Assembly (NCBI GenBank): GCA_027577595.1
Contig: JANBRJ010000081.1
Coordinates: 16,054-80,053, forward strand
DNA length: 64,000 nt
Direction: 5' to 3'
DNA from: Coemansia sp. RSA 487
Taxonomy: Eukaryota; Kickxellomycota; Kickxellomycetes; Kickxellales; Kickxellaceae
Shown: positions 1-64,000 of the stretch, piece after piece
Layout: every line of letters begins with the position of its first letter
Position numbering within the stretch: the first letter of the stretch is position 1
The notes under the pieces: model-generated
What the model saw: only the letters and a program-made list of their open reading frames with translations
What the model was told of the DNA's origin: nothing
Databases searched by the model: none
Position numbers and translations under genes: made by a program

Positions 1-2
1 AA

Positions 3-3000
3 ACAACTCTGGCAATGGTGCGAAATCCCGTCACTGGAGAGTACTGCGCAACCACCGAAGCCAGTCTCTTGTCTAGAAACAGCGATCCGATGTCTCTTTT
101 GCGGGCTTCTGGGAAGCCCGAGAACTATGCCACAGGATCGGGCAACCAGGTTCCTTTCCGCCCAGGTGGACTCGAGACCAGCACCTCGACCCAAGACGCA
201 GAGCAGGTTCTTGACGAGCTTGGGTTAAGGAACGAACAGGTCGCTGAGGAAGAAAGCAGCGGGTTTTGCACGGTACCCGACGGGTTTGACCGTGGTCTAT
301 TTGATGTGGCACAAGCACAGCCTCTGCCCAGCAGCGCGTTTGCGGACATCGATCTAGCAATGGACTACTATGGCGTGGCTAGCCCGGCTGAAGACAAGCT
401 GGGCGATGACCACGACGAGTCTTTTGTGGCCAACAATGCTGAGGAAGTGCAGGAAAAGGCCGAGACCGATGAGCAGCAACGGGCCGCAAACGAAGAGATT
501 GACAAGATCGCAGCCGTCATCGAGTCCAAGCAGACCAAACACAAGGACTCTCAAAGAGAGACCCGCAGGGAATGGGCGCATGTGGTCGACATTGCAGCTG
601 GGTTTAAAAACTTCCATCAGCTGGTCCCAAAGCTAGCACGGGATTTCCCGTTTGAGCTCGATGTCTTCCAAAAGCGTGCGGTGTACCACCTGGAGCGTGG
701 AGACTCTGTGTTTATTGCCGCGCACACGTCGGCTGGAAAGACCGTGGTTGCAGAGTACGCAGTGGCGCTGTCGCAGATGCACATGACGAAGACCATCTAT
801 ACATCGCCGATCAAGGCGCTGTCGAACCAGAAGTTTAACGATTTCAAAAAGACGTTTGGCGAGGACAACGTTGGCATTCTCACAGGCGATGTCAAGATAC
901 GACCCGAGGCGCCCTGTCTGATCATGACCACCGAGGTGCTAAAAAACATGCTGTACCGCGGCGCGGACGTATTGCGGGATGTGGAGTTTGTTGTGTTCGA
1001 CGAGTGTCACTACATCAACGACATTGAGCGCGGCGTCGTTTGGGAGGAGGTAATCATTATGCTGCCCAGCCATGTGTCGATTATTCTGCTGTCGGCCACG
1101 GTTCCAAACACAAAAGAGTTTGCAGAATGGGTTGGGCGCACCAAGAAAAGGGACATTTACGTGATCAGCACCACCAAGCGTCCGGTCCCACTGGAGCATT
1201 ATCTCTACATTGGCAAAAACCAGACGGTGAAGGATGAGATTGTCAAGGTTGTGGACAAGGACGGCACATTCCTTACTAACCAGTGGAAAGATGCCTACAA
1301 TGCAGTGAATAAGCCATCCCACACGTCGTCCGCATCGCGTGGCGGCGGCGGTGGAGGCGCTGGTGCTGGTTCTGGCGGCCGCGGAGGGCGGGGAGCACGG
1401 CAAGGCAGCAGCAGCCAGGCCGTGTTCAAGACATCTGGACGGCATACGTCGGAGCGGCAGAATGCCACGCTTTGGGTGCACTTGGTCGGGCTCCTGCGCA
1501 AGCAGAGCCTTCTTCCGGCGGTTATTTTCACATTTTCGCGCAAAAAGTGCGAAGAGTATGCGCACACGCTGCGCAACCAAGGCTTTCTCAGCGAGAGTGC
1601 GCGCAGTGACGTGCACAATATCGTTGACCGCAGTCTGAAAAGGCTCAAGCCAGAAGACCGAAATCTGCCCCAGGTGCTGGCAATCCGCTCGCTGCTCAGA
1701 CAAGGCATTGGAGTGCATCATTCGGGGTTGCTGCCAATTATCAAAGAGGTTGTGGAGATTCTGTTTGCTCGCGGGCTGATATTCTGTCTGTTTGCCACCG
1801 AAACGTTTGCCATGGGCGTCAACATGCCTGCCAAATGTGTTGTTTTCTCGTCGATCAGGAAGCACGACGGGCGCTCGTTCAGGGAGCTGCTGTCAGGAGA
1901 ATACACCCAGATGGCTGGTCGTGCTGGCCGCCGTGGCCTTGACGACACCGGCGTCGTAGTGATCAACTCTGCAAACGAGGTCCCAGACACGGCAACCCTA
2001 CACACCATGCTTCTGGGCGCAGCAACAAAGCTAGAGTCCCAGTTCCGTCTCACATACACGATGATTCTGAATCTGCTGCGTGCTAAGCAGCTACGCGTTG
2101 AAGAAGTCATCAAACGCAGCTTTGGTGAAAACCTATCTCAGGGGCAAGCGCCAGAGCAGGAGCGCCGCCTGCTCGATGTCAAGAAGCGACTTGACCAGTA
2201 TCCCGCCCTCGACTGCTCCATATGCGAGGATGATATCGCTGGCTATTATCGTGTTGCCAGCTCTATACATCGCTTGACATCCCGTTTGTACATGAAAGCT
2301 GTGCATCGGCCTCTGTTGGAGAGCGTCTCTTCTCGCGCCATCCAAGCATTTGCACCCGGGAGACTGGCTATCATTTCGTTCTTCCCCCATGTAAGGCTCG
2401 GTGCTTTGGTAAGAAAGGCTGGAACCGATGGGTCGCAGTTTGTCTGCATGGTGATCGATCCTTTGCCTGACTCTGAAGCCCGGCAACAGCAGCTGGTGTC
2501 AGCTGTCCCACCATACCCGATCACCGATCTGGCCGACACAATCTCCAAATTCGACCAGCCAGACATGCGTTATCTGTACAGAGCAGTACCCACAGCCTCG
2601 ATTGTTGTGTTGCTGAACGCAGCAGTCAAGATAAAGTCAGCAAACATAACGAGCCAGCAGCTCGGGAAGAAAGATCCGCTTAGTTTATCGCCTGAGTTTG
2701 CTTTTGCGCTGCACAAGGAGCTCGAGACGCTATGCAAGCAAGACGGCGCAGAGATCGAATACCCTTGGCAGAAGATTCGGATCCTAGAGTTCCAGGAACT
2801 GGTCCATGAGCGTTCCCGCCTTATCAGCGGCATGCAGGGGTTCCAGTGCTGCGCATGTCCGGATCTTTCGGAGCACTTCATGGCCATCCACAAGAAGGCT
2901 GTGCTCCAGACCGAACTTGACGAGCTGGCCATCCAGCTGTCCGACCAGAACCTGGATCTGCTTCCTGACTATAGGCTCCGGCTCGATGTGTTGAAGAGCC

Positions 3001-3557
3001 TGGACTACGTCGACGAGATGGGTAACGTGCAGCTCAAAGGCCGCGTTGCTTGTGAAATGAACGCTGCTGACGAGCTTGTACTGACTGAGCTTATTCTCGA
3101 CAACACGCTGGCGGCGTTCGAGCCTGAGGAAATCGTTGCCCTGATTTCAGCCTTTGTGTGCACAGACAAGAACGAGCCCAGCGATCTTATGGACAGACTG
3201 CCTCCAAAGCTCAAGGAAGGGCGCGAGCGGGTTCTAGAGGCTGCGCGCCGTGTCGGGTCGATCCAGTCGGCACACGGACTGCCGATCAGCGTCGAGGAGT
3301 ACCAGCGGGAGTTCAGATTCGGGCTCATGGAGGTCGCCTACGAGTGGGCGCGTGGACTCTCGTTTATGAACATCACCATGCTAACTGACACGCAGGAAGG
3401 AATCATTGTGCGCTGCATCCTCCGCATCTCAGATGTCTTGAAAAACATTTCAACTGCCGCCATCCTGGTTGGCGATACCGAGCTCAAGCTTAAGCTGCAG
3501 ACCGCCATTGAGCTGATCCGTCGCGACATTGTGTTTGCAGCCTCGCTGTATTTCTAG
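3..3557 (+). CDS. SKI2: SKI2 RNA helicase, 5'-truncated by the window edge
   Basis: DExH-box helicase of the Ski complex, which feeds mRNA into the cytoplasmic exosome for 3'-5' decay. Counting from the first in-frame ATG (position 15), the Walker A motif AHTSAGKT lies near residues 236-243 and the DECH box at 329-332. SATVPN and the motif VI segment QMAGRAGRRGLDD follow. The C-terminal DSHCT region ends in VFAASLYF, typical of Ski2/Mtr4. A conserved pre-helicase PFRPGG motif is present, but the roughly 200 N-terminal residues usual for Ski2 are missing. The frame stays open to base 3, so the gene starts outside the window. A Gly/Arg-rich insert (about 1339-1410) separates RecA1 from RecA2. 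An AATAAA at 3583 follows the stop. The PFRPGG motif favours Ski2 over Mtr4. Confidence 0.93.
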   Translation, partial: TTLAMVRNPVTGEYCATTEASLLSRNSDPMSLLRASGKPENYATGSGNQVPFRPGGLETSTSTQDAEQVLDELGLRNEQVAEEESSGFCTVPDGFDRGLFDVAQAQPLPSSAFADIDLAMDYYGVASPAEDKLGDDHDESFVANNAEEVQEKAETDEQQRAANEEIDKIAAVIESKQTKHKDSQRETRREWAHVVDIAAGFKNFHQLVPKLARDFPFELDVFQKRAVYHLERGDSVFIAAHTSAGKTVVAEYAVALSQMHMTKTIYTSPIKALSNQKFNDFKKTFGEDNVGILTGDVKIRPEAPCLIMTTEVLKNMLYRGADVLRDVEFVVFDECHYINDIERGVVWEEVIIMLPSHVSIILLSATVPNTKEFAEWVGRTKKRDIYVISTTKRPVPLEHYLYIGKNQTVKDEIVKVVDKDGTFLTNQWKDAYNAVNKPSHTSSASRGGGGGGAGAGSGGRGGRGARQGSSSQAVFKTSGRHTSERQNATLWVHLVGLLRKQSLLPAVIFTFSRKKCEEYAHTLRNQGFLSESARSDVHNIVDRSLKRLKPEDRNLPQVLAIRSLLRQGIGVHHSGLLPIIKEVVEILFARGLIFCLFATETFAMGVNMPAKCVVFSSIRKHDGRSFRELLSGEYTQMAGRAGRRGLDDTGVVVINSANEVPDTATLHTMLLGAATKLESQFRLTYTMILNLLRAKQLRVEEVIKRSFGENLSQGQAPEQERRLLDVKKRLDQYPALDCSICEDDIAGYYRVASSIHRLTSRLYMKAVHRPLLESVSSRAIQAFAPGRLAIISFFPHVRLGALVRKAGTDGSQFVCMVIDPLPDSEARQQQLVSAVPPYPITDLADTISKFDQPDMRYLYRAVPTASIVVLLNAAVKIKSANITSQQLGKKDPLSLSPEFAFALHKELETLCKQDGAEIEYPWQKIRILEFQELVHERSRLISGMQGFQCCACPDLSEHFMAIHKKAVLQTELDELAIQLSDQNLDLLPDYRLRLDVLKSLDYVDEMGNVQLKGRVACEMNAADELVLTELILDNTLAAFEPEEIVALISAFVCTDKNEPSDLMDRLPPKLKEGRERVLEAARRVGSIQSAHGLPISVEEYQREFRFGLMEVAYEWARGLSFMNITMLTDTQEGIIVRCILRISDVLKNISTAAILVGDTELKLKLQTAIELIRRDIVFAASLYF

Positions 3558-3582
3558 CACCATCACCTCTTTTGTGCAGTGC

Positions 3583-3588
3583 AATAAA
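3583..3588 (+). terminator. AATAAA polyadenylation signal of SKI2
   Basis: AATAAA lies 26 bases after the SKI2 stop codon, in a spacer before the convergent HOOK gene. Confidence 0.5.
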
Positions 3589-3632
3589 CGCAACCTTGTG
3601 AGTATTGGGCAAAAGCAAATGTGGTGGCTATT

Positions 3633-3677
3633 AAAGAAAAGAAAAGAAAAGAAAAGAAAAGAAAAGAAAAGAAAAAA
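3633..3677. repeat. (AAAAG)n microsatellite
   Basis: About nine tandem copies of a five-base unit between the convergent 3' ends of SKI2 and HOOK. Probably length-polymorphic. Confidence 0.9.
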
Positions 3678-3734
3678 CAAATGGTGCTTTCGCTGTAAAG
3701 AGATCTAAGGATCACAAAGTACGGGACAAGTAGG

Positions 3735-6623
3735 CTATCCGTTCAGCTGCATATCAAGCGTAACACGCTGCTGCGCTAGCCACGAGGATGGCGTGCCGCT
3801 TTGCCTTGACGCCGCTGCCACCACAGTGCCCTTGCCGCTGCTGTGGCTAAAGCCGCTCTGGATCTCGAGATAGCTCTGCAGGTTAGACCATGCTGACGCC
3901 ATGGCCCGCGACTCGAGCATGTGTGCGCTGTTCTGTTCGCGCAGCATTGCATTCATGCTATTGAGCTGTTCGTCCTTCATCGCAAGCTGCGACTGGAGCG
4001 ACATGAGGACCTCCTTGTAGTCCTCCTGCGCCCGACTGCCAGTGTCCACGTGTATTGTCTTCAGCTTGTGATCTAGCTGAATGCAGTGGTCCTTTGTGCG
4101 CTTGAGGTTGATCTGTAACGCGTGCACCTCATCGCGGGACTTGACAAGCTCCTTTTGCAGCCTGTCTACATCCGACTGCGAGAACTGCAAAGAAGCAGAA
4201 GAAGCGAGTGCGGCCTTTTGCTTTTCCAGCGCCTGTGCCATGCGCTGACCCTCGGACTCTGCCTCGCGCTTTCCAATATCCAGGCGCGTCAGATCTTCCT
4301 GCAGCTTCGATAGCCTTTGCGTGAGCTGGCGGTTCTCGGCGGACAGGCGATCGACCTCTGCCTTGAACTCCTTGCTCTGCTCGTGCGTCTCGGAATACCA
4401 ACCTTCAAGCGACTTGTTCTCATTGCGCAGGCTGGCTGCCTCCTTGTTGTCAAGACGCCGCAGGGCCTCGTGGGCTGCATTCTTTTCGCGCTCATTGGCA
4501 AGCGACAGCGCCTTGGCTCGTTCAAGCTCCTCCTTTGCCTGTGCAAGCTCAGAGTGCATATTGCTGATCTCCGCAGAGCCAGAAACAAGCTTCTCTGTAA
4601 GCTGCTTCAAGTCGTCCTTTACACGGACAGACTCCTCCGCAGCAAGCTCGGCGCTGCGAAGCTGCTTCTCGAGCTCCTGGCGATGCTCTCTTTCTTTCTC
4701 TAGCTCGGCCACCGCCTTCTGTCTCTCGCGGTCGGTGTTTTCAGTCATCATCTCCAAGAACTCGCTTGCGTCGTTGTTCGGGCTATTATTTGCCTCTTCC
4801 AGCTCGCGCTCGAGTCTGGCGACCTTGGATAGCAACTCGATCCGATCCTCGCTGGACAATGCAGACTGCATACCGGACTCAAGCGTAGTGCCAGTGTCAT
4901 GAGACGACCCAGAAACGCCCTTGAGCTCCATCTCGCGGAGGTTCTCCTCCAGCGACATGATCAGGTCATGGTCGCGCTGCTTGTCATGGCACATGCGCTC
5001 CTGCTCGCTCTCAAGCTGGCGCAGTCTTTCCATTGCCTGGCTAAGCTCGGCGACAGTGACATTGTGCTGGCTTTCAAGGTGAATGAATTCGTCTCTATAG
5101 TTGTCCATCGCAGGCCGCAGCTGCGATACGCGCTTATACTCATCCTCTATCTGCCGTGAACGATCCTGTGCCTGGGCAAGTTGCTCCTCCAACGAACGGA
5201 CCTGCCGGCGCAAATCGGTACTCTCCTCAAGTTTCTTTTTATACTTTTCAATGACGTGCTCCGACTTTGCCAGCCGCTCAGCCGCATGCTTGTACTCCTG
5301 TAGTTGATCTCGCAGTCTCATAGCCTCGTCCTTTGCCTCTTCGCTGTCCGAAAGCTTGCGCGTAAGCTCTGCGAGCGTCGCTTCTTGGCTCTTGTTGATC
5401 CGCTCGGCCTCTTGGAACCGCGTGTCGGCCTTTTCAAGATCGTGCTTGAGGTTTTCGATCTCTGCACGCAGAATAAAGTCGACCTTTCCTGTCTTGTCCG
5501 CGCGGGCCATGGATCTCTCCAGATCCTCCATCCTTGCCTTCAGCTCCTCGTTAAGCACAAGAAGCTCCTCGTACTTGGTCTGCACCTGTTTATGCTCGAC
5601 TGAGAGCTCGTGGGCAGATTTTTCCATCTCGTCCTTTTCAGCATACGACTTCATGAGCTCAGCCTGCAGTCTTGCAACAGGGTCGACTCCGTCATCGTTT
5701 GCCATGGACGTGTCCATCATATCCACGTCATGGCCGTCCGGATCTGTGTCAGGCTCAGCGCTTCCGAGCTGCGCCAGCACAGACTCGATCGAGACCATTA
5801 GGCTGCGCTGATCTTCTTCTCCAAGCGACATGATCTTTCCGATATACACTTGGTTCCGCTCGCATTGCACTGCCAATGTGAGGATAAGATGGCAGAGCTT
5901 GAGCAGTTCGTCGCCATTGCCTTCTTTGGCGATTGCTGAAAGATTAGGCTCCGCCAAGTTTGATGCGGGATATCCAAGAACTTCTTCATAGTACTGGGTC
6001 ACGAGCTTGTACAGCTTTTTGAGATTGTTTAGCTTTAGAACCCAGTTGTCACCTATATCTGCGGATCTGATTGACTTGAACCACTGGCGATCGCTACGGG
6101 AGATTTCAGCTCAAATAAACAGATAATTTGCAATGTTTGCAGATGAGTCAGCTGGATTCAGATACATTATGCTTTGTATTGACAACATTAGAGCATATAT
6201 ATATAAGTACGCAATCGTGGGATATATTGGCTTCCTCAAACATGTCATAAAGCACAACTGGTGTTCTGTGCATCCTAGTTCACAGCTATATCGATAAGCA
6301 GCTCCAAAAGAAGAAAATAAGGCAAATGTGTACTTACATTTCAGCACATATTTCAAATAGTGCAATTCCATCTGTCAGGTCGTGAGGATTACTCACAGGC
6401 TTGCTCAGGGAGTCAAACGTCCCAACCTATAACAACACCAACAAAAACAACGTCAATGGGACAAAGAAAGAAAGAAGGAAAGAAAGAAGGTCTGCGATAT
6501 CAGTGTTAGAAATAAGCCCGAGTGGCGGCTGTCCGCAAGCAGTGCATTTGCTTTGCGAATGAGTTGTAGTCAAATGCAACATACCCAGTGAATAAAGCCT
6601 TCGGCAATGTCGTCCTGACTCAT
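3735..6623 (-). CDS. HOOK-family dynein adaptor (3 exons)
   Basis: Hook proteins link cargo such as early endosomes to dynein on microtubules. Exons read on the minus strand are 6585-6623, 6338-6426 and 3735-6093, giving 828 residues. The first exon encodes MSQDDIAEGFIHW and stops at a gtatgt donor. The second encodes a segment ending DGIALFEICAE. The third opens with IDRQWF and continues through DNWVLKLNNLKKLYK to YYEEVLG, which are the landmarks of the Hook N-terminal CH-like domain (about residues 1-150). Split codons join correctly (AT+C gives Ile). From about residue 160 to 700 the protein is almost continuous coiled coil. The single-exon reading from 6002 would start at a GTG inside the CH domain and is incomplete. 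A divergent promoter is shared with the gene at 7006. Confidence 0.87.
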
Positions 6624-7005
6624 GGACTCGAGATTAGGACGCTGAGCGAGAGTACTTCTTGTGTTTGTTGTTATATTAGAGTGGTATTTGGATACAAGGG
6701 GGCGTCGCGGTGTATTCAGAGGTTTTAAACGACTAGTGAGTAAATAAGAGAAAAAAGATGCAAGTATTAAAGATTTTGTCAAAAAGAGAAGCAGCTTGCA
6801 CTTCAAAAAAAAAAACAAACAAACATTGAACAGGTAGGTGCAAATCGAGTACTGTTGATGACGATGGACGGTAAAAAGGGTAAAGGCGTTTTTTTGTCTG
6901 CAAAGCTCTCTTTTCTCTCAGTCCAAAAAACGCCACCAGTCACAGCCCAAATTACCCTTTCTTTTTTCAAGAGTTTTGCCCTAACAAAAAGAAGCCCCAA
7001 GCTTA
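6624..7005. other. AT-rich divergent intergenic region
   Basis: Spacer between HOOK (minus) and the ASH/MSP-like gene (plus), with A and T homopolymer runs. No tRNA or convincing ORF is seen. Presumed bidirectional promoter. Confidence 0.5.
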
Positions 7006-10000
7006 ATGGGGAAAAAGAGGGGTCTGGCAGTCTTTCTTTTATCACTTGCTCTTTTCTTTTCTGCCTGCCTTCATGCATTCTGTACTTGTTTTATTATTAT
7101 TATTATTACTATTATTATTCCTTCTGCATTCGGACTCATTTATTGGATACCTACGTTCATGTCCGGCTTTTCTGGTGCACCGCAAACGGGACTACCAGCA
7201 AACTTTGAATTATTCGCTGCGTCTGCTAATGGGCTATTCTCTGTTCGCGGCTTGCCTAAATACACCCATTTACATAGAATATATCTCAACGGATTGCATC
7301 TCCTCTTTCCGTTTTGGATTACTAATGAATCGGCAAAGCGGCTCTCCTTTGAGCTGGTCTCACCAGCAGGCTGCTCGGTCAAATTCCAGCGCGATAACGC
7401 AAACTGGAGCGCAGTGCCTAGTTCTAGTCGCGAATCCTATGTTGACATAGTAAATAACTTAGAAAGTTCTAGTAAGGACGAAGGCAGACCTGACGAAGTA
7501 GCAATGGAGTGCAATGCCGGCATTCAAAAGGAGTTTTGCGAGGTGTTTAACCAGATGGATGGCATCAACGGGCTAGAGTTGGCGCCGCACGAGACGGTTG
7601 AGCTGGTGCTACTCTATGTGTCCAGTGAGCCGAAAAATACTTCACAAACGCCTGTACACAGCCGACGCCCGTCGCTTGGGCATACCGTAGCACAAACTGC
7701 CTCTGCAAATGGTGTGGCGCATAGAAGCAACGCCTCTGGTGTTGCCGCAGCGTCTGATCCGACCGATATTGATGCTAAGAGCAGCGAAAAGGCGCATTAC
7801 CAATACACATCATGCCATAATAACATTGCACTTCAGGTGATGTCCGACGATAAGCAAGCGGTTATAGATTGCTACAACGTCTGCCTTCGCACTAGCTATT
7901 GCAAATCGGTTCTTGAGGTGGATCCGCCAACTTCACGCGTATATATTGACGATTGCGTTGTTGGGAAGCTCTACGAGCGTGTTCTCACCATAAAGAACGC
8001 ATCAGAAATCGGCCTCGACTGGTCAACGACTGTCGTGGAGACCACAGACACCACCTCGCTTTCTTCGTTGCAGCTTCTCGACCAAAACATGGATCCCCTG
8101 AATGATGGCCACTTGTCAGCCAGTGAAAGTAGCCAGATGCGTATCAAATACACCCCACAAGCCGTTGGCGAGTTTCTCTGCCGCTTCCTGATTGAAAACA
8201 AAAACGATCCCTCCAACCAGCGCTACTGGGTCTTCAGGGCCAGGGTCAGCCAGCGCCAAAAGCCTAAGCTTGTTGAGCTTCTCAGCAGCCCAGACATAAA
8301 TTTTGGAGATTGTACAAGCGGTGTGTGGAATTATCGCGAAATAACATTAAAGAACGTCAGCGAAACGCCTGTCGCTATGCGTTTTCGAGTCGAGGGCAAT
8401 ACATCCAACCTGAGGATGAAGTCGTCGGTAAAGGCAAAGCAAGACCCTTTTGAGGATGGTGGAGCAATCGGTAGTATCATCGATGACCAGCAGTCGTCGG
8501 AAGCGCCTCTGCAGCGCAGCGAGCACAATCGTCCGGCAGAGACGCCTGCCAGCAACCGCTCGGATGCGGGCTTGGCTGACGACAATTTGAGCGAAAGCGT
8601 CAATGCAAACGATGCGCATGACGAGGCTACATCTGAGGGCGGTATCCAGGATTCATTACGCAGTCAAGATACTGGCATAGGGGACGGGTCGTCGCTTGCA
8701 GACAAACCGAGCACGTCGCAAGCTTATTACCAAGATGATATTTTAGACGACGGATCGACGCAGTCGGATATCTTTGCCAGCAGCGATCCGCTAAGTGTAG
8801 GCACTGGAAAGTCATCTAGCACCGCTATGCGCCGTGATTCAAATGCGCCATTGCAAGATGTATTGGATCTTGACCGTAGGATACACCCTCGCTCTCGCCT
8901 TGCTACATCATATGCGCACCAGCCAGCACAGTTCGACGAGGTTCTAATCAAACCAGGCTCTGTGCGCACAGTTGTGTTGTCGCTGATAGGTAAACCTGTC
9001 AATAGTGCCTCTGTCAACGCCGGCCAGTTTGACAGGCAGACGTTTACCTTTTTCTGCGAGTATACCGTTTCAACGAGCAGCAAGCAATCATCGCGCTTTC
9101 CCAAGAATACGCCATCGAGCGATAAAAACGAGGATCGGCTGTCGCTGCCGTGCACGGTAAATATGTGCACACCGTTTGTGCGTGTTAGTCCGCCGATGCT
9201 GGACTTTGGCAGCGTCGACGTCGGAATGCTAAAGACAATGTATCTGCAGATTGAGAATCTGTCCCAGGTCGAAGCAACCGTGCAATGCAAGCTTGAGTCC
9301 AAGGTAATCAACTGTATCCGTGCGCCTATTGTCATTCCGCCATTGCAGTCAAAGTCGGTACGCGTGGACATCTATCCGCGTCGCATAAATGCGCGGTACC
9401 GCAAGCAGATTATCGTGCGCAACAAGCACAATCGCTTGAACGACAACGTGGTGGATGTTCGAAGCGTGCATGTTGACCAGCGGAGAATGGCATTTCACAA
9501 CCTGTTTTACAAGACCCTTGTGCCCCAGAACGAGCAGAACTTTGTTGACTTTGGAACAGTTCCGTTCAACTCGCGAGTCATGCGCAAAATCAACCTGCAG
9601 AATCTCTGCTGCTGTCCGGTAACGATTGGGCTCTCTACAGGCGATGGTGGAGGCTCAGGAGATGCCCCCTTTACGCCATACGTCGATGGTGAGCTTGAAA
9701 ACGGTGAAACCTGCGATAACCGCAGCAGCAGCAGAGGCAGTAGCACCGATAGCAGTGGCAACAACGACGGCAGCATGATAGCTATGTATACTGTTGCACC
9801 TTTAATTAAAGATGGCGTTGTGACACAGGTTGCTAGAGATGTGGCGAATCAGCTGCCGCTTCTTGAGCGCCAGGCGGTGATGCACAGCAACATTGAGGCG
9901 TTCAAGGAGCACTCTGGAATTTTCAGAGCGCCTGAAGACTCACCAGCCCATTCAAATACAATACACGTAGCAACCCAGCCACGCGTGTATTCGGTTAAGA

Positions 10001-11856
10001 TGCGCAAGAATTCTGGAGTACCGCGGGCATTACAGTCAGGCATATTCGTTGACAAGGCAGTCGAGCGTGGTCATGCCTGCCTTGTCCCATTCAGGCCCGG
10101 TAAACCTACCACGACAGCGGCGCTTTCGATCGACTATCTAGATGTACCTCTAGTGTTCACAAAGAAGCAGCCTTCGGTGCGGATTCGGGAGCATGACAAT
10201 GGCGAGCTGCTGCTTGGCGAGCCAGAAGCAGCAACATCGCTTGAATTAAAAATGTCGCCAGCTTTGTCGTTGAACGAACAGTCAGCAGAAGATTTGGCAA
10301 CCACAGCAATTATTGACGGGGCGATGCAGATTCTGGATCAGATCATCAACAACCTTGATACGGTCCCAAAGACGCTCTTTTCGTCGTCCAAAGCCGAGGA
10401 CGAGTACGTGCGTAAGCAGGTTGATCTACACAAGTACATTGACCTGCTTGTCGAGTCTGGTTTTTTGCAGCCGATATCTCAGATTGTGTTGCCAGCATCA
10501 AGCACGGAGTTAGTAATTGTTATGCTCCGGCCATGCGAAGAGCGAGGAGCGCCTCCTGAGAAGCCGGCATCTCCGCGGTTTGATGCCAATCTATACTTTC
10601 GGCTCATCGATCGCCCCAGCGATCTGCTTCCGCACACCAACTCCACCAACGCAGCAGTATTTGCCAGCTCGTATCAGCTTCCAGTGCGGCGGTTTCTTAT
10701 CCAGGCATCGCTCTGCCGTACTGAGCTTGAGCTTGGGCAAAAGAGCATCAATGTCGGAAACATGCAGGTGGACGAGGCGAGCAGGAAGTACCTTGTAATC
10801 AAGAACCGCACAGAGACGCCGCTGATGTATGCGATTCGCAAGACAGGCTCCATTGCGTCTGGCGATATTCAGTTTGTTGACAACAACCGCTATGGAGTTG
10901 TGCGCGGGTTTGACAGTCGCAAAGTTGTGTTTGTGTTCAGCCCGTCGCTCAACGGAGTGTATAACGAGCAGATGAATATTGCCAATGTTTTGAATGCGCA
11001 GGGCGGCAAAACAGCGATACTCAAGGCGGTTGTTCGGCGGCCATCAAAGTTCTACATCCAGTCACTGGTGCTGGAATTTGGAAGCAAAAGGCAAGAAGCC
11101 GGCGAATATGATGGTAGAAACGAACAGACAGATGCGGGTTTTCTAAGCGTTGGTCAAGCAAGCAGCGACGTGCAGGTTCTCGCGATCAAAAACATGACGC
11201 CAAAGACAAGATACCTTGTGATCACACCAGCCGACGTTTTGACTAAAGAGGGCGTGCATCCTCCTATAACTCTGAACCAGGACCATCAGCAACCACAAAG
11301 TAGCAATGTGCCGTCTCTTGTCAGCATTGTACTTGATCCGCTGTTTCCAGAAAATATTGCGGTATCGGCTGTTCCAAAGCGACACTACGACCGCGAAACG
11401 GAGGAGAAAATCGAGTCGCTTGAGCAAAAGATAAAGATAGCGGTGAGAAAGGGTCGGCCTGAAAAGATCGAAAAGTACCGACAGAAGCTTGCAAAGCTAC
11501 AAGGAACCAATGAAGAAGCAGTTACAGATGCGACACCCAAGTCGGATGGCACTGGTCGCGAGGATGCAGCGGCGGTTATCAAGCGACTTGAAAATAACAC
11601 GCAGGTGGCCGTGACGCTTCCCCCACTCTGTGGTGCGGACATTCCCCTGGTCGCTGTGCCCAGAATCACAGAACACACACAACATGCTGCTGAATGGGCC
11701 AGAGAAGGCGGCAGCGACGGTGGATTTGTGGAAGAGAAAGCTGTTGGACATCTTGTTGTGCACGAGGAGAAGGATAAGGACAATGTCAAGCTTGTTACGC
11801 TCAAAGCAATGGTTCGAGTGGCTCCACAGGATCTTCGAGATCATACAAATATATAG
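7006..11856 (+). CDS. Large protein with repeated ASH/MSP-like beta domains
   Basis: Up to 1616 residues. I cannot name it. Several segments have the pattern of ASH/MSP (HYDIN-type) immunoglobulin-like domains: VYIDDCVVGKLYERVLTIKN, INFGDCTSGVWNYREITLKN, LDFGSVDVGMLKTMYLQIEN, VDFGTVPFNSRVMRKINLQN and LELGQKSINVGNMQVDEASR. An acidic, serine-rich disordered stretch lies between the second and third, and a short coiled coil (about residues 1465-1505, EEKIESLEQKIKIAVRKGRP) near the C-terminus. Start choice is uncertain. The ATG at 7006 gives a hydrophobic N-terminus containing a poly-Ile run encoded by a (TTA)n microsatellite, possibly a signal anchor. The in-frame ATG at 7159 (MSGFSGAPQTG) gives a soluble protein. 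An AATAAA lies at 11916. Confidence 0.75.
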   Translation: MGKKRGLAVFLLSLALFFSACLHAFCTCFIIIIITIIIPSAFGLIYWIPTFMSGFSGAPQTGLPANFELFAASANGLFSVRGLPKYTHLHRIYLNGLHLLFPFWITNESAKRLSFELVSPAGCSVKFQRDNANWSAVPSSSRESYVDIVNNLESSSKDEGRPDEVAMECNAGIQKEFCEVFNQMDGINGLELAPHETVELVLLYVSSEPKNTSQTPVHSRRPSLGHTVAQTASANGVAHRSNASGVAAASDPTDIDAKSSEKAHYQYTSCHNNIALQVMSDDKQAVIDCYNVCLRTSYCKSVLEVDPPTSRVYIDDCVVGKLYERVLTIKNASEIGLDWSTTVVETTDTTSLSSLQLLDQNMDPLNDGHLSASESSQMRIKYTPQAVGEFLCRFLIENKNDPSNQRYWVFRARVSQRQKPKLVELLSSPDINFGDCTSGVWNYREITLKNVSETPVAMRFRVEGNTSNLRMKSSVKAKQDPFEDGGAIGSIIDDQQSSEAPLQRSEHNRPAETPASNRSDAGLADDNLSESVNANDAHDEATSEGGIQDSLRSQDTGIGDGSSLADKPSTSQAYYQDDILDDGSTQSDIFASSDPLSVGTGKSSSTAMRRDSNAPLQDVLDLDRRIHPRSRLATSYAHQPAQFDEVLIKPGSVRTVVLSLIGKPVNSASVNAGQFDRQTFTFFCEYTVSTSSKQSSRFPKNTPSSDKNEDRLSLPCTVNMCTPFVRVSPPMLDFGSVDVGMLKTMYLQIENLSQVEATVQCKLESKVINCIRAPIVIPPLQSKSVRVDIYPRRINARYRKQIIVRNKHNRLNDNVVDVRSVHVDQRRMAFHNLFYKTLVPQNEQNFVDFGTVPFNSRVMRKINLQNLCCCPVTIGLSTGDGGGSGDAPFTPYVDGELENGETCDNRSSSRGSSTDSSGNNDGSMIAMYTVAPLIKDGVVTQVARDVANQLPLLERQAVMHSNIEAFKEHSGIFRAPEDSPAHSNTIHVATQPRVYSVKMRKNSGVPRALQSGIFVDKAVERGHACLVPFRPGKPTTTAALSIDYLDVPLVFTKKQPSVRIREHDNGELLLGEPEAATSLELKMSPALSLNEQSAEDLATTAIIDGAMQILDQIINNLDTVPKTLFSSSKAEDEYVRKQVDLHKYIDLLVESGFLQPISQIVLPASSTELVIVMLRPCEERGAPPEKPASPRFDANLYFRLIDRPSDLLPHTNSTNAAVFASSYQLPVRRFLIQASLCRTELELGQKSINVGNMQVDEASRKYLVIKNRTETPLMYAIRKTGSIASGDIQFVDNNRYGVVRGFDSRKVVFVFSPSLNGVYNEQMNIANVLNAQGGKTAILKAVVRRPSKFYIQSLVLEFGSKRQEAGEYDGRNEQTDAGFLSVGQASSDVQVLAIKNMTPKTRYLVITPADVLTKEGVHPPITLNQDHQQPQSSNVPSLVSIVLDPLFPENIAVSAVPKRHYDRETEEKIESLEQKIKIAVRKGRPEKIEKYRQKLAKLQGTNEEAVTDATPKSDGTGREDAAAVIKRLENNTQVAVTLPPLCGADIPLVAVPRITEHTQHAAEWAREGGSDGGFVEEKAVGHLVVHEEKDKDNVKLVTLKAMVRVAPQDLRDHTNI
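7090..7119. repeat. (TTA)n microsatellite inside the N-terminal coding region
   Basis: An imperfect TTA/CTA trinucleotide run. If translation begins at 7006 it encodes a run of isoleucines and one threonine; if it begins at 7159 the repeat is 5' leader. Confidence 0.85.
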
Positions 11857-11915
11857 CTTTTCCCTGTTCTTCTAAAGCGTTGCAATTAATGTATCAGTCT
11901 AGCCCAATCTTTGTC

Positions 11916-11921
11916 AATAAA
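11916..11921 (+). terminator. AATAAA polyadenylation signal
   Basis: AATAAA 60 bases after the stop of the ASH/MSP-like gene, in the 197-base spacer before the convergent MCM7 gene. Confidence 0.45.
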
Positions 11922-12053
11922 AGGCAGTAATTATTTATTCAATTGCAACAGCAAAACGTAAACAAAAAAGTATGATCGAGCGGATGAGAGAAAGTAAAAA
12001 AAGATGAAATAAAGAAAAGCCAAGCAGCACGGAGCATGCCAAAAAGTCACTTG

Positions 12054-14760
12054 CTAGGTGGCAGACGGAGCACTGACAAAGGTGATCCTGGTACGCGTCA
12101 CATTAGTCTGGAGGATGTTGATGTCCTCGTATTGCTTCAGACAGCGACTGAGATCTGCCTCCGAGTAGCCAGCATCGCGCACGCGGTCCAGAACGTCCGA
12201 GTAGCTGAGCTGCGGAAGGGTGCTCGATGCCGCTCCCTCTGCTTCATCTGATGCAGCGCGAACGGTGGCCAGATGGCGGGTGAGGATGGAGAAGATGGCA
12301 GAGACGGGGTCAGTGCGGGCCTGGCGGTCGCCAAAGATGCCGGCACCAGCGGCTGGCTGCGAATCCAGGGTGACGTGTGCGGCGTCCATGAGACGCAGGG
12401 CCTCGTCGACGTCCTCGGTGGCAACAGCATCAGTACCACGGATGCGTGCATGGGCCTGGGCAAGGCGGAGGATGGCAAGCAATGTGCGCGGCGTGGTGTT
12501 GCCGATGACCGAGCGGCCTGCGTCCATACCGGTATCGATTGAGGTGCGCGAGGTGAAACGGCGCGATGCGGCACTGGCCATGGCGGTCTTGTACTGCTGA
12601 CGCAGCTGCACGTATGCACCGACAACGTAGTCGGCCACAGAGCGCGGCAGAACCGGAGAGCGTGCACGAACCGAGGCGATGAAGTGGCGCAGGAGATCGA
12701 TGTCGATCTCGTGTGCAGGGTCATCGGCGTCGGGCGTCGGGTGGCGGCCGTGCGCGTGGACCCAGGCGACGTGACGCGCAAGCATCAGATCGTCCTCGTG
12801 GTTGGGGCGGTCGAGCATCAGGAACAGAACGTCGAAACGACTGAGCAGCGCGGCGGGGAGATTGATGTTTTCCTCGGGCGTCATGCGTGGGTTGTAGCGG
12901 CTGCGCGCAGGGTTGGCGGCAGCCAGAATGGATGTGCGTGCGTTAAGCGTGGTGGTGATGCCTGCCTTTGAGATCGAGATCGTCTGCTGCTCCATGACCT
13001 CGTGGATGGCTGTGCGGTCAGACTCGTCCATTTTGTCGAACTCGTCGATTGCGCAGATGCCGTTGTCAGCAAGCACCAGCGCGCCGCCCTCAAGCACCAT
13101 CTCGCCCGTCACAGAGTCGCGCATCACCGCCGCTGTCAGCCCAACACCCGACGATCCACGCCCCGTCGTGTACACGCCGCGCGGCGCCACCTTCGCCACG
13201 AACCGCAGCAGCTGCGACTTGGCCACTCCGGGGTCGCCCATCAGGCAGATGTTGATGTCGCCGCGAATCGACATCCCGTCCTTGGTGCGCTTGGACGGCG
13301 CCCCCACCAGCAGCAGAAGCAGTGCCTTCTTGACATCGTCGTGCCCAAAGATCTCGGGCGCAATCGCACGCGCCACGCGGTCGTACGCGTTGGAGCTCTT
13401 CAGCTGTTCCAGCCGCACATGCATATCGGGCGTCAGCTCCGACGCCAGCTGGTCGTAGCGGCGCTTCAGTGGCTTGATGTGGTGCGCCTCCAACAGCGTG
13501 TCGGCCAGGAGACCAGCGCGCAGGGCACGGAATCCCGTGTATGGTTGCGGCAGAAACACGCCAGTGATGTGCGCAACATCTCCAGGGTTGAGCTTGCGCA
13601 CGGCGCTCTCGTAGCAGTGGATCGTGAGCGTGCGCGGGATGTCGCCCATCGGAACCTGGTCCGTCATTTCCTGCATCTTGACCTCCTGGAACCGCAGGAA
13701 CCGGCTGCCGCGCGTCTGCTTGTGCAGCTTGCCCTTGGACCGGTTGTCGATGCACCGCGGGCTCTGGCACTGCGTTAGTGGTGTGAACTGCCGAGTCTTG
13801 ACCTCCTGGAACACCTCACATCCGCACGCGTCGCAGAGATACGCTGCAACCACCATCGATGGACGGATGTCCGAGACGCGCGTGACAATGCCGCGCACAG
13901 TGACGAGATGGCCGATCTGGCTGGCGCCGACCTCGCGCACCGCCTGGGCCTTTTGTGCCGCACGTGGGACAAACTTCACCGTGTAGCGACGCGTGAGGAT
14001 CGGCGGGAACGAGTCGGCAGCGTCGGCTGCATCTGCTGCCGCAGGATTCTTGGTTCTGGCTGCAGCGCCTGGCTGCAGCGCCGACACCTCCTTGTCCATG
14101 GCCATTAGGGTCTCGCGGTCACGCCTGTCACGGTCGCGCCTTGCCTGGAAAATAACATCCAGCACGTCGGCGTGCGGATCCTCCATTGCGCTCTCATCGG
14201 GCTCCGGCATCATCCGGTCGATGGCCCTGCTAAACAGCTCCACATATGCCTTGGAGTTGTGCTCCACACGGTACGCAAGCGACGAGTTGAACGCAAATGG
14301 TGGATGCCCACCGCTGTTCTCCACCTCGAACTTTCGCACATCGTCTAGCGCTATCTCCACCGTGTCGTCTGCACGGTTTGCCACTTTTTGCAGCATGTTT
14401 ATATACTTCTTCTGGGGCTCCGCGAGCGACAGCTCCGCCATCATCTCCATTTCGTCGTCCTCTTCCATCGCCACCTGCTTCTTGCCGCCTGCATCGGCAA
14501 ACTTTTCAAGGAACTGCGTAATTTTGCCTACTTTTTGTTGTGCCATGCTATTAGTATATAGTTGAACCATTTTACATCAAACCTGTCTCGGATTTTCCAT
14601 CGATACAATCTGCATACGCGTAATAGACCCTGTGTTGGACTGAAACAACGGCACAGGCAGTTGACAGCTTCGCCTAATAGCAAATAGCCAATATAATAAT
14701 ACACTTACCGACTTCCCCGTCATAGTCGACAACAGAACGGATGGCTGATAGTGCGCTCAT
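12054..14760 (-). CDS. MCM7: MCM7 replicative helicase subunit (2 exons)
   Basis: One of six Mcm2-7 subunits of the CMG helicase, acting in origin licensing and fork unwinding. Exon 1 is 14709-14760 and encodes 17 residues beginning MSALSAIRSVVDYD, as in other Mcm7 N-termini. The intron (14528-14708) has a gtaag donor and a TACTAAT branch-like site. Exon 2 is 12054-14527; G+GC restores Gly, giving 841 residues. Visible motifs: MLQKVANRADD, a C4 zinc finger (CDAC...CQSPRC), the Mcm7-typical KFQE/DQVP segment (here FQEVKMQEMTDQVPMGDIPR), Walker A GDPGVAKSQ, Walker B AIDEFDKM and the arginine-finger SRFDVLF. The C-terminus is a winged-helix-like region. Codons are strongly C/G-ending. The ATG at 14570 lies in the intron and is rejected. 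Confidence 0.95.
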
Positions 14761-15378
14761 ATTTCAAATAAGTCTGGGCCTAGTGAGAGCAGCGGGTGGT
14801 GGTATTTGTTCGTGTCTATTGAGCTGAATGCTACCAACTACTATTTACTTTCGGCAGGACACCTTTTCTGCTTGAGGGATTGGAGATTTGTGAATGCAAG
14901 GAAGAAAAAAAGTACCTCTGCTTTGCAAGAAAATAAAAGTAATATAAAAAACAATACCAAGGAGATCAGAAAGAAGAAGCCTACGCGTTCGAGTTTTTCT
15001 TGTTTTTTTTTAAACGCCAGAATGGATGGGGGATCTGCATTTGTTTACTTTAATCTATATCCCTTTTTGTTGATTGTTGATTCGCTTTTATGGTGTTTTT
15101 CTCCCTAATCCTCGCAAGCAAAGTGACCTTGTGCTTTTTTTTTGCAAAGTCAAAACGACAACTGCAGTCACAACAATATAAGCTCTACGACATTCGAACA
15201 AGCACAGACGATACGGCCAAACAGTAGCCATACATTCAAAGAGACTTACAGGGCACAATTGATAGCTATTAGATAATGAGACAAAACGAATACAGATAAA
15301 TATCAGACTAAGGGAGCCCAGTTCTTGCATAAATTAAGAGCAGCGACCCCCTTTCCTTTCTTTCCTTCTTCGCGCTTT
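14761..15378. other. Intergenic spacer, no gene seen
   Basis: AT-rich region between the MCM7 start and the 3' end of the gene at 15379. Only short fortuitous ORFs and T runs are present. Confidence 0.5.
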
Positions 15379-17736
15379 CTACGCCTCCTTTTGGTTCGGC
15401 ATCTTCAATGTCAGTCCAAGTCGGTTCAGCCATTCGTGGTCGATCTGACGGACAAAGTTGGCTACATCTAGCGGATTAGACGTCGCGCCAACAGGATAAG
15501 CAACTGGCGGCCACTTTTTGGTGTAAGGATTCGACCGTGTTTCAAATGGTCCAAGACGAGACGTTATTTCCTGGCATCTGGCCCATGTCTGTGGAAACAT
15601 CCGTGAAACATGATGTGCGCTAAGCTGCGCTCGCCATACTTGCTCGTACTTTTCCATCTCGCTGGTGTATCTTGAAATATCAGCAATCGCCTGCTTGGCT
15701 CTGTCGGGGTCCTTAAAACCCTGGATCATATCGGCCGACACAGACAGCAGCTGATAATAGACACATGCTGCAATCAGCCCAGTACATCCACGAAGCGCCG
15801 CAAGATCCCTGCTATCGCATCTTTTGTAGAGATATTCGCAGATGCCAAGCATAGTCAGCCAGTTTTTGCTCATGTCGAACGGCGACTGAACCACACGCCG
15901 GCACCAGAAATCCTCTAAGCAGCAAGAAAGTGACTCTAGGTAGTGGCCAACTTCAAGCTCCACCCGCCCGCCAGGATCGCGCTCGGCATCGCCACTCCGC
16001 TTGAATGATCGCATGAAACCCTCCAGCCGAGTAGATTGTCGGCGCAATTGCTCAACCTCTGACGGTTGCATGTTAGCTCCAACCCCTTTGAGTCCGCCGG
16101 AGACTGCTGATAATGGACCATCGGTGCTCTCTCTGCTTAAAGCCCTTTTCTGGCTAGTCCCAGGGATTGACTTCTCCGAGTCGCGAGCTCTTTTCGCGTC
16201 TGGATCGCGCAAGTGGGATTTTGATGGCGTTCTGACGCTGATCTTATGAGCGGTGTCAGCTTCTGGCTGCTCGGAATCAAGTGCTTCCTTTCTTTGGCGC
16301 GAACCTGGACGTGTGTTGGACGGTGACTTTGATCGTGGCAGTCGCTGTGTATGCATAAGAAACGCAGTCTTTAGTTCGGCTGCTACGTCATTGTCCTTAT
16401 ACAGGGCTGCTTTGCGTAGAGTCGATGCTGGCGAATTCGTTTGCTTGGGCGATAGGGAAGACGAATTGGAGACCCGTTGTGGCGGCGACGAGTGTAGAGT
16501 AGAATAGGATGATGAGAGCTCAGTGTCGGCACCGTTTCGTGTAGACTTTGACAGCCTACGTGCACGCTTGTTGGCGGGCTGCTGCCGCAATTCCTCATTC
16601 AAATCGTTAACTGGTGCTTGGCGCTTGTTGGTAGCTGTGGCCGCTAGAGCTTCGATTACTTGACGCCGAGCCTTTTTCGGGATGCGTACGTCGAATTCAA
16701 AGCGAGAACGAGGCCGCTTTTGGCCCAACCTTGGCCTTTCATCGTCGTTCTCTGCGGCCGGATCAAGCTCCCGAGCTATATTTCCATTCCTCCTTCGATC
16801 GTCAGCCATACTTTTAGCTCTAGACTCTTTGGATTTCCGTTCTATTTCAACAACAACGGATGATCCGTCCACGTGTTTCTGCTTCCCTTGCTCTTTAGGC
16901 TTGCCATCTGGTACCATGTCACTTTTGGTCCTCAGGACCTTTGCAGCTTCCAGCTGCTTTTGCTTGCGCATCTTTTGCTGCTGCTCTTTCTCCCTTTGCT
17001 GTTTTTGCTCCACCTGCGCCTGGAGCTTGGCCAATCCCTTTTGTAATGAAACAAGGCGCTCTATGGAGGGTATGTCGATAGATAGATGGTCTGATAGCGA
17101 AAAGTCAAGCGCATCTACTCTGCTCTTCGCCTGCGACAAAACGACTGTCTTGACAAACTTGTTAGAGGACGAGGAGGCGCCTGACTTTGCTGACTGTCCA
17201 AATTTCCCGCCAACACGAGATGCGCCCGTAGTCGGTTTCGGACTGCGCTTCATGTAACTGAGCAGGCTGTCGAGTGTCGAAAGGTTTTCGCGGTTCGCAT
17301 CACGCTGCATCGGCGCAGAAACCTTTGCGTTATTCGATGAGGCGGAGGTGCCTTTGACGTGGTTATTGGGGTGCGAGCTGCTGCTGTGTGCTTGCGATGT
17401 CCCCGAGTCAACTGATGGTGGCGCCAATGGCTGGCCAGACTGAAACGATCTTCCATCTGTCGACTTTGGCTTTGCGGTCTGGGTGGTAGAAGAAGACGGG
17501 TTGCTGTGTTGGTGGAGGATCCCCATTTTGTCAAGCCCCAGGAATGTGTAGCCTTCGGTTATTTTGCTGCGGACCTCTTGTCCAAAGTGCTCCCGAAAGC
17601 TGTTTATGCCCGCAACAAACTCGGGCCTGTTAAACAGATTAAACCCTGACGATGTTACGGGCGATACCATGCTATTTGTTGTGGTGTCTGCTGTAGTTGG
17701 CGTCACCGGGTCAGAGGCCGAGACTGATGTGTTCAT
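15379..17736 (-). CDS. 785-aa protein, possible AF4/FMR2-like C-terminal homology domain
   Basis: Residues 1 to about 560 are low complexity: Ser/Thr-rich, then basic, with a Q/K-rich helix (KLQAQVEQKQQREKEQQQK) and several possible nuclear localisation signals such as RARRLSKSTR. From about residue 570 the sequence becomes ordered and helical. Landmarks there are VGHYLESLSCCLEDFWC, SPFDMSKNWLTMLGICEYLYK, GLIAACVYYQLLS and EKYEQVWRAQLS. Spacing and hydrophobic pattern recall the C-terminal homology domain of AFF4 (human [20 protein letters not shown], followed by a cysteine-containing helix). AFF4 scaffolds the super elongation complex, and fission yeast Ebp1 is a reported fungal relative. 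This is by-eye similarity only; the cautious label is a nuclear low-complexity protein of unknown function. Single exon, ATG at 17736. Confidence 0.8.
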   Translation of the reverse strand: MNTSVSASDPVTPTTADTTTNSMVSPVTSSGFNLFNRPEFVAGINSFREHFGQEVRSKITEGYTFLGLDKMGILHQHSNPSSSTTQTAKPKSTDGRSFQSGQPLAPPSVDSGTSQAHSSSSHPNNHVKGTSASSNNAKVSAPMQRDANRENLSTLDSLLSYMKRSPKPTTGASRVGGKFGQSAKSGASSSSNKFVKTVVLSQAKSRVDALDFSLSDHLSIDIPSIERLVSLQKGLAKLQAQVEQKQQREKEQQQKMRKQKQLEAAKVLRTKSDMVPDGKPKEQGKQKHVDGSSVVVEIERKSKESRAKSMADDRRRNGNIARELDPAAENDDERPRLGQKRPRSRFEFDVRIPKKARRQVIEALAATATNKRQAPVNDLNEELRQQPANKRARRLSKSTRNGADTELSSSYSTLHSSPPQRVSNSSSLSPKQTNSPASTLRKAALYKDNDVAAELKTAFLMHTQRLPRSKSPSNTRPGSRQRKEALDSEQPEADTAHKISVRTPSKSHLRDPDAKRARDSEKSIPGTSQKRALSRESTDGPLSAVSGGLKGVGANMQPSEVEQLRRQSTRLEGFMRSFKRSGDAERDPGGRVELEVGHYLESLSCCLEDFWCRRVVQSPFDMSKNWLTMLGICEYLYKRCDSRDLAALRGCTGLIAACVYYQLLSVSADMIQGFKDPDRAKQAIADISRYTSEMEKYEQVWRAQLSAHHVSRMFPQTWARCQEITSRLGPFETRSNPYTKKWPPVAYPVGATSNPLDVANFVRQIDHEWLNRLGLTLKMPNQKEA

Positions 17737-18819
17737 TTTTGTTTTTGCACTAGCGTTAGCTAGATACTGTTTGCTGTTATCGACGCTGGAAACTCCCCCG
17801 TATGAAGTGGGGCTCTTACAAATCTCTAGTATCCGTTTGGCAGAGCTTCAGGTATAATAAGGCTCCAAATATAGAATAAGATATATATATATATGTGCCG
17901 AGCTATGGATCGCGATATATGAAAAGCCGGTTGATATTTAATCAATGGCTTTAGATGCAGAGTAATTAGAATTAGCGAACACTAGGGTTTCGCGCATTGG
18001 ACGCATAAAATGAATAATGTGAAATAGAAATGGCTGCAATTGCGGAATGCGTTAACAGACCTCCTGCCTCGTTGGTGTCAATAGAAGGATTAGTTGCGTC
18101 AAAGCAACTTTTTTATGCGTAACTGGTACTGTTGAAATGAAAGTGGTGCTTGTTAAAGATTACAAATTAGGAATTCTGGCGACAAGAGTGATAAAGAGCG
18201 GGGTATGTAATTTTTTTGTCGCTGCAAAGATGCGTTATACAAGTATAAAAAAAAGAGGAAGGGAAACAGGGCAAAGAAGAAAAGTAAACCAAAAGAGAAA
18301 AAAGGGAAAAGGGGAAGAATAAAAAAGGCGATATGGTTTAAAGTCACAGAACATCAAATGCCTAGGGACGCTTTGCTCTTTCAATAAATACACAATTTAT
18401 ATTGAGCTCAGCCATTGCTTCCATTGACAAGACAAGCAAGAGCCTGGAGCAACGGCGCCCGTACACGGGGAGGGAGGCGCTTTCCAGAATAGGCACAGAT
18501 GATGCGCTCTTGGGTTACGTGCTTCTAGTGCAGCGATTGCTTTTTGGTTTGAAGTCAACTAAAAGCAGTGGAGCAGGATTCCTCATGATTGAAAAGTTAC
18601 TATTGTACTATTGCAAAAAGAAGTCCACAGCGTGGTGATTGAAATGGGTTGTTATAAGAACCACCGAAAAAAAACAAAATAAAAGGAAAATTTAATGTTA
18701 AACCATTTCCATATTTTCATAGTGTGCTTTTCCTTTTCGGAAGCGGTGGAGGGGAAGGGGACCCAGTTGTGTGAGACATCGAGGGAAAGGAACGCATCGC
18801 ACTCTTTTTCACATTAGAC
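17737..18819. other. Intergenic region with a GC-richer island
   Basis: No convincing gene. Most is AT-rich. About 18400-18560 is distinctly richer in G and C and contains short open frames on both strands, none with a recognisable motif. It could be a gene relic or a non-coding transcript. No tRNA B-box was found. Confidence 0.4.
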
Positions 18820-19783
18820 TTAGAACAGGCTAGCAACATCTCCGGGCATCTCGTCGATCTGGGTGTTGTAGTAGTTCTCGATCATGCGGAGCTTCTGGAC
18901 ATCCTCCTCAGTGACAAAGTTGATGGCAACACCCTTGCGGCCGAAACGACCACCACGACCGATGCGGTGGATGTAGTTCTCGTTCTTGGTGGGCAGATCG
19001 TAGTTGATAACCAGGGAAACCTGCTGGACATCAATACCACGTGCCAGAAGATCGGTGGTGATAAGAATGCGCGAAGAGCCGCTGCGGAACTCCTTCATGA
19101 TCGTTTCGCGCTGAGCCTGGTCCATGTCGCCGTGCATGGCCGAGATGGTGAAGCTGCGCTCGCGCAGTTTCTCAGTGAGGAAGTCGACCTTTCTGCGGGT
19201 ATTGCAGAAGATGACTGCCTGGGTAATGCTGATGGTCTCGTACAGATCGGCAAGCGTGTCGAACTTGTACTCCTCGCGCTCGACCGAAATGTAGAACTGC
19301 TTGATACCCTCGAGAGTCAACTCGTCGCGCTTGACGAGAATGCGGATGGGGTCGCGCATGAACTTGGTGGTGACCTCGAGCACCTCGTTGGGCATGGTGG
19401 CACTGAGCAGAACAACCTGGACGCTGGGAGGAAGGAGCTGGAAAACGTTGTAGATCTGGTCCTTGAAGCCGCGCGACAGCATCTCGTCGGCCTCATCAAG
19501 AGCAAACAGCTTAACGTGGGTGGTCTTGAAGATACCACGGTTGACCATGTCAACGACACGCCCGGGGGTACCAACAACGATGTGGGCACCGGCGTTGAAC
19601 GCAGCCTCGTCGTCGGCAACCCGGGTTCCACCAATGCAGCTATGGACTTTGACCTTCTGGAAGCTGCCGAGCGCCTGTATAACGTTCTGGATCTGCTGCG
19701 CCAGCTCACGGGTTGGCGCCAGGATAAGAGCCTGCGTCTGAGGAAGAGAAGTGTCGATCTGCTGGAGAATCGAAATCGAGAAC

Positions 19784-19821
<38 letters not shown>

Positions 19822-20266
19822 CACATCGTTGCCCTTAAGGACGGGGGCAATTGCGCGCTGCTGGATGGCAGAAGGGCGCTCAAAACCGTAGGCGTAGATA
19901 CCGCGCAGCAGGTCATCGCTGAGGTTCATGTCATCAAAGTTGTCAATGACCTCATCGTAGTTGGAGGTAATGTCCTTTGCGTCAATCTCGGTGAAAGCGT
20001 TGCTACAGCGCGTAAAGTAGAAGAATAAATATGAAATCAGATTTATTTAGACACTTTCTCGGAAGACGGAAAGCGGAAAGAGTATGTCAGCTACCAAAGT
20101 AAAAAAGTCTGTGACTGCTGCTCTCCTTTCAACCTATTCAAACCCACTCTCACTCGCTCTCTTCCTAGACCAAATACGTACATTCAGTGCTCGCCAAAGA
20201 CAGAGAAGGCGAAAGAGAATACATCAACAAAGTGGGTGAAAACAGTGCAAATACTTACTCGGCCAT
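18820..20266 (-). CDS. TIF1: eIF4A translation initiation helicase (2 exons)
   Basis: DEAD-box RNA helicase of eIF4F, which unwinds mRNA leaders for 40S loading. Exon 1 is only 8 nt (20259-20266, ATGGCCGA) with a gtaagta donor. Exon 2 is 18820-20002 after a tgtag acceptor, so GA+C gives Asp and the protein starts [13 protein letters not shown]; 396 residues, the family size. Motifs: Q motif with [48 protein letters not shown] and [13 protein letters not shown]. The intron is 256 bp. Codon choice is strongly biased, as expected of a highly expressed gene. Taking the first in-frame ATG of exon 2 would lose about 27 residues. Confidence 0.96.
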
Positions 20267-20879
20267 TTTACTATTGAGGTTTTTGCTTTTTTAGCTTTGA
20301 ATCTCTTTTATGCAGATATACTATCTAAAGGTAGAGCACTAATTTCGTTACCGCAACTATAAAGTAGTAGGGAATAACGATTTAAATTGTACTATAAGAA
20401 ACGACTATATGTAAAGTTCGCTAATTTGAAGAAAAAAGAGAAGGAAAAAGAAAAAAGTATTTTTGCAGCTTGTTTTCCCTCGTCCATTTTGGTGGGTTGA
20501 AAATTTTATTGAAGCGCTTCCAATAACAGCAAATCGAACGAACCCAACGCAAATTTATTCGCCCTCTTTTTGGCAGCACAACTATGCTTCTTTTTTAGAG
20601 CAAAAAAGAAACCTTTGCTCATTGTGCAAAAAGCCATGGCAGAAAATGGACATGACTGTCTGCTATATATTTTCATCCCCAACAAAACCAGAATGATGTA
20701 CATTTACTTGCCACCTTGCTTCGCACGCCAACAGAACACATTTGACGACAAAAGTCTTTGGAGTCATTGAATATGTCAGGGGTGCAAAAATGAAAGAGAT
20801 AAAATTTTTTTCGCCGATTCGATTCGTCGTAATCACGGTCTGCAGGATAGATCTAGTCATTGATCAGCCAAGACGATGA
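20267..20879. other. Intergenic spacer, no gene seen
   Basis: AT-rich upstream region of eIF4A running to the 3' end of the Sws1-like gene; only short non-conserved ORFs. Confidence 0.45.
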
Positions 20880-21347
20880 TCAGTCCCCCACTGTTGTTGC
20901 TCGCTGGCGCTGCAAACACACGCTGAAAAGAATGTCAGCAAGCACTTTCGGAGGCAACGCCTCGATGCTGTACCGCGACTGTGTAATTGCGAGTAGCACC
21001 GCGGTCGTGTGTACGCAGAAGGTGGCTCCTCCAGTGGCTGGCTCTGTGCATGCAGTACACAGCCTTCCTGGAAGCACACAATAGCAAGCAGCGTCATCGA
21101 GCTTGCTCCCTGCGCGGAACAGCACCCGTCCACTGCTCACAAGACACGCAATGCCGCTGTCTACAATTGCCAGTGCCGATTGGATATGCTCACGCCCGAG
21201 AATCGCATATAGGTCAGCAAGGCAGCCATCTCTTTGGCTCTGTGTGATAGCGGTGGACGGCGGTTCTGAGCCCGCGTCTGCTGGAGAACCCAGACCCAGG
21301 CTCATCTCCTTCATAATGGCGCAGAGATGCTGGTCCACATATTCCAT
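20880..21347 (-). CDS. Sws1/ZSWIM7-like SWIM-domain protein
   Basis: 155 residues, close to human ZSWIM7 (140). Sws1-type proteins are core members of Shu complexes, which bind Rad51 paralogues and promote Rad51 filament assembly in homologous recombination. Sequence support: LADLYAILGREHIQSALAIV matches the ZSWIM7 helix preceding the SWIM region. Next come VDSGIACLVSSGRVLFRA, paired cysteines (ACYC, LCTAC), FCVH (the CxH half of the SWIM signature) and TTAVLLA, corresponding to KHLLAVYL. The Cys pair is spaced C-x2-C rather than C-x-C, so which cysteines bind zinc is unclear. Single exon; ATG at 21347 fits the family N-terminus. Confidence 0.75.
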   Translation of the reverse strand: MEYVDQHLCAIMKEMSLGLGSPADAGSEPPSTAITQSQRDGCLADLYAILGREHIQSALAIVDSGIACLVSSGRVLFRAGSKLDDAACYCVLPGRLCTACTEPATGGATFCVHTTAVLLAITQSRYSIEALPPKVLADILFSVCLQRQRATTVGD

Positions 21348-23189
21348 GGCTCTTTGGTTGCAAGTCAGTAGTAGTACAAGAACAGATGTTTTGTGGATTT
21401 TTTAAATGCAGAAACCGAGCTGAAGAAAAGAAAAAGCGTGTTCACAGAAACTCCCCCCTTTCCGCAGCCAAATAAAGCAGTGCAAATGTTGAAGCATCAC
21501 TTGATTACGATTTCGACTTTTGATCGATTTGCATTTCCATTGTCACCATTCAAAAGGAGGTAAACTCCACAGTAGATGCCAATTAAGGAACTAAAGCCGC
21601 AAACAGCACCCATGGTCTATGCGTAGTGGCCAGTCCTTTCTCATATTCATCGTGGGAAGACCGAGCTACCAGATTCCAACTTGAGATTATCATATTTGCT
21701 GCAATAGGAAAGCCCAGATCACCTTGGCGTATAAGCCTATTGTAGCGCAGATTGTAACACTGTTGAAGAGTAAACTTGCTGTCAACAGTCTCTTACAGAA
21801 TAAAGTGCTACTTATACAACTTTTTCAATGCCGAGATTTGTTCGGGGGTATGAGCCTGTGCACATGGACTCTCTTCAACCAAAGTGGACTTGGCAGTCAC
21901 GGTTTTGGTAAGCGATCGCCTTTCGTGATTGGCAAGCGTAGACACCACCTTCTTGTTTGGGTTTTTTATCCTGAATCTGTTCTGCATAGATGATGCTGCC
22001 TCTACCTGTGTTGGTTCACAAGGATCTCAATGTCCTTCGTTTCCGTCACTGCGGCATCCATCACACCTGGGACGAAGGTATCTATAGATACTGACGGTTT
22101 TGGCCTGATCGCCTTTGCTCTGGATCTCTCCTTCTGCACAGGCGGACCTGGTTTCTTGCGATTTGCACATTTGTCGCTGTTTTTACTGCTCCACTGTGAC
22201 AATCTATCAGTGCTTCTTCCAGCATGATGATAGGCGCACTTCCTATATTTTCCTAATGCGAGGTAAAGAACTACCAATTTTACTTGCTATTTTCCGGCTT
22301 CCCCATTAGGCAATGTATTTCTTTTTGGATTGTGACCCCGTGCTTGTTAAATGTCGATTGTCATATTTTAGTTTCAAGATAGTAAGGTTACGCAGGCTAG
22401 ATAGATTTTCTCTTCTTCCGTTGAGATTTCGGACATTGCCTTTTGAAGAAATATCGCCGCCATGACCAACGGATAGAATGAAAAACACATTCCGTTTCGG
22501 TGGCGATGAAGAGTAATATAATAATTTCCTCATGTGATTATAGGTGCATAAATGTGAATGTGCCATTCCCATTACATCAAGAAAACCACACATCCTTCCG
22601 TTTTGGTGGACTACTTTCTTATTAAGGGAGGTTCATTGCCTGTACCCGTCGTCTGCATGCGCTGTAGTGCTGGAAATCCAAGGACGCACTTGCTTATTAC
22701 CAAAATCAAGTGACACAAGTTGCAGCAATGCATGTCAAAATTCATCACATACTTTCACAATGCCCGAGAAATTTTAACAACAAACTACCATATCTGGCAT
22801 TGTATTGTATGATCGTCTTTGCCCTCGACAAATAAGACAATATCAAAAACAGACGTTGCAATATGCGTACAGAAAAATTGAGAGCACAAAAACATTCAAG
22901 TGGAGTGTGACCATATTTGGTTCTCGTTGTTTGACAAGAGCAAAGGGGCTTTTGTGCTTGATTGTTCCTCGCCCGACACGACTCCCACCATCCATTTCTC
23001 TCTACGGGGTTCGCCTTGTTTGGATATCGTATAAAAAGTAAGCAACAAATGTTTGATTCAAATCTTTCAAAAGAACATTCATTACTAGCGGTGTGTTCCA
23101 TTTAATTTTCGTTTTTCTTTTTCTTTTCCACGCCATATTACCTAACCAAGCCCTGATTAGTCCATCATATAATTATTTAATCTCTGGAA
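21348..23189. other. Long gap with gene debris
   Basis: 1.8 kb with no intact gene. It contains the minus-strand coding-like fragment at 21808-22187 and a weaker one near 22312-22490. The last few hundred bases presumably hold the promoter of the JEN1-like gene. Confidence 0.45.
21808..22187 (-). pseudogene. Frame-broken coding-like fragment, unknown family
   Basis: Two adjacent minus-strand open stretches look like coding sequence but lie in different frames. The upstream one (about 22187 to 22005, after a tgtcacag acceptor-like site) is polar and basic (NRKKPGPPVQKERSRAKAI) and ends at a TAG at 22002-22004. The downstream one (22005 to 21808) reads VEAASSMQNRFRIKNPNKK and ends EQISALKKLYK before TAG. 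One extra base at about 22004 would join them. A pseudogene, an assembly indel or an unrecognised short intron could each explain this. No family recognised. Confidence 0.35.
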
Positions 23190-24731
23190 ATGTCAAAGGC
23201 ACATAGTATTAACGAAGAGGCTTTAGTTGAAACATCACTTGGTCACAGCGAGGACAAGAAATCCGAGCACCAGCTGTCATTTGACGATAATGCACAACCT
23301 ACTACTTCAATAAGGTCGGTGAAACAAGTGGTATATGACCATCTCGGCGAGTTTTTCAAAAAGCCCGACCCCAGAAACAAGCCTGGAAACCCGGCGAAGA
23401 TTCTGCGCCTTACTCCGCATCAGGCGTTCACATTTTCAGTTGCATTTCTCGGGTGGATGGTAGATGCTATCGACTTTTTTTGTGTGTCCTTGTCGACCAC
23501 CGAGCTCGCTACAGCGTTCGGCAAAGAGCCGTCCCAGGTGACATCGGCCATCACTGTAACTCTCATGCTGCGTCCGATTGGCGCCCTGCTATTCGGCATC
23601 ATTGCTGATAGATTCGGCCGACGCATTCCTCTCATGGTCAACCTGTTCCTGTTTACCGTTATTGAGGTTGCTTCAGGCTTTTCAAAAAACCTCCCCACAT
23701 TCATTGGACTCCGTGCTGTGTATGGAATACTGATGGGTGGTGAGTGGGGACTGGGAAACTCGCTGGCAATGGAAGTGCTTCCGATTAAGAGCAGGGGCAT
23801 TTTCTCTGGTATATTGCAGGAAGGCTACGCTGTGGGGAACCTGGTGGCTGCCATGCTGTACTATGCGATAGTTCCACATCTCGGGTGGCGAGCCCTTTAC
23901 TGGATCTCGATCATACCGGCAGTCATCACAATTTTTCTAGCGTATTTCTTGAAGGAAAGCAGCGTTTGGCAGCAGACGCGCCAAGAGCAAAAAAACGCCT
24001 CCAAGCGCTTCCACACGACGTTTGTCGATATGCTAAAGAAGCACTGGTTGCGCTGCATCCATGCGATTATTCTGATGGCTGGAATGAACTTTTTGTCGCA
24101 TGGAAGCCAGGATTTGTATCCGACATTCCTGAAAACACAGCTTGGGTTCACGCCAAAGCAGGCGACTATTGGCACCGTGGTAGGAAACCTTGGCGCAATT
24201 GTGGGCGGCATGTTCTTCGGTTATATATCAGAGTACCTTGGTCGCCGCAGAACAATCGCCATATGTACAATCATTGGAGCTTGTTTTATTCCTCTTTGGA
24301 TCGTCCCTAAACAATTCGGACAGCTTTTGGCTGGTGCCTTCTTCATGCAGGTGTTTGTCCAGGGCGCTTGGGGCGTCATTCCCGTATATCTCAGCGAAAT
24401 ATCTCCTTCGCAGTTCCGCGCTACTTTCCCTGGTCTTGCTTATCAGCTTGGAAACCTCATAGCTGCTAGTGCTAGCCAGATCGAGGCAACAATGGGCGAA
24501 AAGAATCCATTGCCAGAGCTCCGCAATGGGAAAAAGATACCCGATTACGGTAGAGTTCAAGGGATCCTTATTGGGATCATCTACGCTTGCGTTTTTGTTT
24601 TGGTGATACTGGGAAAGGAAGAAAAGGGCAAGAGCTTTGCCGTCGAAAGCAAGCAAGTGGATTCGTGTAGCTCCAGCATCAACGAACCACCACCGCCCAC
24701 TTCTAATGATACTGAAAATGCTTTCAAATAA
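23190..24731 (+). CDS. JEN1-like monocarboxylate/H+ symporter (MFS)
   Basis: 513-residue plasma-membrane transporter of the sialate/carboxylate:H+ symporter group, expected to import lactate, pyruvate or related acids. After a hydrophilic N-terminal tail of about 75 residues the protein shows about 12 membrane segments. The first begins FTFSVAFLGWMVDAIDFF, typical of Jen1. Next come the MFS loop motif DRFGRRIPLM, RAVYGILMGGEWGLGNSLAME, and the second-half motif GYISEYLGRRRT. The C-terminal tail is Ser/Pro-rich. Substrate is inferred from family resemblance only. Start ATG at 23190, single exon. Convergent with CHS7. Confidence 0.88.
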   Translation: MSKAHSINEEALVETSLGHSEDKKSEHQLSFDDNAQPTTSIRSVKQVVYDHLGEFFKKPDPRNKPGNPAKILRLTPHQAFTFSVAFLGWMVDAIDFFCVSLSTTELATAFGKEPSQVTSAITVTLMLRPIGALLFGIIADRFGRRIPLMVNLFLFTVIEVASGFSKNLPTFIGLRAVYGILMGGEWGLGNSLAMEVLPIKSRGIFSGILQEGYAVGNLVAAMLYYAIVPHLGWRALYWISIIPAVITIFLAYFLKESSVWQQTRQEQKNASKRFHTTFVDMLKKHWLRCIHAIILMAGMNFLSHGSQDLYPTFLKTQLGFTPKQATIGTVVGNLGAIVGGMFFGYISEYLGRRRTIAICTIIGACFIPLWIVPKQFGQLLAGAFFMQVFVQGAWGVIPVYLSEISPSQFRATFPGLAYQLGNLIAASASQIEATMGEKNPLPELRNGKKIPDYGRVQGILIGIIYACVFVLVILGKEEKGKSFAVESKQVDSCSSSINEPPPPTSNDTENAFK

Positions 24732-25170
24732 ATAATATTTCAACCAGTAGATAGATATGACAGCCACATCTATTAACCAACGACCATTAAGGGAAAGCTT
24801 GTATAAATTTAGAAAAGTCTGTAAAGTATCAATGTTTTTTATGTTTATTAGCGCGAAAAATGTCTACCAAAGTGCTTGCCCACGGAAAGAAATTTGTAAA
24901 CGTACGGAAAAGAGAGAGAGAGGAAATAAAATTTGAATCGTTTGTTCAAGAAAGGAAGGCTTTAATAGATGGAAAAGAGGGTAGGAAAGGAGGAAAGTCT
25001 GTTGTAGTGACAATGGAGATGGAAATATAGACAGATAGCTCTGCAAATACTGGCTTCATCATCTACGGATTAAGGAGTAGCTGGTAAAAGTAGAAAAACT
25101 CTAGACCAAAAAAACGGGTTTAAAAAGCCTTTGGTCGTAACCACGATATTATAGGGAGGGAAACATTTCT
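24732..25170. other. Convergent 3' spacer
   Basis: AT-rich spacer between the JEN1-like and CHS7 stop codons. No gene or RNA feature recognised. Confidence 0.5.
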
Positions 25171-26872
25171 CTAGTACTTGTACACATCGTCATACTCTTC
25201 GCTATCGTCAACGGTGATGGTAGACCAGAATCCGTAGACGCAAACGAGGGCGGCTGTATCGAGAAGGGTAGCAAAGAATGCGCCATCGATCTTGCTATTC
25301 GATCCGGTGCATATTTTTTCGCTGGCTCCAAACATTAGCGCCTGGGCAACAGCGAAGCAGATGAACGCGCACAGTAGCCAAAGCAGTGGGCGACGCACGG
25401 CAAGGAACTTGACCACGATGATTGTCTGCATAACCATGAAGATAACAATAGCGACCAGCGGGAATACCAGGTATATGGTGAAGAGACCATACGAAAGGAA
25501 GGGCTGGCTGGGCTTTGGCTGCAGTCCACTCGAAACACCAAATGCGGTGTCCACGGCAATAAAGCCCATGGTGATGAATATGACAATGCCAACACCAACA
25601 AATGTCAGGATGGAGGCAAACGAACCATCAGCCATAAACTGGAAACCTAGATGTAGGAAGATGAGAATAAATAAATGACGCACACATATTAGTTACAGCG
25701 ATGACAATACCCTCCTCCACATTCAAAATCCTGTATGCCATTATTGGCATCCGAGCTTCGTCGCAGGTGCTGGCTGATGCAAGGGAATGTCAACTCTAGC
25801 CACGATACTTACCGACAGAGCCGAACAAAATGAGTATGCAGAAGAATGCCACTACAAGCGCAGTGTTGACTGCGCCAAGCCACTACAAAGTGCGGAACGT
25901 AAAGTCAAGATCGTTTCATAGGAAGCAATTTCGGACAAAGGCAGACTAGGTGTTAGTAGAGTGCGGTGAATGAGAGGATGAACAAAGAACATTTTTACTG
26001 TTCAGTCCATTGTATAGCGCAGGCCGGTTGGCGCAGCAAAGATAATGCACACACAATGAAATCTATGGCATAAGCATACTAACACATGTAGTATCAGCTT
26101 AGAGAAACTGAAAATGCTTACCCTGTTTGCTGTTCTAGAGTTGTGGATGAAATCAGCACCGGCAATGTTAAAAGCCAGCATGATGGCGAACAGGAGAAAC
26201 AACACGGTTATTTCTCGCCGACCTATAAATGACAACCAAGAAAACACATCCTTTGAAAGAAATTGCACCAATGTGTTAGATTTCGTTTGCACAAGCGCAG
26301 GTCATTGCAGAGAAGGACGCGCATGATTTATTTGTTTATTGGTTTGCCAGCCAAGACTTCTGCACAATGATACAGATGAGGGGATATCATGCAGCTGGCT
26401 CTCGCTATTATAGCTGGCTCCACACATTTGTCCCAACATCCTTAATATGCACCAAAGAATAATGAAGTTTTGGCATCTTTCTTGGCTGTATGCATCCGAA
26501 AATAGGACACATTGGGTATTTTGAAGCAACTTACCAACAGCAGCAATCTTGCGATGGGCACGGAACGCCAGATACATCATGACCAGAAAGGCAATGATGG
26601 AGGCGACAAAGTCAGCTACAGAGAACAGCAAAAAATAAGAGCAAGCTTGCAAGGATTAGAATGTATGTACAAAGGCCACAGAGTCTGAAGAGTCGTCGGG
26701 CGCGAGACAAGCTTCATTGCCATCTGCTTGTTTACTTACGAAGGTTGACGATGAACGAGCTTCCGGCCGAATAGCCGTGCAGACTGCATGATGGCAATTC
26801 ATAGTCTTTAAACACACGGCACACTGGCAGCGGCGAGCGGTCGCACAGGCTGGTAAAGTCTCCGTATTTCAT
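25171..26872 (-). CDS. CHS7: Chs7-type chitin synthase export chaperone (5 exons)
   Basis: Multipass ER membrane protein required for ER exit of class IV chitin synthase (Chs3). Exons read on the minus strand are 26740-26872, 26535-26615, 26122-26222, 25813-25882 and 25171-25646; all gtaag/ag junctions keep frame, giving 286 residues. The N-terminus MKYGDFTSLCDRSPLPVCRV matches the Chs7 signature (CxRTPLPLC). Later landmarks are HRKIAAVGRRE, the HNSRTANR loop and GSVGFQFMADGS, equivalent to the yeast NGFVGFQLYEDGT segment. About seven hydrophobic segments are present and the C-terminal tail is acidic (DDSEEYDD). Introns are 124 to 312 bp. The order and split codons support the model strongly; RNA evidence was not available. 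Confidence 0.9.
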
Positions 26873-27752
26873 AGCGCCGCTTCTAACAAAACGTGGGTCG
26901 GTTGCGCGTGGATGTCCCGGAGACAAAGAAACAGTTCAAGCAGGCAAACAGAAAAGGCTAAAAAAAGCAACCAGGGTAGTGGATTAGTGCAAAAAGAGAT
27001 GACGGTGATAAGAGCAAGAAGGAAAATTGCAAATGCTTAATTGCAACAAAAAAAGAAAGTGTTAAAAAAGACGCAGTATAAAAATGGGCGTTGGAGAACA
27101 AAAGAAAAGGAACTCTTGACATTGGTGGCGTCTCAACGCTCGCGCATCAAAACAGAAGACAGCTTGAAACTCACCAAAACAAAGACTTGCTGCTGCCTGC
27201 TGTCTGCTGCCTGCTGCCCATCCCCACTTTTTTAGCTGTGCTTTTTTTCTCGCACCCCCACTGCCCCCGTCCGTTGGGCCAGTTGGAAACAGTCTATTTC
27301 TTTTCTGCCACAAAGAAAGAGGACCACTCACAAGGAAAGAAGAAAAAGCAAGCCCAAAATGCATGCACGTATACTTTCAGATGTGCGCACGATTAGTGAT
27401 CGACAAAGATGCATTTTGGTTCCTCTTTTTTATTGTCATCAGATATTCGGCTCGGCTCGGCTCGGCTTTGCCAAAAAAGTGAACTGGCTGGGATCATCGT
27501 CAGCACCTGACTTCCAAGACTTGTGTGTTGGTGGACAGTGCTGAGTAGGCTTCCTTTTCCTTCTGCTTCACAACTACTATCACGCAATCTCTTGAAACCA
27601 CTTGGTAAGCACTTTTTACGTTTCTATACAGGGCACACATTTTCTACCTTCTACTTTTCTGCCGTCCATTGCCGCATCGCCGCTACTTGTGTTTTTTTGG
27701 CATTTAGAACAGAACAAAAATACTAAGCGCACATCACTTCACGCGCGTTTTG
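26873..27752. other. Divergent promoter region of CHS7 and NOT1
   Basis: 880 bp. It includes a run of GGCTC units near 27446-27467 and a possible NOT1 5'-UTR exon ending at a gtaagc donor near 27604. No protein gene seen. Confidence 0.45.
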
Positions 27753-30700
27753 ATGGGTACGATTTAAGCAGCATTGTAACTCTGCCATCCCACGGCTGGC
27801 TGATTCAAAGCCAACTGAAATAAACACATACATTTCAAATTGCTTATTAAATGCTCGTCTCTTTTTAGCTCCATGTGATTTTTTGTTTCTGTAAACGCGT
27901 ATTTACTGTGTTTCTTGCTCGCACTCCGCAACAGGTACAATCTCATTTCATTACTATTCTCAATTCACTAATAACTCGTTCGTTTGTTTTTACTTTAGAT
28001 TCACGTCCAGCATCCGATATCAGCACAGAAAGTACAGCTGCCTGCGCACACGTATTCAATCTAGTTTCTTCGCTAAACACTGCCAATCTCGACTTTTGCA
28101 TTGGACGCGTGAAAGAGGTAAGCTATAATTTTCTATTCCATTACCTATGCTGCTGTCTGAAATGACAGAATCGTTATTTCATATTTTTGTAAAGACTAGC
28201 GCTAAATCTTGCATCCCCTCTATTTTTCTTTTCACATCTCATAGCTCATTCAGCAGCAAGGACATCAGATTCTTGTTTTCTATTTGCGCAGTTTGCTGCT
28301 CGTCCACGCTTTGCTTGACAGCCCAGAAACAAAACACCTGACTAGCGCTGATCTGCAGACCGTTGGTGCAGTTATCGAAGGAACACTTGCTTCGGCCAAG
28401 GACGCATCAGCTGCTTCTGGTCTCCTCGTGCAGGCGCTAGACTCTCAGCTTGCCGTACCAGGATTAAGCGAAGCAGAAACCAGTGTACTTGCGACTGTTT
28501 CCCAGTGTCAGGTCGAGCACGCTATAACATTCGTTCAAAAGAACTATTGGGTCTCCCTAGCGGCTATTTCTGCTCTTACCAACTCTGTAAATCCGGACAT
28601 TTCCCGCCAGGCACGGTCGCTTCTACCTACCTATCTCGCTCGATTCTCAGCGGAGAGACAAACAATCGATCCGGCGCAAGAGCGCATTCTCCCATTTATT
28701 ATCAGCAACATCGCTTTGGTCGATTCTGATTTAAACCCAAAACACACAGTAAAAAACACAGTACCGCACAGCATGGGCCTCGCCGAACAGCTTCTCCGTG
28801 CCGGGTCCAACGCGTCAATTGGCGATGTGGTTTCAGAATTTGCCAGCCAAAAGGGCACCGGCACTCAAAACAACAGCAGTGACTCTACATTGAATGTCTT
28901 GTCCGTCGATGACGTGGCAAGGTCTATGGCCTTGATTGCTTCCAATATGCACGATGGCGAAAAGTGGAGCGCGTCAGACTTTGCAAAAGGGATATGTCAG
29001 CACTGTCCCAATCTTAGCTGGGAGGACGTTGTGTATAGACTGCCTTACGCGAACCTCAGCATCCAAAATGAAGCTGGTGCAGTTTTTGTTGTCGAGACGT
29101 TCCTTGCCGCAACTGCAGGACAAAGCAGACCTTTTCCATACTCGTTTATGTATGAAATCTGGCCCGATTCGCAAGCGCAGATGGCATTTCTTCGCTATGC
29201 TCTTCGTGCACAGGCGATTGCGGAGCATCTTGTTGATAAGCACATGCCCACGCTGCTTCTCGATCCGCTAGACTCGCTATACCAGGTCTACCATTCAGAA
29301 TTTTCGCGCATCGTTGCATCCCCTTGGAACTCGCTGTCACTTATTCTCGTGCTATCGCATTTGCTGGACAGCAAAGCAAGCGAGGACGCCAAAGCGCTTC
29401 TTGATCACGGCACTTCTCAAGAGCCTCTCCTTGTCACTTTAGCGTTTGCTCGTCTTAAAGTCCAGCACCCGCGACTTCAGTCTCTCTTACAGCACAATAT
29501 TGCGCGGTTCCTCAAACGCGAATTCAACAGCAGCTCGCTTTTCTTTGAGCTCTTCCGTATCTGCGAAAAGAAAACGATGCTGGCCTTTTTCTGCAACCTG
29601 CAGCGCAAGGACCCTTCGTTTGCCCGCCATATCCTGGGTGTTCTCGTTGATCTTGGCGTTATCAACAAAATTCTTTTGCTTCCGAAGCGCGAGGACATTA
29701 TGATGCTGGACTTTATTGTCGAGCTTGCAATCCTTGCGTCGCGCAGAGGCTTGTTGTCCTTTGATTCTTGGTTCCCTGGTCTTCTGGCGGAGCTGGGCGG
29801 TGACATTCTACATGCATCGCTGGAGATTTTGCATACCAAGCTTCAGCTCGAGTCTGCTAGGCAGCGTGGAGAAGATAGCGGCGTTACAGGATTTTCGGCT
29901 GCGGAATTTACCATCATGTTCAAGTCTCTCGGAGCTGTAAACATGTCACCAAACAATGCTGCAAACCTCAAGGCTCTTTACTCGCAGTTCCTTGAGCTAT
30001 CAAATGAGCTGGAGCGATTTGAAAACGAGTCGAACGCGGACGACAGCCGTATCGAGAAGGACGCGGAGTCGCTATTTCTGCATCTATACCGCGGAGAGCT
30101 TTCTGTCGAAAAGATGGTTGACACTCTTGAAAGTCTCTACGACTCGCTCCAAGTGTACAAGCGTAAGACATATGCGCACGTTGTAAGATATCCACTCGAG
30201 GAATTTGCCTTTTTTGAAAATTATCCTGACAAGGAGCTTGCGATCACTGGCCAGCTTGTTGGCTTAATGCTGCAACGGCACATACTTTCCGCTGCCAACG
30301 AGCCTGCGTTTTTGGACATGATTTCTCGCGCGCTGCATGGACCTTCCACATCCAAACTATTCCGATTTGGTCTTACGGCGCTACAGATGTGCCAAGCAAG
30401 AATCGAGCAGCTTCCAGTCTTCTGTGCTGCTATCTACCAGATTCCATCGTTTCGCCAGTTGAATGGGTCGCCTGTTGTCCAACTTGTTCAGTCGATCATA
30501 GACTCTTCGGTGCCTCAGCGTAGCGGCAGTGCAGACACAGGACTGTCTGATGATCAGCAGGGTGGGGTGGGCTCAGGCGCTGCCGGTGGTCGAAACGGCT
30601 CAGGCGGAATTGGCACTGGTGCAGGCGGCGGTGTCGGTTCCTCAGGCAACGCGCAGGTGTTTTGTAGTGTCAAGCCTTTGCCACTGATTCAGATTGACGA

Positions 30701-33700
30701 GCTTTATGTAGATCCCTCGGACGACGCAAAGGACAAAATCCAATTTGCAGTCAACAACTTAGCGCTAAACAACCTTGAAGAGAAGACTAGTGAGGTCGAC
30801 AAGGTTCTGATGCCAAAACACTTTGTTTGGTTCAGTCAGGAGATCATCGTAAAAAGAGCGAGCCAGGAGCCCAACTACCACTCGCTTTACCTCTTGTTTG
30901 TCGACGCACTCAAACGACCAATGCTGATAAAGTATATTTTGCGCGAGACGCTAGTGAGCATCTCCCGACTTCTCAACGCAGAGTCCACAATCAACAGCTC
31001 GCGCGATCGCGGTTACTTGAAGAATCTGGGATCTTGGCTTGGCGGGATTTCGCTTGCACGAGACCAGCCGGTCCTGCGTGAGCATGTCTCCTTTAAAGAT
31101 TTGTTACGTGAGGGCTACAATGAGAACCGTCTTATCGTCGCAATTCCCTTTGTTTGCAAGGTTTTGGAGCAGGCGGCGCGCTCCACGATTTTCCATCCGC
31201 CGAACCCGTGGTTAATGAGCATAATGGGCGTTTTGTCTGAGCTGTATGTCACGGCGAACCTAAAACTCAATCTTGCCTTTGAGATTGAGGTCCTGTGTAA
31301 GGCTCTTAATCTAGATGTCAAGGAAATTCAGCCATCGTCTATCTTGCTGAGCAAGGCAGCGGACACCTCTGCGGACAAGCTCGCCAAGGACCTTTCGCGT
31401 GCGAGTATTGGAGGTGGCGGGGCTAATCCCAGCCATGCAGCGGCTCAAAGGAGCAACGACTCTGGAACACCGCTTTCCTCTGGAGCGATACAGATGCTTG
31501 CCTTGAGCGGTGCAGATATATCAGTCGATGTGCTTGGTGTTTTGACACAGCATGCATCATTCCAAGCTGCTGAGCAGCTATTCACACAGCAGCCAACGAT
31601 GAAAAGGCTGTTTTATATGCTTACTGAGCGCATGATCCGCGAAATCATCCCTATCCATGTTGCCCGCTCGGTCTATGTGGCCGTAAGCTGCACTCGCGAC
31701 ACAATCCAAAAGGATTTTTGTGGCGAGCCGAATGAGGAGAATATGCACAGGGCAGCGCAGGTGATGGCACGCGGCCTGGCCGGAGCTCTGGCAGTTAGTC
31801 TTTGCCGCGAGCAGCTAAAGAGCAAGCTGTACTTGACAATGCGCGAGTTCTTGATTGGACATTCGATTCCTGAACAGTCTGCAAACTCAATTGCTGTTGG
31901 TCTGGTTGCCGATAATCTCGATCTTGCTTGCGCTATTGCAGAGAAGGAATCTATTGAGCGTGCATCGGTGCAAATTGACTCTATCCTTGGCGAGTCGTAT
32001 TTGGCGAGGAAACGCACTCGTGAGCGCACCGGCCAGTCCTTTTACGATCTGTCTCGTTACAGCCAGCTTGTATATCCAGCAGACTTCCCTGATGTGCTCA
32101 AGGTGCGCCTGAATAGCCTTCAGCCTGGGCATCTGCGCGTCTATGAGGACTATACGCAGATTCCACACTTTTTCAGCCAGATAAGCAGCGGATCGCAAGG
32201 ACTGCCAAGTGCTACAGTTTCTACATCAGGTGCAGAGTTTAGCGCTGACGGCAACATGGGCGACCTGGGTATCACCTCAGCTGAGCTTGGTAGTGCAGCT
32301 ACTGACGAAGCCAACAAATTCACCACTACTCAATGCTTTGACCGATTTGCAGCTATTATCGCCGAACTTGACAAGATCGTCTCCAATTCAGCGCCAGGTG
32401 TATCGCTGTCCCAGCTGCCGTCGCAGCACGAAGCATGTCTGTTTGCGCGGGATATTATTATTCTAGCTGTCCGCTCGGCAAATCCAGACGAAACGGCGAT
32501 GGACTTTGCCCAGGCGCTTGTCAACTATCTTTATCGTTCAGAGTCGCATCTTGCCATAGATCTGTATGTGCTGCTTCTAGCTCGCATGTGCGAGATGTCC
32601 GTGCGTGTGGCCAAAGAAGTTACCAACTGGCTTGCATTTGCAGACGATGAACGCAAGTATAATGTTGATGTGACTGTGGCTCTTATAAACGAAGGCCTGG
32701 TGAGCGTAGAGGACCAAGACACTCAGCTTGCGCGACTTGTTGATGCCGGCCGTCCGACAGCTGTTGACTTTGCAGTGCGTCTTTTGCGCAAGACGATTAT
32801 AGACAAAGCAACGGCCACGAGCATCCGTTCATTCTCGAAGGCGATACAGGCGCTTGTGAAGCTTGCACAGAACGGAAGAGCTGCGCCGGCTGTAACGCAG
32901 TTGTTGGAAGACATCCAGTCGAGCCAGCAGCAACAGCAGCAGCCACAAGTTCAACAGCAGCAAGAGCTACAGCAAGAAGAACAAGAGCAGCAGGACAAGC
33001 CTGTCTTGGCAATCGGTCCTTCACCTACCCAGCTCAGTGCAGGTGCGAGTGCGGGTGCAGGTGCAAGCGCGACTCCCGACCAGGAAAAGCGTACACAGGA
33101 AACTGCTAGCTACCAGCACATCCTGCTCAACTGGGCTCGCGTATACAACCATCCGGCTGCAGGCGAGGCAGAGCTTACAACTCTTGTGCGCCAGCTTTTG
33201 CAACAGGTGCCCCTTCACGACACCAGCATTGCAGCAGCCTTTTTCCGGGCCTGCGTCGAGGCAGCAATAACATTTTACGAGCAGTCGATAAGGACGGCAA
33301 GAGCAAATGGCCACCAGATGGCCGATGCGCTGGTCAAGCTGGTCGTTTATCTTGTCAAGCTTGGAGGCAACGACATCAAGACTTCGCTACAGCCTTTGCA
33401 GATGTTTTTGTCGAGTGTTGCACTTGAGATAGTGCAGACGCATATGACCACGCCAGAGCTGTTCTACCTACACCAACGGCCGTACTTCCGCCTTTTGTGC
33501 AACGTACTGTACGAATTCAACGATGCACACCGTGCGAAGGAATCGTGGTGCTCAGATGAGTGTATGGACAAAGCCGTTTCTGTGCTAGGAGAGACGCTTT
33601 ATCTTTTGAACCCGACGTTTGTTCCGGGGTTCAGCTTTGTCTGGCTAATGCTCGTTGCCCACCGCTATTTCTTCCCGCGTTTGATGGAGAAAAAAGAGAA

Positions 33701-34727
33701 ATGGTCATTGGCAGCGTCGCTTCTCGAGTACCAGATACGGTTCCTTGAGCCGTTCATTGCTGATGGGCAGATCACAGAGTCGCTCAAACTGCTTTACCGC
33801 GGCATGGTTTGTGTCATTCTTGTGATCCTCCATGATTTCCCAGAGTTCCTAGCAGAATATGCGCTAAGGCTGTGTGACTCGATTCCTGCAAGCTGTGTGC
33901 AGCTGCGCAACTTGCTGCTGAGCGCGTATCCACGCGAGATGCGTCTTCCTGAGCCCCTGACACCCAACCTCAAGATTGACCTGCTGCCTGAGGTATCGCG
34001 TAGCCCCGAGATTCCGTTTGATTACACCAAGGCACTTGAGCCAGAATATCTAAAAACGGACCTGGAAATATTCCTTGCAAGCCATGCGCCTGATGATTTT
34101 GCGGGAATTGCTTTGCAGCAGCTACTTGCAAAATCGGCACCAGGCGATGGAGCACAAGAGGATGACACTAGAGCAACAGCAGCAGAACCGCCATCAGAGC
34201 GGTACAATGTTGCAAAGATCAATGCATTTGTTCTGCACATAGTGGTCACAATCACTGGAATGGCCGAAAGCTCGGCACGCGATTCGGCGCAGAGAGATGC
34301 ACTGGACTTGCTGAAGACAATGCTTGCGGGAGCAGACCCCGAGGGCCGCTATCTCATTGTCAACGCCATAGCTAACCAGCTGCGATTCCCATCTTCGCAC
34401 ACGTACTTGTGCTCGCGGATGATCCTTGCACTTTTCTCAAAGTGCGAGGAGGGTGTGCGCGAGTGCATTGGAAGGGTTCTTGTGGAGCGGATTCTAGTTA
34501 ACAGGCCGTTCCCGTGGGGGCTGTTGGTGACGCTGATCGAGATTCTGCGTAACCCGTACTACTCGTTCTGGAACCACGAGTTTACCAGGCGGTCGCCACA
34601 GATCGTGGAGCTCTTGTCTGCCGTGGCCAAGAGCATCCACCCCGTCGAAGCGCATGGGCAACAGGCGAATGCGGCCACGAGTGGCCAAAACAACTCACCT
34701 CAGACCTCGCAGCCAGCAGCGGCCTAG
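27753..34727 (+). CDS. NOT1: NOT1, scaffold of the CCR4-NOT deadenylase complex (3 coding exons)
   Basis: Scaffold that binds Caf1/Ccr4 nucleases and Not2/3/5 to shorten poly(A) tails and repress mRNAs. Proposed exons: 27753-27756 (ATGG only), 27999-28117 and 28245-34727, giving 2201 residues. Exon 2 encodes DSRPASDISTEST and ends GRVKE at gtaagc. Exon 3 opens LIQQQGHQILVFYLRSLL, the conserved Not1 N-terminus. Mid-protein, IDELYVDPSDDAKDKIQFAVNNLA begins the MIF4G-like Caf1-binding domain. The C-terminal Not1 domain carries LRNLLLSAYPREMRLPEPLTP and NLKIDLLPE. Inserts include a Gly-rich stretch just before MIF4G (about 30540-30650) and a Q-rich stretch (about 32920-32995). The second junction is well supported; the 4-nt start exon is tentative. 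Confidence 0.9.
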
Positions 34728-34880
34728 GCGAGAGACGAGCAGCAAACACTATAGTCGCTCTGATCAACATTTATTTCCTTCTTTTTCAAGCATGTTTATT
34801 CTTTTACAATTACAGCGAATCCATACACAAGCGACGTTTATTTGATCAAGAAAAATATAGGCATAAGTGGGGGGAAAGCG

Positions 34881-35099
34881 TTATTGGAGGAGCCTGTAGA
34901 CAGCAGTGCCAAAAAAGACCATGCTCAGACCAAGAATGCCTCGACGTCTGGCAGCGAGCTTGAGCGGGTCCATACGTGAGCGTTCGTAGAGCATGTATGC
35001 AGCAACAGCAGTCATTCCGCCAGCGCCGACCAGCTTGCAGGGCAGGCAGTCCTGGTACTCTTTGGCATTGTCTGGCTTGGCTGGTTCTGGTTTGGACAT
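34881..35099 (-). CDS. DUF4536/DMAC1-like small mitochondrial membrane protein
   Basis: 72 residues. A CxxC motif (DCLPCKLVGAGG) is followed by two hydrophobic helices, GMTAVAAYMLYE and GILGLSMVFFGTAVYRLL. This is the layout of small DUF4536 proteins, related to human DMAC1, a factor for assembly of the distal arm of complex I. Assignment rests on the CxxC plus two-helix pattern; function in this organism is inference. ATG at 35099, single exon. Confidence 0.65.
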   Translation of the reverse strand: MSKPEPAKPDNAKEYQDCLPCKLVGAGGMTAVAAYMLYERSRMDPLKLAARRRGILGLSMVFFGTAVYRLLQ

Positions 35100-35271
35100 T
35101 GACTGAATATTTTGACTCCAAGCAAAGCTAAAGCGTTTGATATGTTTATGTTCAAAAATACAAAGGCAGAATATGATGGTTGCAAGCGCTTAGCTACAAA
35201 AGCATTATCGAAACAGAAAAAATGCAGCAATTAAGGATATGGGGGAACGACACTGACCAAAACGTTTTCAG

Positions 35272-35880
35272 CTATGTGGAAGATTGCTTTATATCCTCGT
35301 AGACTTGCAACGAGTGGCACAGGAGATCCTTGATGCTAGCAAACTCGGTTGCGTGGTTAATAGAGCGGACAGCATCGACGGCGTCTTCCGTGTCGGCACG
35401 GACACGCGCAAGATCGGGGGCCAGCTGGGCAGCCTTGTTTCTGGTAGCGACAGTTTGCACAACGACGCGACGTGTAGAGTCGACAGCAGTTTTGATGTCG
35501 AGCGAGATGTTGTTGTAGACGTTGAGCATCAGCGTGGCGTAGGACAGTGTAGCACGTTTGCCGTGGTCGACGATTCTGCTCTCGGGTGTTGAGAAAAAGG
35601 AGCGGTCGAAGAAGCTTGAGCTGGTGCTTACAACTGAGCTACGGCGTGACACACATTTCTGGGGCTGCGGTGGACCCACTGATGCCGATACTCCTATGCT
35701 GCTGTGCATGCCTGTAGCGGTGTTAGCCGCAGCGTGGCTGCTGCCCCATCCGTACGCAATACTAGGCATTGAATTTAACAGCCCTTCGCTGTTGAGCGGG
35801 CTGCTCTCGGCGCCTATTGACCGCGAATGGCGGGCGCGTACCCTTAGTGAATCTCCGCTGCTGTTGCTATTCTCGTTCAT
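35272..35880 (-). CDS. Small helical protein, unknown family
   Basis: 202 residues from the ATG at 35880; a longer reading would need a TTG start. The N-terminal half is Ser-rich and disordered. The C-terminal half is helical (YATLMLNVYNNISLDIKTAV, ARVRADTEDAVDAVRSINHA, LLCHSLQVYEDI) and could form a coiled-coil bundle such as a subunit of a small tethering or BLOC/BORC-type complex. I cannot identify it. Possible upstream exons were not excluded. Confidence 0.6.
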   Translation of the reverse strand: MNENSNSSGDSLRVRARHSRSIGAESSPLNSEGLLNSMPSIAYGWGSSHAAANTATGMHSSIGVSASVGPPQPQKCVSRRSSVVSTSSSFFDRSFFSTPESRIVDHGKRATLSYATLMLNVYNNISLDIKTAVDSTRRVVVQTVATRNKAAQLAPDLARVRADTEDAVDAVRSINHATEFASIKDLLCHSLQVYEDIKQSST

Positions 35881-36276
35881 TTGCACAGTAAGGTTCAAGT
35901 GGTCATTTAAAGCTAACTAAGAGTGGCTGCGGGAAAAATAAAGAATAAAAGTACAGTATGCTTACGAAGAAAAGAAAAGCAAAGGATGTGTCAGTGTTTT
36001 CTCAAGCAAAGTTTAACTGGCGAGGCTCAAAAAGATCGCATTAACCCCTGGCGTATTTTTTTTCTTTCATCTTTGCTCTGCCTTTTATTGTTTTGTTTAC
36101 CTTTTCCCTGCCACGACGATCGACGTTAACCGCTAAACAAACAGTTAGCTGCTACAGAAGACAAGGTGAATAGACTGGCTTTAGAGAGACTAGGTGGTTG
36201 GATCAGACCACTTGCAGCGAGCAACAGGCGACATTACGCAAGCATAACCACAGTTAAGACGATACGACTAGCAGCC

Positions 36277-37329
36277 ATGGCGACGGGAACCAAGCGGCCA
36301 GCGCCTGAGGATGTGGAGAACGGCAACAGCATGCAGGCTTTGGTGCAGACAAAGAAAGCGGCGGTCGGCAAGGATGCTGTGATACCAACTAACAAGACGA
36401 TGCCGACAGACTACAGCTTTATCGAGGCAACGCCGGCGGATAGTCTGAAGATCGTGTCGTTCAACGTCAACTCGCTGCCGGCAGCGTGTAAGAAGGGATT
36501 CAAAGAGTATGTGGCGGCCGAGGACGCCGACATCGTGTGTGTGCAAGAGACCAAAATCAACCAGCCGATGGCGTTTCTTCTGAGCAAGAAGACATACCCG
36601 CACGCGTATTGGCACTGCAGCAAGACCAAGAAGGGGTATGCGGGGACCGCTGTGTTTTCCAAAGTCAAGCCGCTGAAGACCACGTACGGGTTGGGCGACA
36701 TGGACACCGAGGGCCGCATGATTACGCTGGAGTTTGCGTCCTTCTTCCTTGTCGCGTGCTACGTGCCGAACGCTGGTGACAAGCTGGTCCGTTTGGACCG
36801 CCGCATGCAATGGGACACGCGCATGGCTGCGTACATGGCGGAGCTGGAGCAGTCCAAGCCTGTGGTATACACCGGGGATCTCAATGTCGCTCACCATCCG
36901 GTCGACCTGGCGCGCCCAGAGTCCAACAAACGGTCCGCCGGCTTCACCATCGAGGAGCGTAACGCCTTTACTGCGCTGCTTAAAGGCAGCGAAAGCGGTT
37001 TGCCACGCGTCGATGTGTTCCGTGCACTTAACCCTGATGCGCGTGCAGCAGGGTACACGTACTTTGGGTACCGCGCCAACTGCCGCGCCAACAGAATCGG
37101 GTGGCGGCTGGACTACTTTGTGGTCTCCCAGCCGCTTATGTCGCGTGTGCGCGATATCTTTGTGCGCAACCAGTGCTACGGCGCCAGCGACCACGTCCCG
37201 CTTGTTCTGCTCCTGAAAAAAGATGAGCCAGATGCAAATGGCGCTGTTGCTGCCTCCCCTGAAGCAAAGGAGGTAGAGCTATCTGTTAAGTTTGAAAAGA
37301 AGAGCGATGTTGCTGAATCCAAAGACTAA
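36277..37329 (+). CDS. APE1-type AP endonuclease (exonuclease III family)
   Basis: Cleaves abasic sites in base-excision repair. 350 residues from the ATG at 36277. Motifs: SFNVNSLPAA, VCVQETK (metal-binding Glu), GDLNVAH, GWRLDYFVVS and the catalytic GASDHVPL, all intact. Thus it is of the ExoIII/APE1 class rather than Endo IV. A Lys/Glu-rich tail follows the catalytic domain. The frame stays open upstream of the ATG back to a stop at 36127 and reads like a mitochondrial presequence although it has no ATG (see findings). AATAAA lies at 37373. The tail sequence is duplicated as a relic at 38389. Confidence 0.93.
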   Translation: MATGTKRPAPEDVENGNSMQALVQTKKAAVGKDAVIPTNKTMPTDYSFIEATPADSLKIVSFNVNSLPAACKKGFKEYVAAEDADIVCVQETKINQPMAFLLSKKTYPHAYWHCSKTKKGYAGTAVFSKVKPLKTTYGLGDMDTEGRMITLEFASFFLVACYVPNAGDKLVRLDRRMQWDTRMAAYMAELEQSKPVVYTGDLNVAHHPVDLARPESNKRSAGFTIEERNAFTALLKGSESGLPRVDVFRALNPDARAAGYTYFGYRANCRANRIGWRLDYFVVSQPLMSRVRDIFVRNQCYGASDHVPLVLLLKKDEPDANGAVAASPEAKEVELSVKFEKKSDVAESKD

Positions 37330-37372
37330 AAGCTAAATTTTCTTTTTTTTTAATTTTGCTTTCCATTACAAC

Positions 37373-37378
37373 AATAAA
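37373..37378 (+). terminator. AATAAA polyadenylation signal of the AP endonuclease
   Basis: AATAAA 43 bases after the stop codon, immediately before the convergent MIF-like gene. Confidence 0.45.
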
Positions 37379-37411
37379 GATTGATATGAAAAATGAATTC
37401 CTGGCTGAAGC

Positions 37412-37756
37412 CTAGGCTAATGTAGTGCCGTTGAATGCAAGTTCAGTCCTGTCAATTTCTTGGACGGCGACACAAATGCGCGCGGGCTTGACGCCCAGCT
37501 CAGCCGCCAGGAGATCTGTGATTCCGGCAACAATAGGTTTATTCTTGTCGCCACCCACTGACCCAATGGACCCGATGTGCACGTATGCTGCTGGCTCGTC
37601 TGTGCCGCCAAGCGTCATGCTTTCGTTGTGCGTGACTATTGTCATGACATAGCTCAGCGGCTTCGACAGCAGCTCAGCGACCGTGGCTGATGCCTTGGTC
37701 GACAGCGCCTTGGCATCCTGCAGCTGGGAGTTTGTGGTGATCCGGCAAAGTGGCAT
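37412..37756 (-). CDS. MIF-like tautomerase, copy A
   Basis: 114 residues, exactly the size of macrophage migration inhibitory factor. Pro directly follows the start Met (MPLCRI), the catalytic base once Met is removed. Family landmarks: GGTDEPAAYVHIGSIGSVGG (MIF has [20 protein letters not shown]), DKNKPIVAGI, and the C-terminal NGTTLA (MIF: NSTFA). Likely a trimeric keto-enol tautomerase; the physiological substrate is unknown. About 1.2 kb from a close paralogue in the same orientation. Confidence 0.92.
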   Translation of the reverse strand: MPLCRITTNSQLQDAKALSTKASATVAELLSKPLSYVMTIVTHNESMTLGGTDEPAAYVHIGSIGSVGGDKNKPIVAGITDLLAAELGVKPARICVAVQEIDRTELAFNGTTLA

Positions 37757-38388
37757 CCCGTGTGTTTGTGGTAAAAATAAAAAAGATAAAAGTTAGTAGA
37801 GCGAGAGTAAGGATTGCGTTCCGATGGCAACAAATGAGAAAGCATTATATATGTGTATATACATGTGTATATATTAATGAGGGTTCACCTAGGGTCTTTT
37901 GACGATATTGTTGCAGCACCAGAGCTGGACGAGGATCCCACGCCACCCGTTCCCACGGATAAAGACGTCGCAGTGAGCGGCTGACGACGCATCGCTCGTC
38001 GAACAGATCAAGCAATGGCTCTAAAACAAACATCTCAAACAACTATAAAGCCTGAGGGATTTCCTATCACAAAAATGTTATTTCTTCGTAAATAAAACAC
38101 TGCACATTTCTATATTTTTAATATTTCATCATATTGAAATACTTTGGCATTTACGAACTTGATTTGACATCTCCTTACAGCGAGGATCCAAAAAAAAATC
38201 CCGCTATTCGGGAGAAAAGGAGGGGTTTGTATAAGGCAAAGTGTTTGTGAAACGTGCAAGAAGTGAGCGTTGTCCAGTTTGCGAGAGAAACCAAGCCAAT
38301 ACTAGAAATATTCAAAATCTTTTTTGCAAGCCAATTGTACCGATCATGGTGGATTACATCATAGGATAGTTTCTAGATATCCCTGAAA
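37757..38388. other. Spacer between duplicated units
   Basis: Includes an ATGTGTATAT-rich upstream region of MIF copy A. The upstream bases resemble those of copy B through a shared GGATTGCGTT stretch. No gene seen. Confidence 0.45.
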
Positions 38389-38493
38389 GATGAAACAGAC
38401 ATGAATGGTACTGTTGCTACTTCCTCCAAAGCAAAGAAGGCAGAGCTATCTGCTGGGTTTGAAAAGAGCGACTCTGCTGAATCCAAGGACTAA
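38389..38493 (+). pseudogene. Relic of the AP endonuclease C-terminal tail
   Basis: Thirty-four codons plus stop aligned to the last 36 residues of the gene ending at 37329. The relic reads DETDMNGTVATSSKAKKAE and ends ESKD-stop; the parent reads DEPDANGAVAASPEAKEVE and ends ESKD-stop. The catalytic domain is absent and the sequence upstream is not open in frame. A by-product of the MIF duplication. Confidence 0.85.
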
Positions 38494-38572
38494 AAGCTAA
38501 AATTCTTTTTTTTTTAGCTTTACTTTCCACTACAGCAATAGAAATTGATACAAAAAAGCTGCTAGTTAAGTC

Positions 38573-38917
38573 CTAGGCGAATGTGGATCCGTTGAGCCCA
38601 AGGTCGGCCCTGTCAATACTCTGGATAAGGACGTTCATGCGGGCGGGCTTGATGCCCAGCTCAGCCTCCATGAAGGCTGTGATTCCGGCAACAATAGGCT
38701 TGTTCTTGTCGCCACCCACTGACCCAATGGACCCGATGTGCACGTATGCTGCTGGCTCGTCTGTGCCGCCAAAGGTCAAGCTTTCGTTGTACGTGACTAT
38801 CGTCATGACGTAGCTCAGCGGCTTCGACAGCAGCTCAGCGACTATGGCTGATGCCTTGGTCGACAGCGCCTTGGCGTCCTGTGGCTGGGTGTTTATGGTG
38901 ATTTGGCAAATAGGCAT
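38573..38917 (-). CDS. MIF-like tautomerase, copy B
   Basis: 114 residues, paralogue of the gene at 37412. Starts MPICQI with the catalytic Pro; the central 50 residues are almost identical to copy A. Differences cluster at the C-terminal third (FMEAELGIKPARMNVLIQS and NGSTFA), which is closer to the canonical MIF ending. The open frame runs further upstream to 39331, but the family start is the ATG at 38917, preceded by a promoter similar to copy A. The frame has no in-frame stop, so it appears intact. Confidence 0.92.
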   Translation of the reverse strand: MPICQITINTQPQDAKALSTKASAIVAELLSKPLSYVMTIVTYNESLTFGGTDEPAAYVHIGSIGSVGGDKNKPIVAGITAFMEAELGIKPARMNVLIQSIDRADLGLNGSTFA

Positions 38918-39424
38918 CTCCGTCCGTGTGTTTGTGGTAAAAAAAATTAATGAAGGAAGGGATTGCGTTTCGATGACGACACATCCCACAAGCGTGTTAT
39001 TATGTGTATTAAGGGCGTGCGGTTTGGATGCGACCCATCCAGAATCGCTCAGCGATATTAATAGGTGCATGTGTGTGCGTTTGTGCTCCCCACACTTGGA
39101 TGCACATGCTGGCCAACAGCTCCCATTGGCCCCACTCACAAAGCTTTGGCTGAGAAGATATGATGTGTGTGCGTTTGGCCAAACAAAAAAGCCCATGAAT
39201 TTATTTATAAATGTTGGATGGGTGGAACCTCGTGCTTTTTTCCACATCTGCTTTCCTGTCTTTAACTTCCTTGAGTATATTTGTCTTCTTCGATAACGCC
39301 CGATACGCCCGCCACTTCGCCACTTCGCCACTTTCCTGTTTCTCTCTCTCAGAGCACATAGAAAAGGAGGGAAAAGACAACGACACCCCCTTCCCTAAAC
39401 ATCACATCTATAGCACGACAAACA
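38918..39424. other. Divergent promoter of MIF copy B and the epimerase
   Basis: About 500 bp. The minus-strand frame is open through much of it but shows no conserved protein features. Confidence 0.45.
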
Positions 39425-40471
39425 ATGCCCACCAGCAACGGCACAACACAATCCTGCGTCCTGGTCACCGGCGGCGCCGGGTTCATCGGGTCGCACACGG
39501 TCCTGGAGCTCCTGACGCAGGGCTACAAGGTGGTGGTGGTGGACAACCTGTGCAACAGCTGCGAGGAGCCGCTGCGGCGCATCGAGAAGCTGACGGGGCA
39601 GACCGAGCGCATTCCGTTCCACGCGGTGGATCTCGGAGACATCGAGGCGCTGCGCTCGGTGTTCAGGCAGCACACGATCAGCAGCGTCATCCACTTTGCG
39701 GCGCTCAAGGCGGTGGGCGAGTCCGTGCGCAAGCCCCTGGAGTACTACCGCAACAACGTGGCCGGCACGCTCAACCTGCTTGAGGTGATGATCCAGTTCG
39801 ACGTCAAGAACATTGTGTTTTCGTCGTCGGCCACGGTGTACAAGGCCGACTACGACGGCAACGCGCTGCGCGAAAGCAACGAGCTCGGATGCACCAGCCC
39901 CTATGGCCGCACCAAGCTGTACATGGAAAGCATCATCCGCGATGTGGCCGACGCCAAGGGCGGGTGGAACGCAATCATGCTCAGGTACTTCAACCCGACA
40001 GGCGCCCACGAGTCTGGCATCATGGGCGAGGACCCGCAGCAGATCCCAAACAACCTGATGCCGTACATGTCGCAGGTGGCCGTTGGCAACCTCAAGGAGC
40101 TGCACGTCTTTGGCACCGACTACAACACGCGCGACGGCACCGGCGTCCGCGACTACATCCACGTCATGGATCTTGCAGAGGCCCACGTCGTTGCGCTGAG
40201 GCGCCTCCCGGAGGCCCACGGCTACGAGGTCTTCAACGTCGGCTCCGGCTCCGGCCAGACTGTGCTTGAGATGATCGACGCCTTTTCCGAGGCCTGCGGC
40301 CGCAAGATCCCCTATGTGCTCGAGGGCCGCCGCGACGGCGACATCGACACCATCCTTTGCGACCCGACAATGGCCACGAAAGAGCTTGGCTTCAAGGTCC
40401 ATCGCGACATCAAGCAGATGTGCGTCGATCTGTGGCGCTGGCAGGAGAACAACCCTAACGGCTACAACTAG
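39425..40471 (+). CDS. GAL10: UDP-glucose 4-epimerase
   Basis: 348 residues. Interconverts UDP-glucose and UDP-galactose in the Leloir pathway and for glycan precursors. N-terminal Rossmann motif GGAGFIGSHTVLELL binds NAD. SSSATVYK supplies the catalytic Ser region and SPYGRTK the Tyr-x3-Lys. Also present: YFNPTGAHESG, NLMPYMSQVAVG and GDGTGVRDYIHVMDLA. It lacks the C-terminal mutarotase domain fused to GAL10 in budding yeast, so it is the stand-alone type. Codons are strongly GC-ending. Confidence 0.96.
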   Translation: MPTSNGTTQSCVLVTGGAGFIGSHTVLELLTQGYKVVVVDNLCNSCEEPLRRIEKLTGQTERIPFHAVDLGDIEALRSVFRQHTISSVIHFAALKAVGESVRKPLEYYRNNVAGTLNLLEVMIQFDVKNIVFSSSATVYKADYDGNALRESNELGCTSPYGRTKLYMESIIRDVADAKGGWNAIMLRYFNPTGAHESGIMGEDPQQIPNNLMPYMSQVAVGNLKELHVFGTDYNTRDGTGVRDYIHVMDLAEAHVVALRRLPEAHGYEVFNVGSGSGQTVLEMIDAFSEACGRKIPYVLEGRRDGDIDTILCDPTMATKELGFKVHRDIKQMCVDLWRWQENNPNGYN

Positions 40472-40488
40472 CATCTCTGTCTAGCACT

Positions 40489-40525
40489 GCTTTTCTTTTT
40501 CTTTTTCTTTTTCTTTTTCTTTTTC
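40489..40525. repeat. (CTTTTT)n microsatellite
   Basis: Six-base tandem repeat just downstream of the epimerase stop. Confidence 0.85.
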
Positions 40526-40672
40526 TACACCCTCGTTCTAAAAGTAAGCAGCGACAAGAAGCTATTTTAAGGGGAAGCCAACTGTCGCTTTTGGAAAAAC
40601 GGTTTATTTAACAGATCAAATTCCAGAGCTAATAGAATAATAGTACTTCAATACTGGTAAAATAAAATAGAC

Positions 40673-42445
40673 TCAGTCGTCGCTTTCGCCGGTTATCTCC
40701 TCCAGCGTCTTTCCACGGGTCTCCGGGATCCAGAAGGTGACAAAGAACCCAATCAGCGTGAACAGGGCAAAGATCTCGATCAGGTGGGGGATAAACGCAT
40801 TGGGCCCACCGCGGTCCTTGATGCTCATTAGCCCGGCCTGCGCAACAATCGCGCCCAGCTTCCCGGACGCCGCCGAGATGCCGTGCGCGGTTGATCTGAA
40901 CCGCGTCGGAAACACCTCCCCAGGCCACACAAAGCACGTGACGTTGGGGCCAAAGTTTTGGAAGAACTGCGCCAGCGTAAACAGCACGATGAACCCGACG
41001 TTCGATGCGTCGAGGATCTTGTGGTACGCAAACCCAATGACGATGTACAGCGCCGTCAGCGCGGCGAAGCCCAGCAGCTGGATCGGCTTGCGGCCCAGCC
41101 GCTCGATGGTGAACACCGTGCAAATGTACCCGGGGATCGACCCCAGCAGATTGATGATGATGTTTCCCAGGCAGTTGCGCGACAGCACGCGGTACGGATC
41201 GTCGTTCTGCACGTCGCCCGAGAACCCGATTGCGCTGATGACCACGGAGCTGTTCAGGTTGATTCCGTAGAACGCAACGTCCACCGCAAACCACGCAATC
41301 GACGTGCCCAGGAGCACCTTCAGGTTCTTCCACTGGCTGAAATACTGCCTGAATGTCTCCTGGCGCTTCTGCCGGACTGGCTGCGCCGCAGCTTTTGTCG
41401 CCTGCACTGCGTTCTCCTCTGCATTGTCACCATGCATGCTGCATGTCTCTATCGATCCAACCGGCTGCATCTCGTACACTTCGTCCATCTTGTTCATCTG
41501 CAGCGAGCTTGTCGAAGCAACCGGCTCATCTGGAGTCCGCGCTGCAGGCGTGTCGTCTGCGGCGATGAGCGCGGGCTTTGCCAGCAGCGACTCTGTCTCC
41601 GGCTCCTGCGCGGCAGCCACCAGCAGCCGTCTCTTTGCCTCCTCCTGGAAGCGAGAGGACTCGGGCATCGTCAGGCGCCAGTACAGCGACACGGCGCCGG
41701 GGATTGCGCCAAACCCTAGGCAGATGCGCCACACGTAGTCCAGCGTGTAGACGTCGTTCTCGATGGCCGACTTGAAGCAGGCAAGCACCACAATGGCCAC
41801 GATGGATGCGCTCACGTTGCCCAGCCCCTGGCACGCGAACACAGCGGCCATCATTTTGCCGCGCGTGCGCTCGTTTGCGTACTCGCTGGTGATGGTGGCT
41901 GCCAGCGGATAGTCGCCGCCGACGCCAATGCCGACCAGAACGAGCCATATGAACAGGAACACAAAGACGTTGAATCCGCGCACGGCATCATTCGAAAACG
42001 AGGCGCCCACCGTGCTGATGATCACCAGGATGGCGCCCATTGCAAAAACGCCGGTGCGCCCGAACTTGTCCCCAAGTCGGCCCAGAATCAGCTGCCCCAG
42101 AAGACACCCCGTTTGCACCGCCACCTTGACCAGCGTGCTCCATTTGGTCGGCACGACGTTTTTGCCCTCTCCCGCTGCGTCGTGGTAGTACACGTATCCC
42201 ATTATCATCACTATCACGTTGCTGATAAACATCAGGTATGCGTCTGCAAAGAACGCCGCTCCGCACACCAGAAACGACCGGATCATCTCCCAATTGGTCG
42301 TGCTCTCCTTGTTCATGGCGTCCAGCTCCTGCTGCCGCTGCATCAGCTCAAGGTCAATGTCCTCCACCGTCTGCATGTCCTTTGTTGTGCCTTCTGCACC
42401 CGCGAATGCTGCATCCGGATTTGCTTTGCGCCGCCCAAATACCAT
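40673..42445 (-). CDS. PHO84-like inorganic phosphate:H+ symporter (MFS)
   Basis: 590 residues. High-affinity phosphate importer family at the plasma membrane. Landmarks: FFADAYLMFISNVIVMIMGY, LGRLGDKFGR, the signature GVGGDYPLAATITSEYANER, and RLTMPESSRFQEEAKRR ahead of a long central loop (about residues 275-365). Second half: FLLGTSIAW-like start (KVLLGTSIAWFAVDVAFYGI), GRKPIQLLGF, CFVWPGEVFPTRFRSTAHGI and the ending WIPETRGKTLEE. Substrate is inferred from the Pho84-type signature. ATG at 42445, single exon, GC-rich codons. Confidence 0.93.
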   Translation of the reverse strand: MVFGRRKANPDAAFAGAEGTTKDMQTVEDIDLELMQRQQELDAMNKESTTNWEMIRSFLVCGAAFFADAYLMFISNVIVMIMGYVYYHDAAGEGKNVVPTKWSTLVKVAVQTGCLLGQLILGRLGDKFGRTGVFAMGAILVIISTVGASFSNDAVRGFNVFVFLFIWLVLVGIGVGGDYPLAATITSEYANERTRGKMMAAVFACQGLGNVSASIVAIVVLACFKSAIENDVYTLDYVWRICLGFGAIPGAVSLYWRLTMPESSRFQEEAKRRLLVAAAQEPETESLLAKPALIAADDTPAARTPDEPVASTSSLQMNKMDEVYEMQPVGSIETCSMHGDNAEENAVQATKAAAQPVRQKRQETFRQYFSQWKNLKVLLGTSIAWFAVDVAFYGINLNSSVVISAIGFSGDVQNDDPYRVLSRNCLGNIIINLLGSIPGYICTVFTIERLGRKPIQLLGFAALTALYIVIGFAYHKILDASNVGFIVLFTLAQFFQNFGPNVTCFVWPGEVFPTRFRSTAHGISAASGKLGAIVAQAGLMSIKDRGGPNAFIPHLIEIFALFTLIGFFVTFWIPETRGKTLEEITGESDD

Positions 42446-42858
42446 GTCTGCTTTCTATTGTCCTTGTTACTTCCTACTGATATTTTTAAAATCAAAATCG
42501 AACCAGGGAACAGCAGCGAAATAAATTATTGACGAAAGTGAACAAGAAACAGGCTACCGATAGAAAGGTGTGGGAAGGAAACTTCTTAAGTACTCAAACA
42601 TTTTCTATCCGTTGCGAACTCCACCAAAGATAAGTGGAAGTGCATGGGGAAAAAAAGCGAGTAGGAAAATCCCAACCTTCAAGAAAAAAGGAATCACAAA
42701 TGATTCTGCCAACACACTTCCCATGAAGAGATGGCAGCATAGAAAAAAAGCTATTTCCCAAGGAAATAATTACAGAAAGAAAAGTCCTTTTCCGCGCTTC
42801 TCTTTTTCTTTGCGTAGCGTTTACTTTTTTCTTCCTTTTGGTTCAACACACGCACCTC
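42446..42858. other. Spacer between PHO84-like gene and Fanzor
   Basis: AT-rich divergent spacer. No terminal inverted repeat or transposase remnant was recognised in it. Confidence 0.4.
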
Positions 42859-45096
42859 ATGGCGCGAAACGACGGGGTGTGTGTCCTGAAGGTTCCCTTG
42901 CAGGCCGTCAGTTGGCGCCGCAAGTACAGACCGCCACTTCGTAAACTGGTCAAAACAGTAAACTACAACACTCGCCATTCTTATAACTTCTCTCGCTGGA
43001 TATTCGTATACGAGCTTCACGAGGACATTGATTTCAAGCTCGACCGGTATGTCTGTGTTCCCTTTTTTAGGGAAGTGATCTTGAAGGTCAACGGTGGAAA
43101 AACCAGGGCTGTCGGCAGTGCACGGAAAAAGAAACCCAAACCCGACTCAGAAGCAAAAGGTACCAAGACCACCGAAATTGACAAGTCAGATACTACGGAG
43201 TTTCGAGCCCTTATCGCCAAGCATTGGAATATGTATGCCAAGTCATCGCATATCAAGCAGCAAAAGCAGCCGTATATGGGTCATATAGCTGGGTATGAGG
43301 CCCAGAAGATACACACTGCGTTCCTTGTATCGGTAAAAAATAATCTCGGAAACCTCCTACGCAGAGCTGTCAACATGCTCTGTAGGTCAAAAATCGAAGC
43401 ACTTGCAAAGAGGATTGAGCTTAAGGCTGCTGGTGCATCTGTCGACACTATTCGAGATACCCTAAGAGCCGAGATATGGGGGCCAGCAGACAAGGCCAAG
43501 GAGTGTGTTAAGCGAGGCAAGATCATCGAAGCTGAGCTGGATGCACACATTTATGAACGGGTCAAGGATCTCCAATCAGTACTCTACATCTACAAAAATG
43601 ATGCACCTGGTGAAAAGGGTCTCTACTATGACATCAAGTGTGACCCTATCAAGCACATCAAAACCTTCTTCCTTCTGGCTCGATTCTTCCAGCAAAACAA
43701 GTCCCACAGCTTCCAGTGCATGCCACTTCGCACACAGTGGATCCCATGCCATGTCCACATTGACAAGGCTATCCTTTGTCAGTGGTTTCTTGGTGGCATC
43801 AAGAAGGGACAGAAGCTTATGAATGACCTTTGGGGTGAGATTCTTGACATAACCTGCCGGGCGATCAAGAGTAAACAGGGTGGCAAGGCGTTTGAAGGGT
43901 CAATTCAGACGGATGGAGTGTCGGTCTCGATTTTCAAGAAGTGCAAGGCCAAGAAGAAGAACATCAATAGCACAGATCAGACCAGTGACACCAAGCTTTC
44001 TGACTCTATCAGTGCTGCCAAGCCCAAGGCACCAAAGCCCAAGAAAGGCAAAGGCAAAGACGAATTCGAGTTTGAGTATATTGAGTCAATTGACCAAGAG
44101 AAGCTATGTGCAATGGAAGGCAACGGTGTGCTGATCGACCCAGGCAGGAGGGACCTTCTGTTCTGCATGCATGAGTACAGCTCCATTGGGAATCCATGGC
44201 TATTCCGGTTTACACGCAACCACAAGGCCAAGCTGACTCGCTCTACCAAGTTCCGTAGGATCCTCGAAGCAGCCAAGAAAATGTACCCTGACAATGCCAT
44301 CATCGAGGCAGAGCAGCGTCTTGCTGAGGTTTCATGCACCACTGTCGATCCTGATGAGTTCAAGAGGTTCATTGAGGTCCAGGCTGAGGTGTGGCCCCTT
44401 CTGAGCAAGTTCTACTCCTGCACACAGACAAACAGTATAATGAACAAGAAACCTCTTCATCGGCAGCTGCGTCTGGCAGCCTATCTTAACAGCCAAAGGG
44501 CAGATCATACCCTTGCCAACCTTATCCGTGAACAGTTTGGTCCTGATCCTGTTCTGGTTCTTGGAAATTGGTCTGCTGGCATGTGCAAGTACCATGAGTC
44601 CATCCGGGGTGTAGATATGCGTAGGATGTTGAGGAAGCACGGGTTTAAAGTGTACCTGTTGGACGAATTCCGCACCTCAACTTTCTGCCCTGGCTGTTGC
44701 GAAAACAGGCTTGTGCATCCTGAAGAGCTAGTTCCAAACCCAAGACCCTATCCAAAAGAGAATAGGCGTGAGTATGTTACTTGTCATGGACTCTTAATGT
44801 GTCAAAACAAAAAATGTGTGGAGTACGTGGCAGATAACATGAAGCCTGCTAACCATCTCGGGAAAGCGCCTGTTGCTCGGTTTTGGAACAGGGATCTTGC
44901 TGCTGTATTGAATTTCAGGCATATTCTCCATAGTCTGCGCCAAACACACAAGAAGCCTGAGCGTTTTAGGCGTGGTACCACTCTTCCGCTAGCAAAGAAG
45001 CCCAAGAAACCCGTGAGAGGTGCCAAGAGGTCTGCCAGTGGCTCTGCACAGCCCAAAAAGAAGCCCCGTTCAGCGAACCCGCAGCAGCAGTATTAA
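42859..45096 (+). CDS. Fanzor-type (eukaryotic TnpB-like) RNA-guided nuclease
   Basis: 745 residues. Fanzors are eukaryotic relatives of TnpB that use a guide RNA, often encoded next to the gene, to cut DNA. RuvC-I is VLIDPGRRDLL with D427. The RuvC-II-like strand VLVLGNWSAGM has Gly569 where TnpB usually has Glu; nearby acids are E580 and E603 in LLDEFRTS, the latter matching the displaced Glu reported for Fanzors. The zinc ribbon has CPGC (C610, C613) and CQNKKC (C648, C653). RuvC-III is FWNRDLAAVLNF with D679. A Lys-rich linker precedes RuvC-I, and the C-terminus is NLS-like (KKPKKPVRGAKR). No stop or frameshift breaks it, so it could be active. Codons look less GC-ending than in the neighbouring PHO84-like gene. 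Start chosen at the ATG at 42859. Confidence 0.9.
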   Translation: MARNDGVCVLKVPLQAVSWRRKYRPPLRKLVKTVNYNTRHSYNFSRWIFVYELHEDIDFKLDRYVCVPFFREVILKVNGGKTRAVGSARKKKPKPDSEAKGTKTTEIDKSDTTEFRALIAKHWNMYAKSSHIKQQKQPYMGHIAGYEAQKIHTAFLVSVKNNLGNLLRRAVNMLCRSKIEALAKRIELKAAGASVDTIRDTLRAEIWGPADKAKECVKRGKIIEAELDAHIYERVKDLQSVLYIYKNDAPGEKGLYYDIKCDPIKHIKTFFLLARFFQQNKSHSFQCMPLRTQWIPCHVHIDKAILCQWFLGGIKKGQKLMNDLWGEILDITCRAIKSKQGGKAFEGSIQTDGVSVSIFKKCKAKKKNINSTDQTSDTKLSDSISAAKPKAPKPKKGKGKDEFEFEYIESIDQEKLCAMEGNGVLIDPGRRDLLFCMHEYSSIGNPWLFRFTRNHKAKLTRSTKFRRILEAAKKMYPDNAIIEAEQRLAEVSCTTVDPDEFKRFIEVQAEVWPLLSKFYSCTQTNSIMNKKPLHRQLRLAAYLNSQRADHTLANLIREQFGPDPVLVLGNWSAGMCKYHESIRGVDMRRMLRKHGFKVYLLDEFRTSTFCPGCCENRLVHPEELVPNPRPYPKENRREYVTCHGLLMCQNKKCVEYVADNMKPANHLGKAPVARFWNRDLAAVLNFRHILHSLRQTHKKPERFRRGTTLPLAKKPKKPVRGAKRSASGSAQPKKKPRSANPQQQY

Positions 45097-45230
45097 AAAC
45101 AACCATATTTTTCCCTGGGTGCTATTGCACTCCAACTGCCCGGAACCGTTCTGGGCAGAAACTAATGCCAGATACAAGGCTTCGGTTGCTACACGTTAGT
45201 GGTAATTGGAGGTCATTGGCAGATACTGCA
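45097..45230 (+). ncRNA. Candidate guide-RNA (omega-like) scaffold 3' of Fanzor
   Basis: TnpB and many Fanzor genes carry their guide RNA across the 3' end of the gene. Here a perfect 11-bp hairpin sits 40 bases after the stop (45136-45158), followed by an imperfect repeat of GCCAGATAC / GGCAGATAC near 45168 and 45220. Extent and function are guesses. Confidence 0.35.
45136..45158 (+). repeat. Perfect hairpin downstream of Fanzor
   Basis: CTGCCCGGAAC and GTTCTGGGCAG pair over 11 positions (one G-T wobble) around a single C. It is not a usual eukaryotic 3'-end signal, and no T run follows. Confidence 0.8.
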
Positions 45231-45502
45231 TCACATGATCGAACGAATAACGCAATTGTGCATGCCATCTCTAGCTTTTAGGAAACAAAACCTGATAGCT
45301 TTGGTGCAAAAAAGTGCAATGCAGTCAACAAAGAATGTCACACCATCCCTATCTCTATCTCTAGTTATCTGCATCTTCACAAGGCTAGTCTGGTTTGTGT
45401 GGTTTTTTTCTTGTTTTTGGTGTTGCTGTTGTACCAGGAAACTTTCTCTCCAAAAAAAAAAACTGGCCGTCAGTCGCAAAGCTCGAAAGAGAGCGACGCA
45501 TT

Positions 45503-47608
45503 ATGAGCAACTCAAGTAGCAATAACAGCAGCAGAAATTCTGCGGCTAGTGATCCGGCCCAGCTGCAGTTAGATCATGGCACATTACTACAGGAGCAAAA
45601 ACAGTACCTCGTTATGGATGCAGGCAAGGAAAAAATAAAGCGAATGATGAGCACGGGAAAGCCAAACCAGGCCATCAATGAATTCAGTGCTGAAAATGGG
45701 CTGGACATCCCCGCCGCAGAGACAATATACGACCTGCTCCACTCGCTTGGCCATACAAAATGGAGTGTCCACGAGGCCGTTCTCAAGGCGACCGTCTTGT
45801 CCGCAGAAAACCGTATCCAAAGAGAGACGCTTCCTCCAGAGCAACATACTGCGCTCCTGTCCCAAATGAAGCACTACCTTGCGATTCCTAGGCTGCAACA
45901 CCTCCCGCTTATGCTTCTTGAAAAGCACCCACGCCTGGTCCCAGACGATATTTGCCAGGATATTCTCCAAACTCCAGAACTGTACCAGAAATGCAGCGTA
46001 GTTGTCAAGCGCGAGTTATGGCGTCGTGACCGTGTGCTGTTTAACAAATACATGATGCCCTTGATCGACAGCTACGCTAAAAACAATGAGCTTCTAAACA
46101 TGTCTCAGGAGATATGCAGCTCCAATGTCAAGGCTTACTCGACGCGCCGTCGAACACACCCGGCGCTCACCCAAATCACCAGTGCCATCGACGCCGACTT
46201 GCAGCTTTATATGCAGACGCTGGGCATGGTGCGTGCTAGATTCATCGAGACAAACAACCCGATGTATGGTACATTGCGTCTCGACCTTGTAATGACCATG
46301 CACGAAAACGATGTAGCCGAAATAACCAAAACCGATGTGTGCCACGGGCTTGCGTGGTCGCTTGACGCATGCATCATGAAGCAGGTAATGGACGACCGGC
46401 GCGTGCTTGAGCTCCAAAAATACTTTGATGGTGTTGATCCGGAAAATGCGCCATATGGCGAAATTGCATTGATCCTCAGCAGCCCCTATTCACGCCATAT
46501 CCTGGCACAGTATATACTCTCCATCCTCGAGGACATTGCACCAAATGCGGAGGTCAGTACCAGATACTCGGATCTTGCTTGGCCAAGCCTTGTGTTGAGG
46601 ATTGGGCTGCTTGCACATGACTTGCTGTTGCAAGAGCACCCCAAGATCCCCGGCTTCGATCGTTCCGTGACTCGCAAGTTCTTCCGCTCGTTAATTCCTT
46701 TTATCCTAGCCGCACAAAGGCACGACCGCAAAATCGGATCTTACGAGCAACATTTGCTGAAGGGTAGCGTTGGCAAGATGGCACAACTCGATCGTACGGG
46801 CGCGTTCCCCGCCAAGGATATATTGTACAGCAAGATGAGCGACTTGCAACCGTCGGCAGAGGACGTCTCGATACTAGTGTCTAGCGAGCTTGCCCGTCAG
46901 GTGCTATATGTGTTTCTGTTGAAGCGTGTTGCAGAATTCGACATTGCCATGCTGAACATTTGGCTTCCTGCCATTAGCGAGGCCTTTAAAGCGTCGCTTG
47001 GGGTGCCAAGCAGTGCGTATGACAGCACCAATACTGATAGCTCACAGCAACCACAAATCGCGCTTGACTTGCGCCAGAATGCCTTTGAATGTGATGCGTT
47101 TATGCTAAGTCTGGTTCTGCATATCAAAGACAAAAAGGGGCTTGTTACTGCTGTTCTCAACTCGGCTATCCAAGGGCTGGATCTGGCAGGGCAAGGCATC
47201 AAGGGCGCCAACACCGACGGTGTCATTGCGCAGGCAATCGAATCTGTTCCTCTGCTGGGGCTTTTCGACCAGCAAGCGCGTGTTCGCCACTGTGCACATG
47301 AACAAGTGATTTCGTTTCTTATCGAGTGCACCAGTATACTCTCAGCAGAGTACAGCAACAACAGTGGTATGACCGATGCATCCAGTGCGCAGACACAGGT
47401 TGTGCCAGTTCACAATAAAGAAAGTGCCGTGTACTTTGCTTTTGTACTGACTGAGCACGCAGCTGCAAAGTATGCGGTCGACCCTGAACATTTTGACAAG
47501 CTAAGCAAGCTCTACCACAAACTCGCAGCCGTCTCTCCGCCTCAGGCATTCGAGTACCGCGTATCTGGTTCCAATTGCCCTAACGCATCAAAGTTCCTGA
47601 AAAGCTAA
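45503..47608 (+). CDS. NELF-B/COBRA1 homologue
   Basis: 701 residues from the ATG at 45503. NELF-B is a subunit of the negative elongation factor that holds promoter-proximal RNA polymerase II. Alignable landmarks with human NELF-B: AINEFSAENGLDIP (QFQTENGVLLP); ELYQKCSVVVKRELWRRDRV (ELYRACAVEVKRQIWQDNQA); MYGTLRLDLVMTMHENDVAE (HYCTLRAELLMSLHDLDVGE); WSLDACIMKQVMDDRRVLEL (WCLDACIRERFVDSKRAREL); and LSSPYSRHILA. Similarity spans most of the protein and is convincing. The N-terminal 40 residues are Ser/Asn-rich. NELF is absent from budding yeast, so presence here is notable. The open frame continues upstream of the ATG without another ATG. Confidence 0.88.
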   Translation: MSNSSSNNSSRNSAASDPAQLQLDHGTLLQEQKQYLVMDAGKEKIKRMMSTGKPNQAINEFSAENGLDIPAAETIYDLLHSLGHTKWSVHEAVLKATVLSAENRIQRETLPPEQHTALLSQMKHYLAIPRLQHLPLMLLEKHPRLVPDDICQDILQTPELYQKCSVVVKRELWRRDRVLFNKYMMPLIDSYAKNNELLNMSQEICSSNVKAYSTRRRTHPALTQITSAIDADLQLYMQTLGMVRARFIETNNPMYGTLRLDLVMTMHENDVAEITKTDVCHGLAWSLDACIMKQVMDDRRVLELQKYFDGVDPENAPYGEIALILSSPYSRHILAQYILSILEDIAPNAEVSTRYSDLAWPSLVLRIGLLAHDLLLQEHPKIPGFDRSVTRKFFRSLIPFILAAQRHDRKIGSYEQHLLKGSVGKMAQLDRTGAFPAKDILYSKMSDLQPSAEDVSILVSSELARQVLYVFLLKRVAEFDIAMLNIWLPAISEAFKASLGVPSSAYDSTNTDSSQQPQIALDLRQNAFECDAFMLSLVLHIKDKKGLVTAVLNSAIQGLDLAGQGIKGANTDGVIAQAIESVPLLGLFDQQARVRHCAHEQVISFLIECTSILSAEYSNNSGMTDASSAQTQVVPVHNKESAVYFAFVLTEHAAAKYAVDPEHFDKLSKLYHKLAAVSPPQAFEYRVSGSNCPNASKFLKS

Positions 47609-47699
47609 AAACCACCATTTTAAAAAAGTAGTTTGTTGCTGATGACTTTTTCTTTTTCTTTTTTTTTTTTTGAATTTTAAATCTTACGACAAAGAAAAA

Positions 47700-49503
47700 T
47701 CAAACAAGCCCTCTGGCTCTGGCCTCCGATTCATAAACGACAACCCGCCAGATGCGAGCCACAAACACAGATGCCTCGTCAACCAGAACCATCTCCAGCT
47801 CGCCAGCAAGACTGCTTGGAGAGTTGTGGTCGCGGATATGGCTAACAATAAACCCGGTCATATCCTCGACAGATCCGTCATCCGCATCGCTGCCGAGATA
47901 CTCAGTGAGGCGCTTGGATACTGCAGGCTCGATTTTTGCGCTTAGCACCTGTTCATCGACAAACTCCCACTTCAACGGCCATGCGAAAAGCGCGTCCGTA
48001 TCTGCCGGTATTTCCTTTATTAAAGCCTTGATCTTCTCACGCTGGTTGGTAGCGGCACCAGAATTCAGCGCATTTTCTTCCTTCTTTGGGGCTGATTCGT
48101 CCTTGATGCCATCAAGAGAAGAAGCCTTTCTTACGGACTCGTCAGCTCCCTCGGTCTCTAGCATGGATCGCTTTTCACGCTCCTCGCGGCGCCTATCCTC
48201 ATCATCCAGCTCAATCTCGCGCGCACGAGCATCCTTGCGATGGTGCCACCACCTTTCGCGGTCTCGATAGTACTCGTGCTCACGCAAGCTCTTTTCTTTT
48301 TTGTCGTCCCATTTGAGCAGCATCTCGGCTATCGCGTCCCGCGCCCGCTGTCGTTCCTCGATACGGTCCAGCTCACGTATCGTGCTCCGCTCCAGCCTTT
48401 CCTCGCGATCTGCTTGCTCCTTGGCCATGCGATGCTCGCGCTCCTCTGCCGCTACTACGTAGCGCCTGTATCGGTTCTTTTGTAGCTTTTCTTTCTCCCA
48501 TGCCTCCTCATCTTCCAAGGAAACCACTATCATGTCATCACCAGCTTCCGAGCCAGCTTCGTGCTCGGCATCATCGCGCTTCTTGTTTCTAACATCGTCC
48601 TTGTGGTCGGCATTTCCAGATCTGGATTCGTCAAGCCTAGCGTCCTTCATTCTTTTTGCAAAATATTCATCATCGTCACCGGAATTTTGTTGCTGACTGC
48701 TATCCTTGTTGGGCTTTGCGATTTCGCTATCATTCTGTTTGTCATTGAGCGATTCTTCAAGCTCCTTTAATATATTCTTCACTGCGTCGAGCGCCGACTG
48801 CATGTCGCTGTTTATGTTAACATCATCTTGCGATTCAAGCATCGACAGCTGTGCGTCCAGGGCATTTTGCACACTAACATCAACCGTGATGCTAAGCGGC
48901 TTGGATTCAACAGCACCTTTGGTCGCGTCTGGAAGCACCCATCCGCCTCCCTGCAACCCACGGGTGCCGGACAAGACGCGAATGGCGCGCACGGCGTCAT
49001 CTGCCGTCTGGAATTCGCAAAACCCAAAGGATTGCGGCCGCTCATCTGAGTCGTAGGCCCTTCTCCAGGTTGCTATTTTGCAGCAAGCACCAAAGATCTT
49101 TTTGATCCATTCATCATCAATCGAAGCACCAACACCGCTTACAAATGCAATAACTGGACCATTGTCGTTGTAGTCTTTTCTGTCTCGTTCTTTGTTATTT
49201 TCTTCTATGTAATGCGAGTCAGATGGGGGTCCAAAGGGGTTTAGCATTGGTGGCCGGGGCATCTGTCTTTGTGCCTTTGGCGGCAACCCCCGGCGAACTG
49301 AATAGTGTCCGCGTTGACCTCTTCTCCCGCCGTTATATGGTACGTTTTCTGGCCGACCATGATTTTCTACCAAATACAACGTAAAGGTATATCTTTTTTA
49401 GTACTAAAGCCTTTCAAAGAATAAACAAATATATGGCCATCATTCAATAAAAAAGTGCAAACTATTGCTACTTACCCAGCGGTGGCGGCCGGTATGACGA
49501 CAT
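47700..49503 (-). CDS. RBM25-like splicing factor (RRM + PWI, 2 exons)
   Basis: Exon 1 is 49476-49503 (MSSYRPPPL plus one base, gtaag donor) and exon 2 is 47700-49366; G+AA gives Glu and 564 residues. An N-terminal RRM-like domain (VIAFVSGVGASIDDEWIKKI, SFGFCEFQTADDAVRAI) is followed by an extended Arg/Glu-rich region. The C-terminus carries a PWI-type fold (LFAWPLKWEFVDEQVLSAKI, EYLGSDADD, FIVSHIRDH). This order is that of RBM25/Snu71, U1-associated regulators of 5' splice-site choice. The intron is 109 bp. Nuclear. Confidence 0.88.
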
Positions 49504-49911
49504 GTCCTTTTATGTTTTAACTACGACTAATAACTAGCGCTCTTTTAAATATTATATGAAGAATTCTGTAGCAAGGCACAAAGGAAAATCACAAGGAAAT
49601 ATCTAGTTCAAAGTATTGACGGTGCGGGAAAAGCTTTAAAATTTTGGTAGCCCCCAATTTGTAGCTGTATATATTGATTTTCCAACAAAGCCGTTTGACA
49701 CTGCAAGTGTTATGGGGTAGCAGCAGCATTTATGAGAAAAACCACAATATTCTAAAAAGCAGAGCATGCTTATATCGCCGTTTGGATTCGCAGAACCATG
49801 GGGAATTTTAAATATAAAAAGCTCCAAAGGCCTTTGTTTATCTGTATTTATTTTATTTAAGAAAACCACAATCTCGGTAAAAAAAAAAAAGGATTAGATC
49901 AAAAGAGCGAC
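49504..49911. other. Divergent promoter region
   Basis: AT-rich spacer between the RBM25-like gene and the TPR/RS gene. No feature recognised. Confidence 0.45.
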
Positions 49912-50773
49912 ATGAGCACCAACAAACCAGAGCTGTTTCCATTGCCACGCGCAGGGTCGCAGCAGTGGCGCACATACTGGGTGCAACGACGCGAGCATGG
50001 TGATACACAGGCAGCATGTCCTGACACAATAAGCGAGGCAGAGAAGCTGTTTGAGATATCAGACTGTGGCATGTCGTACGCAGCGCTAGACAACGAAGGC
50101 GATACAGTATTCCCATCCTGCAGCTACCTAGAGCTACAAAAACAGCAGAACAGGGACTGGGCGAAGAGCATTGCACAGAGAGTACCGGAATCAACCAAAG
50201 ATAGTGACTGTTGTGAGATCATGGACAAGCTCAGCCACGCATTGTCGCTTGATCCCGGATGTGCCATGGCGCTTGGCCGGAGAGCGCAGATGTAAGATAT
50301 CTCCATGGAAAAGCATTGTATGCACGAGCCGTCTAACCAATTATTTATACTAATCCATATGCTATTCAGTTTGCCCATCATTGTATAGATACATCTGCAC
50401 AGGGCAAATTTCCCGTGCGAAGGCGGATATTAGAAAGCTTGAGATCCTCGTAGACAAGGGAGAGGGCGATTCTGGTGCAGAAATAGATGCTGAGCAGTTA
50501 AGGAGGCAGCTTGACGAATATATTTGCAACAAACAAAGCCCTGGGCGACGTCACGATAGCAGCCACAGCCGCCATTCTGAGAAACACGAATTGTCAACAA
50601 GCAGAGCCCACAAACGGCATCGTGAATCTAGATCTCCTCATAGACGTCACGATCGCAGATCCAAGGACAGATCGAGTTCGCGGCCACATAAACATTCGCG
50701 CAAAGAAAGGCACAGAGATCATAGTGGTAGACGCTATAACAAAACGAGGCAGTCTGGCTATTACCCAGTATAG
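49912..50773 (+). CDS. TPR-motif protein with RS/His-rich tail (2 exons)
   Basis: Exon 1 is 49912-50291 and exon 2 is 50389-50773; AT+A gives Ile and 254 residues. The intron has a gtaaga donor, a TACTAAT site and a tatag acceptor. The middle carries one or two TPR-like helices (LSHALSLDPGCAMALGRRAQ, then IYICTGQISRAKADIRKLEI). The C-terminal third is rich in Arg, Ser, His and Lys, as in splicing-related proteins. The layout is loosely like TTC14, but I cannot assign it. The long exon-1 reading stops right after the donor, which supports the splice. Confidence 0.72.
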
Positions 50774-50872
50774 CACATGTACATATAGCTTTCGTTTGCA
50801 ACACCATATTTAGTATTAAAAGACACAAGCCAACCATTACAAAAAAAAAAGGAATGGAGTAACACTAATGCT

Positions 50873-51283
50873 CTAGAGTTTTAGCTTGCTTGCCAGCTCC
50901 TTCAGCTTATCAACATCAGCCTTTTTGGCTGGCCAGGTCATGGACAGGCCCTCTTCGGCATTGGGCTTGGGGATGACGTGGAAGTGGACGTGGGGCACCT
51001 CTTGGTGAGCAATCCTGCCATTGTTCTGGAGAATGTTGTAGTCATCCATGTTCAAAGCTTGTGCGATCTTCTTTGCGACTGGCATGGAGTCGGCCAAAAA
51101 CTCATCTGGAAGCTCATGCATCTTTTCTGCATGGTACTTTGGGATTACAAGCGCGTGGCCATCTGAAAGCGGCCCTATGTCAAGAAAGGCAAAGCTGCTG
51201 GCGGTTTCCATTAGTTTGACCGACGGAATTTCGCCCCTAATGATTTTGCAAAAGATGCATTCAGCAGCGAGCTTTGTAGCCAT
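50873..51283 (-). CDS. HNT1: HINT-type HIT-family phosphoramidase
   Basis: 136 residues. HINT hydrolyses adenosine phosphoramidates and lysyl-AMP. Starts MATKLAAECIFCKIIRGEIP; the catalytic HIT motif is HVHFHVIP, preceded by QEVP; GHALVIPKYHAEKM and an intact NGRIAHQ segment match HINT1. Length suits the family. Single exon, ATG at 51283. Confidence 0.94.
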   Translation of the reverse strand: MATKLAAECIFCKIIRGEIPSVKLMETASSFAFLDIGPLSDGHALVIPKYHAEKMHELPDEFLADSMPVAKKIAQALNMDDYNILQNNGRIAHQEVPHVHFHVIPKPNAEEGLSMTWPAKKADVDKLKELASKLKL

Positions 51284-51567
51284 AGTTGTTTTCGGTTGAG
51301 ACAGAAAGGGGTGGATTCAGCAAGGTATATTCAATAAAGAAAACGAGAAAATGATGAAAAAGAAAGAGTGAAAAAGCTGTTGACACTTTCCAGCTGTGTT
51401 TGCAAGAAGCGAATTCCCCCTCATCCGCAATGCAGCCTTCTCAAATATCTGATCTGCCCCTTTGAAATCTGGAAATTACTTCGTTTATCTGTTAACAACA
51501 ATAAGATATATATTGACTATGGATGAGTCTCAAACAACAAATGCATTGCACATACAAGAGGCTAGCT

Positions 51568-52439
51568 TCAAGAGGCATTGCTTGTGGATGGAATGGCTCC
51601 TTCAGCAGATGGAGGACTGCTTGATTCCGAGCCCTTTGCTTTTGGTTCCGTTTCGGTTGGTATTTTTGTAGACACAGACGACCCTGTCTCATCTGGCTTT
51701 GGTGGTGTTTTTTGCCTTTCAAGGTACTTCTTCCGCGCTTCCATCAACATAAACTCCTTCCGTTTGCGCAGGACATCGGCACGCCTATTTGGATCAGTTT
51801 CCCATATTTTGGGCGGCGCTAATGGCAGTTCGCCTGCGTCTGCATCTTTTGAAATACGCAGCCGGTTTACAAGAGGAGAATGCGATGTATTGAGCGCGAT
51901 TCCTGACGCTGTCGCGCTACCAATCGTGCCTGCGTTCTGTCCACCGCTGTTTGTAGCACCGATATGCGCGTGGCCACTAGCCGCTGCTGCTGCACCTGCG
52001 CTTTGTTCGGCGCGTGTTGCTGGCGGCAATGGGAGCGTTCCACCATTCCTCAGAATATTGTCGCTGGTGACCGCTGGGGAGCCCGTACGAGCCAGATCTG
52101 CCCGAATCGCCGCCTCGGGGATATCGGGAAACATTGCCTGGATTGTCTGGACATGTTCCGGTCGTACGGTGTGCATGCGCCTCGCTTGTCTTGCACCTGC
52201 GCCCTGTCCTTGATCTGCCCCGCCTTGGCCTATATTCCGATTATTGTCGTCCATGCGTGCAAACATATCATTAGTTATCTTTTGTATGAAAGCAGTACAT
52301 TCGCTATTAAAAAAAGTCGCTCAAGCTCCTTGATAGTATGCCCTGTGAGCCAAGTAAAGGCAGAATACTTACTTAGCAACCAACGCAGCACCAGAAACAC
52401 AAGTCCTAATGCTATGAGAAATGTAACACTATCGTTCAT
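51568..52439 (-). CDS. Cue1-like ER membrane CUE-domain protein (2 exons)
   Basis: Exon 1 is 52373-52439 and encodes a single N-terminal membrane anchor (MNDSVTFLIALGLVFLVLRW). Exon 2 is 51568-52229; A+GC gives Ser and 242 residues. A CUE domain (VQTIQAMFPDIPEAAIRADL) is followed by a low-complexity linker. A basic helix (IWETDPNRRADVLRKRKEF) recalls the Ubc7-binding region of yeast Cue1. Cue1 tethers Ubc7 at the ER for ER-associated degradation. The intron has a ctaatgat branch-like site and an atatag acceptor. Start at the ATG at 52439. Confidence 0.82.
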
Positions 52440-53043
52440 TGTAATATATGCCAATAAAAAATCAGGCTGACAAGAAGCAACCTGACTAGCTTTAAGCAAA
52501 TGCACTCTTAACAGTAAGAAATTCGCTTTCTCTCTACAGTATAGCACGCGTTCTATCGCCTTGTAAATACACCAACTGCCCTTTTTGTTTCGCCTCTCGT
52601 ACTGCAGACTCGATACACAGGATTCCAGCAAGAGCACTAAATGCAGTTAGCTATAGCGTGAAATTGGATTAGGCAATCAAGTGAGAAGAATAAAAAATAA
52701 TTGTAGTGTAAAAAAGAAAAAGAGCAAACGCTGACACTGCGCGCTTTTTACCTGGCATTAAAAAGTGGGAAAGAGATTTTGTGGCACAGTTTATCGCTTC
52801 CAAGCACAAATGCGCTTAATTATTCACCACTACATGTGTGGGATATACGCCATACTGTTGAGCAAAAGCGGTACCACACAATAGCTGATAGATTCGAGTT
52901 TCTAAGGTTAAATGAGGTTGATGTTATTCGTTAGAGAAAAAGATGTAAAAACGCAAAATAGAATAAAATAAAGACAAAAAGGCAATGAAAACCCATGCAC
53001 GAACTCCCGCTTGCTCTCCACACTCAGCTGGAATGCCAAATAT
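52440..53043. other. Intergenic spacer, no gene seen
   Basis: AT-rich, only short ORFs. Contains the promoter of the Cue1-like gene and the 3' region of the repeat protein. Confidence 0.45.
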
Positions 53044-55242
53044 TTAAAGAAGGCTGGACTTTGGAACGACAATACGAAGGTAGATGTCATTCTGGATATC
53101 GGCTGTGGCGGGTGTGGGAGCAGAGGACATTGGCTTGGCCAGCGTTGGTGTCACGCTGACAACCTGAACGCTCTCTGAGCCTGCTGCCGAAATAAGGCTA
53201 GCGACATTGGGCTGGCTCTTGTGCTTGGTGAGGGTGGATAGTGGCACATAGATGGCAACATGCATGTCGTCGACCTTCTCGGTGTAGATACCGTTCGGAA
53301 CATCACTCCTCTTTGCAAGAGTATCGCTCTCATCCTTGTCGGAGTCGAAGATGTGAAGAGTGACGGTAGGTGAAGCCTGGATGGTAGCGCTGACACGGCC
53401 GAGGAGGTTGGGAACGAGACCATCGCCATCCTCATCCGGGTTGATGTTGGCAACAATGTTGACTGGAGCGACGACGCTGGCGATGACCTCGCCAAGCAAG
53501 TTGTCGAGGAAGTCGCGACGCAGAAGCTCATCGTCACCTTTCTCGGAATCGAACAAATGAGCGGTGACAGTAGGCGATACTTGGACAGTGGCGCTGACAC
53601 GGCCAAGGAGGTTAGGAACAAGGCCATTACCGTCCTCATCAGGGTTGATGTTGGCAACAATGTTGATGGGAGCAACGGCACTGGCGACGACTTCACCGAC
53701 AAGATCCTCAAGCAGATCACGGCGCAGAAGCTCGTCATCCCCGCTTTCGTCCTTGTCGGAATCGAAGATATGAAGAGTAACGGTAGGAGAAGCCTGGATG
53801 GTAGCGCTGACACGACCGAGGAGGTTGGAAACAAGGCCATCACCTTCCTCATCGGGGTTGATGTTGGCAACAATGTTGACTGGAGCAACAACACTAGCGA
53901 TAACTTCGCCAAGGAGGTTGTCAAGGAAATCGCGACGTAGGAGCTCGTCGTTGCCGCTGTCGTCCTTGTCAGAATCGAACAGATGGGCGGTGACGGTAGG
54001 CGACACCTGAACAGTGGCGCTAACACGACCAAGGAGGTTGGGAACGAGACCATCACCATCCTCATCCGGGTTGATATTAGCAACAATGTTGACCGGAGCA
54101 ACGACGCTGGCAATAACTTCGCCAAGGAGATCTTCAACAAGATCGCGACGCAAAAGTTCATCACCCCCGCTCTCATCCTTGTCAGAGTCGAATAGATGAA
54201 GAGTGACAGTAGGCGATACTTGAACAGTGGCACTGACACGGCCGAGAAGGTTGGGAACAAGACCATTACCATCCTCATCGGGGTTGATGTTGGCAACAAT
54301 GTTGACTGGAGCAACAACACTAGCGATGACTTCGCCAAGGAGATCCTCAACAAGATCGCGACGCAAAAGCCCATCATCACCGCTCTCATCCTTGTCGGAA
54401 TCGAAGATATGAAGGGTAACGGTAGGAGAAGCCTGGATGGTAGCGCTGACACGGCCGAGGAGGTTGGGAACGAGACCGTCGCCGTCCTCATCCGGGTTGA
54501 TGTTGGCAACAATGTTCACAGGAGCGACGACGCTGGCGATGACCTCGCCAAGCAAGTTGTCAAGGAACTCGCGACGCACCAGACCATCGACACCGCTGTT
54601 ATCTTCTGGGTCGCTGATACCGACATTTACGTTCACAGGAACGATAACCCTAGCAAAGACCTTTCCAAGTAGGTCGTATAGAAGTGAAGACGAGTCAAGG
54701 TCCTTTGTAGTCGCATCGGTGATCAAATCATCGCCAGTGGCACGTTTGCGCAGCGCGACATTGCTCTCGGCAACTTGCTTGGCCATATCCACGGGGAGGC
54801 GCACAAGCATGTACGATTTCCCGTCGACATTGAACATCATCGCGCCCTTTCCGTCGACAAGGTTTTCCATAGAGGATTGGTCGATGTCGCGCTTGTGGCT
54901 GACGTACGTGCGCTGGCTTGAGGTGGGTGCGGGCTCGGCGGGTGGCTGGGATGGAGCTGCAATTGCAGTCGGAGCCGCTGGTGCTGGAAGGGCCACGTAT
55001 GCCGGCGCAGGAGCTGGGGCTGACGGTGCAATTGGAGTTGGCAGCGCAGGCATCACCGACTTGGGAATGGCAGGAGAGTAGATGAAGTCGGCAATGACAA
55101 TGGGGACTGGTGTCATGAAGACCGACTGCGTGGTGGCAATCGCTGCAGGCGGTACGACGGGTGCAGAGCTAGCAACATACTGGGCATTGGCTGCGCCCAT
55201 TGCAGCGTAGGTGAGTGCGTAGATGGTGTTGGTGACCTTCAT
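53044..55242 (-). CDS. Secreted protein with six near-identical 70-aa repeats and dibasic sites
   Basis: 732 residues. A signal peptide (MKVTNTIYALTYAAMGAANA) is followed by a Pro/Ala-rich stretch. Six tandem units of about 70 residues, plus a degenerate unit before them, follow. Each reads LLGEVIASVVAPVNIVANIN, an acidic Asp-rich turn (PDEDGDGLV), NLLGRVSATVQ, FDSDKDESGD and a boundary LLRRD. The recurring RR, plus SHKRD, RKRAT and LAKRS elsewhere, are potential Kex2 cut sites, so the protein may be processed into repeated peptides. The DNA repeats are also very similar, which implies recent expansion or conversion. No known domain. Confidence 0.88.
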   Translation of the reverse strand: MKVTNTIYALTYAAMGAANAQYVASSAPVVPPAAIATTQSVFMTPVPIVIADFIYSPAIPKSVMPALPTPIAPSAPAPAPAYVALPAPAAPTAIAAPSQPPAEPAPTSSQRTYVSHKRDIDQSSMENLVDGKGAMMFNVDGKSYMLVRLPVDMAKQVAESNVALRKRATGDDLITDATTKDLDSSSLLYDLLGKVFARVIVPVNVNVGISDPEDNSGVDGLVRREFLDNLLGEVIASVVAPVNIVANINPDEDGDGLVPNLLGRVSATIQASPTVTLHIFDSDKDESGDDGLLRRDLVEDLLGEVIASVVAPVNIVANINPDEDGNGLVPNLLGRVSATVQVSPTVTLHLFDSDKDESGGDELLRRDLVEDLLGEVIASVVAPVNIVANINPDEDGDGLVPNLLGRVSATVQVSPTVTAHLFDSDKDDSGNDELLRRDFLDNLLGEVIASVVAPVNIVANINPDEEGDGLVSNLLGRVSATIQASPTVTLHIFDSDKDESGDDELLRRDLLEDLVGEVVASAVAPINIVANINPDEDGNGLVPNLLGRVSATVQVSPTVTAHLFDSEKGDDELLRRDFLDNLLGEVIASVVAPVNIVANINPDEDGDGLVPNLLGRVSATIQASPTVTLHIFDSDKDESDTLAKRSDVPNGIYTEKVDDMHVAIYVPLSTLTKHKSQPNVASLISAAGSESVQVVSVTPTLAKPMSSAPTPATADIQNDIYLRIVVPKSSLL
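53330..54600. repeat. Coding tandem repeat, unit about 213 bp
   Basis: Six units inside the secreted repeat gene, differing by scattered substitutions and one shortened boundary (GDDE variant near 53540). Probably copy-number variable. Confidence 0.85.
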
Positions 55243-56460
55243 GGTTTCCTGTCGCTGTTGCTTTCACCAAGATAAAAAGAGCACGTGTTTGAAAAGGAAG
55301 GAGTACTTGCGAGGGAATGTGGTAAATAAAACAAATGTGCGGAGTCTGAAAAAGGCTGAATAGGAAAGCGCCAGGCTATGTTAAGCGGAAGCAAGTACAC
55401 AGGATTATTGTGTTATGTAGCCACGGCAGTCCGATGTGGATGTAAATTTTCAACAAAAAGGAGGGGAAAGGGTGGTTTATCTGTGGAAACAAAAAGATAA
55501 TATGAGCGTATTAGGTAAAAATGTAAAGAATAAAGGATAGGGAGTGGAATGCGTTTTGTTAGATCGTAAGCTATGCTGGCGGTATATGGATGTTGGAGGC
55601 GGGCAGGGTTCTTAAAAGACGAATTCCGACAAAGGAATTTCGTAGCAGAATGAATTGTGTTTGTCTTGCGGAATGTTTATGAAAAATGTGTTTGGTTCTT
55701 TTTGCGTGCAGAAATCCTCATATCAGCCTGCAAAGTTGTGCTACTGATATTGCACCAAAATTCATATCGTGTATTGCGTCTAGTGAATGAATGTTTACAT
55801 AACATTCTCGACAGACTCGCTATGGAAGTAAGCCATGCTTATTATATTAATCACATTACAGTATTGTAATATTGTCTTCATTCTGGGTAACGTTGAGAAA
55901 ATGGTAGGTCTAATACGCTACAACGCTGTCACTAAATGTGAGCACTTTGGCTTAACAACAACAAAGTCAAAAAATGCCAAACGTTGGACAGAAAGTATGT
56001 AGGGGTCTTGAAAACCGTTTCCTGAAGTGCAGTAGCAGAATGGGCAATATGAAATATACGGGTCGTGCCAACACTTCTTTTATTTTGATTTATAGTAGCT
56101 GAAGAAAAGCAGTAATTGCTTTCGTTGTGGTGGTTCTGCTGTTCGCTCTTTGACAATATCGAATTCACTAATGTTCAATGAGTGATTGATTATGAATTGA
56201 TATTTTTAGCTTGAATTAACATTTAGCCAGCCGCTAACGCAAAGATAAACACATTTACATTTCTTTGCCAGTTTATGATGGAGTACAGCTATGAGATGAG
56301 GAAAGGTTGTTGGCGTCGTTGTATGCAGTTACTAATATCGGATAAATTGAAATATTAATTGAAATATTAAAATTAAAATAGTCAGAAACAGAAACAAAGG
56401 AATAATAGTCAAAGTTCTAGAGTGAAAAATAAATAAATAGTGAAAGAAATACACCACATA
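55243..56460. other. Intergenic region, no gene seen
   Basis: 1.2 kb, AT-rich, with the promoter of the repeat protein at its left edge. No supported ORF or RNA gene. Confidence 0.45.
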
Positions 56461-59400
56461 TTACCTTCCAACAGTCTTAAGGCCAAAATCTGGTTGCATA
56501 GATAGCAGGTCTAGCAGAAGCACTGACGAGTGGCGGAGGACAGGGGCAGGTGTTGTCGTTGATATCGTTGATGTTGTTGATGTCGCTGATGTTGATGTCG
56601 TTGATGTCGTTGATGTCGACGATGTTGTCGATGACGTTGATGTCGACGATGTTGCTGATGTCGTTGATGTCGACGATGTTGTCGATGACGTTGCTGGAGA
56701 CGTTATTGTTGATGATGTTGTTGGAGACGTTGTTGTCGATGATGTTGTCGGAGGCAATGTTGCTAGTTTTAGCAGCGCGTTTGCCGCTAGTGGTGGCAGT
56801 AGTTGAGTTGTAGTAGTTGTTGTAATTGTAGTAGTTGTGGTTGTTGCAGTTGTCGTCAAATCTGTTGTAGTTGTTATGGTTGCTGTAAAATCGGTTGTGG
56901 TTGCGGTTGTGGTTGCGGTTGTGGTTGTCGAGTCTGTCGTCGTTGTGGCTGTTGTTTCTTGGCTAGTGGTTGTGACTGTGGCTGTGGTTGTAGCGGTGAC
57001 TGTTGTTGAGTCGCCATACGTGATAGTGGTGGTAGTTAAGGTCTGTGTAGTGGATGTTAGTGTTGTTGGCTGGTTTGTTGTGGTGGTTGTAGTTACAGAT
57101 GGCGATGGCGATGTGGTGGTAGTGGTGGTGGCGGTGGTAAGTTCTACTGATGTTATTGTCGTCGTCGTTATAGTTGGAGTTGGATCTATACCCATGTAGG
57201 TTGACATATATGGGCCTGGTGGCGGTGGCGGATAGGGAATTAGTGTACCAAGTATAGATGAGATCATAGTGCTTAGAGTATCCTGTAGCACAACTGCGTG
57301 CCCGGTGTACCCGTTGCCGTTGTCAGCAATATATTCGTCAGGATATATTGTTTGCCCCATCATCGTCCTAATGACGCTATGTGATGGGTGGTGGTCAACA
57401 ATGTCCTTTTCTGAGCGAGTAGCAATGTTGCGCATTGCTGACAAAAGGGATCGTGCATATTCAAGAGCTTCGGGGGAGACACTTTTTGTTTGGCTAGCAT
57501 ACTGTACCTTATCTAGAGGAGGAGAGGACGTTAAAACGACGGCACGCTTACGCATGGGGCCAGGCGCAGATGCCGACGTGCTTGAGGCTGGTGGGTGAGA
57601 GTCTGTTGGCACTGAGGCACTGGGATCATGTCCTGTGCCAGACGGTGCTGCAGGCCAACCTAGCCAAGCGTTGCTGCCACTGCCGCCGCCGCCGCTGCTG
57701 CTGCTGCTGCTCCATCCTCCAGTGATATCAGTAAGTGGGTCTGAACCTGACGTTGCAGAGCTAGCGACGGTTGGTGTCGGTGTTTGTGGTCGGCTAATCA
57801 GAATCTCGACAAGATCGTCGGTGTTTACGGTGAGAGGGCTCGGCACGTGTGTGGAAAGGGCAATAAAGTGATCGCTATTCCTAGCGCTGCTTGAAACCAG
57901 ACTAACAGAGTACGAGCTGATGGCGCGTGTGCGAGCAGTGCTACTGCTTGCGCTGCTACCAACGCTGCCGTTAGTGCCGCTAGAGGATGATGCAGTAGCA
58001 AACGCCTCTGTGCCCAAGAACGCATTTGACGAGGATGAGAACACAGGCTTGGAAGTAGAGGTGGCAGTCTCGGACGCAGATGGCGCTGACGAGGGCAAAA
58101 TTGGCGTAGAAGTCAGCTCGGGCGTTTTCCAAAGAGGCCAGTTTCCTTCGCCGGTCCACGTTTTGCTTGAGGACACGCTGTTCAGCTGGATGCTTGCCAC
58201 TGAAACAGAAGTAAGTGGCGATAAGCTAGTTGGGAACGACGAAACAAGCAGAGGGATGGACGTGCTGATTGGGTAGACAATTGCTATGGACCCCAGGGTT
58301 TGCAGCGATGCAGAGACAGAGGGCGTGGCCCAGGCAAGAGGAGCCAGCGCGGCTTTTGTGGAGGATGTTGGCGACTGGGTTGAGGCGAGTACATCGTTGC
58401 TTGCTGATGGCGATACTGTAACGGGTGATGTCGATAGCGACGAGGTGCTGGCTGCTGTCGTCTCAGCTTGTTCGCCAAACGTGGATGTGGTGGTGATTGA
58501 TGACCCAGTAAAGAGAATGTCAACAAATGCGGTTGATGAGCCGGAGGAGGAGCTGTGGCTCAAGCTCTCGTCAGCAGACTGCGAACTCTGGCTAGACGTG
58601 GTTCCAGCGCTAGTAGTGTCGGGCTTGGTGACAATGGATGACGATAGTGCGCTCGATCCACTCAAGCTTGAAGTAGGAGTTGGCCAAAATCCACCCAATG
58701 CCGATGGCTCCGACGAATGAGTAGAGCTTGCCTCGGAGCTGGTGGGCAGCTCTTCCGTAGAATGCGAAGATGAAGTAGTGCTAAGATTCATGCTAGACTT
58801 GGATGACTGGTCCTCTGTGCTGCTGATCTCGATTGTTGAAGATGTACTAGTAGGGGTGGATATCTGGGAAGCACTGCTGGTCGCACTAGTGGTCTCCTTT
58901 CTGGGAGCGGATGAATCGGACGACGTTGTGGGCGTGATAAACAGATGCGGGAACAGCGGTGCCGACGACTGCGAGGCAGTATCCGATACGGTGATTGAGG
59001 CTGCTGCGCCTGTGGATGGTGCAGATGAAGTAACCGTAGAAGACGATGACGAGCGGGGAGCAGAGCTGGTGAAAAGATCAAATAGATTGTCGTTGCCCGA
59101 TGTCGAAAGAACAGAGCTGGTGCTGACAAGTGTGCTGGCACCAGTGAGAGTGCTCGTGATGGTGTTTGTCTTTGTGCTGGTAGAACCGGCCCATCCAAAG
59201 AGACCCGCCGACTTGGGAGCTACAGATGTGGCTGTCATAGCTGAGGACGCACTAGATGAAGACCCAGTTGCCGACGATGACATAGATGCAGATGTTGAAG
59301 TACTGGATGTAAATGCAGAAGTGCTAGGCGTAGAAGCAGAGGTGCTAGACAGAGTCGACGCTGCTGTGGCAGAAGACGTGGTGGTCGAGATGCTAGAGCT

Positions 59401-60192
59401 TGATTTGCTTGCAGATGAGGACGATTGTGAAAAGAAGTCCAGCAGCGGCTGGTTGTACTCGGTAACAATCGACAGCTCTGTCGTGCGGGTGTGTCCAACA
59501 AAGAGCTTTCCCGATGACTGCGTAGCAGTGGTGACCGTGGTGGCCGTGGTATGCGATGTGTGGTCGGACGTCTTTGACCCATCGGAACTGGATGTACTGC
59601 TTTTAGTTGTCGACAGTGAGCTTGAGGTCGATGTCTTTGACGATGTTGATGTCAATGTTGGTGTCGATAGCGTGGATGCTGCTGTTGATGTTTTTGTACT
59701 GGTGTTGGTGGCCTTGGAAGATGACGTTGAAGACATGAGCTTTGACGACTCGGCGTGGCTTGAACTTGCGGTTAGCTTGTCGAGGATACCAGACAGATTC
59801 AGCGCCTCCTCATCAATGGAGCCATTGGGCTCTTCTGATACTTGCATGATGGCATTGCGGACCTTGGCAATCTCGTTACCGAAATTCCCGAGGTTGCTAG
59901 GTGTTGCCTCTGCAGAGTCGGGGTTGGCGGTAGATGGACCCAGTGCGTGCATCAGCATGTCTTGGTCTATAGAGATCACTGCATTATCGAGTGCTGCCCC
60001 CATGGGAGCCTCGGCAGCAACAGCAATGGAAGATGGTGCAGAGTAGAGGGTGATTGCCGATCCGCCTGGAAGTGTCACAACATCGGGAATTAGAATATGG
60101 ACTGGGGCAGCAACAGCAGCCGCGGCTGCAATGGCGTAAAAGGCAACGGCCAGACGTATGGCGGCCCCTTTACCAGCACGACAATTCCCCAT
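56461..60192 (-). CDS. Ser/Thr-rich mucin-like secreted protein
   Basis: 1243 residues. The N-terminal hydrophobic segment (RLAVAFYAIAAAAAVAAPV) looks like a signal peptide, followed by LGNFGNEIAKVRNAIMQVSE, the only ordered-looking part. The rest is dominated by Ser and Thr with short repeats (TSSTTS, STTSATS, TTTTT). It is suited to heavy O-mannosylation as a wall or surface mucin. A dibasic site (MRKRAVV) sits near residue 890. The C-terminus has no clear GPI signal (ends GLKTVGR). Function beyond cell-surface coating is unknown. ATG at 60192, single exon. Confidence 0.83.
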   Translation of the reverse strand: MGNCRAGKGAAIRLAVAFYAIAAAAAVAAPVHILIPDVVTLPGGSAITLYSAPSSIAVAAEAPMGAALDNAVISIDQDMLMHALGPSTANPDSAEATPSNLGNFGNEIAKVRNAIMQVSEEPNGSIDEEALNLSGILDKLTASSSHAESSKLMSSTSSSKATNTSTKTSTAASTLSTPTLTSTSSKTSTSSSLSTTKSSTSSSDGSKTSDHTSHTTATTVTTATQSSGKLFVGHTRTTELSIVTEYNQPLLDFFSQSSSSASKSSSSISTTTSSATAASTLSSTSASTPSTSAFTSSTSTSASMSSSATGSSSSASSAMTATSVAPKSAGLFGWAGSTSTKTNTITSTLTGASTLVSTSSVLSTSGNDNLFDLFTSSAPRSSSSSTVTSSAPSTGAAASITVSDTASQSSAPLFPHLFITPTTSSDSSAPRKETTSATSSASQISTPTSTSSTIEISSTEDQSSKSSMNLSTTSSSHSTEELPTSSEASSTHSSEPSALGGFWPTPTSSLSGSSALSSSIVTKPDTTSAGTTSSQSSQSADESLSHSSSSGSSTAFVDILFTGSSITTTSTFGEQAETTAASTSSLSTSPVTVSPSASNDVLASTQSPTSSTKAALAPLAWATPSVSASLQTLGSIAIVYPISTSIPLLVSSFPTSLSPLTSVSVASIQLNSVSSSKTWTGEGNWPLWKTPELTSTPILPSSAPSASETATSTSKPVFSSSSNAFLGTEAFATASSSSGTNGSVGSSASSSTARTRAISSYSVSLVSSSARNSDHFIALSTHVPSPLTVNTDDLVEILISRPQTPTPTVASSATSGSDPLTDITGGWSSSSSSGGGGSGSNAWLGWPAAPSGTGHDPSASVPTDSHPPASSTSASAPGPMRKRAVVLTSSPPLDKVQYASQTKSVSPEALEYARSLLSAMRNIATRSEKDIVDHHPSHSVIRTMMGQTIYPDEYIADNGNGYTGHAVVLQDTLSTMISSILGTLIPYPPPPPGPYMSTYMGIDPTPTITTTTITSVELTTATTTTTTSPSPSVTTTTTTNQPTTLTSTTQTLTTTTITYGDSTTVTATTTATVTTTSQETTATTTTDSTTTTATTTATTTDFTATITTTTDLTTTATTTTTTITTTTTTQLLPPLAANALLKLATLPPTTSSTTTSPTTSSTITSPATSSTTSSTSTTSATSSTSTSSTTSSTSTTSTTSTSATSTTSTISTTTPAPVLRHSSVLLLDLLSMQPDFGLKTVGR
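56550..56760. repeat. GATGTTGTTGATGTC-type minisatellite in the mucin gene
   Basis: Variants of a short TGATGTCGT-like unit repeated through the 3' coding end, encoding Thr/Ser runs on the minus strand. Confidence 0.75.
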
Positions 60193-61173
60193 TGACTTGT
60201 TCGACTAAAAATAGAAAGGGATATGAAAAAACAAACTCCAAACACACACAAATGGCAATATGTGGCGTTATAGGATATAAACCAGGGATAGAATAGTCAA
60301 AATAATATATACGATAATATGAATAGCTGGCAGTCACTTGCCTTATATATATGGTGGAATGTGGTATAGAGTTAAGGAGAAATATGCAAAAGATTAACTA
60401 GGCAAACACCAAAAAAGTTGAACTGTGCGGAACCATCTGGATGCTATTTAAACAGATACTCGTAATATCCGTCATACCACATGCCCAGGATCCTTGCCTC
60501 CAAAAAAAACCTTTTGCGTTCGCCAAGGATCGCTAATTTTGTAAACAGCTGCGATCTGGTGTATCTAAAAGTAGTCGCTCTTTAGAATTTTAGCAGTTAC
60601 AGGCACACAACAATAGGGGAGAGGGCATCTCCGCTTTCCTCTAAAAAAAAGTGTGCCAGCGCCTCTGTTGCTTTTGGCAGCTATTCCAGTTCGCTGTTGT
60701 AATGCAGCTTTACATGTTTGCTACAAGTTGATCGTGTGCTATATAAAAGCGAGGCTGGGTCATTTGTGCACTTTGATCCCAGCACATCATTTCCCCCGCA
60801 ATTAGCATACTGCTATTTTCAGCACTAGATCCTGTAGTTTTGGCTCCAACCGCAATCAAAACGCTTGGTCTATCGACGCATTCTTTCCATATTTACTGAA
60901 AATAACATATTCCCCTTCTCCCCCGCAAATAATACTTTTCCAGCAACGATATTTGCTTTGCAAGAAAACCGACAGTTTGTTCCAAGAATGTGCATCTTTT
61001 TTGCTCCCTTACAAACTACGTGTCTCAAAAATAACGACTATTCTGTGGTCAGCTTTTTTTTAATATGCGGAGGGCAAATGCAAGAACGTCATCATTCGAA
61101 ATCGATGATTTTGGGGTAGTTAAAATATAAGGCTACTTTGGACATGATACGCAGCAGCAGCACCAGCAGTAGT
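60193..61173. other. Intergenic region with an orphan TATA box
   Basis: No recognised gene. TATATAAAAG at 60740-60749 on the plus strand resembles a core promoter, but no conserved ORF follows; the short ATG frame at about 60989-61119 (43 codons) is not convincing. Confidence 0.4.
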
Positions 61174-62619
61174 TTACAGAGCAAGCCAAGCTTTGGTGCA
61201 CGAGTCTGGGTTGTATATGGCGGAACGGTTGGGATTGCAGAAACAGTGCATGTCGTTGAAATCAGGGTCAATGGGACAGTTCTGGAACGGCTTGTGTAGA
61301 TACCCAATGTCAAAGTAATGAACCTGCTCCTTGTTGAGGAGCATAGAAACGGCAAGCGAGTGGACTGGAGCGTCGCCCCATCGCTCGAGGAAGAACCCAC
61401 CCGCACGGTCCAGAAAATCAAAGTACGCAGTGTATGCGGGTGAGCGGAAGAAGTCGAGCGAGGCAATCTCAAAGTTGGACCAGAAGTGGCACATGTTGTA
61501 GGATCCGTTTGGAGCAGTCACCCAGTCAAGCGTGTTGTTTGGCGCAATGTAGCCCGGGTACGTGGCGCGAAACGCGTTGGTCGTTTGCCACAATGTCTTG
61601 ACCGTGATTGGGAACTCGATCAGCGAGATCGTAAACCCATAGAGCTTGTTGTGGTCGACCATGTACTTGAATGGGTCGTAGGGGATGGCGCAAGTGAATT
61701 CGACGCCAGGCTCGACGCGCCAGTAGTAGTCAAAGTTGTCCAGTAGCGGATGCTGGAAGAAAAACCCTGACTCGTACCTAAGCGGCAAAGATCATTAGGC
61801 GGAGGTGTTGTGTATTTTTTTTAGCAGACTTCTGTATTTCAATACATTTGCGGCGATATACAGCATATATATGCAGCTCAGCTGCACAGGTGACATTTTT
61901 ATGTTTTTTTCGTCTTGGCTATTGTGCACATCGATTGATGCAGCGAACAATGCAAAAGCAAGGCTTCGTGGTAAATAACAGGCCAAATTAATGCATGCAG
62001 CACAGCATTTGGAGCAAACAATGGCACGGATCCAATCTTACCTGCACATCTTGCGATAGCTTTCGCTGTCGCCGTACGGGACCTTGTCTGCCATCATGGC
62101 CATTGTGCGTCTGGCACGCACACGGTCCACCCATGGCGGCATCGACCAGTGCTCGTACGGTACAAGGCCAAAGTGGCAGTCACCTGTGGTGGCCCACTCC
62201 ATCGCCTGCTTGAACTCTTCGGTGAACGGTTCGTTGTTGAGGAAGACGTACGCGTAGTGGTGGCGCTTGTTGAACTGGTCCTCGAGCTGCCTGACGGTTG
62301 CGCGCAGATCGTGGAGCTCGCTGTTGCGCACAAGGATCACGAATGCTGCGCGCACCGGGTAGACTCGCCCCGTGTTCGCGTGCTTGAGTCGCGATTCGCG
62401 GATCTGGCTCGGCGAGTACGTCAGCATGCGCGCCCGTTCAATCGGTGGCGGATTGGCTACGAAGAGCACAAGTGCGGCTATCGCCGCAAGCAGGATGACG
62501 GCTGAGCCGAGAATGCGCTGGTGGCTCGGTCGCCGCTGCTCTGCCGCCTTGCGGTCAGTGGATATTCCACCTTCCGGACCCATGCCTCCTGGGCTGCTGT
62601 CTGATCTCCATTTCTGCAT
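61174..62619 (-). CDS. KRE2/MNT1-type alpha-1,2-mannosyltransferase, GT15 (2 exons)
   Basis: Type II Golgi enzyme that extends O- and N-linked mannans. Exon 1 is 62042-62619 and exon 2 is 61174-61777; AG+G gives Arg and 393 residues. A short cytosolic tail and a signal anchor (ILGSAVILLAAIAALVLFVA) precede a stem. The catalytic domain shows RAAFVILVRNSELHDLRATV, FNKRHHYAYVFLNNEPF, YYWRVEPGVEF (residues 210-220) and HFWSNFEIASLDFFR, which holds the conserved Glu. Also SYNMCHFWSN and DRAGGFFLERWGDAPVHSLA. Family length is normal. The intron is 264 bp. Confidence 0.94.
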
Positions 62620-63686
62620 ATTATTGTGGTGGCAGAGGGAAACAAACCTGCTCCAATGTGAGTTCCTAGTTCCTAATTCCCGCCAAACGACGATCGATGA
62701 GTGGGTCAGGTGGTTGCTGCTTGCAGAGTGGCAAAATATAATGCGGGAAAATGTTTACGATGCAGATGCAATTATAAACAGGCTATAATAAACAAACTAT
62801 TCCCCTACTTTGTAAAATGGATCACAGGATGCAAAAGCAAAAGCCCACCATGTTTGTGGGTATGATGATGAACTTTTTTGGAAAAGAAAATTTTGCTACT
62901 GCGCAAACACCATCGTCGGTTTCTTCTTCTCCGTGCTGATAATGGAAAAAATGTGCAGGACATTGCAGTGCACGTGACCGCAAACTCTGGCGACGTCACA
63001 TGCTCTTTGTTGAAAAAAAAAACTTTGGTGCGTCCTTCTTCATCCAACGAGTCACAGTTGCATCTACGATGACCTTGTTCGGCCAATGCTGTGGGTGTTG
63101 TCCATCGTTGTCTCCATCACTGTCATTCACGACTGGCACATGCCATCGTTTTCCCCCTTTTTCTTTTTTTTTCCTGTTTCACCGTCAGCCATTGTTGGCA
63201 TTGGATTGGATATCTTTTTCCATGCAACACAAGCATAGAACGGGAAAGTGTTTGAACTAAATGGTGGCGTCAGCATCCTCCTATTAAAGGCATGTCCTGT
63301 CCCCCTCCTCTTCTTTCTTGCGTATTTGCAGTTTTGTTTGATTCATTTCCTGTTTGTCCCTTTTTTCTTCTCTCTTCCAGTCGCCCCCTTATCCATATCA
63401 TATTGTATTCATATTGTATTGTATAGCCCGCTTTAGCCATATATTTCTCCGAACGAAAAAACAAGAGATTCTTCTCTCTTCCGCCTATTCCTCTTCTATT
63501 CCAGATATACTGTACTTTATACAAGCAAGCATCGTTGAACCACCCAAAAACACGCACCTCTTTTAAAACAAGAAAACAAAATACTCACAGCACCCGCGTC
63601 CTTCTCGCTGTATTGCCGTGACAAGGAGCCAACCCCACCAGCATTCTCCTGAACGAAAACCACATCCGCAAAACACAAAAACAGCC
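62620..63686. other. Divergent promoter of KRE2-like and edge genes
   Basis: About 1.07 kb, with pyrimidine-rich tracts in the last 400 bases before the right-edge gene, typical of fungal promoters and leaders. No gene supported. Confidence 0.45.
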
Positions 63687-63929
63687 ATGGCACCACAGAA
63701 CAGCGAAAGCAACGTCAAGAATGTCGCTGCACCCCAACCCATTCCTACATCTGTTGCATCAGCTAGACTTGGAAGCGAGCTGCAGCAGAGTGTTCCTCCA
63801 CCGCCAGCGCTGGGCGAGCAGTATCGGCGCAACTCGTTCACCGGGTGGTCGCAGTCCTTCTTTGGGATTCCGCAGGCCGGACGCGCACAGCAGCAGCAGC
63901 AGCAACAGCAACAGCAACAACAACAATAA
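63687..63929 (+). CDS. Unknown protein ending in a polyQ tract, probably incomplete
   Basis: From the ATG at 63687 the frame gives 80 residues containing RRNSFTGWSQSFFGIPQ and ends in 13 glutamines, then TAA. The +1 frame across the repeat is open to the window end and reads Ser/Asn-rich then basic (GGKRQRGGRRKS). The real gene may continue in that frame through an intron, an assembly indel or a repeat-length change. No family recognised. Confidence 0.5.
   Translation: MAPQNSESNVKNVAAPQPIPTSVASARLGSELQQSVPPPPALGEQYRRNSFTGWSQSFFGIPQAGRAQQQQQQQQQQQQQ
63887..63928. repeat. CAG/CAA repeat tract
   Basis: Thirteen CAG/CAA codons in the frame from 63687; the same DNA reads Ser/Asn in the +1 frame. 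Confidence 0.9.
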
Positions 63930-64000
63930 CAGCAACAATGGCGGCAAGAGGCAGCGCGGTGGTAGACGCAAGTCAATGACAGCAACGACGGACAGGCCGC

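Follow-up and report, generated by a model that had tools for sequence, protein, structure and literature searches.

An intact Fanzor1 gene and a predicted omega-RNA scaffold on a probable decayed mobile element in Coemansia sp. RSA 487

The window, a stretch of 64,000 nucleotides on contig C81 of Coemansia sp. RSA 487, contains a Fanzor1 gene with a predicted omega-RNA scaffold and guide position directly behind it (Table 1). Translation of positions 42859-45096 (+) gave 745 codons and a stop codon without any internal stop, in agreement with a first-pass annotation of this DNA that had described an intact 745-residue frame free of internal stops and frameshifts. The same annotation had placed the gene between ordinary genes, and the neighbors are indeed a transporter, a COBRA1/NELF-B gene and a sugar epimerase. 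NELF is not known from well-studied yeasts, and the presence of COBRA1/NELF-B in this Coemansia may be worth a look. The minus-strand frame at 53044-55242 (732 aa) contains a long internal repeat (NLLGEVIASVVAPVNIVANINPDEDG...).

Table 1. Positions of the features at the locus, in window coordinates.
Feature	Position	Strand	Basis
Sugar epimerase	39425-40471	+	
MFS/sugar-type transporter, upstream neighbor	40673-42445	-	
5' leader common to other copies; left transposon end absent	42680..42858	+	
Fanzor1 coding sequence, 745 aa	42859..45096	+	uninterrupted single frame; homology to solved Fanzor1s
TDG motif, WED domain, residues 351-353	43909..43917	+	motif meaning from PMC10711439 (excerpt)
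RuvC-I DPG motif, D427 P428 G429	44137..44145	+	fingerprint per PMC10711439 (excerpt)
RuvC-II alternative catalytic glutamate E603, 6 residues upstream of the zinc ribbon	44665..44667	+	in the SpuFz1-aligned stretch
Zinc ribbon C610, C613, C648, C653	44686..44817	+	translation and family alignment
RuvC-III aspartate D679	44893..44895	+	translation and family alignment
Predicted omega-RNA scaffold, 125 nt	45097..45221	+	fold, conservation, position at right end
Predicted guide position; flanking DNA immediately beyond the element end, variable among most copies	45222..45241	+	analogy with SpuFz1
COBRA1/NELF-B gene, downstream neighbor	45503-47608	+	Pfam PF06209, E 5.8e-44

When the protein was searched against the PDB sequences with phmmer, only two matches were found up to an E-value of 10, both of them Fanzor1 proteins: that of Parasitella parasitica (PpFz1; 9cf0, E 1.8e-93) and that of Spizellomyces punctatus (SpuFz1; 8gkh, E 5.8e-40). 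The alignments take in the DPG, DEFRTS, zinc ribbon and WNRD blocks. The catalytic residues of SpuFz1, D383, E541 and D606 (PMC11423790, excerpt), correspond by motif in the phmmer alignment to D427, E603 and D679 of the window protein. Scans of the protein with local copies of Pfam and NCBIfam gave no model matching at E-values up to 1; PF26935 was listed for it in the homologue search described below. A search with a RuvC-like motif pattern yielded no match and was uninformative.

The Fanzor fingerprint has been described as the combination of DPG in RuvC-I with a glutamate that lies six residues ahead of the zinc ribbon, and TDG in the WED domain has been called characteristic of Fanzor1 (PMC10711439, excerpt). 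All of these are present in the window protein, and in combination with the homology to two characterized Fanzor1s they support its assignment to Fanzor1, in line with the first-pass annotation, which had put it in the TnpB/Fanzor group. In a family alignment of 30 rows, several of which are partial proteins, T351 and D352 were kept in every row and G353 in 29; likewise, D427 and G429 were kept throughout and P428 in 28. With the partial proteins included, E603 was kept in 27 of the 30 rows (two gaps, one Q), C610 in 27 (two gaps, one other residue), C613 in 28 (two gaps), C648 in 25 (four gaps, one other), C653 in 23 (five gaps, two other) and D679 in 21 (eight gaps, one N). The two aspartates and four cysteines therefore stand where the first-pass annotation had located them, each kept in 21-30 of the 30 rows; E603 and the TDG motif at 351-353 had been missed. 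D427, E603 and D679 were present in all nine own-genome copies checked (L001-L009), and one zinc cysteine was lost in L008. The basic linker and NLS-like tail claimed earlier can also be recognized by eye (KKPKKP / KKKPR).

The homologue search, in which 7999 candidates were scored, returned 43 proteins including the window's own; of the other 42, 41 were assigned by name to Coemansia and one to Martensiomyces. Relatives from Coemansia isolates are deposited at NCBI as hypothetical proteins without a name, and the product of one sister copy in the genome (L007) is identical, letter for letter, to one of them (P0002). One Coemansia gene model (P0005) joins a Fanzor to a long tail that by eye resembles a membrane transporter, which is probably an annotation artefact. 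We found none on a Fanzor in Coemansia among the papers listed; Coemansia Fanzors may already appear in the species lists of the large surveys.

The genome assembly comprises 184 contigs with a total of 17.8 Mb. A six-frame search of it, in which 60 of 208 first-look candidates were scored, identified at least 71 places that match the window Fanzor1, fragments included. Among the matches listed, the window copy (L001) and seven sisters (L002-L008) are near full-length and form subfamily A, the sisters being 83-88% identical to the window copy. An unbroken frame with an ATG was found in five of the eight (L001, L003, L005, L006 and L007). In L002 the frame is open and the start frame is lost, L004 has in-frame stops at codon 342 and codon 745, and the frame of L008 is split by a frameshift. 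A second subfamily, B, is also frequent, with members mostly ~35-45% identical, and L009 and L022 represent a third sort of Fanzor copy. The window gene belongs to a dispersed family whose many copies were probably spread by a mobile element. Given so many paralogues in the genome and the hypothetical relatives at NCBI, two points of the first-pass annotation need trimming: the gene has ordinary neighbors but is not a lone gene, and the word "new" applies to the specimen, the kind being known. In short, this Fanzor1 is ordinary as a kind and new as a specimen.

Two further observations were made on the other copies. On the same contig, to the left of the window, a Fanzor fragment of the other subfamily lies at the contig end (C81:1-1344, minus strand), and Fanzor matches on C41, C54, C144 and C151 likewise start in the first ten bases of their contigs, as if the assembly had been broken by repeats. 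The right end of L016, a member of subfamily B, lies directly before the start of a gene that by eye resembles a cyclophilin gene, at ~3976 in the orientation of L016. PpFz1 has been reported to bind cyclophilins (PMC11423790, excerpt), but this is probably a coincidence.

The window copy is probably carried by a decayed mobile element. In the fuller copies, the shared sequence extends ~1 kb upstream of the ATG, whereas in the window copy only ~180 nt are clearly shared (from 42680), with weak similarity possibly further out. At the left border of the fuller copies lies a repeat resembling a Tc1/mariner terminal repeat. A TA directly precedes this repeat in L003, L005, L036, L037, L038 and L039 (in L039 as read from the sequence) and at the inner repeat of L007, but not in L006, L035 or at the outer repeat of L007. 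An inverted partner of the repeat lies ~185 nt inside in L005, L006, L007, L035 and L039. No terminal repeat was found in the window copy with up to three mismatches allowed, and since the left shared part is missing as well, its left end has been lost, either by truncation at insertion or by later deletion. Without this end, the copy may not move. The first-pass annotation had called the Fanzor complete; this is true of the reading frame and of the predicted RNA scaffold, but not of the element.

Remnants of a DDE-type transposase were found in L002, L036, L037, L038 and L040; a second piece of the L002 remnant, upstream of the Fanzor, matched DDE_3 with an E-value of 1.1e-06. No intact transposase was seen among the 55 places matching a 140-residue piece from L002: 44 contained stops, and the rest were short pieces or the query itself. 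No remnant was found beside the window copy. The ghost-like copies L036-L039 consist of the right end attached to the left end or to a transposase remnant, and they retain no more than ~46 codons from the end of the Fanzor gene.

On the right, the copies have a sharp end in common. The 130 nt after the stop codon were found at 20 places in the genome, and in 15 of these the similarity ends, by eye and BLAST, at ...GGAGGTCATTGGCA (...TTGGCA) or a variant of it, the borders of L012 and L034 differing in the last letters. In the window copy, this border falls at 45221, 125 nt after the stop. It lacks the outer part of the mariner-type repeat and has only seven letters in common with it. In the remaining five right ends (L007, L008, L014, L035 and L040), similarity extends beyond the border for up to ~240 nt of common sequence, which differs internally; the border is therefore not unique. 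The far ends of these run-on stretches differ between copies; an inverted relative of the stretch lies upstream of L009, and another match was found at C69:642-884. In a tree of the right ends, the run-on copies did not group, although support was low.

The 125 nt between the stop codon and the border are likely to be the omega-RNA scaffold of the window Fanzor1, by analogy with other Fanzor1 systems. The stretch folds at -46.6 kcal/mol (z -3.90), and none of 200 shuffles was as good. The predicted fold comprises a first hairpin of seven pairs with one bulge, a second of ten pairs and a long third hairpin closed by a terminal stem, whose 3' strand is the very end of the element. The omega-RNA of S. 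punctatus consists of a 75-nt scaffold over the right end followed by 14-15 nt of variable flank (PMC10432273, excerpt), and with the same layout the window guide would start at 45222. The first 20 letters of this putative guide occur once exactly in the genome, with two other sites at three mismatches.

The 3' stretch could instead be nothing but a transposon end and mRNA tail, a reading that we regard as unlikely. In its favor, compensatory changes on the alignment of the 20 right ends were not above those of shuffles: both sides had changed in 4 of 35 pairs, whereas the 500 shuffles averaged 2.2 and 85 of them were as high. Covariation therefore gives no proof of the fold; 96% of the cells in that alignment do pair, with a structure derived from those same rows. 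An Rfam scan around the locus returned no match. The two sister right ends that were folded gave z-scores of -2.84 (L006) and -4.47 (L003), and the terminal stem is absent from the best fold of L003. What speaks against a mere transposon end is the strong fold of the window copy, the last stem closing exactly at the element border, the published position of the omega-RNA in Fanzor1 (PMC10432273, excerpt), the ghost-like copies that keep the 3' stretch with nearly all of the protein gene gone, and the conservation of the stretch. Over the same 28 pairs among eight copies, its mean distance was 0.116, compared with a mean dS of 0.293. Compared with the 5' leader, it was less divergent in 20 of the 21 pairs among seven copies, all except L003-L007, and had 0-1 gap columns where the leader had 16-270. 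In the six pairs that include the window copy, the distances were 0.08-0.13 and 0.29-0.45, respectively. When four close copies were compared over a 600-nt 5' stretch, there was no clear difference in three of six pairs (0.119-0.136 vs 0.094-0.121), and the contrast is therefore clear mainly for the more distant pairs.

We also considered a scaffold common to subfamilies A and B, but the covariance model of the A scaffold found none in B. Searched against 21 sources, this model, made from the 20 subfamily-A right ends, found the window's own site, which is one of its training rows, and a 23-nt match on the opposite strand with an E-value of 0.58. The last 130 nt of L018, a subfamily-B copy, fold worse than shuffles (z +2.08), and the stretch just behind the subfamily-B gene folds moderately (z -2.60 in L018, z -1.74 in L015).

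The explanation that we consider highly probable is that the locus holds a Fanzor1 nuclease on a decayed element, which by analogy with its characterized relatives would act as an omega-RNA-guided DNA cutter. That the protein is instead an unrelated RuvC-like protein with chance motifs has next to no probability: its alignments to two solved Fanzor1s are highly significant and extend across most of its length, one of them as two consecutive blocks, and the Fanzor-specific DPG, the alternative glutamate and TDG occur all together. A different objection is that the protein is a Fanzor1 by descent and no longer a programmable nuclease, a fossil whose frame is still open by chance. The missing left transposon end would fit such a fossil, as would the state of L002, L004 and L008, with their lost start frame, in-frame stops and frameshift, but selection and residue conservation make it improbable. 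In pairwise comparisons with its seven sisters, the window copy gave dN/dS values of 0.17-0.22. On the copy's own branch, the longest tip of the subfamily tree (distances fitted to a tree with node support of 66-85 and one node at 47), dN/dS was 0.16 (bootstrap 0.11-0.23) over a dS of 0.197, which shows that the lineage was under purifying selection until recently. Because this branch includes time before insertion, dN/dS alone is not proof of retention in place. The other intact copies gave 0.17-0.29 on their branches; two of the broken copies were higher than the window copy (L004, 0.26; L008, 0.39), though the third, L002, was at 0.19. All of the catalytic and zinc residues are kept in the window copy.

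A more speculative reading takes the window gene to be a stranded Fanzor1, which has lost the left end and is retained in place by the host through selection on its intact nuclease and RNA scaffold, and not as a mobile element. The guide of such a nuclease might be fixed on its own insertion site, or the nuclease might serve the ghost RNA loci elsewhere in trans. This we consider doubtful.

If the window copy is, as we prefer, an RNA-guided nuclease, the protein would bind an omega-RNA in which the 125 nt immediately following its stop codon would serve as scaffold and ~15-20 nt of flanking chromosome would be joined to them as guide. DNA matching the guide would be cut beside a short TAM, probably A/T-rich, since the left flank of most fuller copies ends in TA and PpFz1 uses ATN (PMC11423790, excerpt). 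The natural target would be the unoccupied insertion site, and repair from the occupied copy would keep or spread the element. We infer transcription of the omega-RNA, guide length, TAM, cutting, nuclear import of the protein and benefit to the element from the Fanzor1 family.

Fanzors are eukaryotic RNA-guided nucleases of which few have been characterized, and this one comes from early-diverging fungi. A candidate RNA scaffold with defined ends, a natural series of sister copies within one genome that are intact, broken or devoid of the protein, and a protein without the large RuvC insertion of PpFz1 (see below) together make a convenient set to test what keeps a Fanzor alive after its transposon has decayed.

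The best sequence match among known systems is PpFz1 (PDB 9cf0-9cf3), to which residues 8-528 and 526-705 of the window protein were aligned in blocks that include DPGRRDLL, DEFRTS, the zinc ribbon and the WNRD block. These two blocks meet in the window protein and are ~95 residues apart in PpFz1, indicating that the ~100-residue RuvC insertion of PpFz1, FRI (PMC11423790, excerpt), is absent here. The same source gives PpFz1 an omega-RNA of 75 nt with a first hairpin of 7 bp; the first predicted hairpin of the window copy also has seven pairs, whereas the predicted scaffold measures up to 125 nt.

The family as a whole resembles the Spu-1 family of S. punctatus, described as a multi-copy Fanzor1 family whose members are ~82% identical and include partial genes as well as "ghost" loci that lack the protein and retain the RNA region (PMC10432273, excerpt), much like our sister copies and the ghost-like L036-L039. 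The two differ in their ends: according to the same source, Spu-1 has inverted repeats of ~30 nt on both sides, while the fuller Coemansia copies have a Tc1/mariner-type repeat on the left and a right border without its outer part. Mariner-type terminal repeats and transposase remnants occur here in sister copies, a resemblance to the mariner-borne Fanzor1s that have been described (Bao and Jurka 2013; PMC3627910, excerpt); no intact transposase was seen among the 55 matching places. The CRe-1/2/3 elements of Chlamydomonas are Helitron-type elements with a Fanzor1, many copies of which have target-site duplications of ~7-19 bp (PMC3627910, excerpt); none was recognized by eye in the fuller copies or the window copy. 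What the Coemansia copies do share with the CRe elements, as these are described there, is a fixed 3' end combined with variable or missing 5' ends.
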